64,000 nucleotides of DNA from Massilia sp. Se16.2.3 (GTDB lineage: Bacteria; Pseudomonadota; Gammaproteobacteria; Burkholderiales; Burkholderiaceae_D): contig NZ_CP050451.1 of the NCBI RefSeq assembly GCF_014171595.1, forward strand, positions 1,426,001 to 1,490,000, given 5' to 3'. How positions within the stretch are numbered: the first letter of the stretch is position 1; each line of letters opens with the position of its first letter. The notes under the pieces were generated by a model. It saw only the letters and a program-made list of their open reading frames with translations, searched no databases and was not told where the DNA came from. The translations under genes were made by a program, and so were the position numbers. Of the stretch, positions 1-64,000 are shown piece by piece.

Positions 1-1
1 C

Positions 2-1075
2 CCCACCACCATCAACGCCACCCGCGCGGCGATGGTCGGCATCGGCTTCAAGGCCCAGCGCATGGGCAACCGCCTGCTGAAGAAGTTCGCAAAAGAGCAG
101 ACCGCGGCACCGCCACCGACCACGGGCAAGGCGCCCGTGCGCGAGCAGGTGATCCACTTCATCAACAAGAAAATGCCGGGCAACCTGCCGAAGAAGACGG
201 CGCGCGCGCTGCTCGACATCGAGGACGACAAGGTCATCCCGATCATCCGCAATCCGAAGGCGACGAATGCCGACAGCGAAGCGGTGTTCTACTTCCCCGG
301 CTGCGGCTCCGAACGCCTGTTCTCGCAGGTGGGACTGGCGACCCAGGCGATGCTGTGGGAAGTGGGCGTGCAGACCGTGCTGCCGCCGGGCTACCTGTGC
401 TGCGGTTACCCCCAGCGGGGAGCGGGCCAGTACGACAAGGCCGACAAGATGATGACGGATAACCGGGTGCTGTTCCACCGTATGGCGAATACCCTGAACT
501 ACCTCGATATCAAGACGGTGCTGGTCTCGTGCGGCACCTGCTACGACCAGTTGGCGACCTACGAATTCGAGAAGATCTTCCCGGGCTGCCGCATCATGGA
601 CATCCACGAATACCTGCTCGAAAAGGGCGTCAGGCTGGAAGGCGTATCGGGTACGCGCTACATGTACCACGACCCCTGCCACACGCCGATGAAGCAGCAG
701 GATGCGGTGAAAACCGTGAACGCGCTGGTGCAGACCTTCGATAACGTCAAAATCGAGAAGAACGAGCGCTGCTGCGGCGAGTCCGGCACCTTTGCCGTGA
801 CGCGTCCGGACATCGCCACCCAGGTGCGCTTCCGCAAGGAGAGCGAAGTCGAGAAGGGCGCGGCCAGGCTGCGTGAGGACGGCTTCGATGGCCAGGTCAA
901 GGTGCTGACCAGCTGCCCGTCCTGCCTGCAAGGCCTGTCGCGCTACAATGCCGACGCCGGCACCTCGGCCGATTACATCGTGGTCGAAATCGCGCGGCAT
1001 TTGCTGGGCGAGAACTGGCTGCCGGATTACGTCGCGCGCGCCAACAGCGGCGGCATCGAAAGGGTGCTGGTATGA
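2..1075 (+). CDS. FAD/Fe-S oxidoreductase, C-terminal part (partial)
   Basis: The frame is open from the first codon of the window, so only the last 357 residues are visible. Two cysteine-rich CCG-type modules can be seen. The first runs from FPGCGSERLFS through CCGYP to CGTCYDQ. The second runs from HDPCHT through CCGESG to SCPSCLQGL. Such modules bind Fe-S clusters or act as heterodisulfide-reductase-like electron transfer domains. In Burkholderiales the same C-terminus ends a protein of about 1,300 residues with an N-terminal FAD-binding oxidase part; that part lies outside the window, so the identity is inferred. The stop codon overlaps the next start (ATGA), which implies translational coupling with the HIT gene. 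The substrate is unknown. Confidence 0.75.
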   Translation, partial: PTTINATRAAMVGIGFKAQRMGNRLLKKFAKEQTAAPPPTTGKAPVREQVIHFINKKMPGNLPKKTARALLDIEDDKVIPIIRNPKATNADSEAVFYFPGCGSERLFSQVGLATQAMLWEVGVQTVLPPGYLCCGYPQRGAGQYDKADKMMTDNRVLFHRMANTLNYLDIKTVLVSCGTCYDQLATYEFEKIFPGCRIMDIHEYLLEKGVRLEGVSGTRYMYHDPCHTPMKQQDAVKTVNALVQTFDNVKIEKNERCCGESGTFAVTRPDIATQVRFRKESEVEKGAARLREDGFDGQVKVLTSCPSCLQGLSRYNADAGTSADYIVVEIARHLLGENWLPDYVARANSGGIERVLV

Positions 1076-1515
1076 CCGAACAAAGCCTGCGTGAACCGGG
1101 CTGCGAATTGTGCAGCCTGTCCATGCCGACCGTATGGGAAGACGACAAGCTGGCCGTCATCATCGTCGACGACGCCAACTATCCCGGCTTTTGCCGCGTC
1201 ATCTGGCGCGACCACGTGCGCGAGATGAGCGACCTGGCGAAGGATGACCGCCTGCGCCTGATGGACGCCGTGCACGCCGTGGAGCTGGCCGTGCGCGAGG
1301 TGATGGCACCTACCAAAGTGAATGTCGCCAGCCTGGGCAACGTGGTACCCCACCTGCACTGGCACGTCATTCCGCGCTACCCCGACGATGCCCATTTCCC
1401 CGCGCCGGTCTGGGCCACCGCTAGCCGCGCCACCGACGACAGCGTCCTGGCCGCACGCCGCGCGCTGCTGCCGCAACTGGCGGACGCGATTGTCCGCTAC
1501 ATGAAACAAGCTTGA
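1072..1515 (+). CDS. HIT family protein
   Basis: This is a 147-residue histidine-triad protein. The triad is seen as HLHWHVIPRY near residues 95-104. HIT proteins are nucleotide hydrolases or transferases acting on phosphoramidates and dinucleoside polyphosphates. The N-terminus carries a paired-cysteine element (CELCSL) common in this subfamily. The ATG overlaps the stop of the upstream oxidoreductase, and the DUF971 gene follows after 10 bases, so the three genes are probably one transcript. The substrate cannot be read from sequence. The length is normal for the family. Confidence 0.88.
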   Translation: MTEQSLREPGCELCSLSMPTVWEDDKLAVIIVDDANYPGFCRVIWRDHVREMSDLAKDDRLRLMDAVHAVELAVREVMAPTKVNVASLGNVVPHLHWHVIPRYPDDAHFPAPVWATASRATDDSVLAARRALLPQLADAIVRYMKQA

Positions 1516-1525
1516 GAGAACCACC

Positions 1526-1939
1526 ATGCCTATCCCAACCGACCTGACCGTCCGCCAGCAATCGCGCGTCCTCGAGATCGCTTTCGACGATGGCAGCAGC
1601 TTTTCGATCCCGCTGGAACTGATGCGCGTCTATTCGCCCTCGGCCGAAGTGAAAGGCCATGGTCCGGGCCAGGAAACCCTGCAAGTCGGCAAGCGCGAAG
1701 TCAGCATCCGCGGCGTCGAGCCGGTCGGCAATTACGCGATCAAGCCGCTGTTTACCGACGGCCACGAGAGCGGCATCTTTACCTGGGATTATCTGTACAA
1801 GCTGGGCAGCGAGCAGGACGCACTGTGGCAGGATTACCTGAACCGGCTGCATGCGGCCGGCTTCGAGGGCGACAGCGGGCGCGAGACAGGGACCGTGCTG
1901 CCAGGCGCGACCGTGCGCACCGGGTGCCACAGCCATTGA
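1526..1939 (+). CDS. DUF971 (GBBH-like N-terminal domain) protein
   Basis: This is a 137-residue protein matching the small DUF971 family, which resembles the N-terminal zinc-ribbon-like domain of gamma-butyrobetaine hydroxylases. Family features visible are the N-terminal strand set (LEIAFDDGSSFSIPLELMRVYSPSAE) broken by the loop GPGQETLQVGKREV, then IRGVEPVGNYAIKPLFTDGHESGIFTWDYLY. It follows the HIT gene by 10 bases and in related genomes lies just upstream of ubiE; here a leftward block of four genes separates them. The molecular role is not established. The C-terminus is a short tail rich in Gly, Thr and Arg. Confidence 0.85.
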   Translation: MPIPTDLTVRQQSRVLEIAFDDGSSFSIPLELMRVYSPSAEVKGHGPGQETLQVGKREVSIRGVEPVGNYAIKPLFTDGHESGIFTWDYLYKLGSEQDALWQDYLNRLHAAGFEGDSGRETGTVLPGATVRTGCHSH

Positions 1940-1957
1940 GTTGTCACCCGTGGATTG

Positions 1958-2092
1958 GTAGGGTAGGCGGCTCGGCCGCGACCGTCATGTCCAGGCAGCA
2001 GCAATGCCGCCTACGCGTTCAACGCTTGTCCGAGCGGCCGCGATCGATCGAGGGCCGGTTGGACGCGTAGGCGGCCGAGCCGCCTACCCTAC
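1958..2092. repeat. Palindromic intergenic repeat, copy 1 (22-bp arms)
   Basis: Two perfectly complementary 22-base arms (1958-1979 and 2071-2092) flank 91 bases. The arms begin GTAGGGTAGGCGGCTCGG and its reverse complement. The core contains GCGTTCAACGC, also found in the copy at 56.9 kb. Placement between genes and the mirrored arms resemble REP/BIME elements mobilised in trans by a RAYT transposase; no such transposase lies in this window. Confidence 0.8.
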
Positions 2093-2121
2093 GCGAACCC
2101 GGCGTGCCAGGTGATGCACAC

Positions 2122-2148
2122 AAAAAAGCGCCCGCAGGCGCTTTTTTT
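2122..2148. terminator. Bidirectional rho-independent terminator
   Basis: A-tract, GCGCC, loop CGCA, GGCGC, T-tract. The A and T tracts on either side make it usable on both strands. On the minus strand it sits 36 bases past the cold-shock gene stop and is the natural terminator of that gene. Confidence 0.85.
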
Positions 2149-2184
2149 ATTCCCGATGACGACGTCGCCGCCGCCACGAAAACA

Positions 2185-2388
2185 TTACTGCGGCTGGATG
2201 TTCGCAGCCTGCTTGCCCTTCGGACCGGTGGTGATCTCGAAGGTCACGCGCTGGTTTTCGGCCAGCGACTTGAAGCCTTGTGCGTTGATCGCCGAGAAGT
2301 GGGCGAACACGTCTTCACCGCCGCCGTCAGGCGTGATGAAACCAAAACCTTTTGCATCGTTGAACCATTTAACGGTACCGCTCGTCAT
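2185..2388 (-). CDS. CspA-family cold-shock protein
   Basis: This 67-residue single cold-shock domain protein binds single-stranded nucleic acid as an RNA chaperone. RNP1 (KGFGFI) and RNP2 (VFAHF) are both intact. The start chosen is the ATG at 2388, because GGGGAG lies 7-12 bases upstream; an upstream TTG at 2403 would place that Shine-Dalgarno inside the gene. A well-formed promoter about 95 bases upstream gives a leader of about 88 nt, which is usual for csp genes. Terminated by the hairpin at 2122-2148. Which csp paralogue it is cannot be told from one copy. Confidence 0.93.
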
Positions 2389-2482
2389 GTTGTTACTCCC
2401 CAAAGATTAATTGTTGTTATGCCTTGCTCGTACTACGGTGTTGAACGCATGACGCCAGCGCCGATCTCAACAAAGCGAATTA

Positions 2483-2510
2483 ATTATAGGGATAACTTGC
2501 CCTCTGTGAA
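2483..2510 (-). promoter_or_regulatory. Sigma-70 promoter of the cold-shock gene
   Basis: On the minus strand TTCACA (2510-2505), a 16-base spacer and TATAAT (2488-2483). Transcription would start near 2476 and leave a leader of about 88 nt before the csp start. Confidence 0.7.
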
Positions 2511-2588
2511 GCACATTTCGTGACATTTTTTTATTGTTGAGTTGGATAGCGACGACGGGGCACCCCGGGCGCATGAGAAGCGTTGCTC

Positions 2589-3305
2589 TTAGAGACTTAG
2601 TGTTTCTTTCAGTAGTGCGGCATGGCGCCGCGATATCTCGATTTTCTTTCCGGTATCGAGTGTGACGAGGTAACCGCCGCTCATCGCCTCAAGCATCGTC
2701 ACGATGGCCGACAAGTTCACGATGTGCTGGCGACTGACCCGCAGGAACAAAGTGCGCGGCAGGCGTTCTTCCACGCTGCTCAGCGATTTCTTCACATACG
2801 CATGGCCGTCGCCGAAATAGACCTGCACGTGGTTCTTGCAGCTCTCGAAGCAGCGGATGCTTGCTAGCGGCACCATGTGGCAACGCTCGCCGTCCTTGAT
2901 GAAGATGCGGCTGTGCTCGTCGAGCGGCGCCCGCACGGGTTCGTCCGGCACGGGCAGGGCGCGTGCTCCGAGCTTGCCGATGGCTTGCGCCAGCCTTTCG
3001 CTGCTGATCGGCTTGAGCAGGTAGTCGACCGTATCGAAGTCGAAGGAGCGCACCGCATATTCCGCATGGGCGGTGGTGAAGACGATGCGCGGATGCGGGT
3101 CGAGCCGCGCCAGCAGGTCGAAGGCATCGGCGCCGGCCATCTGGATATCGAGGAAGAGGACATCCGGGCTGCTGGCCCCGATCAGCGGCAGGGCGCTGTC
3201 GGGGTGGTCCGCTTCGCCCACGACCTCGATTTCCGGGTGCGCGGCCAGCATCCGTATCAGGCCGCTGCGCGCGAGGCGCGAATCGTCGACAACAAAGGCC
3301 TTCAT
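2589..3305 (-). CDS. LytR/AlgR-family response regulator (LytTR)
   Basis: This 238-residue two-domain regulator has an N-terminal receiver (VVDDSR acidic pocket, phospho-acceptor Asp in DVLFLDIQM near residue 54, Lys in LLKPIS near 103). The C-terminal LytTR DNA-binding domain runs from about residue 135 to the end (IFIKDGERCHMVP...FLRVSRQHIVNLSAI). The ATG overlaps the stop of the upstream kinase (ATGA), so it is translated with its cognate sensor. LytTR regulators usually control secretion, biofilm or cell-envelope genes; the target here is not shown. No frameshift is present. Confidence 0.92.
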   Translation of the reverse strand: MKAFVVDDSRLARSGLIRMLAAHPEIEVVGEADHPDSALPLIGASSPDVLFLDIQMAGADAFDLLARLDPHPRIVFTTAHAEYAVRSFDFDTVDYLLKPISSERLAQAIGKLGARALPVPDEPVRAPLDEHSRIFIKDGERCHMVPLASIRCFESCKNHVQVYFGDGHAYVKKSLSSVEERLPRTLFLRVSRQHIVNLSAIVTMLEAMSGGYLVTLDTGKKIEISRRHAALLKETLSL

Positions 3306-4393
3306 GCGCTCCTCTCCAGGGGCAGGGTGAGCGTCACGCGAAACTCGCTGCCGCTGTCGGCCACGGTGTGCATGGCGCGCTCGCCGTACAGCAGCGCCAG
3401 GCGCCGGGCCAGGTGCGGCAGGCCGATGCCCAGCCCCGGGCCGCTGCCCGCTACCGGCTTGTCGTTCGCGACAAGCAGCTCCCGGGCGTTCTTCCCACTG
3501 CGCCTGCCGCTCACTATCAAGGTTCCTCCTTCGCGCTGTGGTTCGATGCCATGCTTGACCGCGTTCTCCACCAAACCTTGCAGCAGCAGGGGCGGGACCA
3601 GGCACCCGCTCAGGTCGGCGGGAATGTCGATGCGGCAGCGCAGGCGCGCTTCCAGCTGCACGCCGACAATCGCCAGGTAGCGCTCGATGACCTCGAGCTC
3701 CTCGCCCAGGCTGACCTTGCCGTGCTCGCCGGCGCGCAGCGAATAGCGCAGGATGTCCGACAGGCCGACCAGCATCGCATCGGCGCGGTCCGCATCCTCG
3801 TGGATCATGAAGCGGATGTTGTTGAGCGAATTGAACAGGAAATGGGGATTGAGCTGGTTTGACAGGCTGTGCAGCTGCGCCTCGCGCAGCGCCGCCTGCA
3901 GGCGCGCATTGTCCAGCTCGCGCTCGCGCACGTCGCGGCTGCCTGTGAAGCTGATGTAGATGAAGATCCAGGCGCAGATGAACACCTGCGCCTGCAGGCT
4001 GGCGCTGCTGACCGTCTGCAGCAGGTGCGGACCGAGCGACAGCCTGACGTCGCGCACGGCATACCAGGCGATCAGCGCATCCCAGAAGAAGGGCAGCGTG
4101 AAGGCGGCGACGGCCAGCGCTACCAGTACCGCCGTCGCGCTGGCGTAGGCGACGGCGATGGCGATGAGCCGCGCCATCGGCAGCGCCTGCCAGCGGCGTG
4201 CCCTGTACAGCCAGCGAAACCCGAGCACTGCCAGCGTGTAGGGCAGCAGCCAGACGATGGTAGCCACGCTGTCCTGTTTTACAAGCGGACTCCACAGGAA
4301 GATGGTCAGCAGCGTGACCGCCATGCAGAAGGCACTTGCGCCCAGGTGGTAGCGCCAGAACAGGGAATCACGCGGGAAGAAACGCAGGGCCAT
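3302..4393 (-). CDS. LytS-like sensor histidine kinase
   Basis: A 363-residue membrane sensor kinase, partner of the downstream LytTR regulator. The first half holds about four transmembrane helices (for example VATIVWLLPYTLAVLGFRWL and QAQVFICAWIFIYISFTG). The kinase part carries the His_kinase motif LNPHFLFNSLNNIRFM with the phospho-His, then an ATPase domain with ENAVKHGIEP (N box) and GLGIGLPHLARRL (G box). The ATG at 4393 is chosen as the first ATG before the first membrane helix; a GTG at 4432 (VNLPQYNNETL) is possible and neither has a strong Shine-Dalgarno. No periplasmic ligand domain is visible, so the signal is probably sensed in or near the membrane. Confidence 0.88.
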   Translation of the reverse strand: MALRFFPRDSLFWRYHLGASAFCMAVTLLTIFLWSPLVKQDSVATIVWLLPYTLAVLGFRWLYRARRWQALPMARLIAIAVAYASATAVLVALAVAAFTLPFFWDALIAWYAVRDVRLSLGPHLLQTVSSASLQAQVFICAWIFIYISFTGSRDVRERELDNARLQAALREAQLHSLSNQLNPHFLFNSLNNIRFMIHEDADRADAMLVGLSDILRYSLRAGEHGKVSLGEELEVIERYLAIVGVQLEARLRCRIDIPADLSGCLVPPLLLQGLVENAVKHGIEPQREGGTLIVSGRRSGKNARELLVANDKPVAGSGPGLGIGLPHLARRLALLYGERAMHTVADSGSEFRVTLTLPLERSA

Positions 4394-4443
4394 CAGGGTC
4401 TCGTTGTTGTACTGCGGCAAATTCACGCGGCGAGTATAGCCGT

Positions 4444-6429
4444 TCACCAGACCCGCAGGCGATCTTGCGCTGGCACGAACATGGCATCGCCCTCGCGCGT
4501 GCCGAAAGTCTCGTGGAAGCCGTCGAGCTGCATGGCGGGGAAGTTGGCGCGCAGCGAAGGCGGCGCATGCGGGTCGCTTGCCAGCAACTGCCGGGTGCGC
4601 TCGTCGCGGCGCTTGGCGGCCCATTGCTGGGCGTAGGCCGGGAAGAAGCGCTCGGCGCCGCCGGAAGCCTGGCCTGTCTCCGGCAGACTGCGCCAGGCGC
4701 GCCAGGCCAGCTGCAGGCCCATCAGGTCGGCCATGTTTTCCGGCAGGGTGAACTTGCCATTTACGCGTGCGCCGGGCAAGACCTCGATCGCGTCGAAGCG
4801 TGCCACCACCTGCGTGGTCAAGGCGTCGAAGGCGGCGTGGTCGGCCGCGCTCCACCAGTCGCGCTGCACGCCACGGCTGTCGAACTGGGCGCCGTTCGAA
4901 TCGAAGGCATGGCTGATCTCGTGGGCGATCAGGGTGCCGATGCCGCCGTAGTTGGCCGCGTCGTCGGCCTTGGCGTCGAAGAACGGCGCCGGCAGGATGC
5001 CGGCCGGGAGGTTGATCTGATTGAGCATCGGGTCGTAGAAGGCGTTCGGCTCGAGGGGACTCATGGCCCAGGCCTGGCGGTCGACTGGCTTGCCCGATAG
5101 CGCGGCCAGGCGCAGCCACTCATGGCGGCGGGCGCGGTCGCGATTGCCGAGGGCATCGGCGCGGCGGATTTCCAGCGCCCCGTAGTCGCGCCAGGCCGCC
5201 GGGTAGCCGACCTTGGCCGTCATGCGCGCCACCTTTGCCGCCGCTTCCGCGCGCGCCGCCGGCGTCAGCCAGGCCATCTGCGCCACCGCTTCGGCAGCCG
5301 CCTGGCGCAGCTGCGCGAACATCGCCTCTACCCGGGCTTTTGCGCGGGAGGGAAGTGGCGTTCCATGTAGAGCGCGCCCAGCCCATCGCCCAGCGCCTCG
5401 GTCAAGGCGTCCGGGGCCCGCTCCTGTTGCGCGCGTGGAGCGGACTGGCCACCCGGGGCCTTGCCGCGGAAAGCGAAATGGGCATCGCGAAAGGCCGTGG
5501 GCAGCAAGGGCGCCGCCACGTCCGTGGTACGCAGGCGGAAATACAGTTTCCAGTCCGCGAGCGGCAGTTCGCGCTGCAAGCCGGCGATCGCGGCGGCGGC
5601 GGGGGGCTGGGCGACGTTCACGGCTTCACCCCGTGCGATGCCGGCGCCTGCCAGGAAGGCTTGCCAGTCCAGGCCGGCGGCGGTTTGCGCCAGCGCGCCG
5701 GCATCCATGGTCTGCACCTGCGCCGGATTCATTGCCTGGGCGGCGGGCAGGTGGGCCGTGGCCAGGCGCGTTTCCAGCGCCAGCCAGCGCGCGCGGCGGC
5801 GGCCTGCGGATCCGGCTCGCCCGCAAGCCGCGCCAGCGCGGCAAGGTAATCGAGGTAGGCGCGCCGCGTCGCAAGCAGGCGCGCGTCCTCGCCCGGTAAT
5901 AGTCGCGCTCGGGCATGCCCAGGCCGCCCTGCATCAGGATGGCGCGGTTGAGGTCCGGCTGCTTGAAATCGGCAAAGCCGCCCCACAGCCAGAGCGGCGT
6001 TTTCAGTATGCCTTGCATCTTTCCCTGCCACGCCGCCAGTTCGCGCGGGCTGCCGATGGCATCGATGGCGGCAAGCCGCGCCCGCATCGGCGCCAGGCCG
6101 GCACGGTCGATCGCCGCCAGGTCGAGCTGGCTGTCGTGGAAGTCGAGCAGCTTGCGGCCGATGCTGCCCGCCGGCTGGGGCTGGCGGCGCAGGTCGTCGA
6201 CGATGGCCAAAATGCGGGCGTTGACGGTGGCGGGGAGGTCGGCGCCATACACTTCGGCGCGGTCCGGCGGAATCGGGGCATCCAGCCAGGCCCCGTTGGC
6301 GGCGCGGAACAGGTTCTGGGACGGGCGGACGAGGGGATCGATACGGGCCGGATCGAAGGCGTGGGCATTGCAGGTGGCGGCAAGCGTCAGGAGCAGGCCG
6401 GCGCGCAGGCGAGGGAAGTAGTGGGACAA
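4444..6429 (-). CDS. M13 (neprilysin/PepO) metallopeptidase, frame-interrupted
   Basis: A secreted zinc endopeptidase of about 660 residues. It begins with a signal peptide (LRAGLLLTLAATCNAHA). The N-terminal peptidase domain includes NLFRAANGAWLD. The C-terminal catalytic domain has YDPMLNQINLPAGILPAPFF, zinc motif HEISH, third-ligand motif ENMADLMG and the terminal RVW. The reading frame changes at least three times, near 5905, 5785 and 5330, and conserved M13 sequence continues directly in the next frame each time. This fits sequencing indels better than decay. The start is uncertain: the open frame begins with TTG at 6429 and there is a stop 21 bases upstream. Length matches the family (about 660-700). 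Confidence 0.8.
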
Positions 6430-6547
6430 ATGGGCACCCTGGTTCGGTTAAATGCCACCAGTGTCCCTGTCCGCGCGCCCGTGCGGCGAAAGAGGTGCCG
6501 GACGGCGCCGGGCCCTGATGAGCGGCGCAGGGCGCGTGCCGAACGGC

Positions 6548-8762
6548 TCAGCTTACCTTGTTCGTCGTCGAACGCGACAGCAGCGTCACCAGCTGCTCGA
6601 TGGTGTAGGGTTTTGCAAGCACCTGCACGCCCGGCAGCGACATCTGCTGTTCGGTGTAGCCGGTCGCCAGCACGACCGGCACCGCGGGGTAGCGCTGCTG
6701 GAGGATGCCGGCCAGGTCGATGCCGCTGACCTGGCCCGGCATCACGATGTCGGAAAACACCACGTCCGGGGTGCGCACGCCGCTCTCGAGCAGGCGCAGT
6801 GCGGCTTCGCCGCTGTCGGCCACCATCACGTCGAAACCGCTTTCGCCAAGCGCGCGCATCACCGCTTCGCGCACGAGGGCGTCGTCCTCGACGAAGAGCA
6901 CCGTGCCGCTGCCGCGTACCGGTACCGTGGCGGCAAGCGGCGCGGCGGGCAAGGCCGGTTCGCCTTTCGCCCTGGCGAGGTAGAGGTCGACCCGGGTGCC
7001 GATACCGGGAATGCTGTCGAGGACGAGGGTGCCGCCGCCCCGGGTGGCGAAGGCGTAGGCCTGCGGCAGGCCGAGGCCGGTGCCCTGGCCGGGCGGCTTG
7101 GTCGTGAAGAAGGGGTCGAGCGCGTGGGCCATGACGTCTGGCGTCATGCCGCTGCCGCTGTCGGTCATGCGCACCAATACATAGTCGCCGCGCGCCAGGT
7201 TGCCGCTGCCGTCGTGGGCGAGGTTGCTCGCGTCCACCCGCAGCGTGCCCCCATTCGGCATGGCGTCGCGTGCATTCAGTGCCAGGTTCAGGAGCGCCAC
7301 GTCGAACTGCAGCGGCTCGACCGTGACCGGCCACAGGTCTTCCTCGCAGTGCACTTCGACGACGATATCGTTGCGCAGCGATCCCTTCATTAATTGCACG
7401 GCGCTGTGCAGCTGCTCGCAGACGTCGACCGTGGCGACGCGGGCTTCCTGCAGGCGGCCGAAGGCGCCCAGCTGGCCGGTCAGCGCGGTGGCACGCGCGA
7501 CGGTGCGCTGGCAGGTCTGGACCAGGCTGCGCACCTTTTCCTCGCGCGTGCTGAACGCGGCCAGCTGCAGCGCGGTGGTGAGCGTTTGCAGCAGGTTGTT
7601 GTATTCGTGGGCGATGCCGCCGGTGAGGCGTCCCAGCGCCTCGAGTTTCTGGTTCTTCAGCAGGGCGCTTTGCGCGCGCTCGGTGGCGGCGATGGCCGCG
7701 GCGACGCGTGCTTCCATCTCGGCGTGGGCGTGCCCGATACGCGTGCCCGCTTCCGCCATGCGCGCGGCGACGCTGTCGATTTCCGCCCAGCCGGCGCGCT
7801 GGTAGGGGGACCTCGGTGCCCTTGCCGAGGGCCTCGGCGCTGCGGCCGAGCGCCTCGAGGGGGACGATGGCGCGGTTGGCGAAGCGCCGCGCCGCGGCCA
7901 GCCCGATCAGCAGCAGGAAGGCCATCAGGCCACCGAGCAGGGCGGCCGCGCGCAGCGGTGCCTGGCGCAGCTCGCTCGACGGAACGCTGAGCAGGATCTT
8001 CCAGCCGGCGCCCGGTACCGTGCCCACATAGACGCGCACGTCGACACCGTCGAGGGTGCGCGATTCGAAGGTCGTTTCCCGGGCACCCATGACGCGGGCG
8101 CGCGTCCCCTCGCTCATCGGCTTGCCGACATACAGTTCCGGAGCGCGGGTGCGCGCAACAACGATGCCCTTGCGGTCGACCACTGTCGCCAGCCAGGCAT
8201 CGGGCAGGCGCTGGCGCAGCAGCAGCGGTTGCAGCGCGCTGGCATTCACGCCCATCGCGAGCCGGTAGCGTATCGTGCCGTCGATCTGGACGGGCACCTG
8301 GATGGCAAAGTCGTAGTGCTGGCCCACCTGGCCCACGAACAGATCGGATACGAGCGTGCGTCCGGCGCCGTAGCGCTGTGCCAGCTCGGCAAGGTTCGAA
8401 CTGGTACGTGCGGGCAGGGCGCTGCCGAAGGGGCGGCGCGTATTGATCAGCTGGCGCATCTGCGGATCGAACAGGACCACCGTCGTCGCCGGCGGTGGCA
8501 CCACGCTCCTGGCATGGCCGTAGAAATCGGCCAGCTGTCCTTCCCGCAGCGCCGGCGACGCGGCCAATGCGCGCAGGATTTCTTCCTTCTTTTCCAGTTC
8601 GTTATCGACCAGCAGGGCCATGGCCCGCGCCGTCTCGGTCATGCTGCGGTGCTGGGCCTGCTGGGCGTCGTCATAGACGTAAGCCACCGCCAGTGCCGCC
8701 GCGATGAACGAAGGAACCAGGACGGACAGCACAAGCAGCAGGAAACGGCTCCTGGTTCTCAT
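6548..8762 (-). CDS. dCache hybrid sensor histidine kinase with C-terminal receiver
   Basis: Order of parts: a membrane helix (FLLLVLSVLVPSFIAAALAV); a periplasmic dCache-like sensor of about 250 residues; a second helix (ALLGGLMAFLLLIGLA); HAMP; a dimerisation domain with GIAHEYNNLLQ (more often HDFNN); an ATPase domain (NLALNARDAMPNGG, GQGTGLGL); and a receiver (FVEDD, phospho-Asp in VVFSDIVMPG, Lys in VLAKPY). One frameshift falls in the HAMP region at 7806-7810, a run of five G on the plus strand; removing one base restores PYQRAGWAEIDSVAARMAEAG. The start is the ATG at 8762, though an in-frame TTG at 8813 overlaps the -10 box and is unlikely. The ligand is unknown. Confidence 0.87.
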
Positions 8763-8804
8763 CGAAGAGTGTTGCCTAACGGGAAAAACAAAGTGAAGAG
8801 AGGA

Positions 8805-8834
8805 ATTATACAAGAGCTAACTATTGCCTGTCGC
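8805..8834 (-). promoter_or_regulatory. Sigma-70 promoter of the hybrid kinase
   Basis: Minus strand GCGACA (8834-8829), an 18-base spacer and a perfect TATAAT (8810-8805), about 43 bases before the kinase ATG. It is divergent from the ubiE promoter about 110 bases away. Confidence 0.6.
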
Positions 8835-8922
8835 ACTGATGAGCGCGCCGCGCGCGGCAGAGCCCGCCCCGCCGCGTGGCCCTGGCCACGCCCCAGCCGG
8901 GCGCCGGTATGCTGCACGCTTG

Positions 8923-8928
8923 TATAAT
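8923..8928 (+). promoter_or_regulatory. ubiE: -10 box upstream of ubiE
   Basis: A perfect TATAAT, preceded directly by TG, lies 26 bases before the ubiE start. No good -35 element is seen at the usual distance. Confidence 0.5.
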
Positions 8929-8954
8929 GTGGCAAGACTAAACTGCCTACGCCT

Positions 8955-9689
8955 ATGACCAATACCACCCATTTCGGCTACAAGACCGTTTCCGAGGACG
9001 ACAAGGTCCACGAGGTCGCCAAGGTTTTCCATTCGGTCGCGTCGAAGTACGACGTGATGAACGACCTGATGTCCGGCGGCCTGCACCGCATCTGGAAGAC
9101 CTTCACCATCGCCCAGGCGGGCGTGCGTCCGGGTTTCAAGGTGCTCGACATTGCCGGCGGCACGGGCGACCTGTCGAAAGCCTTTGCGAAACAGGCCGGG
9201 CCGAGCGGGGAGGTCTGGCTGACCGACATCAACGAGTCGATGCTGCGCGTGGGCCGCGACCGCCTATTGAATAAGGGCCTGGTGACCCCCACCCTGTTGT
9301 GTGACGCGGAAAAGCTGCCGTTCCCGGACAATTATTTCGACCGGGTCAGCGTGGCCTTCGGCCTGCGCAACATGACGCACAAGGATGCAGCGCTGGCGGA
9401 AATGCGCCGTGTGCTCAAACCCGGCGGCAAGTTGCTGGTGCTGGAGTTCTCGAAAGTCGCGGCGCCGCTGCAGAAGCCCTACGACCTGTATTCGTTCTCG
9501 GTGCTGCCATGGCTGGGCCAGCGCATCGCCGGCGACGCCGACAGCTACCGCTACCTGGCCGAGTCGATCCGCATGCACCCGGACCAGGAAACGCTGAAGA
9601 CCATGATGCAGGATGCGGGCCTGGAGCGGGTGCAATACTTCAACCTGACGGCCGGGGTCGCGGCCTTGCATACGGGTATCAAACTCTGA
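8955..9689 (+). CDS. ubiE: Ubiquinone/menaquinone C-methyltransferase UbiE
   Basis: A 244-residue SAM-dependent methyltransferase that methylates the ring carbon of the demethoxyquinol (ubiquinone pathway) or demethylmenaquinol. Diagnostic sequence is present: the N-terminal [20 protein letters not shown], the SAM-binding motif [16 protein letters not shown] near residue 65, and the family signature [25 protein letters not shown]. Length and motifs are standard. It leads a rightward group with a Tim44-like gene, ubiJ and ubiB, all intact. The start is supported by the TATAAT box 26 bases upstream and by alignment of the N-terminal motif. Confidence 0.97.
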
Positions 9690-9712
9690 CGATTCACCTG
9701 GGAGGGAGCGCG

Positions 9713-10696
9713 ATGAAAAAATTCCTGGTCACGACGATGCTGGCGCTGACCGCCGCATCGATGATTGCCGAGGCCACCGCGCGCCCGATGGGCGGTAAAC
9801 GCTCCATCGGGCGCCAGTCGCAGGCGGTGCGCCAGATGCGTGCACCGGCCCCTGCTCCCGCTCCCGCCCCGATGACGCCGATGGGGCGCCAGGCGGCGCA
9901 GCCGAATCCCGCCGCGCCGATGGCGGGCGCCGCCGCCGGTGCCGCCGGTAGCCGCGCCATGCAGCAGCAAAGGCGTCCGAGCATGTGGAAGGGCTTGCTG
10001 GGCGGCGCGCTGCTCGGCCTGGGCCTGGGCGCGCTGTTTTCGCACTTCGGCATCGGCGGCGCGATGGCGTCGATGCTGTCGAGCATCCTGATGATCGCGC
10101 TGCTGGCATTGGCCGTGATGTTCATCGTGCGCATGTTCCGCCGCAAGGACACGCCGGCCAACCCGGCCTTCCGGGGCGGCTACGGCCAGCCCGTACCGGC
10201 TGGCGGCACGCCCGAGATCGGTTCCGGCCTGCGCCAGGCGCCGCAGTCGTTCAACACCCAGCCTTCCAGCTCGAGCGTATCGCTGGACAAGGGCGCCGCC
10301 GCGCCGCATGTGCAATGGGGCGTGCCGGGGGACTTCGACAGCGAGGCCTTCCTGCGCCATGCCAAGTCCTCCTTTATCCGCATGCAGGCCGCCTGGGACA
10401 AGGGCGATGTCGCCGACCTGCGCGAATTCACCACGCCGGAAGTGTTTGCGGAACTCAGGATGCAGATCCAGGAGCGCGGCGGCAATGCCGACTTCACCGA
10501 TGTGGTGAACATCGACGCCCAGCTGCTCGGCATCGAGACCTCCGCCACCGACTACCTGGCCAGCGTGCAGTTCAACGGCAGCATCCGCACCGCACCGAAC
10601 GCGCCGGCCGAACCCTTCGCCGAAGTGTGGAACATGGAAAAGCCGCTCGACGGCAGCAGCGGCTGGGTACTTGCCGGGATCCAGCAGCTATCCTAG
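9713..10696 (+). CDS. Tim44-like domain membrane protein
   Basis: A 327-residue protein with an N-terminal signal-like helix (KKFLVTTMLALTAASMIAEATA), an Ala/Pro-rich low-complexity stretch (APAPAPAPAPM), two adjacent hydrophobic helices around residues 100-140 (GLLGGALLGLGLGALF; MLSSILMIALLALAVMFIV) and a C-terminal Tim44-like domain of about 140 residues (ESEAFLRHAKSSFIRMQAAWDKGD-like start, ending WVLAGIQQL). GGAGGGAG lies 5-12 bases before the ATG at 9713, which fixes the start. Proteins of this type sit between ubiE and ubiJ in related bacteria; the function is not known. It follows ubiE by 23 bases. Confidence 0.85.
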   Translation: MKKFLVTTMLALTAASMIAEATARPMGGKRSIGRQSQAVRQMRAPAPAPAPAPMTPMGRQAAQPNPAAPMAGAAAGAAGSRAMQQQRRPSMWKGLLGGALLGLGLGALFSHFGIGGAMASMLSSILMIALLALAVMFIVRMFRRKDTPANPAFRGGYGQPVPAGGTPEIGSGLRQAPQSFNTQPSSSSVSLDKGAAAPHVQWGVPGDFDSEAFLRHAKSSFIRMQAAWDKGDVADLREFTTPEVFAELRMQIQERGGNADFTDVVNIDAQLLGIETSATDYLASVQFNGSIRTAPNAPAEPFAEVWNMEKPLDGSSGWVLAGIQQLS

Positions 10697-10818
10697 CGTG
10701 GCGCACGGGGAAAATTGTTCATGCGTGCGGTGCAACGTCTCGCTGTCCGGATTTCATAATTTCTTGCAAAGTTTCCCGTGCGCTCGGGTTTGTGCCCGGC
10801 AAACTGGTAAGATCGAAA

Positions 10819-10849
10819 CCGCCCGTTTCACAGGGCGGTTTTGTTTTTT
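10819..10849 (+). terminator. Rho-independent terminator or attenuator before ubiJ
   Basis: CCGCCC, an 8-base loop, GGGCGG, then TTTTGTTTTTT. It ends only 12 bases before the ubiJ ATG, so it may attenuate read-through from ubiE into ubiJ-ubiB rather than end the unit. No convincing promoter was found between it and ubiJ. Confidence 0.75.
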
Positions 10850-10861
10850 GAGTCGATAACC

Positions 10862-11590
10862 ATGTTCCCGAGTCCAACTTTCCTGTCGCCGCAACGTGCC
10901 CTGACGGGTTCCGCCGTCGCCACCATCAACCACCTGCTGGCCGGGGAGGACTGGGCGCGCGCGTCGCTGCGGCGCCATGCCGGCAAGACTGCCTGCATCG
11001 ATACCGGCCACCTGGCGCTGCGCATGCACGTCGGCGCCGATGGCCTGCTCGAGGCCGCCGACGAAGCGCAGACGCCGACGGTGACGATCCACGTCAGGCT
11101 GGCCGACCTGCCGCTGATTGCCCAGAACCGCGAGCGCGCCTTTTCCTACGTGCGCATCGAGGGCGATGCGGAATTTGCCAACACGATTTCCCAGCTCAGC
11201 CGAGGTTTACGCTGGGAGCCGGAACATGACCTCGAGCGCCTGTTCGGCCCGATCGGCGCCGTGCGCCTGGCCGGCGGCGCGCGCGCTGCCTTCAGCCATG
11301 CGCGCACGACGAGCCGGCGCCTGGCCGAAAACCTGGCCGAATTCCTGGTCGAGGAGCGCCCGGTGCTGGTGCGCCCCGCCGACGTGGACGAGTTCGGCAG
11401 CGGCGTGGTGCGCCTGCGCGACGACATCGAACGCACCGCCAAGCGCATTGCCCGTTTGGAGCAGGCGCTGGCGCAATCCGCGCAATCGGCGTCAGCCCCC
11501 GCACCCGGCACGGCCCTGCCGCCACCGACGCCACCTGCCGCCCTCATTCCGACAACCCGCCCCAGCGGGGACACTACCCTGGATAGCTGA
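10862..11590 (+). CDS. ubiJ: Ubiquinone biosynthesis accessory factor UbiJ (SCP2 domain)
   Basis: A 242-residue protein with an SCP2 lipid-binding domain in its first half (residues about 20-125, [23 protein letters not shown]... [31 protein letters not shown]). A coiled-coil helix follows at about 190-215 ([19 protein letters not shown]), with a Pro-rich tail. UbiJ is known to bind polyprenyl lipids and to scaffold the soluble ubiquinone-biosynthesis complex with UbiK. The stop overlaps the ubiB start by one base (TGATG). The ATG at 10862 is used; the upstream in-frame TTG at 10841 lies inside the terminator hairpin. Confidence 0.88.
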
Positions 11591-13161
11591 TGATATTGAA
11601 ATTCCTGCGCCTGCTTAAAATCTTCACGGTCGCAACCAAGTACGGCCTCGATGAAATTGCAATGTCCGGCTTCAACGCCCCGCGCACGGCACGCTTTGTC
11701 AGCGGCATGTTTTTCTGGCGCAGGCGCATTACCACCCCACGCGCGATTCGCCTGCGCCTGGCCCTGGAAGAGCTGGGCCCGATCTTCATCAAGTTCGGCC
11801 AGGTGCTGTCGACCCGGCGCGATCTGATGCCGCAGGATATCGCCGACGAACTGTCTCTGCTGCAAGACCGGGTGCCGCCCTTCGATTCCGCGCTCGCCAT
11901 TGCCCAGATCACCGCCTCGCTCGGCGCCCACCCCGACCAGCTGTTCGCCAGTTTCGACCCGGTGCCCGTCGCCTCGGCCTCGATCGCCCAGGTGCACTTT
12001 GCGACCCTGAAAAACGGCAAGGAAGTCGCCGTCAAGGTGCTGCGTCCGGGCATGAAGAAAACCATCGACGAGGACATTGCCCTGATGCACATGGCGACCG
12101 GCCTGATCGAACGGGTGTGGGCGGAAAGCCGGCGTTTGAAACCGCGCGAAGTGGTCGCCGAATTCGACAAATACCTGCATGACGAGCTCGACCTGATGCG
12201 CGAGGCGGCCAATGCCAGCCAGCTGCGCCGGAATTTCGCGGACTCGGAACTGCTGATGGTGCCGGAAATGTACTGGGACTATTGCTCCAGTAGCGTCATC
12301 GTCATGGAACGCATGAAGGGTATTCCCGTCTCGCAGATCGAGCGCCTGGCAGCGGAAGGTGTCGACCTGCAAAAGCTGTCGCGCGATGGCGTCGAGATCT
12401 TCTTCACCCAGGTATTCCGCGATGGTTTTTTCCACGCCGATATGCACCCCGGTAACATCCTGGTGTCGGTCGAGCCGGAAACCTTCGGACGCTACATCGC
12501 GCTCGATTTCGGCATCGTCGGCACCCTGAACGACTTCGACAAGGATTACCTGTCGCAGAACTTCCTGGCCTTCTTCCGGCGCGACTACAAGCGCGTGGCC
12601 GAAGCCCACATCGAATCGGGCTGGGCGCCGAGGAATACCCGCGTCGACGAGCTCGAATCGGCCGTGCGTGCCTGCTGCGAGCCGATCTTCGACCGGCCCC
12701 TGAAAGACATTTCCTTCGGCCAGATCCTGCTGCGCCTGTTCCAGACTTCGCGCCGCTTCAATGTCGAGGTGCAGCCGCAACTGGTGCTGCTGCAAAAGAC
12801 CCTGCTCAACATCGAAGGTCTGGGGCGCCAGCTCGACCCCAACCTCGACCTGTGGAAGACGGCAAAGCCCTACCTGGAGCGCTGGATGGCCGAGCAGGTC
12901 GGCTGGCGCGGTTTCGTCGAGCGCCTGAAGGCCGAGGCGCCGCGCTACGCCCACATCTTCCCGCAACTGCCGCGCCTGGCGCACCGCGCGCTGGAACAGC
13001 AGGCGCAGCCGCACCTGGCCACCCATGAACTGCTGAGCATGCTGGTAGTCGAGCAGCGCCGCACGAACCGCATGATCGGCTTCGTCGCCTGGCTGGCCGG
13101 CGGTATCGCCTCCGGCATCATCTTCGCGGCCCTGTTCGCGCGTTATGGCCAGCACCTCTGA
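11590..13161 (+). CDS. ubiB: Ubiquinone biosynthesis protein kinase-like UbiB
   Basis: A 523-residue member of the atypical ABC1/ADCK/UbiB kinase-like family needed for ubiquinone biosynthesis at the membrane. The KxGQ motif is seen as [15 protein letters not shown]. The Ala-rich nucleotide loop is [27 protein letters not shown]. The catalytic segment is [13 protein letters not shown] and the metal-binding DFG is [10 protein letters not shown]. The C-terminus has two hydrophobic helices ([22 protein letters not shown]) for membrane anchoring. It is translationally coupled to ubiJ and overlaps the methyltransferase start by 17 bases. Frame intact. Confidence 0.96.
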
Positions 13162-13761
13162 CGTCCCTGCGTTCCGGAGCCGCGATCCGCTCGCCCCTGA
13201 TTTCTGGGACGAGCGCTTCGAACGTGATTTCACGCCCTACGGGACCGCGGCGGCGTGCCTGCCGCCGTGCGCGACTTCGTGGCGCGGTCGCCCGGGGCCT
13301 GCACGACCCTGATTCCCGGCTGCGGCAACGCCTATGAACTCGCTTTCCTGTGCGAAGCCGGCTGGGACGCCATCGCCATCGACTTTTCCCCGGCGGCCGT
13401 GCGCCGCGCGCGGGAACAGGTCGGTCCCTGGGCGGCACGGGTGGAAGAGGCGGATTTCTTCGCCTGGGAACCGCCGCGTCCGCTCGCGCTGATCTACGAA
13501 CGCGCTTTCCTGTGTGCGATGCCGCCGGCGATGTGGCCGCGGGTCGCGGCGCGCTATGCGGCCTTGCTGCCAGTGGGCGGCTTGCTAGCAGGATTTTTCT
13601 TCATTGGAGAAACGCTGAAGGGACCGCCGTTCGGGATCGACCGCGCCGCGCTCGCGACGCTGCTGTCGCCCGATTTCGACCTGGTGGAAGAGGAGGCGGT
13701 GACCGATTCCTTGCCGGTGTTCGGCGATGGCGAGCGCTGGATGGTGTGGCGGCGCCGCTGA
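13145..13761 (+). CDS. TPMT-family SAM-dependent methyltransferase
   Basis: A protein of about 205 residues of the thiopurine/thiol methyltransferase-like family. The N-terminus ([13 protein letters not shown]) and the SAM motif ([31 protein letters not shown]) are characteristic. One frameshift lies near 13240, after TPY; the expected family sequence ([11 protein letters not shown]) resumes at once in the next frame, so an indel is likely. The start at 13145 lies within the end of ubiB and gives the expected N-terminal extension before FWDERF. The substrate is unknown; relatives methylate thiols, halides or thiopurines. The gene ends 84 bases before a strong palindrome. Confidence 0.82.
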
Positions 13762-13844
13762 GCCCTCGCGCCAGCGGAACCCTGGTCCGGATCGTCGCGG
13801 ACAAGCTCGGGCTTGAACTGCCCGGTGTACCCGGTCATTGAAAC

Positions 13845-13877
13845 AACCCCGAAAGTTGGTGTCCAACTTTCGGGGTT
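13845..13877. terminator. 15-bp palindrome between convergent genes
   Basis: AACCCCGAAAGTTGG, loop TGT, then the exact reverse complement. It lies between the rightward methyltransferase gene and the leftward M4 protease gene and can act on both. There is no U-tract on either side, so the strength as an intrinsic terminator is uncertain. Confidence 0.65.
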
Positions 13878-13922
13878 CAGCCCGGCGAACCGGCGGGCTA
13901 TGGCAAGCGGGAGGCGCTCCGA

Positions 13923-15623
13923 TTATTCGGCGACGTCTGCGCCCACGTTGATGGCAGCATAGGCACGGGTCACGGCCTTCGCTTCCTTGCTGCCTGCACC
14001 ATACAGCTCCGTCGCCGCGGCGATCATCTTGGCGCGTGCGTCAGCATAGGTCGACGACGAGGTCAGCTTGGTCGTGTTGGCGCGGAACCAGATGCGGTAG
14101 GCATGGTCGATCCCGATACCGGTCATGGCCCTGGGCAGCTGGGTCAGGTAAGACGAGTACATCTCCGAGGTGGAGGTGGCATTCGACCCCATGGACAGGA
14201 AGTAGAACATCCGGTTGTTCGGGCCCGAGCTATTGTGCACGTCCAGGTTCCTCAGGCTGGTCGACCAGGCATCCTTGGAGACGCCATCCTTCGATGGTTT
14301 CCACATCCAGCGCAGCGGGGTACCGGTCTTCGAGATTTCCTTGCCCATCATCCAGTCGTTCTTGCCCGCCGGGATCACGGTGCCGGTGCCGCCGTTCCGG
14401 GCATACGCTTCCACCGCCTCGCCATTGATGTCGGAGGAGGACTCGTTCAGGCCGCCCGACTCGCCACGGTAGGTCAGGTTCGAGGTAGCGGCAGTCACGC
14501 CATGGCCCATTTCGTGGCCGATCACGTCAATCGAACCCAGGCTGTAGAACCTGTTGCCGTCGCCGATGTACATGCACCTGCAGGTGTCGGTATAGAAGGC
14601 GTTGTCATAGGCGGTGCCGACGTGCACGGCAATATAGGTCGCCGTGTTTCTGCCGTCCAGGGACCTCCATCCCATGACGTTCTTCATGGTGTCGTAGGTG
14701 TTCATCATGCCCCACAAGGCGTTGACCGCTGCGGTCTGGCCGTTGGCATTGGTGGTGCTGCCGCCGCTGATGTATTGCTTGCCATCGCCCCAGCTGTTAC
14801 TCGCGTTGGTGTAGATCAGCCCCGGCTGCGGGTTGGAAGTCGAGCTGTGGTTGGCGTTGGTGATGGCCATGCCGCCGAAAGTGCCGCCCACGCCACGGGT
14901 AGTGTCGAGCATCTTGTACTGGGTGCCGCTCAGGGTGGTCTGGATCGGGACGGTGCCGTTGTACTGGCTGTAGCCGGTGCCGGCCACGGTGTGCAGCATG
15001 CTCCACTGGTCGAGCACGGCGCCGTTGGCAGCGTCGATCACGGTGTTGAAGTAGACGGGTTTGTTGCCCTTGTTCGCACGGGTCTCGACCAGATAGGCCA
15101 GCTTGTAGCCCTCGACCACGTCTTCGACGTCCAGTGCGTTCAGCTCGGCTTCCTTCTTGTTGGCGGCGCCGGCGACACGCTGCTGCTTCACGATCGGGAA
15201 GATGATGGTTTCAGCCTTTGGCGCCACCACATGCTTGTCGGCACCGCCCAGGCCGGCAACGGCTGCCTTGATGGCTGCGTCGGCGCTGATTGCGGCAACA
15301 AGCGACACGCCCGACCTGGAAATCTTGTCGCGGCGTTCCGAATGGGACTGGCTCACGATGCTGCCGCGCGCATCCGTCGTCACCACCGATTCCGATTCAA
15401 AAATGCGGATGCCCTTGTACGTGTGATGCAAGCGCGTCACCTGCAGGCCCTCGGGCCCCGGGTATTCCATGCTTTTTGCATAGCCGTGGTTGTTGTCCAG
15501 GCCATTCCTCAGGCGTTCAGCGTTCAGTGCGTTGACCACCTTATCGGTATTGCCATTACCTGCGTAAGCTCCGGTTGCTGCCAATGCGAGGGCAGCTGCA
15601 ATCAAAGTCTTCTGCAAAATCAT
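13923..15623 (-). CDS. Secreted M4 (thermolysin-family) metallopeptidase
   Basis: A 566-residue preproprotease. The signal peptide is residues 1-22 (MILQKTLIAAALALAATGAYA). An FTP/PepSY-type propeptide region of about 200 residues follows (LHHTYKGIRIFESESVVTTDARG). The mature peptidase holds the zinc motif HEMGH near residue 369, the third-ligand motif NESSSDINGEAVEAYA about 20 residues on, and the M4 C-terminal domain with LDVHNSSGPNNRMFYFL containing the catalytic His. GGAGACGG sits 5-12 bases before the ATG. It is probably monocistronic and exported by Sec. The upstream leader is AT-rich, with possible -10 boxes near 15650. Frame intact. Confidence 0.94.
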   Translation of the reverse strand: MILQKTLIAAALALAATGAYAGNGNTDKVVNALNAERLRNGLDNNHGYAKSMEYPGPEGLQVTRLHHTYKGIRIFESESVVTTDARGSIVSQSHSERRDKISRSGVSLVAAISADAAIKAAVAGLGGADKHVVAPKAETIIFPIVKQQRVAGAANKKEAELNALDVEDVVEGYKLAYLVETRANKGNKPVYFNTVIDAANGAVLDQWSMLHTVAGTGYSQYNGTVPIQTTLSGTQYKMLDTTRGVGGTFGGMAITNANHSSTSNPQPGLIYTNASNSWGDGKQYISGGSTTNANGQTAAVNALWGMMNTYDTMKNVMGWRSLDGRNTATYIAVHVGTAYDNAFYTDTCRCMYIGDGNRFYSLGSIDVIGHEMGHGVTAATSNLTYRGESGGLNESSSDINGEAVEAYARNGGTGTVIPAGKNDWMMGKEISKTGTPLRWMWKPSKDGVSKDAWSTSLRNLDVHNSSGPNNRMFYFLSMGSNATSTSEMYSSYLTQLPRAMTGIGIDHAYRIWFRANTTKLTSSSTYADARAKMIAAATELYGAGSKEAKAVTRAYAAINVGADVAE

Positions 15624-16150
15624 TTTTCCGTCTCCAGTTATTAATAAAATTTTATTTCTGACTTGCCTAGAGACGATAGGTTGCTGGACTAAACGGAGTC
15701 AACAGGAAACGCATGGCGCATTATTTGCCGTGTCGGATTTGGAACACCGCCAACCGTCGAGGATATTTTCCTGGCTATTTAATACGCTGATGCAAATGCG
15801 GGTGCAGCAGCACATCGACAATATCTGCGTAGAAAGCACGTATAAAACAAATGGGCCCAAGCTATGCGATTGCGCATTCATGCGTCGATTGAATCCAGAG
15901 CGGAGCGAGGCGACATGCCGAATACGGCAGGCAACGAAGCTGTCTTGAACCGCAGCTACCGGACGCGCTTTTCGCTTCACGACGGAGATTCGCATCGTAT
16001 CGATGAGCGGGCTGCGAGAAATTTAAAGATGAAATGTGACAACATTCCCAATTTGTAATAATTGGGTGTGCCATTCCGCGCGGTCATATTCCCGTCGTGT
16101 AGCGGGCCGGTTCCCTATAAAGGCTATGCCGGGCGATTGAATTGCTGAGT
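15624..16150. other. Gene-poor stretch upstream of the M4 protease
   Basis: About 530 bases with no supportable gene and a lower GC content than its surroundings. The first 60 bases hold the protease leader. A hairpin, CCCAATT-TGTAAT-AATTGGG, lies at 16047-16066 without a U-tract. A 64-codon plus-strand frame at 15864-16058 has no Shine-Dalgarno and no recognisable family. The rest shows nothing I can assign. Confidence 0.5.
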
Positions 16151-16420
16151 TCAATACTCCCGGTTTTCAATTGCGGAGGCATTAATGCGGCTATCCCATG
16201 CGGCGATATGGAATCTGTCGATCACGCTCGCAAAATGCCCGAGCGAGTGGCGCAGCTTCGCCAGGTCGACCAGCCAGTCCTGCTCGGCCTTGCGATAACC
16301 CAGCGGCAGCATAATCGGCGGCAGGTTTCCCGGCCTTCGTTGCGGAAACCGAGCATCTCGTTGGTGAGGTCGGTGACGGTGTCGACCGACGCGACGGGCG
16401 TCATCTGGCTGGCCGAGCAG
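16151..16420 (-). pseudogene. Remnant of an unrecognised minus-strand gene
   Basis: Two adjoining minus-strand frames carry strongly GC3-biased codons. One reads SASQMTPVASVDTVTDLTNE and MLGFRNEGRETCRR. After a shift near 16315, the other continues MLPLGYRKAEQDWLVDLAKL and RHSLGHFASVIDRFHIAAWD. Together they read as one protein segment of about 80 residues, ending at a TGA near 16151. No upstream half with similar coding character or start is visible. I do not recognise the family. It looks like the 3' fragment of a broken gene, though a single indel could explain the internal shift. Confidence 0.4.
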
Positions 16421-16649
16421 GGGAGGGGGAGCGCACTGTGCCTGCGCCTGTTTGCGCAAGCCCGCCTGGCGGCGGGACGGCTGGTCGAGGTGTTGCCGCA
16501 GCCGGGTGGTCGGACGCGCACGTTCCCGGTTGCCTGTCCGCCCCGCCGCGGCTTGTCGGGGGCGTCGCGCGCTGATCGACATGTTGGTAGCCGCGCGGGA
16601 AGGGGCGACGACAGGGCCAAAAAAAATGCCCGCTGATGCGGGCGACTGA
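16390..16649 (+). pseudogene. Remnant of a LysR-type regulator C-terminus
   Basis: Plus-strand sequence reads like the end of a LysR effector-binding domain. VIWLAEQGRGSALC is followed by ARLAAGRLVEVLPQ, then FPVACPPRRGLSGASR, and after a frameshift near 16570 by ALIDMLVAAREG. These match the usual order (accessory-site loop, 'LxxGRLVxVLP', 'YPPRRxLSxxxRALIDFL'). No DNA-binding half or start is present, and the 5' end runs into the oppositely oriented remnant. It appears to be a truncated leftover, not a working regulator. Confidence 0.5.
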
Positions 16650-16907
16650 AGTACAGCGTTCTTGTACGGCCATGCGGCGATCTGCATCGCGCAAACTTCT
16701 GTTTCTTAAACCATGCGGTCGACAGGCAGGCCTGCCGACAGGTGTGCTGTTCAGGGATGGTATTTAATCACATAGTTGACGCTTGGCAAACTGTGCGCAA
16801 TGCAATGCTGACGAAATACAACACCTGAGGGCGGCACCGGGGCATCCGGGGCAGGGCGTGTTCGCCATGCCAGAGGCCTTTCCGCGGAATCGGCAACACC
16901 CGCCGTA
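16619..16907 (-). ncRNA. ssrS: Probable 6S RNA (ssrS)
   Basis: A gene-free minus-strand transcript unit with its own -10 box (TATAAA at 16918-16913) and a clean intrinsic terminator (GCCCGC-ATCA-GCGGGC then A and eight T, 16643-16619). The sequence between can fold into a long rod. The 5' segment TGGCATGGCGA pairs with the 3' segment TCGCCGCATGGCC, and GTATTT pairs with AAATAC further in. The 3' half (CATGGTTTAAGAAAC, then GATGCAGATCGCCGC) resembles the 6S RNA 3' strand that ends in CTGCGGCGGCAT in E. coli. 6S RNA binds sigma-70 RNA polymerase in stationary phase. Assignment is from memory of the family; exact ends are uncertain. Confidence 0.55.
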
Positions 16908-16912
16908 AAAGC

Positions 16913-16920
16913 TTTATAAT
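16913..16920. promoter_or_regulatory. Overlapping divergent -10 boxes
   Basis: On the plus strand TATAAT (16915-16920) lies 32 bases before the fmdB ATG. On the minus strand the same bases give TATAAA (16918-16913) for the 6S-like RNA. RNA polymerase could hardly occupy both at once. Neither side has a strong -35. Confidence 0.5.
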
Positions 16921-16952
16921 TCAGGGTTTTGAAGATTTTTGCGGAGTATCAA

Positions 16953-17258
16953 ATGCCGATTTACGCTTACCGCTGCGACGAATGCGGTTTTTCCAAAGAT
17001 GTACTGCAAAAAATTTCTGATCCTGTGCTGACGACCTGCCTGTCCTGCGGCAAGCCTGCGTTCAAGAAGCAGGTGACCGCGGCTGGCTTCCAGCTCAAGG
17101 GTACTGGCTGGTATGTGACCGACTTCCGTGGCGGCAGCGCCCCGGCCACCGGCACGGCGCCTGCGGCGACGGCGGGTACGGTCGCCGCACCCGCTGCTGA
17201 TGCCGCCGCTGCGCCGGCGCCGGCGCCAGCCGCGAAAAGCGAGCCGAGCGCTTCCTGA
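16953..17258 (+). CDS. FmdB-family zinc ribbon protein
   Basis: A 101-residue protein with a short N-terminal zinc ribbon, CDEC (residues 8-11) and CLSC (about 30-33), in the FmdB arrangement MPIYAYRCDECG. The rest is a low-complexity tail of Ala, Pro and Thr. The ATG at 16953 is preceded by GGAG at 7-10 bases and starts the conserved MPIYxYxC motif, so the in-frame TTG at 16929 is rejected. It leads a cluster with DUF502 and aspS. The cellular role is unknown; it is often taken as a putative regulatory protein. Confidence 0.88.
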   Translation: MPIYAYRCDECGFSKDVLQKISDPVLTTCLSCGKPAFKKQVTAAGFQLKGTGWYVTDFRGGSAPATGTAPAATAGTVAAPAADAAAAPAPAPAAKSEPSAS

Positions 17259-17303
17259 TGCACTGCGGCCCCCGGGCCGCAGCAATAAGAACAACGAGAA
17301 ACA

Positions 17304-17891
17304 ATGCGCAAATATTTCCTTACCGGCTTGCTGATCCTGGTCCCGCTGGCCATCACGGCCTGGGTGCTGAACCTCGTCATCGGCACGCTCGACCAGTCGC
17401 TGCTGCTGGTGCCGGTGCGCTGGCGCCCCGCCACCCTGGTCGGCTTCAACATCCCGGGTATTGGCGCCATCCTGACGATCGCCATCGTCTTCCTGACCGG
17501 CCTGCTGACAAATAACCTGGTCGGCGGCTATGTCGTGCGCCTGGGCGAACGCCTGCTCAAGCGTATTCCCGTGGTCAGCTCCCTCTATGGCAGCGTCAAG
17601 CAGGTGTCCGATACGCTGTTCTCGTCGTCCGGCAATGCCTTTCGCCAGGCCGTGCTCATTCCCTATCCGCACGCCGATTCCTACACCATCGCCTTCGTCA
17701 CCGGCGCGCCCGGCGGCGACGTGAAGAACCACCTGGTCGGCGACTACCTGAGCGTGTATGTGCCGACGACCCCGAACCCGACTTCCGGCTTCTTCCTGAT
17801 GATGGAACGCAGCAAGGTCGTCGAGCTGGACATGACCGTCGACGCGGCGTTGAAATACATCGTTTCCATGGGCGTCGTCGCTCCCGAATAA
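17304..17891 (+). CDS. DUF502 family membrane protein
   Basis: A 195-residue inner-membrane protein. It has two N-terminal helices ([22 protein letters not shown] and [19 protein letters not shown]), followed by the conserved [22 protein letters not shown] and the C-terminal soluble part ([16 protein letters not shown]). These are the signatures of DUF502. A perfect 9-bp hairpin (17263-17282) stands in the 45-base gap after fmdB but lacks a U-tract, so read-through is expected. The function is unknown. The position between fmdB and aspS is conserved in related Burkholderiales. Confidence 0.9.
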
Positions 17892-17949
17892 AATAGCATC
17901 AAGGCCGCCGCAGGCGGCACCGATATACCAACCTGGAATAGAGAAAAAT

Positions 17950-19752
17950 ATGTCCTCCATGCGTACCAACTACTGCGGCCTCGTCACCGAAGAACTGCTG
18001 GGCCAAACCGTCAGCCTGTGCGGCTGGGTGCATCGCCGCCGCGACCACGGTGGCGTCATCTTCATCGACCTGCGCGACCGCGAAGGCCTGGTGCAGGTGG
18101 TCTGCCATCCCGACAATGCGGATGTCTTCAAGGCCGCGGAGCACGTGCGCAACGAGTACTGCCTGCGCATCACCGGTACCGTCGTCAACCGCCTGGAAGG
18201 CACGGCCAACGCCAACCTGAAGTCGGGCAAGATCGAGATCAACACCACCCAGCTGGAAGTGCTGAACGCATCGGTGCCGGTGCCTTTCCAGCTGGACGAC
18301 GACAACCTGTCGGAAACCACCCGCCTGACCCACCGCGTGCTCGACCTGCGCCGCGGCCAGATGCAGCACAACCTGCGCCTGCGCTATAAAGTGTCGATGG
18401 AAGTGCGCAAGTACCTCGACAACCTGGGCTTCATCGACATCGAAACCCCGATGCTGACCAAGTCGACCCCGGAAGGCGCCCGCGATTACCTGGTGCCCTC
18501 GCGCGTCAACCCGGGCAACTTCTTCGCGCTGCCGCAGTCGCCGCAGCTGTTCAAGCAGCTCTTGATGGTGGCGAACTTCGACCGTTATTACCAGATCACC
18601 AAGTGCTTCCGCGACGAAGACCTGCGCGCCGACCGCCAGCCGGAATTCACCCAGATCGACTGCGAAACCTCCTTCCTGACCGAACAGGAAATCCGCGACC
18701 TGTTCGAAGACATGATGCGCGTGGTGTTCAAGAACGCCGCCGGCATCGACCTGCCGAACCCGTTCCCGGTGATGGATTTTGCCACCGCCATGGGCAAGTA
18801 CGGTTCGGACAAGCCGGACATGCGCGTGAAACTCGAATTCACCGAGCTGACCGAGCTGATGAAGTCGGTCGAGTTCAAGGTCTTCAACAGCGCCGCGAAC
18901 ATGAGCGGTGGCCGCGTGGTCGGCATGCGCGTGCCGCAGGGCGGTTCGATGCCGCGCTCGGAAATCGATGCCTACACCCAGTTCGTCGGCATCTACGGCG
19001 CCAAGGGCCTGGCCTACATCAAGGTCAACGAGAAAGCCAAAGGCCGTGACGGCCTGCAGTCGCCAATCGTCAAGAACATCGCCGACGAGGTGCTGACCCA
19101 GATCCTGGAAATGACCGGTGCGCAAGATGGCGACCTGATCTTCTTCGGCGCCGACAAGGCGAAGGTCGTCAACGATGCCATGGGCGCGCTGCGCGTGAAG
19201 ATCGGCCACTCGGAATTCGCCAAGAAGGCCGGCCTGTTCGACGACGTCTGGGCACCGCTGTGGGTGATCGACTTCCCGATGTTCGAGCACGACGAAGAAA
19301 ACAACCGCTGGACCGCGACCCACCATCCGTTCACCGCGCCAAAGGACGGCCACGAAGACATGCTGGAAACCAATCCGGGTGCCTGCATCGCCAAAGCCTA
19401 CGACATGGTCCTGAACGGCTGGGAACTGGGTGGCGGCTCGATCCGTATCCACCGCGAAGACGTGCAGAGTAAAGTGTTCCGCGCGCTGAAGATCGACGCC
19501 GAAGAAGCGCAGCTGAAATTCGGCTTCCTGCTCGACGCCCTGCAATACGGCGCGCCGCCGCACGGTGGCCTGGCTTTCGGCCTGGACCGTCTGGTCACCC
19601 TGATGACCGGTTCGGAATCGATCCGCGACGTGATCGCCTTCCCGAAAACCCAGCGCGCACAGGATCTGCTGACCAATGCGCCGTCGGAAGTGGACGAGAA
19701 GCAGTTGAAGGAACTGCATATCCGCCTGCGCAACGAGCCGAAAGTGGGCTAA
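17950..19752 (+). CDS. aspS: Aspartyl-tRNA synthetase
   Basis: A 600-residue class II synthetase charging tRNA-Asp. In order: the OB-fold anticodon domain ([31 protein letters not shown]), class II motif 1 around [19 protein letters not shown], motif 2 ([18 protein letters not shown]), the bacterial GAD insertion, and motif 3 ([14 protein letters not shown]). Length is typical for bacterial AspRS. In organisms with GatCAB the enzyme is often non-discriminating and also charges tRNA-Asn; this cannot be decided from the window. The start follows a purine-rich leader (GGAATAGAGAAAAAT). A terminator follows at 19785. Confidence 0.98.
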
Positions 19753-19784
19753 ACACGCTCGGCCGTACGGCTGGGTAGAATAGG

Positions 19785-19823
19785 GGCTGGCGCCACGTCG
19801 CAGGACGGGCTCCAGCCTTTTTT
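19785..19823 (+). terminator. Rho-independent terminator after aspS
   Basis: GGCTGG (19785-19790), a 21-base loop, CCAGCC (19812-19817), then six T. It lies between aspS and nudB. The loop is long, so termination may be partial. Confidence 0.55.
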
Positions 19824-19847
19824 GTTTGTCCCACGGAGAAACCAAGC

Positions 19848-20303
19848 GTGCACAAGATTCCCGAATCGGTCCTGGTCGTCATCCACACCGCGGATTTGCA
19901 GGTGCTGCTGATCGAGCGGGCCGACCGTCCGGGTTTCTGGCAGTCGGTCACCGGTTCGCTCGATGCGCCTGACGAGCCGCTGCTGGCGACGGCCACGCGC
20001 GAACTGTTCGAGGAGACCGGCATCGTTGCCGACGGCGAGCGTATCCGCCTGCACGACTGGAAGCTGTCGAACGTCTACGAGATCTATCCGACCTGGCGCC
20101 ACCGCTACGCGCCGGGCGTCACCCATAACACCGAGCACGTGTTTTCGGTCTGCGTGCCGCGCGATATTCCCATCACGCTCAGCCCGCGCGAGCACCTGCA
20201 GTACGCCTGGCTGCCGCTGCTGGAAGCGGCCGACCGCTGCTTTTCCTCGTCGAATGCGGAAGCGGTGCTGCAGTTGCCGCGGCACCTGCACGGCGCCTCC
20301 TGA
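19848..20303 (+). CDS. nudB: Dihydroneopterin triphosphate diphosphatase NudB (Nudix)
   Basis: A 151-residue Nudix hydrolase that removes pyrophosphate from dihydroneopterin triphosphate in folate synthesis. The Nudix helix is visible as ATATRELFEETGI with the catalytic REL-EE core. The N-terminus (ESVLVVIHTADLQVLLIERADRPGFWQSVTGS) matches NudB, which in many proteobacteria also lies directly after aspS. The start is GTG at 19848 with GGAG 10-13 bases upstream. It is separated from aspS by about 95 bases containing a weak terminator. Confidence 0.9.
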   Translation: MHKIPESVLVVIHTADLQVLLIERADRPGFWQSVTGSLDAPDEPLLATATRELFEETGIVADGERIRLHDWKLSNVYEIYPTWRHRYAPGVTHNTEHVFSVCVPRDIPITLSPREHLQYAWLPLLEAADRCFSSSNAEAVLQLPRHLHGAS

Positions 20304-20345
20304 GGCGAGGACGCCGCCTGTTTCAGAATAAAAGAAAGCAACACA

Positions 20346-20696
20346 ATGAAGTGGATTATCACGAAATACCTGATCACGGCGGCCGTCGTCGTGCTCGTGT
20401 CCGAAGCGGCCAAGCGCAGCGATCGCATTGGCGGGTTTATTGCCGCCTTGCCGATGGTGACCTTGTTGACGCTGGTATGGCTGTACCTGGAACACCAGCC
20501 GCAGGCCAAGCTGGCGAACCACGCCTGGTACACCTTCTGGTATGTGGTACCCACCCTGCCGATGTTCCTGGCCTTTCCCTGGCTGCTGCAGCGGCTCGGG
20601 TTCTGGTGGACGCTGGGCGCCTGCACGGCGCTGACGGTGGCCTGCTTTGCGGCGTTTGCGATGGTGGTGAAGCGTTTCGGGATTGTTTTGCTGTAG
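20346..20696 (+). CDS. DUF3147 family membrane protein
   Basis: A 116-residue membrane protein with about four hydrophobic helices (YLITAAVVVLVSEAA; IGGFIAALPMVTLLTLVWLYL; FWYVVPTLPMFLAFPWLL; FWWTLGACTALTVACFAAFAMVV). The pattern KxSDRIGGFIAALPxVTLL is typical of DUF3147 proteins. It is 42 bases behind nudB and probably co-transcribed. The function is unknown. It ends next to a palindromic intergenic repeat. Confidence 0.82.
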   Translation: MKWIITKYLITAAVVVLVSEAAKRSDRIGGFIAALPMVTLLTLVWLYLEHQPQAKLANHAWYTFWYVVPTLPMFLAFPWLLQRLGFWWTLGACTALTVACFAAFAMVVKRFGIVLL

Positions 20697-20704
20697 ATGA
20701 CCGA

Positions 20705-20764
20705 GTGGGCCCGGGGAGCCCACCCTACGCCTGCCGCGCCGTAGGGTGGGCGCCCCGAGCCCAC
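20705..20764. repeat. Palindromic intergenic repeat, copy 2
   Basis: Inverted arms at 20705-20728 and 20741-20764 match at 22 of 24 positions and carry CCCACCCTAC / GTAGGGTGGG. The spacer is only 12 bases. Each arm is itself a hairpin (GGGC ... GCCC). Confidence 0.8.
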
Positions 20765-20906
20765 GCGGAACCTCGAGGAGCGTTAGCTGCCGCCGTCCAT
20801 GCGACATGAATAGCCGCCGATGCGTTAGCACGACGTCCGCATTTCGATATAAGAAAGTGTGATCAAAATCGTTCGCTTTTGGCCCGGCTTGGAGTAGTCT
20901 GGTCAA

Positions 20907-21823
20907 ATGAACAACGATCAGACGGAGCAGGCCGGCTCCAGCCATTGGCACCTCGGCCCCATCATCGACGCGCTGCGCACTTCGCGCGAATCGACCCACA
21001 ACATCCGCCACCAGGGACGCGTGCGCGAACTGCCGTCGCGCGCGGTGCTGCAGCAGGTGATCGAAGGCGTGTCGGCGGCGCTGTTCCCCACGCATTACGG
21101 GCGGCCAGACCTGAACGACGAAAGCATCGATTACTTCGTCGGCGACACATTGAACGTCGCGCTCGACCGCCTGGTCCAGCAGGTGCGGCGCGCGCTGCGC
21201 TTCAATCCTGGCCAGGAAGACCTGGGCGAGGCCGAGCTGACGACGCGCGCCTGCGCCATCACGCGCTCGTTTGCCACCAGCCTGCCGGAAATCCGCGCGC
21301 TGCTGGTGTCGGATGTGCAGGCGGCCCTTGCCGGCGATCCCGCGGCCAGCTCGGTCGCCGAAATCATGCTCTGCTATCCCGGCACCATTGCCGTGCTCTA
21401 CCACCGGCTGGCGCATTGCCTGCATCGGCTTGGGGTGCCTTTCCTGGCGCGGCTGGCGGCCGACATCGCCCATACGCTCACCGGCATCGACATCCACCCG
21501 GCCGCGCAGATCGGCGCCAGCTTCTTCATCGACCACGGTACCGGCGTCGTGATCGGCGAGACGGCCATCATCGGCCAGCGCGTGCGCCTGTACCAGGCCG
21601 TCACGCTGGGCGCGCGCCGTTTCCCCACCGACGAACACGGCGCCCGGTGAAAGGTGCGCCGCGCCACCCGATCGTCGAGGACGACGTCGTCATCTACGCC
21701 GGCGCCACCATCCTCGGCCGCATCACGGTGGGCGCCGGCTCGACCATCGGCGGCAATGTCTGGCTCACCCAGAGCGTGGCACCGGGCAGCAACGTCACCC
21801 AGGCGCAGATGCGCGGCTGCTAG
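20907..21823 (+). CDS. cysE: Serine O-acetyltransferase (CysE/EpsC type)
   Basis: An enzyme of about 305 residues making O-acetylserine, the carbon acceptor for sulfide in cysteine synthesis. The long N-terminal helical domain (residues 1-175) leads into the left-handed beta-helix acyltransferase domain ([26 protein letters not shown]). One frameshift lies near 21645: adding one G to GCCCGG-TG removes the TGA and continues [20 protein letters not shown] and [16 protein letters not shown]. It faces the end of the leftward sulfur operon, from which it is 43 bases away, and fits the theme of the island: making the acceptor while the neighbours supply sulfur. Confidence 0.88.
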
Positions 21824-21866
21824 ACCGGGCGCCGGCCCGCCCCGCGGCGGTACCGGCCAGCGTCGG

Positions 21867-22601
21867 CTACACGGCGTGCATCGCATGCAGGCTGGCCAGG
21901 ATGTCCGCTTTTACGGAGGAGGCCGCCAGCGCCGCGCGCGCACGCGGCCGCGCCAGGCCCACCTCGAACTCCTCGCGCGGCGGGCCCGGTAGCTTATCGA
22001 GCAGGACGACGCGGTCGCTCAGTTGCAAGGCTTCGTCGATGTCATGGGTCACCAGCAGCACCGTCAAGCGGCGCTGTTCGGCCACGCGCGCCAGCAAGTC
22101 CTGCAGGCGCATGCGCGTGAACGCGTCCACCGCCGAAAACGGTTCGTCCAGCAGCAGCACACGCGGCTCCGGGTAGAGCCCGCGCGCCAGCGCCACCCGC
22201 TGTGCCTGGCCGCCCGACAGCTGCTTCGGCAGCGCTTGCGCATAGCCGGCCAGGCCCACTTCGTCGAGCAGCGCCGCCACGCGTGCCGCGTCAAACGCCC
22301 CCGGTGCCGCACCGAAGACGATGTTCTCTTCCACCGTCAGCCGGGGAAACAGGCGCGGCTCCCGGAAGATCAGGCCGATCTCGCGCTGCGGCCCGCTGAC
22401 CTGTCCGCCGCGCAGGCGCACGCCGCCGCGGTAATGGGGATCGAGACCGGCGGCGATCGACAGCAGCGTGCTCTTGCCGCAGCCGCTGGGCCCAACCAGG
22501 CTGACGATCTCGCCAGCCTCGAGGAAGAGGCGCAGTCCGCGCAGGATGGTGCGCTCGCCATGGCGCTTTTCGTCGATGGCCACATCCAGCAGGGCGCTCA
22601 T
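21867..22601 (-). CDS. ABC transporter ATPase (SsuB/TauB type), first set
   Basis: A 244-residue ATPase of the nitrate/sulfonate/taurine class. Walker A is GPSGCGKST, signature LSGGQAQRVALARGL, Walker B VLLLDEPFS and the H loop LLVTHDIDEAL. It is the last gene of the leftward sulfur operon; its ATG overlaps the stop of the permease gene (ATGA). This set is distinct from the ssuEADCB operon copy at 33.2 kb and lacks an adjacent SsuD. The substrate is inferred to be an organosulfur compound from context only. Confidence 0.9.
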   Translation of the reverse strand: MSALLDVAIDEKRHGERTILRGLRLFLEAGEIVSLVGPSGCGKSTLLSIAAGLDPHYRGGVRLRGGQVSGPQREIGLIFREPRLFPRLTVEENIVFGAAPGAFDAARVAALLDEVGLAGYAQALPKQLSGGQAQRVALARGLYPEPRVLLLDEPFSAVDAFTRMRLQDLLARVAEQRRLTVLLVTHDIDEALQLSDRVVLLDKLPGPPREEFEVGLARPRARAALAASSVKADILASLHAMHAV

Positions 22602-23470
22602 CGGGCCTCCCGGTAGCCGGTGCGGTAGCCGGCGCGGTAGCCGGTGCGGTAGCCGACGCGGTTGCCAAGGCTGTCGCGCCAGGACAGCAGGCGTGTCTCC
22701 AGCGCCCCCATCGCGGTATCGCTGGCCTTGCCCAGCAGGGCAAGCAGGAAGATCGCGGCGAGCATGATGTCGGCGCGGCTCGATTCGCGCCCGTCAGACA
22801 GCAGGTAGCCCAGGCCCTGGCTGGCCGCGATCAGTTCGGCGGCGACCATGAACATCCACGCCAGGCTCAGGCCGTTGCGCAGTCCGGTCAGGATCGACGG
22901 CAGCGCCGAGGGCAGCAGCACCCGCCTTGCCAGCGCCGCCGGCCGCAGTCCGTAGAGCTGGCCGACCTCGACCAGCTTGCGGTCGACGCCGCGCATGCCC
23001 GCCACCACGCCCATGTAGACGGGGAAAAAGGCGCCGATGGCGATCAGGAGCAGCTTGGGCGTCTCGTCGATGCCGAACCAGAGCAGCAGCAGCGGCACCC
23101 AGGCCAGCGAGGGAATCGCACGCAGGGCCTGGAAGCTGGGGTCGAGCAGGCGCGCGCCATGGCTGCTCAGCGCCACCGGGGCGCCCAGCAGCAGCGCCAG
23201 CGTGGACCCCGCCGCAAAGCCTGCCGCCACGCGCAGGCAGCTGCTGGCCAGGTGCCCGCCCAGGCCATTGTGCGCAAGCCAGGCCAGGGTGCCGGCGATC
23301 TCGCTGGGCGCCGGCATCAGGTTGGCCGGCACCAGCCCGCTGCGTACGCCTGCCTCGGCGCCGGCCAGCGCCAGCGCAGGCAGGATCAGTCCTAGCGGCA
23401 GGCGCAGGCGCGGCCGCGGCCGGGCCGAGGGCGGCGCCAGTTCGATCGACTGGGGCGCGTCGCGTTTCAT
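22598..23470 (-). CDS. ABC transporter permease (SsuC/TauC type), first set
   Basis: A 290-residue permease with about six helices. The binding-protein-dependent EAA-type loop is seen around VEVGQLYGLRPAALARRVLLPSALPSILTGLRNGL. The C-terminus carries an odd extension, a repeated GYRTGYRAGYRTGYR tract coded by a 12-bp tandem repeat. The stop overlaps the ATPase start, and the gene lies 2 bases after the binding-protein gene. It forms a complete transporter with its two neighbours. Confidence 0.9.
   Translation of the reverse strand: MKRDAPQSIELAPPSARPRPRLRLPLGLILPALALAGAEAGVRSGLVPANLMPAPSEIAGTLAWLAHNGLGGHLASSCLRVAAGFAAGSTLALLLGAPVALSSHGARLLDPSFQALRAIPSLAWVPLLLLWFGIDETPKLLLIAIGAFFPVYMGVVAGMRGVDRKLVEVGQLYGLRPAALARRVLLPSALPSILTGLRNGLSLAWMFMVAAELIAASQGLGYLLSDGRESSRADIMLAAIFLLALLGKASDTAMGALETRLLSWRDSLGNRVGYRTGYRAGYRTGYREAR
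22613..22670 (-). repeat. 12-bp tandem repeat in permease C-terminus
   Basis: About four copies of a 12-base unit (CGGTAGCCGGTG or GGCGCGGTAGCC phase on the plus strand) code Gly-Tyr-Arg-Thr/Ala units. In-frame repeats of this kind change copy number by slippage without shifting the frame. Confidence 0.7.
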
Positions 23471-23472
23471 GC

Positions 23473-24459
23473 TCAGGCGCGCGCGATCAGCGATCGAGCG
23501 AAACGGGTGTCGATCAGGCTGGAGATCGCGGCGTCCAGGTCGGTACCCGGCTTGACCAATGCCTCGTCGCGCAGGATGGGCGCGGCCAGCTGCAAGGCCT
23601 TGATGTGTTCGTTGGACGGCTGCGGGTTGCTGAAGTCGCTGCGCAGCTTCACCTGCAGCAGGGCGACCGGCAGCGACACCTTCGCTTCGTTCGACAGGAT
23701 CTTGGCCGCCTCGACCGGATTGGCGCGGGTCCAGGCGCGGGCGCGCTCGTAGGCCCCGATCACGCGCGCCGTCTCCTGCGGATAGTTGGCCAGGAATTCC
23801 TCGCGCACGTTCAGGAAGCCATAGGTATTGAAGGCCACGTTCCGGTACAGCAGGCGCGCGCCGCCTTCGAGCTCGCTGGCCGCCATGTGCGGATCGAGCC
23901 CGGCCCAGGCGTCGACGCGGCCCTGCTCCAGCGCCGTGCGCCCGTCCGCGTGCTGCAGGCTGACGTGCTCGATGTCCTTGCGCCCGAGTCCCACGCTGTG
24001 CAGTGCGCGCAGCAGGAAGAGATACGGATCGGTACCCTTGGTGGCCGCGATCTTTTTGCCTTTCAGGTCGGCGAGCGTGCGGATCGGCGAATGCTTCGGC
24101 ACCACCAGCGCGGTCCACTCCGGGCGCGAATAGATATAGGGCGTGCGGATCGGGTTGCCGTTGGCGCGGGCCAGGAGGGCGGCGAGGCCGGCGCTCGAGC
24201 CGAAGTCGATGCTGTTCGCATTCAGGTATTCGAGCGCGCGGTTGCTGCCGGCGCTGAGCACCCATTTGATGCGGGTGCCGTCGGCCTTGAAGGCTTCTTC
24301 CAGCCAGCCGAAATGGCGCAGCACCAGGCTGGTGGGCGAATAATAGGCGTAATCGAGGCGCAGTTCTTCCAGCCGGGCCGATGCCGAACGGGCCGACAGC
24401 GGCAGGATGGACAGGGCGGCGCCGCTGGCGGCTAGCTGGAGCAGGCTTCTTCTTTTCAT
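23473..24459 (-). CDS. Aliphatic-sulfonate-type ABC substrate-binding protein, first set
   Basis: A 328-residue periplasmic binding protein of the SsuA family. A twin-arginine-like signal (MKRRSLLQLAASGAALSILP) starts it. The mature part has the NMT1/SsuA-like fold sequence (YAYYSPTSLVLRHFGWLEEAFK, IDFGSSAGLAALLARANGNPI, LADLKGKKIAATKGTDPYLF, VDAWAGLDPHMA). It is followed by its permease and ATPase and preceded by a flavin monooxygenase gene 15 bases upstream. SsuA-like binding sites vary, so sulfonates, sulfones or other organosulfur compounds are all possible. Confidence 0.88.
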   Translation of the reverse strand: MKRRSLLQLAASGAALSILPLSARSASARLEELRLDYAYYSPTSLVLRHFGWLEEAFKADGTRIKWVLSAGSNRALEYLNANSIDFGSSAGLAALLARANGNPIRTPYIYSRPEWTALVVPKHSPIRTLADLKGKKIAATKGTDPYLFLLRALHSVGLGRKDIEHVSLQHADGRTALEQGRVDAWAGLDPHMAASELEGGARLLYRNVAFNTYGFLNVREEFLANYPQETARVIGAYERARAWTRANPVEAAKILSNEAKVSLPVALLQVKLRSDFSNPQPSNEHIKALQLAAPILRDEALVKPGTDLDAAISSLIDTRFARSLIARA

Positions 24460-24474
24460 GGTGTTCGCTTTCGG

Positions 24475-25901
24475 TCAGGCTGCGGGACGCAGCGCAATGT
24501 CGATCCGGACCTGGCGGCCCGGGTGGTTTTCCTGCAGGCGCGGGCCGGTGCCGAGCAGGCGTTCGCGCAAGGTGGTGGCGCTGTCCGCACCGGCTTCGTC
24601 TACCCTGTAGCGGCCGCGCCGCCGCAGTTCCGGCACCACCAGTTCGACGACGTTGCGCATGTCTTCTTTCGCCAGCGCATAGGCCAGGTTGAAGCCGTCG
24701 ATGCCGGTCTCGTCGAACCATGTCAGCAATTCGTCCGCTACCTGGCGCGGGTCGCCCACGATCACGGGGCCGCGTCCCCCAGGCCGATGAAGCGCGCCGC
24801 CTCGCGCACGGTCCAGCGTCGCGACGGATCGGCGACGGAAAGCGATGCCAGCGCCGAGCGGCCGGCCTCGGTGTCGATGTAGTCGATCGTGGCGTCGAGG
24901 TCGTAGCGGGAAAAATCGACACCGGTCCAGCCCGAGAGCAGGGTGAGGGACGCGTCGATGTCGATGTGCTCTTCGTATTCGCGCAGGCGTGCGCGTGCTT
25001 CCTCTTCGGTGGCGCCCGTGACCACCAGCGCCTGCGCATACACCAGCAGCGCCTGCGGATCGCGCCCGGCGGCGGCGACGACCGCGCGCGCGCTGTCGAC
25101 ATAGCGCTTGACGATGGCGCGGGTGGGCGCGCTGACAAAGGTGGCTTCGGCGTGGCGCGCGGCAAACGCCAGCCCGCGCGGGGAGGCCCCGGCCTGATAC
25201 AGGAAGGGCGTACGCTGGGGCGACGGCTCGCACAGGTGGATGCCGGGGACGGTGTAATGCACCCCTGCGTGATTGATCGGGTGCACCCGGCTTGGGTCGG
25301 TGTAGACGCCGCGCGCACGATCGCGCACCACGGCGTCCTCGTCCCAGCTCTTTTCCCACAGTTTATAGACGACTTCCAGGTATTCGTCGGCCAGGTCGTA
25401 GCGGGCGTCGTGGCCAAGCTGCTGCGCCTGGCCCAGGTTGCGCGCGGCGCTGTCGAGGTAGCCGGTGACGATGTTCCAGCCGATCCGCCCCCCGGTCAGA
25501 TGGTCGAGCGTCGACATGCGGCGGGCGAAAGTGTACGGATGTTCGTAGGTGACGGCGGCAGTGACGCCGATGCCGAGGCGCGTGGTCGCACCCGCGATGA
25601 CGGGTGCCAGCAGCAGCGGATCGTTCAGCGGGATCTGCACGCCGTGTTTCAGCGCCGCGTCCAGGCTGCCGCCATGGACATCGTAGGCGCCCAGCACGTC
25701 GGCGAGGAAGATGGCGTCGAAGCCGCCCGCTTCCAGCAGGCGCGCCAGCTCGGCCCAGTAGCCGGCATCGCGGTAGTCGGCGCCGCGCTTGAAGCCATCA
25801 GCGCGGGGATGGCGCCACAGCCCTGGCGACTGGTGGCTGGGCGTGTTCATCTGGAAGGCGTTGAAGCGGACCGGTTTCGAAAGAGTGTGCACCGCTGTCA
25901 T
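24475..25901 (-). CDS. NtaA/SnaA/DszA-family flavin-dependent monooxygenase (LLM class)
   Basis: A bacterial-luciferase-like FMNH2-dependent monooxygenase of about 475 residues. Family marks: an N-terminal FNAFQMNTPSHQSPGLWRHP, substrate-barrel strands (GFDAIFLADVLGAYDVHGG), and GRIGWNIVTGYLDSAARNLG, the flavin-site motif of the NtaA/SnaA/DszA group. A single frameshift lies at 24776-24780 (five C on the plus strand); one extra base joins RFIGLG to GRGPVIVGDPRQVADELL. Members cleave C-S or C-N bonds in sulfones, nitrilotriacetate or related compounds. It needs reduced flavin, which the SsuE-like reductase across the control region could supply. The ATG overlaps the upstream binding-protein stop. 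Confidence 0.86.
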
Positions 25902-26722
25902 TTTGCGTTTTTCTCCATCGCCAGCTGGTAGTCGGTCTTGGCGTAGTCCGCGAACAGGCGGTTCGTCACCTCCAGGAACTCACGCGAGCGGTAGGCCGCG
26001 GCGATGTCGCGCGCGAAGGGCTTGTCCTTGTCGGCGGTGCGCACCGCCACCAGGTTGGCATAGCTGGGCGAAATCTTCTCGGTGCGCAGCGCGTCGCGCA
26101 GTTTCAGGCCCGAGGCCAGGGCGAAGTTGCCGTTCACGAAAGCGTAGTCTGCGTCCTGCAGGGAGCGCGGCAGCTGCGCCGCTTCCAGCGGCAGCAGTTT
26201 CACGCCGCGCAGGTTGGCGGCGATGTCCTTCTCGGACGCCCGGATCGGGTCGATGCCGGGACGCAGGCGGATCCAGCCGAGTTGGTCCAGCATCACCAGT
26301 GCGCGCGCCTGGTTGGTCGGGTCGTTCGGCAGCGCGACCGTGCTGCCCGCCCTGGCCTCGTCGAGCGAGCGGTGCTTGCGGCTGTAGATGGCGATCGGCG
26401 CGGTCGGGATCTTGACCAGTTCCGACAGCGCCAGCTTGTGCTGCTCGGCGAAGCGGGTCAGGTAGACGATGTGCTGGAACACGTTGGCATCGAGCGAGCC
26501 TTCGGCCAGCGCGAAGTTCGGCTGGATGTAGTCGTTGAATTCCACCAGCTTGACCTTGTAGCCCTGTTTTTCCAGGATCGGCTTGATGCCGAGGCGGACC
26601 TGGTCGGCGTACGGCCCGGCACTGGTGCCGATGACGAGTTCCTTCGGGTCCCTGGCCTGGGCGCCGGCGAGCAGCGACAGGCCGAGCATGGTAGCGAGCA
26701 GGGAACGGCGGGCAGAAAACAT
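25898..26722 (-). CDS. MetQ/NlpA-family ABC substrate-binding protein
   Basis: A 274-residue periplasmic binding protein. It begins with a Sec signal (LLATMLGLSLLAGAQA) that has no lipobox cysteine, so it appears soluble rather than a lipoprotein. Family sequence is clear: ELVIGTSAGPYADQV, GYKVKLVEFNDYIQPNFALAEGSLDANVFQH, and ALPNDPTNQARALVMLDQLGWI. MetQ proteins bind methionine or related thioethers. Its partners are the permease and ATPase genes just upstream. In this island an organic sulfur ligand is plausible, but binding specificity cannot be read. Confidence 0.9.
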   Translation of the reverse strand: MFSARRSLLATMLGLSLLAGAQARDPKELVIGTSAGPYADQVRLGIKPILEKQGYKVKLVEFNDYIQPNFALAEGSLDANVFQHIVYLTRFAEQHKLALSELVKIPTAPIAIYSRKHRSLDEARAGSTVALPNDPTNQARALVMLDQLGWIRLRPGIDPIRASEKDIAANLRGVKLLPLEAAQLPRSLQDADYAFVNGNFALASGLKLRDALRTEKISPSYANLVAVRTADKDKPFARDIAAAYRSREFLEVTNRLFADYAKTDYQLAMEKNAK

Positions 26723-26743
26723 GAGGGGTCCTTGTGGGTTGGA

Positions 26744-27407
26744 TCAGCGTTTGTCGAGGCGGCGCGCCGCGCGGTTGCCGGCGAACTGGATCAGCTGCAC
26801 CAGCAGCACCAGCAGGGCGACGGTCAGCACCATGACCTCGGTCTCGAAGCGGTAGTAGCCGTAGCGGATGGCGAGGTCGCCGATGCCGCCGCCGCCCACC
26901 ACGCCGGCCACGGCCGAATACGACAGGAAGCTGATCGCCAGTACCGTCAGCGACAGCACGGGGGCGGCGCGCGCTTCCGGCAGCAGCACGCGGATGACGA
27001 TCTGGAATTCGGAGGCGCCCATCGCCTGCGCCGCTTCGATCACGCCGCGCGGCACGTCGCGCAGATTCTGTTCGACGAGGCGCGCGAAATAGAAGATCGC
27101 CGCCAGCGACAGCGGCACGGCGGCCGCCAGCGGGCCAATGGAAGTGCCGGCCAGGGTGCGCGTGACCGGCACCAGCGCGACCATCAGGATGATGAAGGGG
27201 AAGGAGCGCACCGTGTTGACGATCCAGCCCAGCACCAGCGCGGCGGGGCGATGCGCCAACGCCTGGCCCTGCGATACCGGGAACAGCAGCACCCCAGCGG
27301 GCCGCCGACCAGCAGGGAACCGCGCCCAGGCCGATGCCGAGCATCAGCGCGGTTTGCAGGAAAGCGGTCCAGAGTTCGGGCAGGATGGCGATGAGTTGTT
27401 CAGGCAT
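26744..27407 (-). CDS. MetI-type ABC transporter permease, frame-interrupted
   Basis: A permease of about 220 residues with five hydrophobic helices and the EAA loop ([27 protein letters not shown]). The start is [30 protein letters not shown]. The frame shifts in a GC-rich stretch near 27325 and 27297, where expected family sequence ([18 protein letters not shown]) is readable only by changing frame. The true C-terminus is intact ([11 protein letters not shown]). The start overlaps the ATPase gene end by 8 bases. Indels are the likely cause. Confidence 0.82.
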
Positions 27408-28214
27408 GGGCCGCTCCCCAGGCGGCCGCGGCGAAGGCCTCGGTACCGTAATAGGCCAGTTCGCGTCCCAGTGCGGTGCGGCGCGCGACGCTGTGGTCGG
27501 CCAGCGCGAACTCCTCGGCAACGAGGCCGTGTTCGATGACGGCGACGCGCCCGCACAGCGTGCCCAGCACCGGCAGCTCGTGACTGACGATGACGACCGT
27601 CACGCCCAGCTGGGCGTTGATGGTGCGCAGGGTCTCGAGCAGGGCGCGCGTGGTTTCGGGGTCGAGCGCGGAAGTCGGCTCGTCGCACAGCAGCACGGCC
27701 GGATGGCTGGCCAGCGCGCGGGCGATCGCCACGCGCTGCTTCTGCCCGCCGGAGAGCTGCGCCGGATAGGCGGTCGACTTGTCGGCCAGCCCGACCAGTT
27801 CGAGCATTCTTCCACGCGCGCTTGCAGGCGCGGGGCGTTCATCGCATCGTGGATGCGCAGCGGGAAGGCGACGTTTTCGAAGACGCTGGCGTTCTGCAGC
27901 AGGTTGAACTGCTGGAAGATCATGCCGATGCGCCGGCGCGCCGCCCGCAGCTCGCGCTTGCCCAAGCGCGTGAGTTCCTCGCCGTCGACGCTGACCGTGC
28001 CGCGGTCGGGCCGCTCGAGCAAATTCATCATGCGCAGCAGGGTCGACTTGCCCGCGCCGCTGCGCCCGACCAGGCCGAAGATCTCGCCGCTGGCGATGTC
28101 CAGGCTCGCATCGCGCACGGCATCGAAACAGCCGCCATCGGGCAGGGCGAAGGATTTGGCGACGCCGTCGAGGCGGATCGCGCTCGCCGCCGCGGGTTTC
28201 GGATAGCTGTCCAT
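27400..28214 (-). CDS. MetN-type ABC transporter ATPase without NIL domain, frame-interrupted
   Basis: An ATPase of about 272 residues: Walker [11 protein letters not shown] loop IFQQFNLL, signature [15 protein letters not shown], Walker [16 protein letters not shown] loop [10 protein letters not shown]. One frameshift near 27808 interrupts [15 protein letters not shown]; the following sequence is fully conserved. Normal MetN is about 343 residues with a C-terminal NIL regulatory domain that binds methionine. Here the protein stops about 70 residues earlier and the domain is missing. This suggests import not feedback-inhibited by methionine, or a different substrate. Confidence 0.85.
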
Positions 28215-28217
28215 GGG

Positions 28218-29438
28218 TCAGGAGTAGGGCGTGGGTTCGGGCAGGCGGCCCTCGAGCGCATAGCGTCCGAGGTCGCGCAATTTGTAGTCGACCGGGTCGT
28301 GCAGCGTGTGCACGCGGGCGTTGCGCCAGTAGCGGTCGAAGCCGAAGCGGTTCGAGGTCGAGCGCGCACCGGTCAGCTCGAACATCTCGCTGCCGATGTC
28401 GAGCGCGGCGCGGTGCGCCAGCACCTTGGCTGCGGCGACGGAAACTGCCACCTCGCCCCGTTCCTGCGCGCTCAGGGCGGCACCCTGGTCGAAGGCCGCG
28501 TCGAGCAGGCGCGCGGCCTCGTCGGCCAGCAGGAGCGCCGGGCGCAGCTTGAGCCAGAACTCGCCATAGCGGTGCTGCACGAACGGGTCGTCGCTGGACT
28601 GGCCGACGCTTGATGCAAACCAGGGCCGCGCGTGGTCCAAAGTCCAGGTGCGCGCGGCGCCGAACGCCCCTTCGGCGATGCCGAGATACAGGTTGGTCAT
28701 GATCAGCTGGGCCACCTGCGAGCGCAGTGTCGACTGGGGTGTTGGTGTCTGCCCGGGCGCCTGCAGGACCAGCGCCGACGGCAGGTAGACGCCGTCGAAG
28801 TGGACGTTGCCGCTGTCGGTCTGGCGCTGGCCGAAGGCATCCCAATCCGCCTCGACGCGCACGCCCACCTGGTCGGTCGGCAGCACCCCGATCAGGGCGG
28901 CGCCTGCCTCCTCGACCCAGGCCGACACCGTCAGCCAGTCGGAACCCACCGAGCCGGACGAAAAGCTCTTGACGCCGTCGAGCACGAAGCCGCCGGGGAT
29001 GGCACGGGCCGCGGTGCGCTTGTCGAGCGGGTTCAAGGCATTACCCCAGAACAGGCCCTGCTGCACGGTCGCGCCCAGCAGGTTGCGCTGCTGGACCGCG
29101 GTGCCGTACAAGAGGATGCCCGCCAGCTGCAGGTGGTGAAAGCCGAACACGTGGGCCAGGGCGCTGTCGCTGGCCGCCAGCGTGCGCACGGCGGCCAGCA
29201 CGGTCTGCCAGGACGCGCCCTGGCCGCCGAAGGCGCTCGGGATCGACAAGGTCAGCAGGCCGCTGGCGCGGATCAGGTCGCGTTCGTGCGCGGCATGGCC
29301 GCCGGCGCGGTCGCGCTCGGCGGCGGTGAGGGCGAACTGCGCCGCCAGTTCGGCCGCCAGCGCCAACGGGTCTTGCGGGGCGGTGGCGGCCGGCGTAGCG
29401 TCCGCGGTGGCCTGCACGGCCGAGGAAAGAGAAGGCAT
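28218..29438 (-). CDS. SfnB/DszC-like flavoprotein of the acyl-CoA dehydrogenase fold
   Basis: A 406-residue protein of the acyl-CoA dehydrogenase superfamily, nearest to SfnB/DszC-type sulfur-acquisition flavoproteins: [67 protein letters not shown], and [38 protein letters not shown]. DszC-type enzymes use reduced flavin and oxygen to oxidise sulfur; SfnB is linked to sulfone use. The canonical dehydrogenase Glu is not apparent. The ATG at 29438 is preferred to an upstream in-frame codon at 29477. It is the first gene of the leftward operon. Confidence 0.82.
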
Positions 29439-29514
29439 GGGGAAGCATTGTCGAGAAAGTGGCGGCCAGTATTGCACCGCCCAACGGCGTTCGTGAACGA
29501 AGAAATCCGGTCTT

Positions 29515-29552
29515 CGATATGCGCAAAACCTTAAAACGCCGAGCGCATATCG
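29515..29552. promoter_or_regulatory. 10-bp perfect inverted repeat in the divergent sulfur control region
   Basis: CGATATGCGC (29515-29524) and its exact complement GCGCATATCG (29543-29552) are separated by 18 bases. They lie in the 189-bp gap between the divergent SfnB-like and SsuE genes. Arm spacing of about three helical turns centre to centre suits a dimeric or tetrameric activator such as a LysR-type sulfur regulator (CysB/Cbl/SsuR class). Which protein binds is not shown. Confidence 0.55.
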
Positions 29553-29627
29553 ATGTGCGAAACGATTAGTTTTCTTTCAACACGCAGGGCTCTACGCTGT
29601 CCTCATCCATATTGATCGGACAACATC

Positions 29628-30205
29628 ATGAGCGTCATCCTGCTGGGCGGAAGCCCCTCGCCGCATTCTTCTTCCTCGCGCCTGCTGCACTACATCGGCG
29701 ACCGCCTGGCCCTGCACGGCCATCGCATCGCGGCCATCGAAGTACGCGAACTGCCGGCGCAGGCGTTGCTGGCCGCCGACCTTGCCGACGCCGAGATCGC
29801 GCGCGCCCTGTCGCTGGTGCGCCAGGCGGAAGCGGTGATCGTGGCCACTCCCGTCTATAAAGCGTCCCACACGGGCCTGTTGAAAGCTTTCCTCGACCTG
29901 TTGCCGCAGGACGGACTGGCCGGCAAGCTGGTGCTGCCGCTGGCCACCGGCGGCAGCCAGTCGCACATGCTGGCGCTCGACTATGCGCGCTGCGCCCGGT
30001 GCTGGCCTCGCTGGCGGCGCGCTTCATCCTGCCGAGCATTTATGCGACGGCGGACCAGCTGGGGCGCGGCGGCGACGGCAGCCTGGTGCTGGCCGCCCCG
30101 ATCGCCGTGCGCGTCACCGCGGGCGTCGAGCAGCTCGCCTCCGAACTCCAGGGCGGCGCACCGGCGCCAAGTGCCGCCATCGACCGCGTCCACGCCCACG
30201 CCTGA
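29628..30205 (+). CDS. ssuE: NAD(P)H-dependent FMN reductase SsuE/MsuE
   Basis: A flavodoxin-fold reductase of about 192 residues that supplies FMNH2 to SsuD. Family marks: LLGGSPSPHSSSSRLLHYIG at the N-terminus (phosphate loop) and VIVATPVYKASHTGLLKAFLDLLPQDGLAGK. A frameshift near 29990 (an extra GC in GCGCGCTG) interrupts ALDYA-LRPVLASLAARFILPS; the rest is conserved. It is first in an E-A-D-C-B gene order identical to the E. coli ssu operon. The reductase may also serve the two flavin enzymes of the divergent operon. Confidence 0.87.
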
Positions 30206-30236
30206 ATTCCCATCTATATAGAAGAGAGAACACCAC

Positions 30237-31212
30237 ATGCCTCCCGACCATCCTTCGCGGCCCGCGCGCCGCCACGCCCTTGGACCTGCTTGCCGCGGGC
30301 ATCGCCGCCGGCCTGCACGGCCATGTCCTTGCCCAGTCCGCCCCGCTGTCGGAAGTCCGCATCGGCTACCAGAAATACGGCACCCTGACCCTGCTCAAGG
30401 GCCGCGGTACGCTGGAAAAGCGCCTGGCGGCGCGCAAGATCGCCGTCAAGTGGACTGAATTCCCGGCCGGCCCGGTCCTGCTCGAAGGGCTCAACGTCGG
30501 CAGCATCGACTTCGGCACGGTAGGGGAGGCGCCGCCGATCTTCGCCCAGGCTGCCGGCGCGCGCCTGGTCTATGTCGGTCACGAACCGGCCTCCCCGGGC
30601 AGCGAGGCGATCGTCGTGCCGAAGGGTTCCACACTGCGCACGCTGGCCGACCTGCGCGGCAAGAAAATCGTCCTGAACAAGGGCTCGAACGTGCACTTCC
30701 TGCTGGTGCGCGCCCCGGAAAAAGCCGGCATCGCCTACAACGAGATCCAGCCGATCTACCTGCCGCCCGCCGACGCGCGCGCCGCTTTCGAGCGCGGCAG
30801 CGTCGATGCGTGGGTGATCTGGGATCCGTTCCTGGCCGCCGCCGAGCAGCAGCTGGGCGCACGCGTACTGGCTGACGGCCGCGGGCTGGTGTCGAACCAC
30901 CAGTTCTACCTGGCCTCGCGCAGCTTCGCCGAGGCGCACCCGGACGTGAACCGCATCCTGCTCGAGGAAATCGCCAAGGTCGACGAGTGGGGCCGCGCCA
31001 ATCCGGCCGAGGTGAGCGCAATCCTGACGGCCCAGACGGGCCTCGCGCCGAATGTCGTCGAACTTGCCGCGAAGCGCTATGCCTATGGCGTCAAGCCGAT
31101 GTCGCCTGAAGTGATCCGCGAGCAGCAACGCATCGCCGACGCCTTCCACGGCCTGAAACTGATTCCGAAACCCATCGCGGTAAAAGACGCCCAGCTGGCG
31201 ACCCCGCTCTGA
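30237..31212 (+). CDS. ssuA: Aliphatic sulfonate-binding protein SsuA
   Basis: A periplasmic binding protein of about 325 residues. An ATG at 30237 starts [15 protein letters not shown]; one extra base near 30280 shifts the frame, after which [18 protein letters not shown] completes an export signal. The mature protein is typical Ssu[100 protein letters not shown]. It lies between ssuE and ssuD and delivers alkanesulfonates to SsuC/SsuB. Confidence 0.9.
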
Positions 31213-31222
31213 AGGAAAGTCC

Positions 31223-32373
31223 ATGTCCACCCCTGACGTTTTCTGGTTCCTCCCTACCCACGGCGACAGCCGCTATCTCGGCACGGCAAAAGGTGCCCGG
31301 TCGGTCGACGCCGACTATCTGCGCCAGATCGCGGTCGCGGCCGACACGCTCGGCTACGACGGCGTGCTGCTGCCCACCGGCCGCTCTTGCGAAGATCCCT
31401 GGATCGTCGCCTCCTCGCTGATCGGCGCCACCCAGAGGCTGAAATTCCTGGTGGCGATCCGGCCGGGCCTGTCGACGCCGGGCCTGTCGGTGCGCATGGC
31501 GTCCACTTTTGACCGCCTGTCGAACGGGCGCCTCCTGATCAACGTCGTCACCGGCGGCGACCCGGGCGAACTGGAAGCCGATGGCTTGGTGGCCGACCAC
31601 GCCAAGCGCTATGAAATTTCGGATGAGTTCATCCGCATCTGGCGCGCCAGCATGGCCGGGGAAGGTGGCGCGGCCGGCTTCGATTTCGAGGGCAAGCACC
31701 TGCAGGTGAAGGGCGCCCGCACCCTGTACCCTCCAGTGCAGAAACCCCATCCGCCGCTGTATTTCGGCGGCTCCTCGGAACCGGCGCACGAGCTGGCGGC
31801 CGATCAGATGGACGTGTACCTGACTTGGGGCGAGCCGCCGGCGGCGGTGGCCGAGAAGCTGGCCGATATCCGTGCCCGCGCCGCCAGGCGCGGCCGCACC
31901 GTGCGCTTCGGCATCCGCCTGCACGTGATCGTGCGCGAGACCAATGAAGCGGCCTGGCAGGCAGCCGATGAGCTCATCAGTCACCTCGACGACGAGGTCA
32001 TCGCCAAGGCGCAGGCCGCGTTTGCGAAGATGGATTCGGTCGGCCAGCAACGCATGGCCGCGCTGCATGGCGGGCGCCGCGACAAGCTCGAGGTGTCGCC
32101 GAACCTGTGGGCGGGCGTCGGCCTGGTGCGCGGCGGCGCCGGCACCGCCCCGGTGGGCGACCCGGAAACGGTGGCGGCGCGCATGCGCGAGTACGCCGAC
32201 CTCGGCATCGAGACCTTCATCCTGTCGGGCTATCCGCACCGGAAGAGTCCTACCGCTTCGCCGAACTGGTGTTTCCGTTGCTCGGCAAAGGGAAACAGCA
32301 GGGCGAGCAGTCGCTGACCGGTCCCTTCGGCGAGATGATGGCCAGCGACATCGTGCCGAAGAAGGCGGCCTGA
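31223..32373 (+). CDS. ssuD: FMNH2-dependent alkanesulfonate monooxygenase SsuD
   Basis: A luciferase-like monooxygenase of about 383 residues that splits alkanesulfonates to aldehyde and sulfite. Sequence is close to canonical Ssu[75 protein letters not shown] frameshift near 32243 falls after LSGYPH; the C-terminus ([19 protein letters not shown]) continues in the next frame, so one missing base is likely. The stop overlaps the ssuC start (TGATG). Confidence 0.93.
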
Positions 32374-33201
32374 TGGCGGCGGCCGAGCTGACTGGGGCAG
32401 CCGCGGCCGGCACGCGGCAGGCGCCGGCACGGGGAGCGTGGACGCGGCCTGGCCGCGGCGCTGGCCGGCTGGGCATTGCCGGTCGCGCTCGTGCTGGGCT
32501 GGCAGCTGGCAGCCCAGCTCGGCTGGCTGTCGAGCCGCATCCTGCCCGCGCCCTGGCAGGTGCTGACGGCCTTCTGGTCGCTGGCCGAGTCGGGAGAATT
32601 GTGGACCCACCTGCGCACCAGCCTGTGGCGCGCCACCGTCGGCTTTGGCCTGGGCGGCGGACTGGGGCTGCTGCTGGGCTTGCTCACCGGCAGTTCGCGG
32701 CGGGCGGAAACGCTGCTCGACACCACCCTGCAAATGATCCGCAACATCCCGGCGCTGGCGCTGATCCCGCTGGTCATCCTCTGGTTTGGCATCGACGAGA
32801 CGGCCAAGCTGTTCCTGCTCGCCGTCGGCGTCTTCTTCCCGGTCTACCTGAACACCTTCCACGGCATCCGCTCGGCGGACCAGGGCCTGATCGAGATGGC
32901 GCGCAGCTACGGGCTATCCGGCTGGGCGCTGCACCGCGACGTAATCCTGCCGGCGGCGCTGCCTTCGATCCTGGTCGGGATGCGCTTTTCGCTGGGCCTC
33001 GTCTGGGTACTGCTGATTGTGGCGGAAACGATTTCGGCGCAATCGGGGATCGGCTACATGACCATGAACGCGCGCGAATTCCTGCAAACCGACGTGGTGC
33101 TGGTCGGCATCCTGCTGTACGCCCTGCTGGGCAAGCTGGCCGACCTGGCGGCACGTCTCCTCGAGCGGCACTTTCTGCGCTGGAATCCCGCTTACCTTTG
33201 A
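32373..33201 (+). CDS. ssuC: Sulfonate ABC transporter permease SsuC
   Basis: A permease of about 276 residues with six helices and the loop LIEMARSYGLSGWALHRDVILPAALPSILVGMRF. The start is the ATG overlapping the ssuD stop. A one-base shift near 32455 separates the hydrophilic N-terminus from LAGWALPVALVLGWQLAAQL; the remainder is intact. It pairs with the SsuB ATPase gene 11 bases downstream. Confidence 0.88.
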
Positions 33202-33212
33202 TAGGACCCACG

Positions 33213-33983
33213 ATGCATATCACAACGGAAGAAGCGGCCCGGGTCAGCCTGGCAGCAAGGCAGGGCGCGCGCGGCGCGGCGGTATCGCTGCGCGGCTTGT
33301 CGAAACGTTATGGCGGGCGCAGCGTACTGGAAGGGATCGACCTGCGCATCGCGCCTGGCGAATTCGTTGCCGTGGTCGGGCGCAGCGGCTCTGGCAAGAG
33401 CACGCTGCTGCGCCTGATCGCCGGCCTCGAGCGTGCCGACGGCGGCGAGCTCGTCGTCGATGCCGGCAGCGACGGCCGGGGCCTGCGCCTGATGTTCCGG
33501 GGAAGCGCGGCTGCTGCCCCGGAAGACTGTGCTGGACAATGTCGCGCTCGGGTTGAAGGGCGCCGAGGGCATCCGGAAGGCCAGGGGGGCGCTGGCGACC
33601 GTCGGCCTGGCCGAACGTGCCGGCGAGTGGCCCGCGGTGCTGTCGGGCGGGCAACGCCAGCGCGTCGCCCGGCGCGCGCGCTGGTGCATGCGCCGCAACT
33701 GCTGCTGCTCGACGAGCCGCTGGGCGCGCTCGACGCTCTCACCCGCATCGAGATGCAGGAATTGATCGCCTCGCTCTGGCGGCAGCAGGGTTTCAGCGCC
33801 GTCCTCGTCACGCACGACGTCCAGGAAGCACTGGCGCTGGCCGACCGTGTCCTGGTTGTCGAGGACGGGCGCATCGCGCATGACCTGGCCGTCACGCTCC
33901 CCCATCCCCGGGAGCGCGGCAGCAGTGCGTTTGCCGCCCTCGAGCGCGCATTGCTGGACTGCGTGCTCGGTACGGGGTCTTGA
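33213..33983 (+). CDS. ssuB: Sulfonate ABC transporter ATPase SsuB, two compensating shifts
   Basis: An ATPase of 256 residues if both ends are read in the same frame. Walker A is [13 protein letters not shown], signature [10 protein letters not shown], Walker [18 protein letters not shown] loop [11 protein letters not shown]. Two opposite indels lie inside: near 33500 (a run of four G; removing one gives [20 protein letters not shown]) and near 33668 (one T missing from [12 protein letters not shown]). They cancel, so the gene starts and ends in frame. Such paired errors argue for sequencing faults. It is the last gene of ssuEADCB. Confidence 0.87.
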
Positions 33984-34528
33984 AGGCCGGGCGGGTTGCT
34001 TTACGGCCGAGTGTTCGCGCAGCCAGCGCAGGCGGCGGGCTGGCGCCGTATCGCTGTATTTACATCTCAAGAGCAATAAAAGTGCCGCAATTCTGTGGCT
34101 TTAAAAAAGTCAAGCGTTTTCGCTAGTTCATGCATGAATACAACAGTCAGAAAGTATTAATCCTACAACTTAACAAGATTTTGTCGGACAAATTGATGGC
34201 CCATGGCAAAAGTTTCCACGCTTGCGTCGCCGTCTTGTCTTTCTTGACACAGTGAAAGTTGGCCAGAACAGCGAAAAATCCGGGTGAAATCCCCTACATT
34301 TAGATACAAATATGCAGCCTGAGTAGAATATTTTCTTCTAGGAAAATTTAATATTTGCCTAATTAAATCAATTATGCAACGTAAGTTACCTATAGGAAAT
34401 TCGCTATGTGGCCTAGCGCACAATAGATTCTGCGTTTGACATTCAGAAACGGGTCGCATATCGTCATCGGTTCGCGTCGAGCGAGTTTTTGAACTGCAAC
34501 ACAGTCCAACTAGATTCTGGAGATACGC
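33984..34528. other. AT-rich gap without a gene
   Basis: After about 80 GC-rich bases, the stretch 34060-34440 is markedly AT-rich compared with its surroundings. It contains many T and A runs and stops in all frames. No gene, terminator or tRNA is recognisable. A promoter-like pair at its right end serves the following small gene. Confidence 0.5.
34436..34464 (+). promoter_or_regulatory. Promoter of the DUF2442-like gene
   Basis: A perfect TTGACA (34436-34441), a 17-base spacer and TATCGT (34459-34464), about 65 bases before the ATG. Confidence 0.55.
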
Positions 34529-34744
34529 ATGGAACCATCCGAACAGAAGCACGAGGAAAAAGTGAAAGCAGTGAGCGTGGACGATGAGTGCTTTTACATC
34601 GACCTGCAATGCGGCCTGCGCTTGAGCGGCCCGCGTCTGGTTTCCGTTCCGCTGTCCGAGGCAGAGAACCTGGCGTCGCCCCGCAATGCCGCGCTGCGCC
34701 AGGAATGGGAAGCAGCCCCCGCGTTCGAATGCGCGGGAGAGTGA
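34529..34744 (+). CDS. Small DUF2442-like protein
   Basis: A 71-residue protein with GGAG 7-10 bases before its ATG. The order KVKAVSVDDECFYIDLQCGLRLSGPRLVSVPLSEAENL, then ASPRNAALRQEWE, follows the DUF2442 pattern of two short strands, a 'VPL' turn and a helix with 'AxPxxRxxWE'. The cysteine pair and acidic tail are its own. DUF2442 proteins occur alone or beside toxin-like DUF4160 genes, but no partner is seen here. It is flanked by an AT-rich gap and a hairpin. Confidence 0.65.
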   Translation: MEPSEQKHEEKVKAVSVDDECFYIDLQCGLRLSGPRLVSVPLSEAENLASPRNAALRQEWEAAPAFECAGE

Positions 34745-34764
34745 GCTGAACGATTTCCTCCTCG

Positions 34765-34795
34765 CGGGGTAGCGGCCCCAAGAGGCCGCACCCCG
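34765..34795 (+). terminator. Strong hairpin after the DUF2442-like gene
   Basis: CGGGGT-A-GCGGCC, loop CCAAGA, GGCCGC-ACCCCG: 12 paired bases with one bulged A. It lies 20 bases after the stop and lacks a U-tract, so it may protect the transcript end rather than terminate. Confidence 0.45.
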
Positions 34796-34855
34796 TGCCG
34801 CACGATTGCGGACCTTATTAAAATGAACACGGACTGATGGGGTTAGAATGTTCCC

Positions 34856-35689
34856 ATGAAGATTCGTGTCGCAACCTACAATATTCACAAGGGCGTCTCG
34901 TCGCTGCGCAGTACCCCGCGGGTGCTGGCGCTGAAAAAAGCGATTTCCGAATTCCACGCCGATATCGTCTTTCTGCAGGAAGTGCAGGGGCGGCATGACC
35001 GCCACCAGGAGCGCTACGGCAACCACAAGCGCCCGCACCGGGTGTGGCCCGAAGCCGCCCAATACGAATATTTCGCCGGCGACTCCCACCACGCGGCCTA
35101 TGGCATGAACGCCGTCTACGACCACGGCCACCACGGCAATGCGCTGCTGAGCAGTTTTCCGATCGAAAACAGCCATAACCACGACGTCTCCGACCACGCC
35201 TACGAACAGCGCGGCATCCTGCACTGCGTACTGGAAACCCCGGCGGGCAAGGTGCACTGCTATGTCGTCCACCTGGGCCTGTTCGAAGGCGGACGCGGGC
35301 GCCAGGCCGAACAGCTGATCGAGGCCGTCCAGCGATCCTCGCACGGCGAGCCGGTGATCATCGCGGGCGACTTCAACGACTGGCGCAATACCCTCAGCGC
35401 GCGCCTGCGCAATGCGCTGGGCGTTGTCGAGGTATTCGACGAACTCGGGCCGAAATCGGCCCTGGGTGACATGGTGCGCAGCTGGGCAGGCCGCCAGCCG
35501 CGCCTGGCGCCGGCGCGCACCTTCCCGGCCGCGCTGCCCTGGTTCCGGCTCGACCGCATCTATGTGCGCGGCTTCAAGGTCGACAATGCCCGGGTCATGG
35601 CCGGGCCGATGTGGGCCAGGCTGTCCGACCATGCGCCGATCGTGGCCGAACTGCAGCTAACTGAAGCATGCGTAGCGTTACCTACGTAG
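34856..35689 (+). CDS. Endonuclease/exonuclease/phosphatase-family protein (YbhP-like)
   Basis: A 277-residue member of the EEP metal-dependent phosphoesterase fold. Catalytic motifs are complete: RVATYNIHKG, the metal ligand in FLQEVQG, HGNALLSSFPI, IIAGDFNDW and LSDHAPIVAEL. It overlaps the following cardiolipin synthase-like gene by 22 bases. In E. coli the homologous pair is ybhP-clsB(ybhO), so a role alongside phospholipid synthesis is likely. Whether it acts on lipid phosphates or nucleic acid is not known. Frame intact. Confidence 0.88.
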   Translation: MKIRVATYNIHKGVSSLRSTPRVLALKKAISEFHADIVFLQEVQGRHDRHQERYGNHKRPHRVWPEAAQYEYFAGDSHHAAYGMNAVYDHGHHGNALLSSFPIENSHNHDVSDHAYEQRGILHCVLETPAGKVHCYVVHLGLFEGGRGRQAEQLIEAVQRSSHGEPVIIAGDFNDWRNTLSARLRNALGVVEVFDELGPKSALGDMVRSWAGRQPRLAPARTFPAALPWFRLDRIYVRGFKVDNARVMAGPMWARLSDHAPIVAELQLTEACVALPT

Positions 35690-36828
35690 CGAACAACGAC
35701 GTCATCCTCCTCGAAACCGGCCGCCAGCTGTTCCCGGCAATGATCGAGGCGATCGACGCGGACCCGTCACGAAATCCTGTTCGAAACCTATATTTTCGCC
35801 GAGGACACGGTCGCGCGCGGCATCGAGGCCGCGCTGGTGCGGGCCGCCGCGCGCGGCGTCAAGGTGCGCGTGCTGGTCGACTGGTTCGGCACCGGCGGCC
35901 GCGCCTGCCGGCGCCTGGGCGAGGTGTTCGCCGCCGCCGGCGTCCATTACCGCATTTTCAACCGCTGGTTCAGGCGCGGCATCGCGCGCACCCACCGCAA
36001 GATCACCGTTGTCGACGGCACGGTCGCCTTTGTCGGCGGCATCAATATCAACGACGACATGCTCTGCGATTACGATCCCGACAAGGCGCTGCCCGCGCCG
36101 CGCTGGGATTTCGCGGTACGCGTGACCGGCCCCCGGTGGCGCAGATCCATTTCGAGGCCCAGGCCCAGTGGATGCGCGCCGGCCACCTCGACCTGCGTCA
36201 CCGCATGGAGCTGTTCCGGGAGACGCGGCGCCAGCCGCCGACCGAGGGCGCGCGGCCGATGCGCGCCGGTTTCGTCGTGCGCGACAACCTGCGCAACCGC
36301 CGCACCATCCAGCGCGCCTACCTGCAGGCCATCGGCCAGGCCCGTAAAAGCGTGCTGCTGGCCAATCCCTATTTTGCGCCAGGCCGCAAATTCCGCGACG
36401 CCCTGGCCCAGGCGGCCAGCCGCGGTGTCGAGGTGACCCTGCTCATCGGCGTCGGCGAATTCCACCTGCAGGACGCCGTGGCACGGTCCTTCTATCCGAA
36501 ACTGCTGGCGGCCGGCATCGAGGTCGTGGAATACCGCAAGACCCAGCTGCACGCGAAAATCGCCGTGGTCGACGATGACTGGGCGACGGTCGGATCGAGC
36601 AACTGCGACGGCCTGTCGCTGTTCCTGAACCAGGAAGCCAATATCGTCGTGCGCAACGCCTCTTTTGCCCGCGCCGTACGTACCCATATACAGAAAGGTA
36701 TCGCCGACGGCGTGCCCGTGCTTCCCCAGCAGTTCGAGGGCATGGGATGGGTGCGCCGTGCTGCATATGAAATGGCGTACCTTCTCTATAAACTGACGAT
36801 GCGCATATTCGCCATCGGCTACGCGTGA
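35668..36828 (+). CDS. clsB: Cardiolipin synthase ClsB-like phospholipase D-family protein
   Basis: A protein of about 386 residues with two HKD motifs: HRKITVVDG near residue 110 and HAKIAVVDDDW near 295. ClsB joins phosphatidylglycerol with phosphatidylethanolamine or another donor to make cardiolipin. Two opposite frame changes, near 35768 (IDA-TRHEILFETYIFAEDT) and 36132 (TGPPVAQIHFEAQAQW), cancel, so start and stop share a frame. The C-terminus has a hydrophobic helix (AYEMAYLLYKLTMRIFAIGY). The ATG lies inside the YbhP-like gene, implying coupled translation. Confidence 0.87.
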   Translation: MRSVTYVANNDVILLETGRQLFPAMIEAIDADPSRNPVRNLYFRRGHGRARHRGRAGAGRRARRQGARAGRLVRHRRPRLPAPGRGVRRRRRPLPHFQPLVQARHRAHPPQDHRCRRHGRLCRRHQYQRRHALRLRSRQGAARAALGFRGTRDRPPVAQIHFEAQAQWMRAGHLDLRHRMELFRETRRQPPTEGARPMRAGFVVRDNLRNRRTIQRAYLQAIGQARKSVLLANPYFAPGRKFRDALAQAASRGVEVTLLIGVGEFHLQDAVARSFYPKLLAAGIEVVEYRKTQLHAKIAVVDDDWATVGSSNCDGLSLFLNQEANIVVRNASFARAVRTHIQKGIADGVPVLPQQFEGMGWVRRAAYEMAYLLYKLTMRIFAIGYA

Positions 36829-36870
36829 TGGGTTCGATAAACCTGCTGCGCGTTGATACAAGGGTAAGGC

Positions 36871-37251
36871 ATGGAAGACAATAACGTACGCATCGACAAG
36901 TGGCTGTGGGCGGCGCGCTTTTTCAAGACGCGTTCGATGGCGGCCGACGCCGTCGAGCGGGGCAGGGTGCGCATCGGTGGCGAACCGGTGAAGCCAGCCC
37001 GCAACGTCAAGGTCAACGACAAGCTGGTGATCGATAACGGTTCCGATCGCTGGGAAGTGATCGTTGCCGCCGTTTCGGACAAGCGCGGCCCGGCACCGGT
37101 GGCCCGCGAGCTCTACTTTGAAACCGAAGAGAGCATCGCCAAGCGCGAGAACGACAAGACGGCGCGCCGGCTGTTCCCGGAACCGAGCCTGGACATCAAG
37201 GGGCGGCCGACCAAGCGCGACCGGCGGGCGATTTCGCGGGCGGGTGGGTAG
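36871..37251 (+). CDS. hslR: S4-domain RNA-binding heat-shock protein Hsp15
   Basis: A 126-residue S4 protein: RIDKWLWAARFFKTRSMAADAVERGRVRIGGEPVKPARNVKVNDKL is the S4 fold, followed by a basic tail (KGRPTKRDRRAISRAGG). Hsp15 binds the nascent-chain-blocked 50S subunit and helps recycle it after heat shock. Length is close to E. coli HslR (133). No frame problem. It is followed by a pair of palindromic repeats. Confidence 0.85.
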   Translation: MEDNNVRIDKWLWAARFFKTRSMAADAVERGRVRIGGEPVKPARNVKVNDKLVIDNGSDRWEVIVAAVSDKRGPAPVARELYFETEESIAKRENDKTARRLFPEPSLDIKGRPTKRDRRAISRAGG

Positions 37252-37260
37252 GATGGCATC

Positions 37261-37425
37261 GTAGGGTGGGCACGCTGTGCCCACGCGGAACGTGGTGTCA
37301 TTGACAGCTCCCTGCATTTTGCTTGCACATCACCTGCGTTAAGCGAGGCCAACACTGCTCAGATTTCCGCGTGGGCACGGAGTGCCCACCCTACACGTAG
37401 CCTGGGCACAGGGTGCCCAGGCTAC
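37261..37425. repeat. Palindromic intergenic repeat, copy 3 (BIME-like, with an extra hairpin)
   Basis: Arms at 37261-37290 and 37365-37394 are inverted and match at 28 of 30 positions (GTAGGGTGGGCAC ... GTGCCCACGCGGAA). Each arm is also a hairpin. Directly after comes a separate perfect 13-bp palindrome at 37397-37425 (GTAGCCTGGGCAC-AGG-GTGCCCAGGCTAC). Confidence 0.85.
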
Positions 37426-37507
37426 TAGAACCCCACCTCTAAGTTCCCGTTTGACATTCCACGGCCGATAGATAATAGTACGAGCGTTCGGATTTTTCGA
37501 TTCACGC

Positions 37508-37521
37508 AGGGGACAGTCATC
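37508..37521 (+). promoter_or_regulatory. Shine-Dalgarno placed for an ATC codon upstream of the TetR ATG
   Basis: AGGGGA (37508-37513) stands 5 bases before ATC (37519-37521), which is in frame with the TetR-type gene and would give INTSAKFMRKGEQT. The first ATG (37540) has no such signal. Either the ATC is a misread ATG, or a rare non-ATG start is used. Confidence 0.5.
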
Positions 37522-37539
37522 AACACTTCAGCCAAATTC

Positions 37540-38151
37540 ATGCGCAAGGGCGAGCAGACGCGGGCGGCGATTCTCGACGTCGCGCTGGAACTCGCCAGTC
37601 GGAATGGCCTGGAAGGCCTGACCATCGGCCTGCTGGCAGATCGCATGAACATGAGCAAGTCCGGCGTGTTCGCGCACTTCGGTTCGCGCGAAGACCTGCA
37701 GATGGAAGTGCTCAAGCTCTACCACCACCGTTTCGAGCAGGAAGTGTTTTTCCCCAGCGTGAAAGAGCCACGCGGTTTGCCGCGCCTGGAATCGATGTTC
37801 GCACGCTGGGTCAAGCGGGTATCGGTCGAAATCGCGTCCGGCTGTATCTATATCAGCGGCGCGGTGGAGTACGATGACCGGCCAGGCCCCATCCGCGAAG
37901 CGCTGGTGTCGATGGTGCGTGCCTGGCAAGGCGCGCTGCTGCGCTGTGTCCAGCAGACCATCGATTGCGGCGCCTTGCAGCCCGGCACCGATCCCCAGCA
38001 GCTGGTGTTCGAAATGTACGGGATGATCCTTGCCCTGCACCACGACGCACGTTTCCTGCGGATCCCTGGCGCCGTCGAGCGCGCCAACCGCGGCTTCGTG
38101 CGGCTGATCGAGAATTACCGTAATCCCACTCAAGGCCAACAAGCGGGCTGA
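37540..38151 (+). CDS. TetR/AcrR-family transcriptional regulator
   Basis: A 203-residue regulator. The N-terminal helix-turn-helix is clear: RAAILDVALELASRNGLEGLTIGLLADRMNMSKSGVFAHFGSREDLQMEVL. The C-terminal part (residues about 80-195) is a TetR ligand domain. It lies 48 bases before an acyl-CoA dehydrogenase gene and the rest of a beta-oxidation operon in the same direction. It is therefore probably the local fatty-acid-responsive repressor, as PsrA/FadR-type TetR proteins are elsewhere; this is inferred from position. The start may be 21 bases earlier, at an ATC preceded by a good Shine-Dalgarno. Confidence 0.88.
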   Translation: MRKGEQTRAAILDVALELASRNGLEGLTIGLLADRMNMSKSGVFAHFGSREDLQMEVLKLYHHRFEQEVFFPSVKEPRGLPRLESMFARWVKRVSVEIASGCIYISGAVEYDDRPGPIREALVSMVRAWQGALLRCVQQTIDCGALQPGTDPQQLVFEMYGMILALHHDARFLRIPGAVERANRGFVRLIENYRNPTQGQQAG

Positions 38152-38199
38152 TGCCCGCTTCAGTCAGTCAAATCATCTTACCTTCGTCAGGAGAAAACC

Positions 38200-39990
38200 A
38201 TGGGTCAGTACGTCGCGCCAATCCGGGATATGCAGTTCGTTCTGCACGAGTTCCTCAACGTCACCGAAGAATTCAAGAACTTGCCGGCATACCAGGAAAT
38301 CGATGCCGACATCATCAACCAGGTCCTGGAAGAAGGTGCGAAGTTCACGCAGGAAGTGCTGTTCCCGCTGAACCACTCGGGCGATCGCGAAGGCTGCCAT
38401 TTTGACGCGGCCACCAAGACCGTCACCACGCCAAAAGGCTTCAAGGAAGCCTATAAGCAGTATGTCGAAGGCGGCTGGGCGGCATTGGCTTGCGATCCGG
38501 AATACGGCGGCCAGGGCCTGCCTGTCTCGCTGAACAATTCGTTCTACGAGATGTTGAACTCGGCCAACCAGGCCTGGACCATGTACCCGGGCCTGTCGCA
38601 CGGCGCCTACGAGTGCCTGAAGGAACACGGCACCGAAGAGCAGAAGAAGTTCTACCTGCCGAAGCTGGTCTCGGGCGAGTGGACCGGCACCATGTGCCTG
38701 ACCGAAGCGCACTGCGGTACCGACCTGGGCCTGCTGCGCTCGAAGGCCGAGCCGCAAGCCGACGGCACCTATAAAATCACCGGTTCGAAGATCTTCATCT
38801 CGGCCGGCGAACACGATGTGTCGGAAAACATCGTCCACCTGGTGCTGGCACGCCTGCCAGACGCACCGGAAGGCTCGAAGGGCATCTCGCTGTTCCTGGT
38901 CCCTAAATTCCTGCCGAACGCGGACGGTTCGATCGGCGAACGCAACCCGATCTTCTGCGGCGCCATCGAAGAAAAGATGGGCATCCACGGCAACTCGACC
39001 TGCCAGATGAACCTGGACGGCGCCGTCGGCACCCTGATCGGCCAGCCGCATAAAGGCCTGAACGCGATGTTCGTGTTCATGAACGCCGCCCGCCTGGGCG
39101 TGGGCATGCAGTCGCTCGGCCTGACCGAAGTGGCTTACCAGAACGCCCTGGTCTACGCGAAAGACCGCATCCAGATGCGTTCGCTGTCGGGCCCGAAAGC
39201 ACCGGACAAGCCGGCCGACCCGATCATCGTGCACCCGGACGTGCGCCGCATGCTGCTCACCGCCAAGGCCTATGCCGAAGGCGCCCGCGCGCTGACCTCG
39301 TACATCGCGCTGCAGATCGACCGCGAACTGAACCACCCGGACGAAGAAGTGCGCAAGGCCGCCGCCGGCGAAGTCGCGCTGCTGACCCCGATCGTCAAGG
39401 CTTTCATTACCGACAACGGCTGGATCGCTACCTCGGAAGCGATGCAGGTCTACGGCGGCCACGGCTACATCAGCGAGTGGGGCATGGAGCAGTACGTGCG
39501 TGACGCGCGCATCAACATGATCTACGAAGGCACCAACACCGTGCAGTCGCTCGACCTGCTGGGCCGCAAGATCCTGATGGACAACGGCACCAAACTGCGC
39601 GCCTTCGGCGAGAAGATCAAGAACTTCGTCGAAGAGAACGGCCTGGACGAAAACATGTCCGAATTCGTGACGCCGCTTGGCGAACTGGGCGAAAAAGTCA
39701 CCAAGCTGACCATGGAAATCGGCATGAAGGCCTTCCAGAACCAGGATGAAGTCGGCGCCGCCGCCGTGCCTTACCTGCGCGTGGTCGGTCACCTGGTGTT
39801 TTCCTACTTCTTCGCCCAGATGGCGAAGATCGCGCTGGCCAAGAAAGACTCGGGCGACAAGTTCTACGAAGCCAAGCTGCACACGGCGCGCTTCTACTTC
39901 GCCCGCCTGTACCCGGAAACCGCCATGCTGATCCGCCAGGCACGTTCGGGCGCGAGCAACCTGCTGGCGCTCGACGCCGACCTGTTCTAA
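38200..39990 (+). CDS. Acyl-CoA dehydrogenase (long, with C-terminal domain)
   Basis: A 596-residue FAD enzyme introducing the trans-2 double bond in acyl-CoA. It is of the long type with an N-terminal extension, the flavin and substrate core (TEAHCGTDLGLLRSKAEPQ, YKITGSKIFISAGEHD), the region with the catalytic Glu and adjacent YEGTNTVQSLDLLGRKIL, and an extra C-terminal domain. It starts a four-gene fatty-acid degradation unit and is followed after 21 bases by the bifunctional hydratase/dehydrogenase. GTCAGGAGA lies just upstream of the ATG. Frame intact and codons highly biased, consistent with high expression. Confidence 0.95.
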   Translation: MGQYVAPIRDMQFVLHEFLNVTEEFKNLPAYQEIDADIINQVLEEGAKFTQEVLFPLNHSGDREGCHFDAATKTVTTPKGFKEAYKQYVEGGWAALACDPEYGGQGLPVSLNNSFYEMLNSANQAWTMYPGLSHGAYECLKEHGTEEQKKFYLPKLVSGEWTGTMCLTEAHCGTDLGLLRSKAEPQADGTYKITGSKIFISAGEHDVSENIVHLVLARLPDAPEGSKGISLFLVPKFLPNADGSIGERNPIFCGAIEEKMGIHGNSTCQMNLDGAVGTLIGQPHKGLNAMFVFMNAARLGVGMQSLGLTEVAYQNALVYAKDRIQMRSLSGPKAPDKPADPIIVHPDVRRMLLTAKAYAEGARALTSYIALQIDRELNHPDEEVRKAAAGEVALLTPIVKAFITDNGWIATSEAMQVYGGHGYISEWGMEQYVRDARINMIYEGTNTVQSLDLLGRKILMDNGTKLRAFGEKIKNFVEENGLDENMSEFVTPLGELGEKVTKLTMEIGMKAFQNQDEVGAAAVPYLRVVGHLVFSYFFAQMAKIALAKKDSGDKFYEAKLHTARFYFARLYPETAMLIRQARSGASNLLALDADLF

Positions 39991-40011
39991 GAACTTCTAG
40001 GGATAAAAACC

Positions 40012-42408
40012 ATGACCAATTTCACCGTCAAGAAAGTCGCCGTCCTGGGCGCGGGCGTGATGGGCGCGCAGATCGCTGCGCACTGCATCAACGCCAAGGT
40101 GCCTGTCGTCCTGTTCGACCTGCCTGCCAAGGAAGGTAACAAGAACGGTATCGTCCTGAAGGCCATCGAAGGCCTGAAGAAGCTGTCGCCAGCCCCGCTG
40201 GGCAACAAGGAAGACGCAGCGCTGATCGAAGTCGCCAACTACGAGGACAACCTCGACGTGCTGCTTGGCTGCGACCTGATCATCGAAGCGATCGCCGAGC
40301 GCATGGACTGGAAGCACGACCTGTACAAGAAGGTCGCGCCGCACATTGCGCCGAACGCCATCTTCGCGTCCAACACCTCGGGCCTGTCGATCAACAAGCT
40401 GGCCGAGGGTTTCGGCGACGAGCTGAAAGCGCGCTTCTGCGGCGTGCACTTCTTCAACCCGCCGCGCTACATGCACCTGGTCGAACTGATCCCGACCACG
40501 TCGACCAATCCGGAAATCCTCGACCAGCTCGAGACCTTCCTGACCTCGGTGCTCGGCAAGGGCGTCGTGCGTGCGAAAGACACGCCGAACTTCATCGCCA
40601 ACCGCGTCGGCATCTTCGGCATGCTGGCCACCATCCACGAAGCCGAGAAATTCGGTTTGTCGGTGGACGTGGTCGACGACCTGACCGGCGCCAAGCTGGG
40701 CCGTGCCAAGTCGGGTACCTTCCGTACCGCCGACGTCGTCGGCCTGGACACGATGGGCCACGTCATCAAGACCATGCAGGACAACCTGCAGGACGACCCG
40801 TTCTTCGCCGTCTACAAGACGCCGGACGTGCTGGCCAAGCTGATCGAGAAGGGCGCGCTGGGCCAGAAGGCCGGCGGCGGCTTCTACAAAAAGGTCGGTA
40901 AAGAGATCCAGCGCCTCGACTTCGCTACCGGCGAATACGTCGCCGGCGGCGCGAAAGCGGCCGACATCGTCGCCCGCATTCTGAAGGAAAAGGATCCGGT
41001 CAAGAAGTTCAAGGCCATGCGCGAATCGACCAACCCGCAGGCACAGTTCCTGTGGGCGATCTTCCGCGACGCCTTCCACTACATCGCGATCCACCTGGAC
41101 ACCATCGCCGACAACGCACGCGACATCGACTTCGCCATGCGCTGGGGCTTCGGCTGGAGCGTGGGCCCCTTCGAGACCTGGCAAGCCGCCGGCTGGACGC
41201 AGATCGCCGAATGGGTAAAAGAGGATATCGAAGCCGGCAAGGCGCTGACCAATGCTCCGCTGCCAGCCTGGGTCTTCGAAGGACAAGTCGCCGAGAAGGG
41301 CGTGCACACCCCTGAAGGTTCCTATTCCGCCGCCTCGAACAGCTACGTGCCGCGTTCGAACCTGGCCGTCTACGAGCGCCAGGCCTTCCGTGCACCGGTG
41401 CTGGGCGCCGGCGTCACGGACGCAAAAACCGCCGGCACCACCGTGTTCGAGGACGACTCGGTGCGCCTGTGGCACAGCGGCGACGATGTGCTGATCATCT
41501 CGCTGAAAACCAAGATGCACGTCATCGGTGACGGCGTCATCGAAGGCCTGAAGCGCGGCCTGGCGGAAGCCGAGGCGAACTTCAAGGGCCTGGTGATCTG
41601 GAATACCGACGCGACCGAAGGCGGTGCCTTCTCGGCCGGCGCCGACCTGCAATCGGCCATGCCTGCCTTCATGGCCGGCGGCGCGAAAGCGATGGACCCG
41701 ATCGTCAAGAAGCTGCAGGACACCTTCATGCAGATGAAGTACTCGAACGTGCCGGTCGTTGCGGCTGTTGCCGGCCTGGCGCTGGGCGGTGGCTGCGAGA
41801 TGGCCCTGCACGCTTCAAAACGTGTCGCTTCGATCGAGTCCTACATTGGTCTCGTCGAAGTCGGTGTCGGCCTGGTGCCGGCCGGCGGCGGCCTGAAGGA
41901 AGCGGCAGTGCGCGCCTTCACCGAAGCCAAGGGCAACGACATCCTGCAATTCCTGAAGACCGGTTTCACCAACGCGGCCACCGCGCAGGTGTCGAAGTCG
42001 GCACTGGAAGCCAAGGCGATGGGCTACCTGAAGGAAGACGACATCATCGTCTTCAACCCGTACGAACTGCTGCACGTGGCGAAAGTCACCGCGCGCTCGA
42101 TGTTCGACGCAGGCTACCGCGCACCGATGCAGCGCCCGGTCACCGTCACCGGCCGCTACGGCTGGGCGACGATCCGCGGCCAGCTGGTCAACATGCGTGA
42201 CGGCGGCTTCATCTCGGCCCACGATTACAAGCTGGGCGACATGATCGCCGAGATCGTGTCGGGCGGCGACATCGACCAGGGCAGCGTCGTGTCCGAGCAG
42301 TGGCTGCTGGACATGGAACGCAAGGCTTTCATCGAACTGCTGAACCACCCGAAGACGCAAGAGCGGATCATGGGCATGATGCAGACCGGCAAGCCAGTGC
42401 GGAACTAA
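40012..42408 (+). CDS. 3-hydroxyacyl-CoA dehydrogenase / enoyl-CoA hydratase (FadN-type order)
   Basis: A 798-residue bifunctional enzyme for steps two and three of beta-oxidation. The NAD-binding domain comes first (KVAVLGAGVMGAQIAAHCIN). The dehydrogenase C-terminal domains follow, with HFFNPPRYMHLVELIP and ANRVGIFGMLATIHEAE. The crotonase-like domain is last (AFSAGADLQSA, AGLALGGGCEMALHA, LVEVGVGLVPAGGGLKE). This order is that of FadN and opposite to E. coli FadB, where the hydratase is N-terminal. It sits between the acyl-CoA dehydrogenase and thiolase genes. Confidence 0.95.
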   Translation: MTNFTVKKVAVLGAGVMGAQIAAHCINAKVPVVLFDLPAKEGNKNGIVLKAIEGLKKLSPAPLGNKEDAALIEVANYEDNLDVLLGCDLIIEAIAERMDWKHDLYKKVAPHIAPNAIFASNTSGLSINKLAEGFGDELKARFCGVHFFNPPRYMHLVELIPTTSTNPEILDQLETFLTSVLGKGVVRAKDTPNFIANRVGIFGMLATIHEAEKFGLSVDVVDDLTGAKLGRAKSGTFRTADVVGLDTMGHVIKTMQDNLQDDPFFAVYKTPDVLAKLIEKGALGQKAGGGFYKKVGKEIQRLDFATGEYVAGGAKAADIVARILKEKDPVKKFKAMRESTNPQAQFLWAIFRDAFHYIAIHLDTIADNARDIDFAMRWGFGWSVGPFETWQAAGWTQIAEWVKEDIEAGKALTNAPLPAWVFEGQVAEKGVHTPEGSYSAASNSYVPRSNLAVYERQAFRAPVLGAGVTDAKTAGTTVFEDDSVRLWHSGDDVLIISLKTKMHVIGDGVIEGLKRGLAEAEANFKGLVIWNTDATEGGAFSAGADLQSAMPAFMAGGAKAMDPIVKKLQDTFMQMKYSNVPVVAAVAGLALGGGCEMALHASKRVASIESYIGLVEVGVGLVPAGGGLKEAAVRAFTEAKGNDILQFLKTGFTNAATAQVSKSALEAKAMGYLKEDDIIVFNPYELLHVAKVTARSMFDAGYRAPMQRPVTVTGRYGWATIRGQLVNMRDGGFISAHDYKLGDMIAEIVSGGDIDQGSVVSEQWLLDMERKAFIELLNHPKTQERIMGMMQTGKPVRN

Positions 42409-42432
42409 CGCTGAACATACAGGACGACTAAC

Positions 42433-43629
42433 ATGAGCAAACAACTTCAAGACGCATACATCGTCGCAGCGACCCGCACCCCGATCGGTAAGGCGCCGCG
42501 CGGCATGTTCAAGACCACCCGCCCGGACGACCTGCTGGTTGCCGCGATCCGTGGTGCGATGGCCGCCGTGCCGAACCTGGATCCGGCACTGATCGTCGAC
42601 GCCATCGTCGGCTGCTCGTTCCCGGAAGCCGAGCAGGGCTTCAACATCGCCCGTAACTCGGTGGTGCTGGCTGGCCTGCCGAATACCGTCGGCGGTGTGA
42701 CCGTCAACCGCTACTGCGCTTCGGGCATCACGGCCCTGGCCATGGCGGCGGACCGCATCCGCGTCGGCGAAGCCGACGTGATGATCGCCGGCGGCGTCGA
42801 ATCGATGTCGATGGTGCCGATGATGGGCCACCACCCGTCGATCAACATGGACACGTTCAGGGACGAGAACGTGGGCCTGGCCTACGGCATGGGCCTGACC
42901 GCGGAAAAGGTCGCCCAGCAGTGGAAAGTGTCGCGCGAAGACCAGGATGCCTTTGGCCTGGAATCGCACCGCCGCGCCATCGCTGCCCAGCAGGCAGGCT
43001 ACTTCAAGGACGAGATCACCCCGGTCGAGATCATCACCCGCACGCCGAACCTGGCCACCGGTGAAGTATCGGTCAAGCGCCGCACCGTCGACATGGACGA
43101 AGGCCCGCGCGCCGACGCCAGCCCGGAAGGCATGGCCAAGCTGAAACCGGTCTTCGCCGCCAAGGGTACCGTCACCGCTGCGACCTCGTCGCAGATGTCG
43201 GACGGCGCCGGCGCCCTGATCGTCGTCAGCGAAAAGATCCTGCGCGAGCACAACCTGACCCCGCTGGCCAAGTTCTCCTCGTTCGCCGTGCGCGGCGTGC
43301 CGCCGGAAATCATGGGCATCGGCCCGAAAGAGGCGATTCCTGCCGCCTTGCGCGCCGCCGGCATCACCCAGGACCAGCTGGACTGGATCGAGCTGAACGA
43401 AGCGTTTGCAGCACAGGCGCTGGCCGTCATTCGTGACCTCGGCCTGGACACCAGCAAGGTCAACCCGATGGGCGGCGCGATCGCTCTCGGCCACCCGCTG
43501 GGCGCCACCGGTGCGATCCGCGCCGCGACCGTCGTGCACGCACTGCGCCGCAACAGCCTGAAGTACGGCATGGTGACGATGTGCGTCGGCGCCGGCATGG
43601 GCGCGGCTGGTATCATCGAGCGCGTTTAA
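42433..43629 (+). CDS. Acetyl-CoA C-acyltransferase (thiolase)
   Basis: A 398-residue degradative thiolase (FadA type) that releases acetyl-CoA in the last beta-oxidation step. The acylated cysteine is in VNRYCASGITA near residue 95. The other active-site motifs are ALGHPLGATGA (His near 356) and MCVGAGMGAAG (Cys near 386). It follows the bifunctional enzyme by 24 bases. The stop is 55 bases before a palindromic repeat that separates it from the last gene of the group. Confidence 0.95.
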   Translation: MSKQLQDAYIVAATRTPIGKAPRGMFKTTRPDDLLVAAIRGAMAAVPNLDPALIVDAIVGCSFPEAEQGFNIARNSVVLAGLPNTVGGVTVNRYCASGITALAMAADRIRVGEADVMIAGGVESMSMVPMMGHHPSINMDTFRDENVGLAYGMGLTAEKVAQQWKVSREDQDAFGLESHRRAIAAQQAGYFKDEITPVEIITRTPNLATGEVSVKRRTVDMDEGPRADASPEGMAKLKPVFAAKGTVTAATSSQMSDGAGALIVVSEKILREHNLTPLAKFSSFAVRGVPPEIMGIGPKEAIPAALRAAGITQDQLDWIELNEAFAAQALAVIRDLGLDTSKVNPMGGAIALGHPLGATGAIRAATVVHALRRNSLKYGMVTMCVGAGMGAAGIIERV

Positions 43630-43684
43630 TTTTCGGCCGTGGCCGTGGCCGTGTCAGCGTGTTGCGTTGATGCGGCTTGTAATC

Positions 43685-43741
43685 CGCGTGGGCATGAATG
43701 CCCGCCCTACCGAACCGTAGGGTGGGCACTCCGTGCCCACG
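43685..43741. repeat. Palindromic intergenic repeat, copy 4
   Basis: Inverted arms at 43685-43710 (ending GCCCGCCCTAC) and 43717-43741 (starting GTAGGGTGGGCAC), with a 6-base spacer. It lies within an apparent operon, between the thiolase and enoyl-CoA hydratase genes, where it may stabilise or attenuate the transcript. Confidence 0.8.
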
Positions 43742-43795
43742 CTGTCTTTCGTGCTTCCGAAAACCACCAATGATTCGCCACTGGGGACACAAGAA

Positions 43796-44569
43796 ATGAG
43801 CATCCAAACCACCAAAACCGACGGCATCCTGAGCATCGAATTCGACCGCCTCGAGCGCAAGAACGCCATCACCGGCGCCATGTACACCACCATGGCCGAG
43901 GCCCTGCTGGACGCGGAACAGGACCCGCAAGTGCGCGCCGTCCTGATCACCGGCAAACCGGAAATCTTCACCGCCGGTAACGACCTCGATGACTTCCTGA
44001 ATAATGTGGGCGCAGGCGCCATGACCGAAGACCGCCCGGTGTTCCAGTTCATGAAGGCCCTCGAAGGCTGCACCAAGCCCGTGGTAGCGGCAGTCGCCGG
44101 CGCGGCCGTCGGCATCGGCACCACGATGCTGATGCACTGCGACCTGGTCTATGCGGCCGACAACGCCAAATTCTCGATGCCTTTCACCCAGCTCGGCCTG
44201 TGCCCGGAATTCGCGTCCTCGCTGCTGGTGGCACAAGCTGCCGGCTACACCCGTGCGGCCGAAAAGCTGATGCTGGGCGAAGCCTTCGGCGCCCAGGAAG
44301 CGCTTGAAATGGGTATCGTCGCCCGCGTGCTGCCGGCCGCCGAACTGGTCGCCTTCGCCCGCGCCCAAGCCGCCAAGCTCGTCGCCCTGCCGGCCGCCTC
44401 GATCCGCGCCACCAAGGCCCTGATGCGCCGCCCACGCGCCGCCATCGTCGCCGATACCATCGGCGTCGAAAACAAGCAGTTCAGCGCGATGCTGGTCGGC
44501 CCGGAAGCGAAGGAAGCGTTTACCGCCTTCTTCCAGAAGCGCAAACCGGACTTTTCGAAGTTCGACTGA
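43796..44569 (+). CDS. Enoyl-CoA hydratase/isomerase family protein
   Basis: A 257-residue crotonase-fold enzyme: FDRLERKNAITGAMY, the oxyanion-hole segments ITGKPEIFTAGNDLDDF and AAVAGAAVGIGTTMLMHCD, then FTQLGLCPEFASSLL. The position normally holding one catalytic Glu reads PEF, which suits an isomerase or hydratase of the ECI/ECH group. The ATG at 43796 follows GGGGAC at 9-14 bases. It ends the beta-oxidation unit after a palindromic repeat, and could handle double-bond positions that the bifunctional enzyme cannot. Confidence 0.9.
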   Translation: MSIQTTKTDGILSIEFDRLERKNAITGAMYTTMAEALLDAEQDPQVRAVLITGKPEIFTAGNDLDDFLNNVGAGAMTEDRPVFQFMKALEGCTKPVVAAVAGAAVGIGTTMLMHCDLVYAADNAKFSMPFTQLGLCPEFASSLLVAQAAGYTRAAEKLMLGEAFGAQEALEMGIVARVLPAAELVAFARAQAAKLVALPAASIRATKALMRRPRAAIVADTIGVENKQFSAMLVGPEAKEAFTAFFQKRKPDFSKFD

Positions 44570-44653
44570 TGTGAACGAAGCGTACTGCCCGCAGATGGGC
44601 AGTGCGCTCCGGTGCGACTCCGCTTCCTTGCCTTTCCTCGCTTGCCGAGGCCT

Positions 44654-46604
44654 CTACTCGGCGCCGAGTGCGATCCTTCCCTCACCCAGCACCACGCTGC
44701 CCTCGACGCCGGCCGTTGCCACCTGCGCCGTGCCGGCTTTCGCCCCCCGCGCTTGCGCCATTGTCGTAGTCGACCACCTCGCGCTGTGTCCCCGGCTCGC
44801 TATGCGCGATGCGCACGTGGATCCGGTCCTTGCCGCCCGTTTTTGCACCGGCCGTCGCCGTGAGCGTGAAGCGGTAGCCTACCTTGCCGTTGACGCTGCC
44901 CTGGCCTGCGTACTGGACGCGCGTGCCATCGTTCGTCACCGACTCGACCTGGCTGCTGCGCAGCGCCATGCCGGCGACGTTCACTTCGACCGCGGCCTTG
45001 CGCGCGCCGGGTCCCTCGGACAGGAAGGCGAAGTTGCCGATCGACGGCTTGCGCACGCCCGGCGTGACCGTGGCGGCAGGCGCGGCGAACGCACCTTCGC
45101 CGGCGATGGCGGCGCCGGTGCCGCTGACGATGACCTTGCGTTCCACGCTACTGCTCTTGCCGCTGCTATCCGTGAGGGTCAGGCGCGCGGTGTAGATGCC
45201 GGCGGCGCGGTAGGCGTGCTGGCCGCTGACGCTGCCGGTGCCACCCCGTTCGCTGACGGTGCCGACCGTCTTGCTGCCGTCGCCCCAGGACCAGACGGCC
45301 TTGTGCGTGTCGCGCAGGTCGACGTCCGTGAAGCCGGCCGAGAACGAGAGCAGGGCATTCGCGCGCGCCGAATCCGTGTATTTGACGGGGCCTGCCACCG
45401 GCGCCAGTGCATGGCAGGTGTTCGGTACCAGCAGCACCAGGGTACCGGCATTGGTGGCGGCGACGATGGTCCCGTTGTCGTTGATGGCCATGCCGCTAAA
45501 CAGCGTCAGCTCGGGCGGCGCACCCACGACGCGGGAGGTGAGGTCGACGAAGCCGCCGCTGCGCGTCCACAGGTAGCCGCGGCCGTTCAGGCTGCCGACC
45601 ACCTGGCCGCGGTTGTTGACGTCTGCCACGTCCGACGAATCCACGGCGGGCGTCCCGACCAAGAGCAAGCCGCTGTCACGGCTCCAGATAAAGCCGTTCC
45701 TGTCGACCGGGGAAGAATACAGTTGCCCGATCACGAGTCCCTTTTCGTTGATCTGATCCGCCCAGGACAGGTAGGAAGGCTCGGTGCCCAGGCCCTGCAA
45801 GCCGCCTGCCCGTGTCCAGAAGAAGGCCTGGTCGCTCAGCCGCGCGTCGAACGCGGCGCCGCCAACGATCTGGCCGGCGCTATTGATGTCGTACCCGATC
45901 GAGGCGATGCTGGGGAAGCTGTTGAGGGGGATCACGCCGCCGCCGGCCGGCCATTTGACGGCCAGGGTCAGGAGCGGCCCCGCGGCTTCGTCGGAAAAGC
46001 CAGTAGCAGTCCCGGCATCGTTGATCGCGAGGGCAGACGAGCTCGCCGTGGGGCCGAGCGAGCCGAGATCGACCATCCCGGTGTGGGGGCTCCAGCGGAA
46101 AGCGTGGAAAATCGGCGACGCGCCGGAGAAACGCGCCGCACCGACGACCTGGCCCTTTTCGTTGATGCCGTTTGCGCTCGAATACCCGGCTCCAGGCCTG
46201 TTGAGGTCGACCAGGCCGCTGTGCCTGCTCCAGCGGAAAGCGTGATACAGCCCTTCGGTGGCCGTCGATGCCGTCCCGGCAACCTGCCCCTGCTCGTTGA
46301 GTGCGCTGGCGAAGGAGTCCGGTCCTCCGAAGGTACCCAGGTCGCGCACGATTGCTCCGTCATAGAACCGCGCGCGCGGATTGTCACCGACGAACTCGGT
46401 GAACGCCACCTGGCCCCTGTTGTTGATGCCAGCAGGGAAACTGTTGGGCGCTAGCGGGACGACACGGTAGGTCGCCGGCGCCGAGGCGGGAGCGGCAGCG
46501 ATGGCGCTGCCCAGTCCCATCGTGGCGCAGGCCGTGGCGACGAGGGAAGCGAGCCGCCAGCGCTGCGGACCGCGCGCCGGACCGTTTGCAGTTCTCATTT
46601 GCAT
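44654..46604 (-). CDS. Secreted HAF-repeat protein with PKD domain
   Basis: A protein of about 650 residues. The export signal is LASLVATACATMGLGSAIAAA. About seven HAF-type repeats follow, each pairing 'NxxGQVVG' with 'AFxWxxxxGxxDLG' (for example GINEKGQVVGAARFSG and FRWSPHTGMVDLGSLG). A PKD-like domain comes next at about residues 420-505 (FTDVDLRDTHKAVWSWGDGS), then a C-terminal beta domain. The start is the ATG at 46604 with a perfect AGGAGG 6-11 bases upstream. One extra G in a run of six near 44747 shifts the end; correcting it yields VATAGVEGSVVLGEGRIALG and a stop at 44654. It is probably a surface or extracellular protein. The function is unknown. Confidence 0.78.
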
Positions 46605-47173
46605 TTGTTCCTCCTGGTTCAGAATCGTGCGCCTGATCAAGATGCCACGCGGGAATGGGTGGTAGATGGGCGACTGCCTATAGCTTAGGCAGCGCTGTCG
46701 AGATAGGTGCTAATGCAGGTCAAAGGATGTGCAGGCTGGCGCAATGCGTGGCCAATGCGCTGGAGAGCAGAAAATCTGGTGCCGGTATGTTTCCCGACCG
46801 CCGGCGCCGGTAGGGCAGCAGGGCTGCCATGTTCGTTTGAACAGCGACATCGTGCCTGTCGAATGTGACCGGCGTTTGACTACCGCATGAGAATGGGCGA
46901 CGAGCGCCGTGCCCTGTCGCCCTCCGTGATGCCCGCAATGGGCCGGCGCTTGACAACCAGTCATCGCCTTGCCGGTCATGCTGGAAATTGCAGCAATCTT
47001 CGCACTGTCGAGCGTCGTATTTTTGCCAGCGAAGGCATGCGCACAGTATCTTTTGTGGCTTTGCGGAAACAATTTAAGTTCGAGGAAGCCGGCGGGGCAC
47101 TATACTGGCAGCGTGGAACACCGCGGGCACGACCGTGCCCGGCGCTGCCCCGTTTCTGGAGATTGCCCTTTTG
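46605..47173. other. Divergent intergenic region, HAF protein / MHYT kinase
   Basis: About 570 bases with no supportable gene. A 7-bp palindrome (CTGCCTA-TAGCT-TAGGCAG, 46674-46692) lies 70 bases upstream of the HAF gene and could be an operator. A TATACT box at 47101-47106 suits the kinase. The many short frames lack Shine-Dalgarno sequences and coding bias. Confidence 0.5.
47101..47106 (+). promoter_or_regulatory. -10 box of the MHYT kinase gene
   Basis: TATACT, 68 bases before the chosen ATG. The -35 region (TTCGAG, 16-base spacer) is weak. Confidence 0.4.
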
Positions 47174-49174
47174 ATGCTCATCGGACGCTATGATCCGTCG
47201 CTCGTGCTGGTGTCGGTGCTGGTGGCGGTGTTCGCCTCTTTCACTGCGCTCAGCGTGGCCGGCCGCGTCAAGCAGTCGCGTGGTTACGGCAGCCTGGCCT
47301 GGACGGCGGGCGGCGCCATTGCGATGGGCAGCGGCATCTGGGCCATGCACTTCATCGGCATGCTGGCCTTCAGCCTGCCCATCACGCTCGGCTACGACCT
47401 GTGGCTGACGCTGCTGTCGCTGCTGTTGCCGATCGTCGTGTGCGGCATGGCGCTGTGGCAGCTGCGCGAGCCGGAACTGGCGCGCAGCCAACTCGCGTCG
47501 AGCTCGATCCTGATGGGCATCGGCATCAATGCGATGCATTACACCGGCATGGCGGCGATGCGCATGGAACCGGGCATCGTCTACGATCCCTGGCTGTTCG
47601 CGCTGTCGGTGGCGATTGCCATCGCCTCCTCGTTCGGTGCCCTGTGGATCGCCTTCCGCCTGCGCCAGGGCGCGGTGGGTGCCGGCTCGGTCCAGGCCGC
47701 GGCCGCGGTCGTGATGGGTTTCGCCATCGCCGGCATGCACTACACGGGCATGGCGGCTGCCGGCTTCCCGGCGGGCAGCGTCTGTTCGGCGGCGACCGGC
47801 TGGATCAGCCAGCACAACCTGGCCCTGATCGTCACCGTCGTCATCGTCGGCATGCTGCTCGTCGCCTTGCTGGTGTCGGTCTACGATGCGCGCCTGGAAG
47901 CCCGCGCCGCCAGCCTGTACGCGTCGATGCAGATCGCCGAGCAGCGCAAGCACCTGTATTTGCACGAACTGGAAGCACGGGTCGAGGCCGAGCGCCTGAA
48001 CCAGCTGAAGGATGAATTCCTCTCCACCGTGTCGCACGAGCTGCGCACCCCCCTGAACGCCATCCTCGGCTGGTCGCAACTGCTGTCCCAGAAAGGGCCC
48101 GTCAGCGACGTCATGCTGCGCAAGGGACTCGAGACGATCGAGCGCAACGCGCGCGCCCAGGTGCAGCTGATCGACGACCTGCTCGACATGAGCCGCATCC
48201 TCTCGGGCAAGGTCAGGCTCGACCTGCAGCCGGCCTGGCCGGCCGAGATTGTCGGCGCCGTGGTCGAGTCGCTGCGGCCGACGGCGCTGGCCAAGCGCAT
48301 CCGCCTCGAAGCCGAACTCGATGCCGCGGCCGGCCCGGTGCTGGCCGACGGCGGCCGCCTGCAGCAGGTGATGTGGAACCTGGTATCGAATGCCGTCAAG
48401 TTCACCCAGACCGGTGGCGAAGTGCGGGTGTCGATGCGGCGCGAAGGCGAGCAGCTGGCGATTGCCATCGTCGACAACGGCGCCGGCATCAAGGCCGATT
48501 TCCTGGCGCACGTGTTCGACCGCTTCCGCCAGGCCGATACCTCGACCACGCGCCAGCATGGCGGCCTGGGACTGGGCCTGTCGATCGTGCGCCAGCTGGT
48601 CGAGCTGCATGGCGGCACGGTCGGTGTCGAGAGCGCGGGCGAAGGGCAGGGCGCCACCTTCACCGTCCGCATCCCGCTGCAGCCGGCGCTGCCGCCCCGG
48701 GATGTGGCATCCGATACGCCGCGGGGCGACGACGGTGTCACCCCCGTCCGGGCGCAGGCCGACCTGGCCGGCCTCACCATCCTGGCGCTGGACGACGAAC
48801 CCGATTCGCTCGAGGTGGTGCAGGAGATCCTGTCCGCCACCGGTGCCCGCGTGATCGCCGCGCGCAATCCGCTCGAGGCCCTGCGCGTGCTCGAGGAAGA
48901 ACGTCCGCAGCTCCTGATCAGCGATATCGGCATGCCGGGACTCGACGGTTTCGAGCTCATCCGCCGCGTGCGCGCGCTGGCCGACCCGAAGCTGGCGGCG
49001 ATGCCGGCACTGGCGCTGTCCGCCTTCGCGCGCAAGGAAGACCGCCAGCGCGCGGTCGAGTGCGGCTTCACCGATTACCTGGTCAAGCCGGTCACGCCGG
49101 CCCTGCTGGTGGACGCCGCTGCGGCCTTGCTGGACGACGCCGCGCGCCGCCGCACCGCCGGCCAGGGCGCCTGA
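47174..49174 (+). CDS. MHYT-domain hybrid sensor histidine kinase
   Basis: A protein of about 666 residues. The N-terminal membrane MHYT domain has three motifs, MHFIGM near residue 57, MHYTGM near 119 and MHYTGM near 183, with the usual seven or so helices; MHYT is proposed to bind a metal and sense a diatomic gas. A short coiled linker follows, then HisKA (STVSHELRTPLNAILGW), the ATPase (NLVSNAVKFTQTGG, GGLGLGLSIVRQLV) and a C-terminal receiver (LDDEPD, phospho-Asp in LLISDIGMPG, Lys in YLVKPVT). The ATG at 47174 and a TTG three bases earlier share a GGAG. The target and output are not visible. Confidence 0.92.
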   Translation: MLIGRYDPSLVLVSVLVAVFASFTALSVAGRVKQSRGYGSLAWTAGGAIAMGSGIWAMHFIGMLAFSLPITLGYDLWLTLLSLLLPIVVCGMALWQLREPELARSQLASSSILMGIGINAMHYTGMAAMRMEPGIVYDPWLFALSVAIAIASSFGALWIAFRLRQGAVGAGSVQAAAAVVMGFAIAGMHYTGMAAAGFPAGSVCSAATGWISQHNLALIVTVVIVGMLLVALLVSVYDARLEARAASLYASMQIAEQRKHLYLHELEARVEAERLNQLKDEFLSTVSHELRTPLNAILGWSQLLSQKGPVSDVMLRKGLETIERNARAQVQLIDDLLDMSRILSGKVRLDLQPAWPAEIVGAVVESLRPTALAKRIRLEAELDAAAGPVLADGGRLQQVMWNLVSNAVKFTQTGGEVRVSMRREGEQLAIAIVDNGAGIKADFLAHVFDRFRQADTSTTRQHGGLGLGLSIVRQLVELHGGTVGVESAGEGQGATFTVRIPLQPALPPRDVASDTPRGDDGVTPVRAQADLAGLTILALDDEPDSLEVVQEILSATGARVIAARNPLEALRVLEEERPQLLISDIGMPGLDGFELIRRVRALADPKLAAMPALALSAFARKEDRQRAVECGFTDYLVKPVTPALLVDAAAALLDDAARRRTAGQGA

Positions 49175-49302
49175 GTCCAATCTTTCGGCAGCTTTGCCCG
49201 TGGGCGCCGCGCCTGTCCGGCGGTGCTCGCCTTCCTCTTCCCTACCTGCAAGAAAAGAAGCGATAATCCCGCTTCTGTCCGCTGACATCACAGGAGTAGC
49301 CA

Positions 49303-50949
49303 GTGCAAGACCACGACCATCACGACGAGGCCGATCAGCCCGCCAGCCCAAGCCGCCGCCGCATCTTCCAGGCAGCGGCCGCCGTCGGCATCGGCGCCGG
49401 CCTGCCGGGTGCCGCCGAAGCCGCGACCAGGCGCCCCGCGAAACCGGCTGCCTCGCTCGACGCCAAGCTCAAGGCGCATGTCAAGAACGTGGTCGTGATC
49501 TTCCTGGAGAACCGCAGCTTCAACAACCTGTTTGCCGGCTTCCCGGGACTGGCCGAGCCCATGCCTGCTACTGCACCGCAGAAGGACCGCGACGGCTCGA
49601 CCCTGGCCGAGTTGCCGAAGATCTGGGGCGGCATGGTGCCGGGACGCCAGGACATCGGCGGCAAGGAATACCAGATCGGCGAGGACAAGATCGTCCACCT
49701 GCCGAACGGGCCCTGGAAGCTGGTCGATACCGAAGGCAAGCCGCTGCCGGAAGGCCTCGTCACACGCGACCTGGTGCACAATTTTTATCACAACCAGATG
49801 CAGATCAACGGCGGCAGGAACGACGGCTTCGTCGCCTGGGGCGACTCCGGCGCGCTGGTGATGGGTTATTACGGCGAGACGGCGAAAAACCTCGGCCTGT
49901 GGCAGATCGCGCGCGAGTACACGCTGTGCGACAACTTCTTCATGGGCGCCTTTGGCGGCTCTTACCTGAACCACCAGTTCCTGATCAGCGGACGCACGCC
50001 GGAATTCTTCAACGCCGCCGAGACGCCGGCGAAGAAGAAGATCACGGTGCTGGCCGACGGCCCGCTCGGCCACCGGCTGGCCGTGGCGCCCGAGTCGCCC
50101 AAGTCGGCCTTGGCGGGCAAGCCGAAGTTCGTCAACGCCGGCACCATCACGCCGGACGGCTACGCGGTCAACACGATGGCGCCGCCTTACCAGCCGAGCT
50201 GGGTGCGCCCGGCCCCGGGGGCGACGCCAACGCGGCCGATCCGAACGACCCCTCGGTGCTGCCGCCACAAAGCTACGACACCATCGGCGACCTGCTCGCG
50301 CGCGGGCGTGAGCTGGGCCTGGGCCTGGTATGGCGGCGCCTGGCAAGCGGCGCTCGACGGCCGCGGCGCCGGCCAGCGGCCGAATTTCCAGCACCATCAC
50401 CAGCCCTTTAATTACTTCAGGCAGTTCGCACCGGGCACCCGCGCGCGCGAAGAACACCTGCTTGACGGCGGGCTGGGCGACAGCCCGATCTCGAACCGCT
50501 TCATCGCCGATGCGGTGGCTGGCAAGCTGCCGGCGGTGAGCTTCTACAAACCGCAAGGCAACCTGAACCTGCACGCCGGCTATTCGGACATCGAGTCGGG
50601 CGACGCCCACGTGGCGAACGTCATCGAGCACCTGAAAAAATCGCCGCAGTGGAAGGACATGGTGGTGCTGGTGACCTTTGACGAGAACGGCGGCTGGTGG
50701 GACCACGTCGCGCCGCCCCAGGGCGACCGCTGGGGACCGGGCTCGCGCATCCCGGCCATCGTGGTGTCGCCGCATGCGAAGAAGGGCGCCGTCGACCACA
50801 ACTTCTACGACACGACCTCGGTCCTGCGCTTCATCACGCGCCTGCACGGCCTGCCGCTGCTGGAAGGCCTGGCCGCGCGCGATGCCGCATTCGCCAAGCG
50901 CGGTGCGCGCGGGCCTGGCGACCTGACGGCGACGCTCAGCTTCCGCTAG
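49303..50949 (+). CDS. Tat-exported phosphoesterase (phospholipase C / acid phosphatase family)
   Basis: A 548-residue PF04185-type enzyme. A twin-arginine signal (SRRRIFQAAAAVGIGAG) points to folded export. Catalytic-region motifs are VVVIFLENRSFNNLFAGFPG (metal and nucleophile side), DNFFMGAFGGSYLNHQFL, SFYKPQGNLNLHAGYSDIESGD and VTFDENGGWWDHVAPP. Two opposite frame changes, near 50217 (a run of five G) and 50325, bracket a 35-residue stretch that reads correctly in another frame (GDANAADPNDPSVLPPQSYD). They cancel, so start and stop agree. The start is a GTG after GGAG. It probably releases phosphate from phospholipids or phosphoesters in the periplasm. Confidence 0.88.
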   Translation: MQDHDHHDEADQPASPSRRRIFQAAAAVGIGAGLPGAAEAATRRPAKPAASLDAKLKAHVKNVVVIFLENRSFNNLFAGFPGLAEPMPATAPQKDRDGSTLAELPKIWGGMVPGRQDIGGKEYQIGEDKIVHLPNGPWKLVDTEGKPLPEGLVTRDLVHNFYHNQMQINGGRNDGFVAWGDSGALVMGYYGETAKNLGLWQIAREYTLCDNFFMGAFGGSYLNHQFLISGRTPEFFNAAETPAKKKITVLADGPLGHRLAVAPESPKSALAGKPKFVNAGTITPDGYAVNTMAPPYQPSWVRPAPGATPTRPIRTTPRCCRHKATTPSATCSRAGVSWAWAWYGGAWQAALDGRGAGQRPNFQHHHQPFNYFRQFAPGTRAREEHLLDGGLGDSPISNRFIADAVAGKLPAVSFYKPQGNLNLHAGYSDIESGDAHVANVIEHLKKSPQWKDMVVLVTFDENGGWWDHVAPPQGDRWGPGSRIPAIVVSPHAKKGAVDHNFYDTTSVLRFITRLHGLPLLEGLAARDAAFAKRGARGPGDLTATLSFR

Positions 50950-50975
50950 CGCCTGCACCGCTCGCTGCACCCACG

Positions 50976-50999
50976 AAGCCGGCCATGCGCCGGCTTTTT
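50976..50999 (+). terminator. Rho-independent terminator after the phosphoesterase
   Basis: AAGCCGGC, loop CATGC, GCCGGCTT followed by TTT, 27 bases after the stop. Confidence 0.85.
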
Positions 51000-51206
51000 C
51001 ATATGCTTATGCGATTTTCTATTGCCAAAAGGCTACCGCGCGCTGGGTTCCGGAACGCGGCGGTACACTGATTTTCGGCTCGAGAATGCGCGCACCGTGA
51101 CGCAGGCAGCGTCGGGGCGTCGCGCGGAGATGCCGATGCCAATGTAAGTGGAGCGGCACAGCGAGGACGTGATGCCGGCTCCATCCCCAACCCCCAGGAG
51201 AGCATC

Positions 51207-52071
51207 ATGCAAAAAAACAAAGCATTGAAAGGACTGCTCGCCGTATCGGCAGTAGCAGCCATGTTGAGCGCCTTCGGCGTCCAGGCACAAACGGCCACCA
51301 GCTCCACCCAGAGCGCAGCCGACCTGCAGAAGCAGAGCGACCAGGGCAAACCTAACCTGACGGGCAAGGCCGCCCGCGACGGCACCGTCGGCAACACCAA
51401 CAGCCAGGGCATGGAAGACCGCAGCGGCCAGGTCGGCTCGAGCACGGCCGGTTCCACCACCGCTGCCGGCACCCACGGCGCCAGCGGGCCACCAGAGCGG
51501 CACCGCCGGTACCGCCGGCATGAGCGGCAGCACCGGCGCAGGCGCGGCCGGCATGTCGACCCAGACCTCGGGCCAGTCGGGTGCGGCTGGCGCCACCGCC
51601 GCCGGCGGCGCGACGATGAGCAAGGCCGACAGCAAGGGCATCATGGACATGGCGATGGTGAACATGGCCGAGATCGAAATGGGCAAGCTGGCCCAGAGCA
51701 AGAGCCAGAGCGCCGAGGTGAAAACCTATGCCCAGCAGATGATCGACGACCACACCAAGGGCCTGCAGGAAGTGCAGACCGTCGCCCAGGCCAAGGGCAT
51801 CACCCTGCCGACCGAGCTCGACGCCAAGCACAAGGCCATGTCGGCCAAGCTGGCCAAGCTCAGCGGTGACGCCTTCGATCGCGAGTACATGAAGGTCGGC
51901 GGCGTGGCATCGCACAAGGAAGCGCATGCCCTGCTGAAGAAAAACGAGAAGTCCGCCAAGGATGCCGACGTCAAGGGCCTGGCCACCAAGATGATGCCGA
52001 CTGTCGAGCAGCATCTGAAGGCTGCCCAGCAGATGCCGGCAGCGAAGTCCGGCACCACCTCGGGCAAGTAA
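51207..52071 (+). CDS. DUF4142 (ferritin-like) exported protein
   Basis: A protein of about 288 residues. A signal peptide (LKGLLAVSAVAAMLSAFGVQA) leads into a long low-complexity region rich in Gly, Ser, Thr and Ala (about residues 30-150). The DUF4142 four-helix domain follows: IMDMAMVNMAEIEMGKLAQSKSQSAEVKTYAQQMIDDHTKGLQEVQ, and later VGGVASHKEAHALLKKNEKSAKD. One frameshift near 51488 (GGG for GG) interrupts the low-complexity part. GGAG stands 7-10 bases before the ATG. DUF4142 proteins are periplasmic and often linked to stress. A strong terminator follows. Confidence 0.85.
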
Positions 52072-52114
52072 GCAGGTAGTCAGGTGCACGCCGGGCCCTC
52101 GGGCCTGGCCGAAC

Positions 52115-52156
52115 AGGCGTACGCAGGCAGCAGCTTGCGTACGCCTTTTTCGTTTT
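52115..52156 (+). terminator. Rho-independent terminator after the DUF4142 gene
   Basis: AGGCGTACGCA, a 10-base loop, TGCGTACGCCT, then TTTTCGTTTT. The perfect 11-bp stem makes this one of the clearest terminators in the window. Confidence 0.9.
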
Positions 52157-52270
52157 CCGGTTTGGCGGCGCGCAGGTTTTTCCCATGTTCAACTCGGTCC
52201 CGCGCTATGATGGCTTGTCCATACGGCCATCTTGCCTGTGCGGATGATTTTCCTTGACCAGGAGCTCGCC

Positions 52271-52848
52271 ATGACCGCCGGCCGTACCCCCGATCCGAAC
52301 ACGCCCCCGTTGCCCCACCTCGAGATTCCCGTTCCCTGCACGGAGTCGTGGGACGCCATGGAGGGCGACGAACGGGTGCGGCACTGCGGGCTGTGCAGGA
52401 AGAACGTGTACAACCTGTCCGCGCTGCCGCAGGCGGAAGCGGCCGCGCTGCTGGCCGGGGATGTCGACGGCCAGCTGTGCGTGCGTTTCTACCGCCGCAG
52501 CGACGGCAGCGTGATGACGAGCGATTGCAGCACGAGCCCGCGCGTCCGGCTGCACCGCGCCATGCGTACGCTGCCACGAACGGCGGCGGGCGCTGCGGGC
52601 GTGGCCGCGGCGGCGGCGGTTGCGGTGGCCGTCGCGCATGTGGCGCCCTTGCCGCCGGGCCGCGCCAGGCCCCATCCCTCCGTGGTGGAAGTCTCGCTCG
52701 TGCCCGAAATGATGCCGCCTGTATTGATGGGGTGTACCTGCCCATCTCGGAGCCAGCGACGAAGGCGCGTTCGGCCCGCAAGGGCAAGCGGCACGCGGAC
52801 ACGCAGGCACGCAGGGCCACCGACGGCGATCCGGTGCGCGTCGAGTAA
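52271..52848 (+). CDS. Cys-rich N-terminal domain membrane protein, function unknown
   Basis: A protein of about 192 residues. The N-terminal domain has an ordered cysteine set: IPVPCTESWDAM, HCGLCRKNVYNLSALP, CVRFYRRSDGSVMTSDCS. This layout (C..C-x2-C..C..DC with 'NVYNLS' and 'RRxDGSVxTxDC') looks like a small zinc-binding fold found in uncharacterised proteins of several phyla. One hydrophobic helix follows (AGVAAAAAVAVAVAHVAPL), then a basic tail. A frameshift near 52733 joins PPVLMG to GVYLPISEPATKARS. GGAG sits 6 bases before the ATG at 52271. I do not recognise a function. Confidence 0.65.
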
Positions 52849-52918
52849 GCGTGCCGATAAAGGAGGAGCCGGGCTGGCGGCTGACGATGTGACGCCGCTG
52901 CGCAGGTATACTTGACCC

Positions 52919-53485
52919 ATGACGACGCCACGCTGCCGCTGGGCCAACCCGGCCAATCCCCGCTACCTCGACTACCACGACCATGAGTGGGGCGTGCCCT
53001 GCCACGACGAGTTGCGCCTGTTCGAGATGCTCAACCTTGAAGGGGCACAGGCCGGCCTGTCCTGGGAAACCATCCTCAACAAGCGCGAGAGCTACCGTGC
53101 CGCCTTCGATGGCTGGGACGCGGAAAAGATCGCCCGCTACGACGAGGCCAAGGTGGCGCAATTGCTGGCCAATCCCGGCATCGTGCGCAACCGCCTGAAG
53201 GTGGCTGCCGCCATCGGCAATGCGCGTGCCTATCTGGCGCTGCGCGACGAGGGCCGCACGCTCGACGACTTCCTGTGGGCCTACGTCGACGGCAAGCCGC
53301 TGGTCGGTCACTGGCCTGATGGCCTGCGGCCGGCAAAAACGGCGCTGTCGGACCGCTTGTCCAAGGATTTGAGCAAACGCGGCTTCAAGTTCGTCGGCTC
53401 GACCATCGTGTATGCCTACATGCAGGGCATCGGCATGGTCGACGACCACGATCCCGGCTGTTTCCGCCATCAGGGAGCGGCGTGA
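52919..53485 (+). CDS. tag: DNA-3-methyladenine glycosylase I
   Basis: A 188-residue base-excision enzyme removing 3-methyladenine. The zinc-snap residues are conserved: Cys in PRCRWAN, His in YHDHEWGVP, and His/Cys in DDHDPGCF. The catalytic helix region FEMLNLEGAQAGLSWETILNKRESYRAAF is standard. Its stop overlaps the mnmC GTG start, so the two are coupled. Length is normal (E. coli Tag has 187). Confidence 0.95.
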   Translation: MTTPRCRWANPANPRYLDYHDHEWGVPCHDELRLFEMLNLEGAQAGLSWETILNKRESYRAAFDGWDAEKIARYDEAKVAQLLANPGIVRNRLKVAAAIGNARAYLALRDEGRTLDDFLWAYVDGKPLVGHWPDGLRPAKTALSDRLSKDLSKRGFKFVGSTIVYAYMQGIGMVDDHDPGCFRHQGAA

Positions 53486-55165
53486 ACCCGGCAGACTGCT
53501 GGCAGGGACGCGAACGCTATACCGTGTTCGACACGCGCCACGAGCCGGGTGCGGTGGCAGCCTTGATTGCCGCCTGGCGCGCCGATCCGGCACGGCCGGC
53601 ACGCCTGCACATCGTCGCCCTCGCTACCGGGCTGCTGCCGGGTTTCCACCGCATCCCGCAGGTCGATGCGGCCGTCACCTTCGATCTGGTGTGCGCACCG
53701 CTCGAGGAGGCGCTGGCCCAGCTGTCGGCCCGCATCGATTACGTCCAGCTGCGTGACGTGCGCGGGCAGGGCGGCGCCTTCGCGCGCGGCCTGGCGCGCC
53801 TGGTGGCGGCCGATGCCCGTTTGTCGGCCGAGGGGCTGGACGCGGAGCAGCGCGCGGCGCTGGCGGCGCAGGGTTTCGTGTTCGAGGGCGGCAGCGGGAC
53901 AGAAGCCCGCGCGCGCTTCGCCAGCCGCAAGCCGCGCCTGCCGCTGGACCCCGTGCCGGCGCGCCACGCCATCGTCATCGGCGCCGGGCTGGCCGGCTGC
54001 GCGGCGGCGCACAAGCTGTGCGCACGCGGCTGGCAGGTGACGCTGGTCGAGCGCCATGCGGGGCCGGCCCGGGGCGCCTCGGGCAACCTCGCAGGCATCT
54101 TCATGCCGATCTTGTCGAAGGACGACAATATCCCGACGCGGCTCACGCGCGCCGCCTACCTGTACGCGCTGCGCTACTGGGAGACAATCGGCGGCATCGG
54201 CCGCGCGATCGAAGGCGCCGCCTGCGGCGTGCTGCAGCTGGCGCGCGACGGCGACCACGCCGAGGCTTCGCGCGCGATCGCCGCCGATGGCACGCTGCCG
54301 CCGGAGTTTGCCGAATGGCTGGAAGCGCCGCAGGCCGGGGCGCTGCTGGGCCTGCCCGCGCCGCTGGGCGCCTGGCTGTTTCGCCAGGGCGGCTGGGCCC
54401 GTCCCGGCAGCGTGTGCGAGGCCATGCTGGACGCCTGCGGTACGCGGCTGACGCGCCGCTTCGGTGTCGGCGAGGTCAGCCTGGCGCGCGATGGCGAGGC
54501 CTGGACCGTTCGTGGCGCCGGCGGCGACATCGTCGCCAGCGCCGCGACGGTGGTGCTGGCCGGCGGGGCGGAGTCCGTGCGCCTGGCGCAGGCGCAATCC
54601 CTGCCGCTGGCCGCGCTGAGGGGCCAGGTCACCCACCTCGACGCCGCCACGCTGCCACGCCTGCCCTTCGTTCTCTGCCGCGAAGCCTACCTGACCCCTG
54701 CCGCCGGCGGCATCGCCTGCGCCGGCGCCACCTATGACAGCGACGCCGACCCCGACTTGCGCGCAACCAGCCAGCAGGAGAATGTGGCGCGCCTGCGCGT
54801 GCTGGTATCCGATCCCGATGTGGCGGCGGACGCGCCACTGGCAGGCCGGGTCGGCTTTCGCAGCGTTGCCCCCGACCGCCTGCCGCTGGTCGGCGCGCTG
54901 CCCGATGTCGCGGCCCGGGGCGGCACCGAACGCCTGCGCGACGTGCCGCGCCATCCCGGCTTTGTACGGTCTGCTCGGCTACGCCTCGCGCGGGCTGATC
55001 TGGGCGCCGCTGTGCGCGGAATTGCTGGCGGCGCGCCTCGAGAACGAACCGCTGCCGCTGGAGGCCGCGCTGGTCGATGCGCTCGACCCGGCCCGTTTCG
55101 TGTTGCGTGCGCGCCGCAATCGGCGCGGGCCGGCTGCCCAAATGGGGAGTGGCGCCCTCGAATAA
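53482..55165 (+). CDS. mnmC: MnmC, tRNA 5-(carboxymethyl)aminomethyl-2-thiouridine oxidoreductase, degenerate N-terminal domain
   Basis: A protein of about 561 residues. The C-terminal FAD-dependent oxidase domain is complete: dinucleotide motif [18 protein letters not shown] near residue 160, [20 protein letters not shown] and [19 protein letters not shown]. It converts cmnm5s2U34 to nm5s2U34 in tRNA. The N-terminal 150 residues look like a shrunken MnmC2 methyltransferase: '[15 protein letters not shown]' and 'PGFHRIP' remain, but the SAM-binding loop and the catalytic LDGF-like motif are missing (LRDV instead). One frameshift near 54965 (TTT for TT) precedes [16 protein letters not shown]. 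Start GTG overlaps the tag stop. Confidence 0.86.
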
Positions 55166-55209
55166 GCGAAGATGCGCTGGCGCAAGGCGCACCCCGGCCT
55201 CTATCTGCG

Positions 55210-55215
55210 TATAAT
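55210..55215 (+). promoter_or_regulatory. -10 box before the RR-TPR gene
   Basis: A perfect TATAAT 45 bases before the ATG; the -35 at a 17-base distance is poor (GCGCAC). It separates this gene from mnmC transcription. Confidence 0.45.
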
Positions 55216-55259
55216 TGGCGTACGGCAACTTTTTTTGCGCCAGTGGAGGGCGCCGTCGC

Positions 55260-56929
55260 ATGGACGACACGCCTCATCCCCTGGACTGGGCCGGCAAGCA
55301 CTACCGGTGGCCGACGATGTCGCCGGCGTGCGCCAGCTGCTGCGCGAGGCCCTGCGCAGCCTGGGCGCGAAGAACATCGACCAGGCCGCCAGCGGCGGCG
55401 AAGCCATCGCCCTGCTGGCCAGGACCCGCTACGACGTCGTGCTGTGCGACTTCAACCTGGGCGAAGGCAAGAATGGCCAGCAGGTGCTCGAAGAAGCGCG
55501 CGTGCGCAACCTGCTGCTGCCGTCCTCCGTGTGGATGATGGTCTCGGCCGAGAAGAGCGTCGAGTCGGTAATGGGCGCGGCCGAGCACCAGCCGGACGCC
55601 TACCTGGTCAAACCGATCACCGAGGGCGTGCTGCTCACGCGCCTGAACCGCGCCTGGCAGCGCAAGCAGATCTTCCGCCCGATCGACCAGGCCTGCGCCG
55701 AGAAGGATTACCTGCGCGCGGCGCGTCTGTGCCAGGAGCAGATCGACGGGCAGGACGGCGGTCACCGCGTGCACGAGATCGACCTGCTGCGCATGCAGGC
55801 GCGCCTGATGGAAAAGAGCGGCGAGCCGGAACGCGCGCGCGCGTGCTACGAACGCGTGCTGGCCCAGCGTGAATATCAATGGGCGCGCGTCGGCCTGGCG
55901 AAGATCCGCATGGCCAATGGCGACCTGGAAGCGGCGCGCCAGATGTTCCAGGGCGTGATCGCGGAGAACCGCTACTACATCGATGCCTACGACCAGCTGG
56001 CGCAGGTCTACGCCGCCATGGGCAAGCTGGAAGAGGCCTGCGCCATCCTCGAACGGGCGGCGAAACTGTCGCCAAACTCGGTGCCGCGTCAGCGCAAGCT
56101 GGGCACACTCGGTCTCAAACTCGGCAATGTCGCGCTGGCAGAGAGGGCCTTCCGCAAATGCATCGCCATCGGCGCCTGGTCGGTGCTCCGCTCGCCCGAC
56201 GCCTATCTTGGCCTGGCGCGCGTATGCGGGCTGAAGAACGATCCGAAGGAAGCGGTCGTGCTGCTACAGGGTGCGCTGCGCGAGTTCGGAGAAGCCCATC
56301 CGGACCTGGCCCTGCGCGCCAAGATCACCGAGGGGCTGGTCTATCACGAAAGCGGCGACTACCGCCACGCGCGCAAGGCCGGCGACGAACTCGAAGCGCT
56401 GCTGGCCTCGAGCGAGGAGCGGCCCGACGTGCCGACCTGCCTGGAGATGGCGACCCTGCTGTTCGCGGTCGGCGTCAAGGACGCGCCGGTCGAGCTGCTG
56501 TGCTACCTCACCCGCAACAACCACGACAACGCCAGCTTGCTGGAAGAGGTGCAGGCCATCTTCGAGCAAGCGCGCATGGGCGACGAGGGTGGTGAACTGA
56601 TCCGGGAAGCGAAGAAGGAAGCGGCGGACCTGATGAACGGCGGCGTGCTGCTCTGGAAAACGGGCAAGCTCGGTGAAGCCGTCGCGTGGATGCGCAAGGC
56701 CCGCGCGCGCCTGCCGAACAACCAGCGCATCCTGTTCAACGCCGCCCAGGTGCTGGTATCGCAGCTGCGCGAGCAGGGCTTTGACGCCGCGCTGGCGGAC
56801 GAAGCGCATGCGGTGCTGATGCACGTCGACCGCTTGCAGCCGGGGCAGCCGCGTTTTGCGCAATTGATGGAGCAGCTGGCGGCGCTGGCGCCGCGGCCTG
56901 AGGCGCTTGAGGTCGACACAACGGCGTAG
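55260..56929 (+). CDS. Response regulator with TPR output region
   Basis: A protein of about 556 residues. The N-terminal receiver has VADDVAGVRQLLREAL, phospho-Asp in VVLCDFNLGEGKNG and Lys in AYLVKPIT. The rest is a series of tetratricopeptide repeats (for example ARACYERVLAQREYQWARVGLAKIRMANGD, then AYDQLAQVYAAMGKLEEACAILERAAKLSP) and has no DNA-binding or enzymatic domain, so output is by protein contact. One base is missing near 55308: MDDTPHPLDWAGKH then LPVADDVAGV. GGAGG is 11 bases before the ATG. Its TAG stop is formed by the first bases of a palindromic repeat. Confidence 0.87.
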
Positions 56930-57109
56930 GGTGGACGGCTGCACCTCGTCGGACCCGCATGGTCGCGACGGTAGCGCCGTCCACGCGTTCAACGCACGCC
57001 TGATTCGTTCGCGCCTGTTCGCCGGATGCCTGGACGCGAGTGCCGACGCCTTGCCGCTGCGGGTCGAAAGCACAGTGCGTACCGCGTGGGCACGGGGTGC
57101 CCACCCTAC
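56926..57109. repeat. Palindromic intergenic repeat, copy 5, spanning the whole convergent gap
   Basis: It starts GTAGGGTGGACGG (56926) and ends GTGCCCACCCTAC (57109). The inner part carries GCGTTCAACGC as in copy 1. The outer TAG at each end is the stop codon of the flanking gene: RR-TPR at 56927-56929 and the patatin-like gene at 57108-57106. Confidence 0.8.
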
Positions 57110-60100
57110 AAGGGCAGTTCGTTACCGCATGCGGCTTCGCTCGACGGGGCTCGGCCGGATGTCGATTCCGCCAGCGCCAGCCCATGCGGCCGCATCAGAT
57201 GCGCGCACAGGGCCGCGATATCGTGCCCGCCGCCCGCCATCTCCGATGCACCCGCCGCCCCTGCCAGCGCTGCTTTCGTGATGTGGTAGCCGAGCGCGCG
57301 GTAGCTCTCGAACTGCGCCTCGTCGAACCACTGGTCGGCCGTGCTCTGGTGCGGGTAGGCGGGATTCGCCTTCCGATAATTCAGGACGTCGGCGTTCTCG
57401 GAGCCGACGATCGCCGGCTTGATGTACAGGAGGGTGCCGTCGACCCCGATCGGATCGACGTGGCTGTAGCGGATCGCGCCCACGGCGCAGCTGGCGCCGC
57501 ACAGGCCCGTGTCCTTCACCAGGTCCATCTTCGAGACATCGATCTCGATGCTCACATGCAGGTCGGTCGCGCACTTGCGGATCGCATTGCCCAGGTCCTC
57601 GAAAGCCATCTCCTTGTCGCTGGCGACATCGACCGCGACGACCAGGCGGCAGCGCCGCCGCACCAGTTCGTAGATGCCCAGGTTCTCGAAGTGGCCGCCG
57701 TCGGACAGGTAGACGTAGTTGGCGTCGGCGTTGGTCATGCCGAACAGCTCGGCGATGAGGCTGAACAGGCCGATGCCGGGCGAGGAGTGGGTCCAGGTGG
57801 CCTTGCGCGGGTTCGGGCACCAGCGCCCGAGGCGCACGTTAAACATCGTCATCAGGAAGTTCAGCGGCGGCGACGAGTGCGTGCCCATGTTCGGACTGGC
57901 CGCGGCGCCGGACAGGGCCACCGCCATGCCGAGGCGCACGGTGGCGTCGTCGTCGCCGGCGCCCGACTTCGACGCGTATTCGCGCGTGGGCCGGTAGATG
58001 CCACGCCGGGCGTCGCCCCTTGCGCCGGCATCAGCGGCATCTCGAAGCCGCAGAAGCGTGGCGTGAAGGCGAACGAGGCGGCGACCTTGCGGGTCTGCCA
58101 CGCGAGTTCTTCGCCGCTGACCAGGTTCAGCGCCGTGTTGACGATGTGGTAGGGGCGCTGGTCGGCCATGTCGGCCAGCTGCGGGTCGTCTTCCGGGTCG
58201 AAGCCGGTGAACGGATGCGGCTTGCGCGCGGCGCTGCTGGCGCCGAAATAGGCGCGCACCAGTCGGTTCCGGTACAGCATGTAGAGCGAGAACTTGTTGA
58301 TGTCGACGCGCCAGCCCAGCAGCAGCGCCGCGCCCGGGGAAGCAGCCGAACGCGATGAGCAGGGTGCCGCCATCGGTGGCCAGGGTGGCGTTTGCGTGCG
58401 CCGCGTAGACGCAGGGGAGCGACACCGGTGCCGGGCAGCGCACCTCTGGCAGCGCCACCACCGCCTGCACCAGGCTCGATAGCAGCGCGAAGATACCGAT
58501 CGTGAAAAAGTAGGGCGCCAGGCGCGCGACGATTTCGCGCTTGGCGCAGTTGCCGTCGCGCGAGCCGGTGGCGCTTCCGCTGCCGGCCTTCAGGCCGATC
58601 CAGGTCATCACCAGCCAGCCGAGCGCGGTGCCGGCGTTGGCGATCGGTTCATAGGTCAGCCAGGCCCAGTGCAGGAGCGGTGCGCAGAAGAAGGCGATGC
58701 CGAACATGGCCACCCAGCCCAGCGAGAAGATCGTCGACCAGGCGCCCTGGCGGCTCCACCACTCGCGGCTGGCGTCGCTGTACAGGGAGCCGATCAGGCC
58801 GATCATCAGCGTCATCGTCACCGAGAACAGCGTCGTCATCAGCGGCATGCCGAAGCTGCCCAGCGCGATGGCGTTGTTCAGAATCGGATGCGCGGCGGGA
58901 TTGGGCAGCAGCGCCAGGCCGGCCAGCAGCAGCAGGGTACCGGCCGCGAGCGCGCCGATCGCGCACAGGAAGTGGCCCAGGCCTTCGAGCAGTTCGGCGC
59001 GCGAGATGTCCGGGATCGGCCGGTGGCGGCGCAATTTCTGTTCCAGCGCCAGTCCCAGGCCATGGAGCAGCAGCACGGCGCACAGCCCGGGAAAAACGCG
59101 CCAGGCCAGCAGCTGGGCGACGTCGATCGGCACGAAGTGGGCGACCGCGCCGGCGGCGAATTCCAGCGCGGCCGACAGCGACATGGCGGCGACGGCCGCC
59201 GCGCCGGCGCCGCAGATGACGTAGCCGGCGGCGCGATACGGGCTGGTGCGGTCGTGCGCCAGGTACCAGCCGCTGGCCCAGACAATGAAGTAGACCAGTC
59301 CCGGCACCAGCAGCCAGCCCCCCCCAGCCACGGAAGCGCGCCGGCAGCCCCACTTCCCAGACGGCCGGCACCACGCCGCCATGGCGCCACAGGCCGATAC
59401 TCACGAGGGAAACCGGCCGCCAGCAGCGGCAGGTTGACGTAGCGTAGCACCGCCCCCCTGCTGCAGCGGAAAGCGGCGCAGCCCGCGCGAGCTTTCCGGC
59501 TTGCTCGAAATGGAGAGGGCGATGCAGAACACGGCGAACAGGAACAGCAGCGTGCCGGCCAGCCAGATGGCGTCCGACCAGGTGGCCCGGGGCGCTCGCG
59601 GCCCAATGACCCGGTGCACGGCCCAGACGGCGAAGCGGGGCAGGAGCAGCAGCGCGCACAGCCAGGCCACCAGCATCGCCAGGTTCAGGCAGGTATTGCG
59701 CACATAGGTGCCGATCAGGGTCCAGGTATCGGCGCTGAAGGTGCCGCTGCGGGGCGACAGGTAATTGCTGTACTGGCGCAGGAACTGGATCTCGACCGGC
59801 TCGGCCGCCACCGCCTGGCCGGCCGCGCCGGGCGTGAGCAGGGCCTCGACGGCGGCCACGTCGCCGCGCCGCTCGCGGATGCATTTCGACAGCCAGCCGC
59901 CGATGAAGCCGCCTCCCGACACCGTCGACAGGTAATCGAAGTCGCGCAGCAGGCGCGCTTCGGCCAGCGCCTGCAGGGCGCCGAGGTTGAAGGTGGCCGA
60001 GCGCACGCCGCCGCCGGACGGAACCAGTCCGGCCAGCTGGGCGCCATGCGCCCGTCCCAGCAGTTCGCCCGTGCAGGCGGGGTGTACATCGTCCGCGCTG

Positions 60101-60396
60101 CCAGGCGCGACGGCGGGGCGCAGCAGGTCGAGCTCGTTCTGGAACACTTCGCTGAATACGCTGCCGCTGTGCGCGTTCAGGCGGCGCCAGGTGGCTTCGT
60201 CGAGCGGACCGGTCGTGTCGATGTCCTGCTGCTTGCGGAAGGCGGCAATGGCGCTGCCCAGTTCGTCGAGCGTGTGGGCGCGCGGCGGCACCGGACAACC
60301 GGCACTCTCGAGCTTGCGGCGCAGGTCGGCGACTTGCTCGGCCGACAGGTAGGAAAAATCGCGGGGAAGGTTGTGGAACTGATCAGTGGCGGACAT
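57106..60396 (-). CDS. Giant patatin-like membrane protein, frame-interrupted
   Basis: A single protein of about 1,095 residues spread over several frames. Order: a peptidoglycan-binding-like helical stretch (residues about 15-75, LRRKLESAGCPVPP ... PLDEATWRRLNA); the patatin N-part with PSGGGVRSATFNLGALQAL and the nucleophile motif STVSGGGFIGGW (about 160); a long central region with about nine membrane helices; and the patatin C-part with LSDGGHFENLGIYELV (catalytic Asp near 899). Frame changes lie near 59455, 59408, 59335, 58345 and 58020, the first and third in long C runs. GGAGG precedes the ATG at 60396. It is probably a membrane lipid hydrolase; the substrate is unknown. Confidence 0.75.
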
Positions 60397-60527
60397 GCCG
60401 GCCTCCAACGTGAGAACGCGGCGGCGGGAGGTCCGGGCCGCGCTGTCAAGTTCAGCACGGCGGATAGCGGTGTGATGCCCGTCAAATCAAATGACGGGCG
60501 CGGCAAGACCGATTAAGTGCCGGATGA

Positions 60528-61174
60528 TTAAGGTTTGTCGGCTTTCGTGCGCCCCGGTTTCGGTGCCGAGGTGCCTGGCGTGCCGCCGACATCGCCACCC
60601 GTGGTGGCGCGCGGCGCCGGGTCGGGCGCGCCCCGACCTGGGCCGCCTGGTTGCCGGCCGTGCCGTCGGCGGGCATCGCGCTGCTCACCGCCTGGCGGAA
60701 CTGGTCCTGCAACATGTTCCACCACGCAACTGCAGCCGGCATCGCCGCGTCGGGCGCGGGCGCATCGGCCCCGGGCTGGGCTGCCGCGGCGCCGGTACCG
60801 CCCCGGGGGGCGCCATTCGCACCGAAGAAAGCGGCGAAGGGCGGCAGGGACGCGGTCTGCTCGCCTGGTTTGCTCATGGCCTGGGCCATGCTGTCGCTCA
60901 TCGATTTCAAGGCGGCAAGGGTGCCGCGCTGCACTTCGAGTGCCTGGATCGAGGTGCGCAGCATCGACAGATTCAGGTTGAGCCAGCTTTCGACGGCCTT
61001 CAGGTCGGCGATGCGCTTGTCGAGGTCCTCGGTGGACATGCTGGGCACGCCAAGGCTGGAGGATCCCATTCCCGACATGCCGACCCCGGGCACGCCCATG
61101 CCGCCCCACAAATTCTTCACGAACTCGAGCGTATCTGTCATGCCGGGAACGTTCTGCGAGGGAGGTTTGAGCAT
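60528..61174 (-). CDS. phaM: PhaM-family polyhydroxyalkanoate granule protein
   Basis: A protein of about 215 residues. The conserved N-terminal block is DTLEFVKNLWGGMGVPG ... DLDKRIADLKAVESWLNLNLSMLRTSIQALEVQRGTLAAL, a helical PHB-granule/phasin-like region. An Ala/Pro-rich linker follows, then WWNMLQDQFRQAV and a basic C-terminus. PhaM in Ralstonia activates PHA synthase and ties granules to the nucleoid through a Lys/Arg-rich tail. A run of four G near 60640 appears one base short; correcting it gives a tail ending KPGRTKADKP. GGAG stands 7-10 bases before the ATG at 61174. Confidence 0.8.
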
Positions 61175-61343
61175 GGTGGTCTCCGATAGTGGTCGTGTTG
61201 GTGTGATGGGAAGCGCCTGGCAAAGTCCGCAGGCCATGGGCTTCATGAGGGCTCCTAGCGTAGCAGATAAATAACACGCGTACAAAGGCATGGAACAGAC
61301 TGCCGGACAGCAAGCCCGGACGCGGGCGGTTACACTAGTCGTC

Positions 61344-62438
61344 ATGGGTATTGTTTCCTACATCGCAAGCCGGCGCCGCCCCGTCCTCCTCGGAACGCTG
61401 ATCGTGGTGCTGCACGCACTGCTGTTTTCGTTCATGGGCCAGGTCGGGCTGCCGCGCATGCCGGCTGCCATGCCCGGGATGGACCTGGTGCAGGTGCGCG
61501 TGCTGCCTACGCCCACGCCGCCGCCGGCTGCAGTGCCGCTGCCGCTGCCCAAGCCGCCACCGCCGCCGCCCTTGCCGGAGCTGGCGCCGATTGATGCCGC
61601 GCCTCCCGCACTTGTGGACGACGCCGTCGCGCCCGCGGTCGAGCCGGGCCAGGGCGGCGCCGGCGAGGGCAACCCGCCACCCGAGTCCACGGCCCTTGCC
61701 GCTGCCGAGCCCGCCGCACCCGAGGCAGCACCCACGCCGCCTGTGCCCGAGCCGCGCCGCTACAAGGTCGACGTGCCGCCGCCGGCCAGGGTGACGCTGG
61801 ACGTCGCCCGGGTCGACGCCGACGGCACCCGCTGGAGCGGCGAAGCGCAACTTGCCTGGACTTTCAACGACGACCGCTACCGCATCGATTTCGAAGCCGG
61901 CATCCGCATCGTATTTACGCGCGTCAATCTCGCGGTGCTGACCAGCGAAGGGGCGCTTGGCGCCACCGGGTTTGCGCCGGTCAGGATGACGGAAAAGCGC
62001 CGCGGCCGGGCACTGACGGCCACGCATTTCGACTGGGGCAGCAACAAGATCACTTTTTCTTCCTCGCAGAAGAACGTGCCCTTGACGGCCGGCGCTCAGG
62101 ACAAGGCCAGCGTGCCGCTGCAGTTGGCGGCGATCGCCCGGGGCGACCCTACGCAACTGAACGGCGACATCGATATCCAGGTGGGCGAAGACCGCGACGC
62201 GGTCGTGTTCCGCTTCGTCGTGGTCGGCAAGGAGGAGATCGATACCAAACTCGGCCGCCTGCAGACCGTACACCTGTCGCGTCCGCCGAAAGAAGGCTCC
62301 TACCGCTCGAGGCTGGACGTCTGGCTGGCACCGGACAAGGGCTGGTATCCGGTGCAGATTCGCAATACCGAGTCCAACGGTGCAGTGACCACGCAAACCG
62401 TGAATAATATAGCCCTCACCGATAACGGAAAACGATAA
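61344..62438 (+). CDS. DUF3108 protein with membrane anchor and proline-rich region
   Basis: A protein of about 364 residues. One N-terminal membrane helix (RPVLLGTLIVVLHALLFSFMG) is followed by a TonB-like Pro/Ala-rich spacer (PTPTPPPAAVPLPLPKPPPP, to about residue 150). The DUF3108 beta-rich domain comes last (WSGEAQLAWTFNDDRYRIDFEAGIRI, ending RLDVWLAPDKGWYPVQIRNTE). The spacer could cross the periplasm. The start at 61344 is chosen as the ATG nearest the helix; an upstream in-frame ATG at 61290 adds 18 residues. Its stop overlaps the next start (TAATG). Function unknown. Confidence 0.8.
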   Translation: MGIVSYIASRRRPVLLGTLIVVLHALLFSFMGQVGLPRMPAAMPGMDLVQVRVLPTPTPPPAAVPLPLPKPPPPPPLPELAPIDAAPPALVDDAVAPAVEPGQGGAGEGNPPPESTALAAAEPAAPEAAPTPPVPEPRRYKVDVPPPARVTLDVARVDADGTRWSGEAQLAWTFNDDRYRIDFEAGIRIVFTRVNLAVLTSEGALGATGFAPVRMTEKRRGRALTATHFDWGSNKITFSSSQKNVPLTAGAQDKASVPLQLAAIARGDPTQLNGDIDIQVGEDRDAVVFRFVVVGKEEIDTKLGRLQTVHLSRPPKEGSYRSRLDVWLAPDKGWYPVQIRNTESNGAVTTQTVNNIALTDNGKR

Positions 62439-63180
62439 TGCGAAGCAATTTTTGGATGCGGACCGGGCTGCTTGCCGCGCTGGCCCTCAACCTGGGCCTG
62501 GCGCTTGCCGCGCCCGCCAAACATGCGGTCGAGCTGCCGCCATCGGCCGACCTGGCCTATGAATTGACGGCCCAGCAGCGCGGCTTCGGCCTGAAGGGCG
62601 ACGCGCAGATCGCCTGGCGCGCGGACGAGGGCAAGTACGACGTCAACGTCGAGGCCAGCGTCTCCCTGCTCGGCAAACTGACCGAATACCGCAGCCACGG
62701 CACGATCGACGCTTACGGTCTGGCCCCAAGCGAGTTCTACGAAAAGCGCTACCGCAAGGAAGCCACCACCACGAGCTTCGACCGCGAAGGCAAGACCATC
62801 GCCTTTACCGAGGGCAAGGAGCAGTACACCATGAAGGGCGGCGAGCAGGACCGCGCCTCGGTGACCTGGCAGCTCGCTTCGGTGGCACGCGCCGCCGGCG
62901 CCACCCGTTTCAAGCCGGGCAGCGAATGGACTTTCATTGTCGCCGGCCGCCGCGATGCCGAGCCCGGACCTTCAAGGTCGTCAAGCGCGAGAAAATCCAG
63001 ACGGCGATGGGCGCGCTCGACACCCTGCTGGTCACGCGCCAGCCGCGCGCCGAGGGGAAAAGCGAGGGCGTCGACATCTGGCTGGCACCTGGCCAGGAGT
63101 GGTACCCGGTGAAATTGCGCTTCCGCGACGACGAGCGCGAGACGATCGAGCAGACGGTGACGAAGATTACGCGCAAGTGA
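62438..63180 (+). CDS. DUF3108 exported protein
   Basis: A protein of about 247 residues with a signal peptide (MRTGLLAALALNLGLALAAP) and a DUF3108 domain covering the rest: LAYELTAQQRGFGLKGDAQIAWRADEGKYDV, then GVDIWLAPGQEWYPVKLRFRDDE. A base is missing near 62965, between GRRDAEP and RTFKVVKREKIQTAMG. It is translationally coupled to the preceding DUF3108 gene, and the two domains look like a duplicated pair. The function is unknown; the family is envelope-associated. Confidence 0.83.
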
Positions 63181-63220
63181 GCGTCCCGGGCTCAGGCACC
63201 GCCCACCCGCGCCGCGGACC

Positions 63221-63248
63221 GTAGGGTGGGCGCCCCGTGCCTACGCGG
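63221..63248. repeat. Palindromic intergenic repeat, copy 6 (single arm)
   Basis: GTAGGGTGGGCGCC followed by CCGTGCCTACGCGG, a single arm without its inverted mate nearby. A partial core (GCGTTCAACCTG) appears about 50 bases on. Confidence 0.65.
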
Positions 63249-63377
63249 CGCTGGCGTTGACGCTCGACCCGGCCTGATCCTCGTGGGCTGAGCGCGTTCA
63301 ACCTGGGGACTGTGTCATTCTCGCCAACCCGCCCAGCCCGGGCCGCTTTCCGCTGCTAGTTGCCCTTCCTTAACTGT

Positions 63378-63383
63378 TATACT
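63378..63383 (+). promoter_or_regulatory. -10 box before the terminal gene
   Basis: TATACT, 75 bases before the ATG at 63458. No clear -35 element. Confidence 0.35.
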
Positions 63384-63457
63384 GGCGCCCCCGCGAAAAA
63401 CGCCGGGCGGCCGACAAGCTGCCGGATTTTTGCGCATTCGCGAAACTGGTATCCCAC

Positions 63458-64000
63458 ATGATCGACATACAGGCAGGCGCGGCCCTCGCCGCGGAACCCC
63501 ATGGAGTGGCGCAGGACGAGATCGACACCCTCGATCCGCTCGCCGCGCATTTCCAGAATGGCATCGCTCCGGACGAAATCGAGCAGGTTTTCCACCTCAA
63601 GCGTGCGCAACCGATGCTGTCCGCCTTCTCGGCGCTGTTCCACGGCAGCCAGGACGGCGTGCTGGTGCGCCTGCTGGTGCTGCGCGAGCTGGCGGCCGAC
63701 ACGGCCAGTTCCGCCTTTTCGCGCGCGGACATCAACCAGAAGCTGGCCTACCTGATCCCGGAAAGCACGGAAACGGTGCTCAATCGCCTGCGCTCACACG
63801 GCTTGCTGGCCTGGGACGCGCCCTCGGCCGTGTACCGCATCACGCCGCTGGCGCGCAACGTGCTCTCGGCGCTGGACACCCTGATCGCGCTGGCCAAACC
63901 CGAGGAAGACGATGCCGAGATGGGCTTCCTGCTGTCGCAGGTGGCCGGCGCCCAGGCGGTCGGCGGCGTCACCGTCGAACAGTTGCGGCACCTGCTGGGC
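63458..64000 (+). CDS. Winged-helix-like protein, N-terminal part (partial)
   Basis: The frame is open from the ATG at 63458 to the window end, giving 181 residues. After an N-terminal helical segment (EIEQVFHLKRAQPMLSAFSALF) there is a wHTH-like run: VLVRLLVLRELAADTASSAFSRADINQKLAYLIPESTETVLNRLRSHGLLAWDAPSAVYRITPLARNVLSAL. Strand-turn-helix order and 'AVYRITPLAR' resemble MarR-type and condensin-accessory (MukF/MksF-like) winged helices. Codon bias is strongly coding. I do not recognise the family; the missing remainder would decide. Confidence 0.6.
   Translation, partial: MIDIQAGAALAAEPHGVAQDEIDTLDPLAAHFQNGIAPDEIEQVFHLKRAQPMLSAFSALFHGSQDGVLVRLLVLRELAADTASSAFSRADINQKLAYLIPESTETVLNRLRSHGLLAWDAPSAVYRITPLARNVLSALDTLIALAKPEEDDAEMGFLLSQVAGAQAVGGVTVEQLRHLLG

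Follow-up and report, generated by a model that had tools for sequence, protein, structure and literature searches.

A conserved two-run organosulfur gene island of Massilia sp. Se16.2.3 as a candidate sulfur-starvation scavenging unit

Much of the sulfur in soil is organic and, to our knowledge, most of what is understood about how soil and rhizosphere beta-proteobacteria gain access to it comes from Pseudomonas and E. coli. The window analysed here, a stretch of 64,000 nucleotides from the genome of Massilia sp. Se16.2.3, raises the question of whether two facing sets of organosulfur genes form one functional unit and, if so, what that unit may do. The initial annotation had described a 13-gene island of two divergent runs, one of them in the exact order ssuE-A-D-C-B, with a serine acetyltransferase at the far end, and both the ORF list and an NCBIfam profile search agree with this description. 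The 13 genes occupy positions 21867-33983, and the serine O-acetyltransferase gene (CysE/EpsC type, 20907..21823, plus strand; ORF, NCBIfam and congeners) is additional to them and convergent with the leftward run.

The leftward run, on the minus strand, begins with a flavin monooxygenase of the acyl-CoA-dehydrogenase fold, sister to MsuC (28218..29438; ORF, NCBIfam and trees), for which an alternative GTG start is possible further upstream, at 29477. It continues with the ABC ATPase MetN (27400..28214) and the permease MetI (26744..~27407), both placed by ORF, NCBIfam and congener comparison, a MetQ-like substrate-binding protein (25898..26722; NCBIfam and residue comparison), an LLM flavin monooxygenase of the NtaA/DmoA family (~24475..25901; NCBIfam, alignment and congeners) and, from NCBIfam, a second SsuA-type substrate-binding protein (23473..24459), a second SsuC-type permease (22598..23470) and a second SsuB-type ATPase (21867..22601). 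By ORF coordinates, a 3-bp gap separates the MsuC-like gene from metN, and the MetQ/LLM and second SsuC/SsuB ends overlap by 4 bp each. The rightward run lies entirely on the plus strand and comprises the FMN reductase gene ssuE (29628..~30205; NCBIfam and congener comparison), ssuA (30237..31212, start uncertain, conservation from ~30262; ORF, NCBIfam and congeners), the alkanesulfonate monooxygenase gene ssuD (31223..~32370; NCBIfam and congeners), the permease gene ssuC (~32431..33201, start uncertain; NCBIfam and congeners) and the ATPase gene ssuB (~33210..33983; ORF, NCBIfam and congeners). SsuD scores above its curated NCBIfam cut-offs (618 vs 510 and 587.6 vs 518.2 bits), SsuC and SsuA of this run also exceed theirs, and the SsuE piece ahead of the frame break reaches 153.2 bits vs a curated cut-off of 164.05.

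Frame breaks are frequent in this locus: MetN, MetI (near the N-terminus), LLM (near the C-terminus), CysE, SsuE and SsuD (near the C-terminus) are each split over two frames, that is at least 6 of 14 genes. The single-frame identity of ssuB to congeners falls to 61%, and its middle was probably shifted out of frame and then shifted back. We read these breaks as probable assembly indels because the same genes are single open frames in two congeners (L054 and L057) and because the adjoining phospholipase-D-like gene shows the same drop in identity (61%).

Is the island a peculiarity of one strain? The same gene order recurs in many genera across Burkholderiales, so it is not due to chance, and a strain-specific acquisition can be set aside, since conservation is wide and congeners L054 and L056 have the same neighbouring genes (aspS-nudB-cysE and EEP-PLD). 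Leaving the own genome aside, the comparison covered 20 of 24 DszC places and 34 of 42 LLM places (the 8 omitted had 36-55% identity, four of them being second places in genomes already sampled), together with 15 stretches taken from the 28 places of a further search. In several lineages the genes of the leftward run are nested between ssuC and ssuB of a single-strand ssu operon. The order is ssuE-A-A-D-C-[A2-C2-B2]-DszC-MetN-I-Q-LLM-ssuB on one strand in Derxia gummosa and D. lacustris, and ssuE-A-D-C-DszC-(MetNIQ)-LLM-ssuB in two loci of one bog MAG (L074 and L075); eight Achromobacter loci show a similar nested form without LLM. These single-operon forms suggest a single unit made up of both runs, as the initial annotation had supposed when it treated them as parts of one organosulfur locus.

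A second link between the runs may reside in the gap that separates them. A conserved half-site, ACGAA-N15-ATATGC, lies 57-58 bp ahead of the start codon at each gap promoter: the first predicted operator half-site, ACGAAGAAATCCGGTCTTCGATATGC, is found at 29497..29522 (plus strand), 58 bp upstream of the MsuC-like start (29438), and the second, an inverted copy with 1 mismatch to the search pattern, at 29545..29570 (minus strand), 57 bp upstream of the SsuE start (29628). The half-site is kept across 21 aligned gap sequences. At up to 2 mismatches the own genome contains three matches and none to a reversed-pattern control; two are in the island and the third lies 65 bp before the gene of a sulfate-binding protein (548 bits vs a cut-off of 288), a position seen in this one genome only. 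Across 61 genus genomes the half-site gave 53 matches vs 14 for the reversed control, so that about a quarter of these matches are expected from chance. Among 30 operator loci inspected, the own one included, 20 adjoin island-type genes, 4, from four congeners, have TauD-like genes 57-58 bp downstream of the half-site (an assignment checked by Pfam in 2 of the 4), and 5 have no recognisably sulfur-related gene nearby. An operator score of at least 17 was obtained in 65 of the 80 named loci (the best 80 of 250 confirmed loci) and in 62 of the 77 outside the training set, three of the named loci (L198, L201, L214) having served for training; the top score among 2860 shuffled controls was 13.6, and 16.8 in another shuffle run. 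In the single-operon loci of Derxia, Achromobacter and the MAG the operator scores weakly or is missing. Its sharing with sulfate-binding-protein and TauD-like genes predicts a sulfur-starvation regulon, the regulator of which is probably an activator of the CysB/SsuR LysR type. The predicted element is new here, its sequence having been derived in this analysis, and no published SsuR-type site for comparison was found in the literature searched.

We thus propose, with a probability of roughly 0.55, that the island is a conserved sulfur-starvation scavenging unit with one shared operator and three monooxygenases acting in the sequence LLM, MsuC-like enzyme, SsuD; most likely it lets the cell draw sulfur from organic compounds under sulfate shortage. 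Both divergent promoters would be activated when sulfate is low, by way of the shared inverted operator, to which a CysB/SsuR-type LysR activator would probably bind. The two Ssu-type systems would import sulfonates or sulfones and MetNIQ methionine-like amino acids, and SsuE would supply FMNH2 to all three monooxygenases, in line with the earlier and plausible suggestion that both runs draw on it. The DmoA/LadA-like LLM enzyme would open the C-S bond, the MsuC-like enzyme would oxygenate the sulfur, from sulfinate to sulfonate or in an earlier S-oxidation, and SsuD would cut the sulfonate to yield sulfite for cysteine synthesis. The sequence itself shows which genes are present, how widely they are conserved, that they can nest in a single operon and that the operator is shared with a sulfate-binding-protein gene and TauD-like genes; we infer the identity of the regulator and of the substrates and the succession of enzymatic steps.

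The initial annotation had also proposed a common compound imported by one or both transporters. This stands only in part: the MetQ of the island, the sole MetQ found in the own genome, keeps 7 of 7 methionine-contacting residues (Y81, F98, H100, Y103, R156, N213 and N238 of N. meningitidis MetQ), and with such a methionine-type site MetNIQ may import another compound than the Ssu-type systems. The window MetQ has no lipobox cysteine and scores below both curated NCBIfam cut-offs (164.3 vs 374 and 149.3 vs 228.85 bits).

It is possible, if less probable, that the island is instead an assembly of independent salvage modules (DszC-MetNIQ, LLM-SsuACB2 and SsuEADCB), each with its own compound and sharing only FMNH2 and the starvation switch. 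Several partial loci fit this explanation: DszC-MetNIQ occurs without LLM at L070, L071 and the eight Achromobacter loci, DszC-LLM-SsuACB2 without MetNIQ at L187 and L212, DszC followed by SsuA2-C2 only at L213, and DszC-SsuD alone in Malikia and Azohydromonas. On the other hand, an ssu operon of the bog MAG (L075, named copy L232) has the DszC-type and LLM genes without MetNIQ or the second Ssu set, and both LLM and MetQ are present in 59 of the best 80 of 250 confirmed loci, a count that leans toward close relatives. MetQ is a partner of the DszC-type gene in 68 of these 80 loci and absent in 12. Gene flags in this count rest on identity thresholds and on at most 10 kb of flanking sequence, contig ends clip some of the loci (e.g. 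L206, L234), and the MetNI flag of five Janthinobacterium loci (L166, L188, L209, L229 and L230) refers to a second metNIQ several kb off.

In the 4S pathway, enzymes of adjacent families (DszC, DszA) work in series. A comparable route, in which the DszC-type enzyme would S-oxidise a sulfide or sulfoxide that LLM then cleaves, apart from SsuD, was the separate second route of the initial annotation and is an unlikely reading, even though Acinetobacter baylyi has group D enzymes (Dms1-3) that oxidise DMS to DMSO and DMSO2 according to the available part of PMC13352529. Against it stands the enzyme's affiliation: the SfnB/DszC label falls below both NCBIfam cut-offs (296.8 vs 430.9 bits for SfnB and 356.5 vs 850 for DszC), and the protein groups outside DszC/TdsC. 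It is 50.0% identical to MsuC and 45.2% to DszC, and quick trees, from which one row shorter than 300 aa was left out, place it as sister to the MsuC clade and not inside it (SH-aLRT 90-99 on the relevant branches). At 75 columns that distinguish MsuC from DszC/TdsC it is MsuC-like at 24 and DszC/TdsC-like at 21, where P. aeruginosa MsuC is MsuC-like at 49; like MsuC, it matches none of the 14 DszC/TdsC-only columns. The enzyme thus forms a distinct subgroup, so that MsuC activity is only a candidate function. Genomic context argues against the separate route as well: SsuD accompanies the DszC-type gene at least as regularly as LLM does (67 vs 62 of the best 80 of 250 loci, LLM being absent in 18), the single-operon forms unite the leftward genes with ssu, and in Malikia, Azohydromonas and a Comamonas MAG the DszC-type gene is followed directly by SsuD, without an adjoining LLM of this type. 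We favour the order LLM, MsuC-like enzyme, SsuD over DszC then LLM.

A role for the LLM enzyme as a genuine DMS monooxygenase (DmoA), passing methanethiol onward, seems improbable. The enzyme clears the curated cut-off of the NtaA/DmoA family (TIGR03860, 437.6 vs 279.7 bits), DmoA is its nearest solved relative by score (392 bits), and it retains 15 of 17 scored DmoA site residues (the GLG motif 366-368 was outside scoring), including Y138, where LadA has H; the two changes are S137 to G and G231 to P. Its identity to LadA is nevertheless slightly higher (51.8 vs 48.0%), values that suggest its fold, and one row (L086_18451_36) was left out of its tree. DmoA homologues, one of them from Janthinobacterium, yielded no methanethiol from DMS in the available passages of PMC9259527, a negative result that counts for little as those passages mention no working positive control, and no A. 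baylyi group C enzyme detectably oxidised DMS in the available part of PMC13352529. A salvage of N-acetyl-S-alkylcysteine of the CmoO/CmoJ type (PMC10863075, available in part) can be discarded, since the island has no N-acetyltransferase or deacetylase and the LLM enzyme scores 392 (DmoA) and 370 bits (LadA) vs 165 for YtnJ/CmoJ, and methionine use through methionine gamma-lyase is unsupported, the genome having no match above cut-off (best 389.7 vs 549.7 bits).

Each part of the proposed scavenging unit has known relatives. The rightward run has the gene order of the ssuEADCB operon of E. coli and Pseudomonas, but here it is divergent from the MsuC-like gene, MetNIQ, LLM and a second SsuACB, and in Derxia, Achromobacter and one MAG genes of these kinds lie within the ssu operon. 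With the msuEDC/sfn dimethyl sulfone pathway of Pseudomonas (SfnG, MsuC, MsuD) the island shares an FMN reductase, an SsuD/MsuD-type enzyme and an MsuC-like enzyme; it differs in that this last is a sister group of the MsuC clade, that a profile search of the own genome gave no SfnG match above cut-off and that no sfnR is among the island genes. The DMS assimilation route of A. baylyi (Dms1/Dms2-MsuD-SsuD), induced without sulfate, likewise combines group D S-oxygenases, SsuD and one shared flavin reductase in the available part of PMC13352529, whereas the only group D enzyme of the island belongs to the MsuC lineage. Unlike DmoA and LadA, the LLM enzyme stands in a context of sulfur scavenging, not of methylotrophy or alkane use. 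Finally, a promoter element common to sulfonate, sulfate-binding and TauD-like genes recalls the CysB/Cbl/SsuR regulons, from which the island differs in its newly derived site and inferred regulator.

The initial annotation did not recognise the combination as described; close parallels do exist in sulfur islands of Rhizobium, Pantoea and Achromobacter and in a P. aeruginosa plasmid, where ~4 kb separate msuE-ssuD-msuC from metI/metN-type genes. No description of the arrangement or the operator was found in the literature searched, mostly without subscription papers, which is a weak sign of novelty. It is a tentative suggestion that Burkholderiales possess a seemingly undescribed pathway and regulon unit, in which a third S-oxygenase lineage of the DszC/MsuC fold, DmoA/LadA-type C-S cleavage and SsuD, under one operator, would convert methionine-like or thioether sulfur to sulfite. 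The conserved island and its recognisable operator offer a ready-made enzyme set and promoter test, which could reveal the substrates of three related flavin-enzyme lineages, and the operator would allow sequence-based mapping of the sulfur-starvation regulon in these genera. Separately, tandem two-gene clusters were observed at loci L077-L085.

The thirteen genes that the initial annotation had placed in two divergent runs at 21867-33983 are all present as described (open reading frames, NCBIfam profiles), and a CysE/EpsC-type gene (20907-21823) converges on them. The genome is a single contig of 5.35 Mb, and six of these fourteen genes (MetN, MetI, LLM, CysE, SsuE and SsuD) each align to a congeneric locus, L054, in two reading frames; comparison with congeners indicates that the middle part of ssuB is probably frame-shifted as well. 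The same genes are all single open frames in two congeners (L054 and L057). These breaks (20907-36828) are probably assembly indels because a phospholipase-D-like neighbour outside the island, probably frame-shifted too, shows a like fall in identity to the congener; alternatively, they may reflect gene decay. Island genes are also broken in a few relatives, with LLM in pieces (L167, L204) or MetQ in two (L058).

The island recurs among relatives. Counting the own genome each time, the LLM enzyme has a relative in 36/116 family genomes (E<=1e-60) and the DszC-type enzyme in 25/61 genus genomes (E<=1e-60) and 19/300 order genomes (E<=1e-100). The DszC-type gene lies within the stretch in 18 of the 22 fetched loci whose LLM is at least 60% identical (L034-L053, L074, L075). 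Loci with the complete gene order, including MetNIQ, CysE and the two Ssu sets, also occur in M. aquatica, M. rubra, Massilia sp. CF038 and two Duganella strains (sp. Root336D2 and Root1480D1), as well as in two congeners (L054, L057); the flanks aspS-nudB-cysE and EEP-PLD are common to L054 and L056. A remnant locus (L069) retains the DszC-type gene, a partial MetN and a C-terminal LLM fragment, and therefore suggests that island genes have been lost. In five loci (L037-L039, L041, L043) the run lacks metN and metI but retains metQ beside the DszC-type and LLM genes, as in eleven Janthinobacterium loci among the best 80 of 250 named loci. A gene that by eye resembles an O-acetylhomoserine sulfhydrylase diverges from the DszC-type run of an Undibacterium relative (L046, 14252-15613). 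A Malikia-like DszC-SsuD pair filed under a Chitinophaga pinensis MAG (L183) probably reflects either misbinning of the contig or horizontal transfer.

Single-operon forms in some genomes suggest that the two runs belong to one unit. On one strand, Derxia gummosa (L099/L157) and D. lacustris have ssuE-A-A-D-C-[A2-C2-B2]-DszC-MetN-I-Q-LLM-ssuB. One MAG has ssuE-A-D-C-DszC-MetN-I-Q-LLM-ssuB (L074) and the same order without MetNIQ (L075, named copy L232), and L051 (L235) reads ssuE-A-D-C-DszC-MetN-I-Q-LLM-SsuA2 up to the contig end. Eight Achromobacter loci have ssuE-(A)-D-C-DszC-MetN-I-Q-ssuB, lacking LLM; five of the eight gave no SsuA match, and upstream in five lie two other DszC-like genes in tandem, together with a less similar LLM (50-52%). 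The final gene of the nested operons is closest to SsuB1, the window's rightward ssuB (52-64%), and the module therefore sits between ssuC and ssuB.

Alignment of the window's gap sequence with those of 20 other loci (21 in all; L043 was excluded for its length) revealed two inverted copies of ACGAA-N15-ATATGC between the runs, a predicted operator at 29497-29522 and 29545-29570, 58 and 57 bp upstream of the two start codons. The own genome holds 13 matches with at most 3 mismatches versus 4 for the reversed pattern, and only three with at most 2: two in the island and a third located 65 bp upstream of a sulfate-binding-protein gene. At this stricter setting, 61 genus genomes gave 53 matches, spread over 31 genomes, and the reversed control gave 14. 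Island-type genes (DszC, SsuE or SsuD type) adjoin 20 of 30 operator loci, taken one per genome in 30 genomes, own included. In four others, from congeneric genomes (L138, L140, L141, L143), TauD-like dioxygenase genes lie 57-58 bp downstream; two of these were checked by Pfam, and one run against NCBIfam fell under the taurine dioxygenase cut-off. One two-mismatch match near a TusA-like gene (Pfam; L154) may be due to chance, and five loci have nothing recognisably sulfur-related nearby. A weight matrix built from 35 genus sites scored at least 17 in 65 of the best 80 of 250 named loci (62/77 without overlap to training loci); the top shuffle score was 13.6 among 2860, and 16.8 in the scoring of fetched loci. 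At a threshold of 15, 66 of these best 80 of 250 pass, the other 14 being from Derxia (2), Achromobacter (8), single-operon loci of MAG origin (2), Undibacterium (1) and a Comamonas MAG (1). The operator also precedes DszC-type genes not adjoining ssu (L065-L070, scores 27-37), at sites outside the training set. Where ssuE is on the same strand, no operator precedes the DszC-type gene (L048, L074, L075, L099; L051 unscored), as expected because the gene is interior to the operon, and the operator before SsuE is weak or absent (L048, L051, L074, L075, L099); scoring of the best 80 of 250 named loci gave the same pattern in same-strand forms. We infer that a LysR-type regulator of the CysB/SsuR kind binds the operator.

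The DszC-type enzyme shares 50.0% identity with MsuC, 45.2% with DszC and 41.7% with TdsC. Trees place it in a group sister to the MsuC clade, and in the first tree it lies far from both the SfnB-annotated and the tandem DszC-like genes. At 75 columns diagnostic of MsuC versus DszC/TdsC it is MsuC-like at 24 and DszC/TdsC-like at 21; being equally unlike both, it forms by sequence a subgroup of its own. The LLM enzyme is 48.0% identical to DmoA and 51.8% to LadA, groups weakly with DmoA (bootstrap 87) and keeps 15 of 17 scored DmoA site residues, as listed in PMC9259527. A search of the own genome with the DszC-type enzyme recovers nothing but the query at E<=1e-10, apart from a separate, far weaker SfnB-model match; the LLM query recovers, besides itself, SsuD alone at E<=1e-3, and a profile search found no SfnG over cut-off. 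Thus, the island looks like the main flavin-enzyme equipment of this genome for organosulfur compounds.

According to PMC8234197 and PMC13352529, SfnG cleaves dimethyl sulfone to the sulfinate, MsuC oxidises the sulfinate to the sulfonate and MsuD/SsuD releases sulfite; a single FMN reductase supplies these enzymes, and absence of sulfate induces the genes in A. baylyi. By analogy with this sulfone chemistry, the LLM enzyme would act first and the MsuC-like enzyme directly before SsuD. Gene content, conservation, nesting and operator are read from sequence comparison. The modules may instead be fully independent of each other, though this is less probable. SsuD accompanies the DszC-type gene in 67 of the best 80 of 250 named loci (divergent in 49, on the same strand in 18), the other companions in this set being MetQ (68), LLM (62), CysE (44) and SsuA2 (28). 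Malikia, Azohydromonas and one Comamonas MAG have an SsuD directly after the DszC-type gene, the arrangement of msuD-msuC. The initial annotation had the DszC-type enzyme acting before the LLM enzyme, in series; this is a less probable alternative to the reverse order that the sulfone analogy suggests. Each component family is already known, and Rhizobium, Pantoea and Pseudomonas records hold related islands; the literature searched, most subscription papers lying outside its reach, gave no description of the nested arrangement, the MsuC-sister lineage or the operator.

The island MetQ (25898-26722), the only one in the own genome at E<=1e-8, retains all seven methionine-binding residues of N. 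meningitidis MetQ given in PMC6739813. It has no lipobox, whereas the N. meningitidis protein is lipidated, a modification reportedly needed for interaction with MetNI (PMC8416018); among the island MetQs checked, that of L048 alone matches the lipobox pattern. A separate cluster type (L077, L078, L080-L085, L103, L111), with two tandem DszC-like genes and an LLM 47-54% identical, may be a DMS-oxidising type. In most of these clusters there are also MetQ-like proteins with an eroded methionine site, which retain 2-4 of the seven residues.
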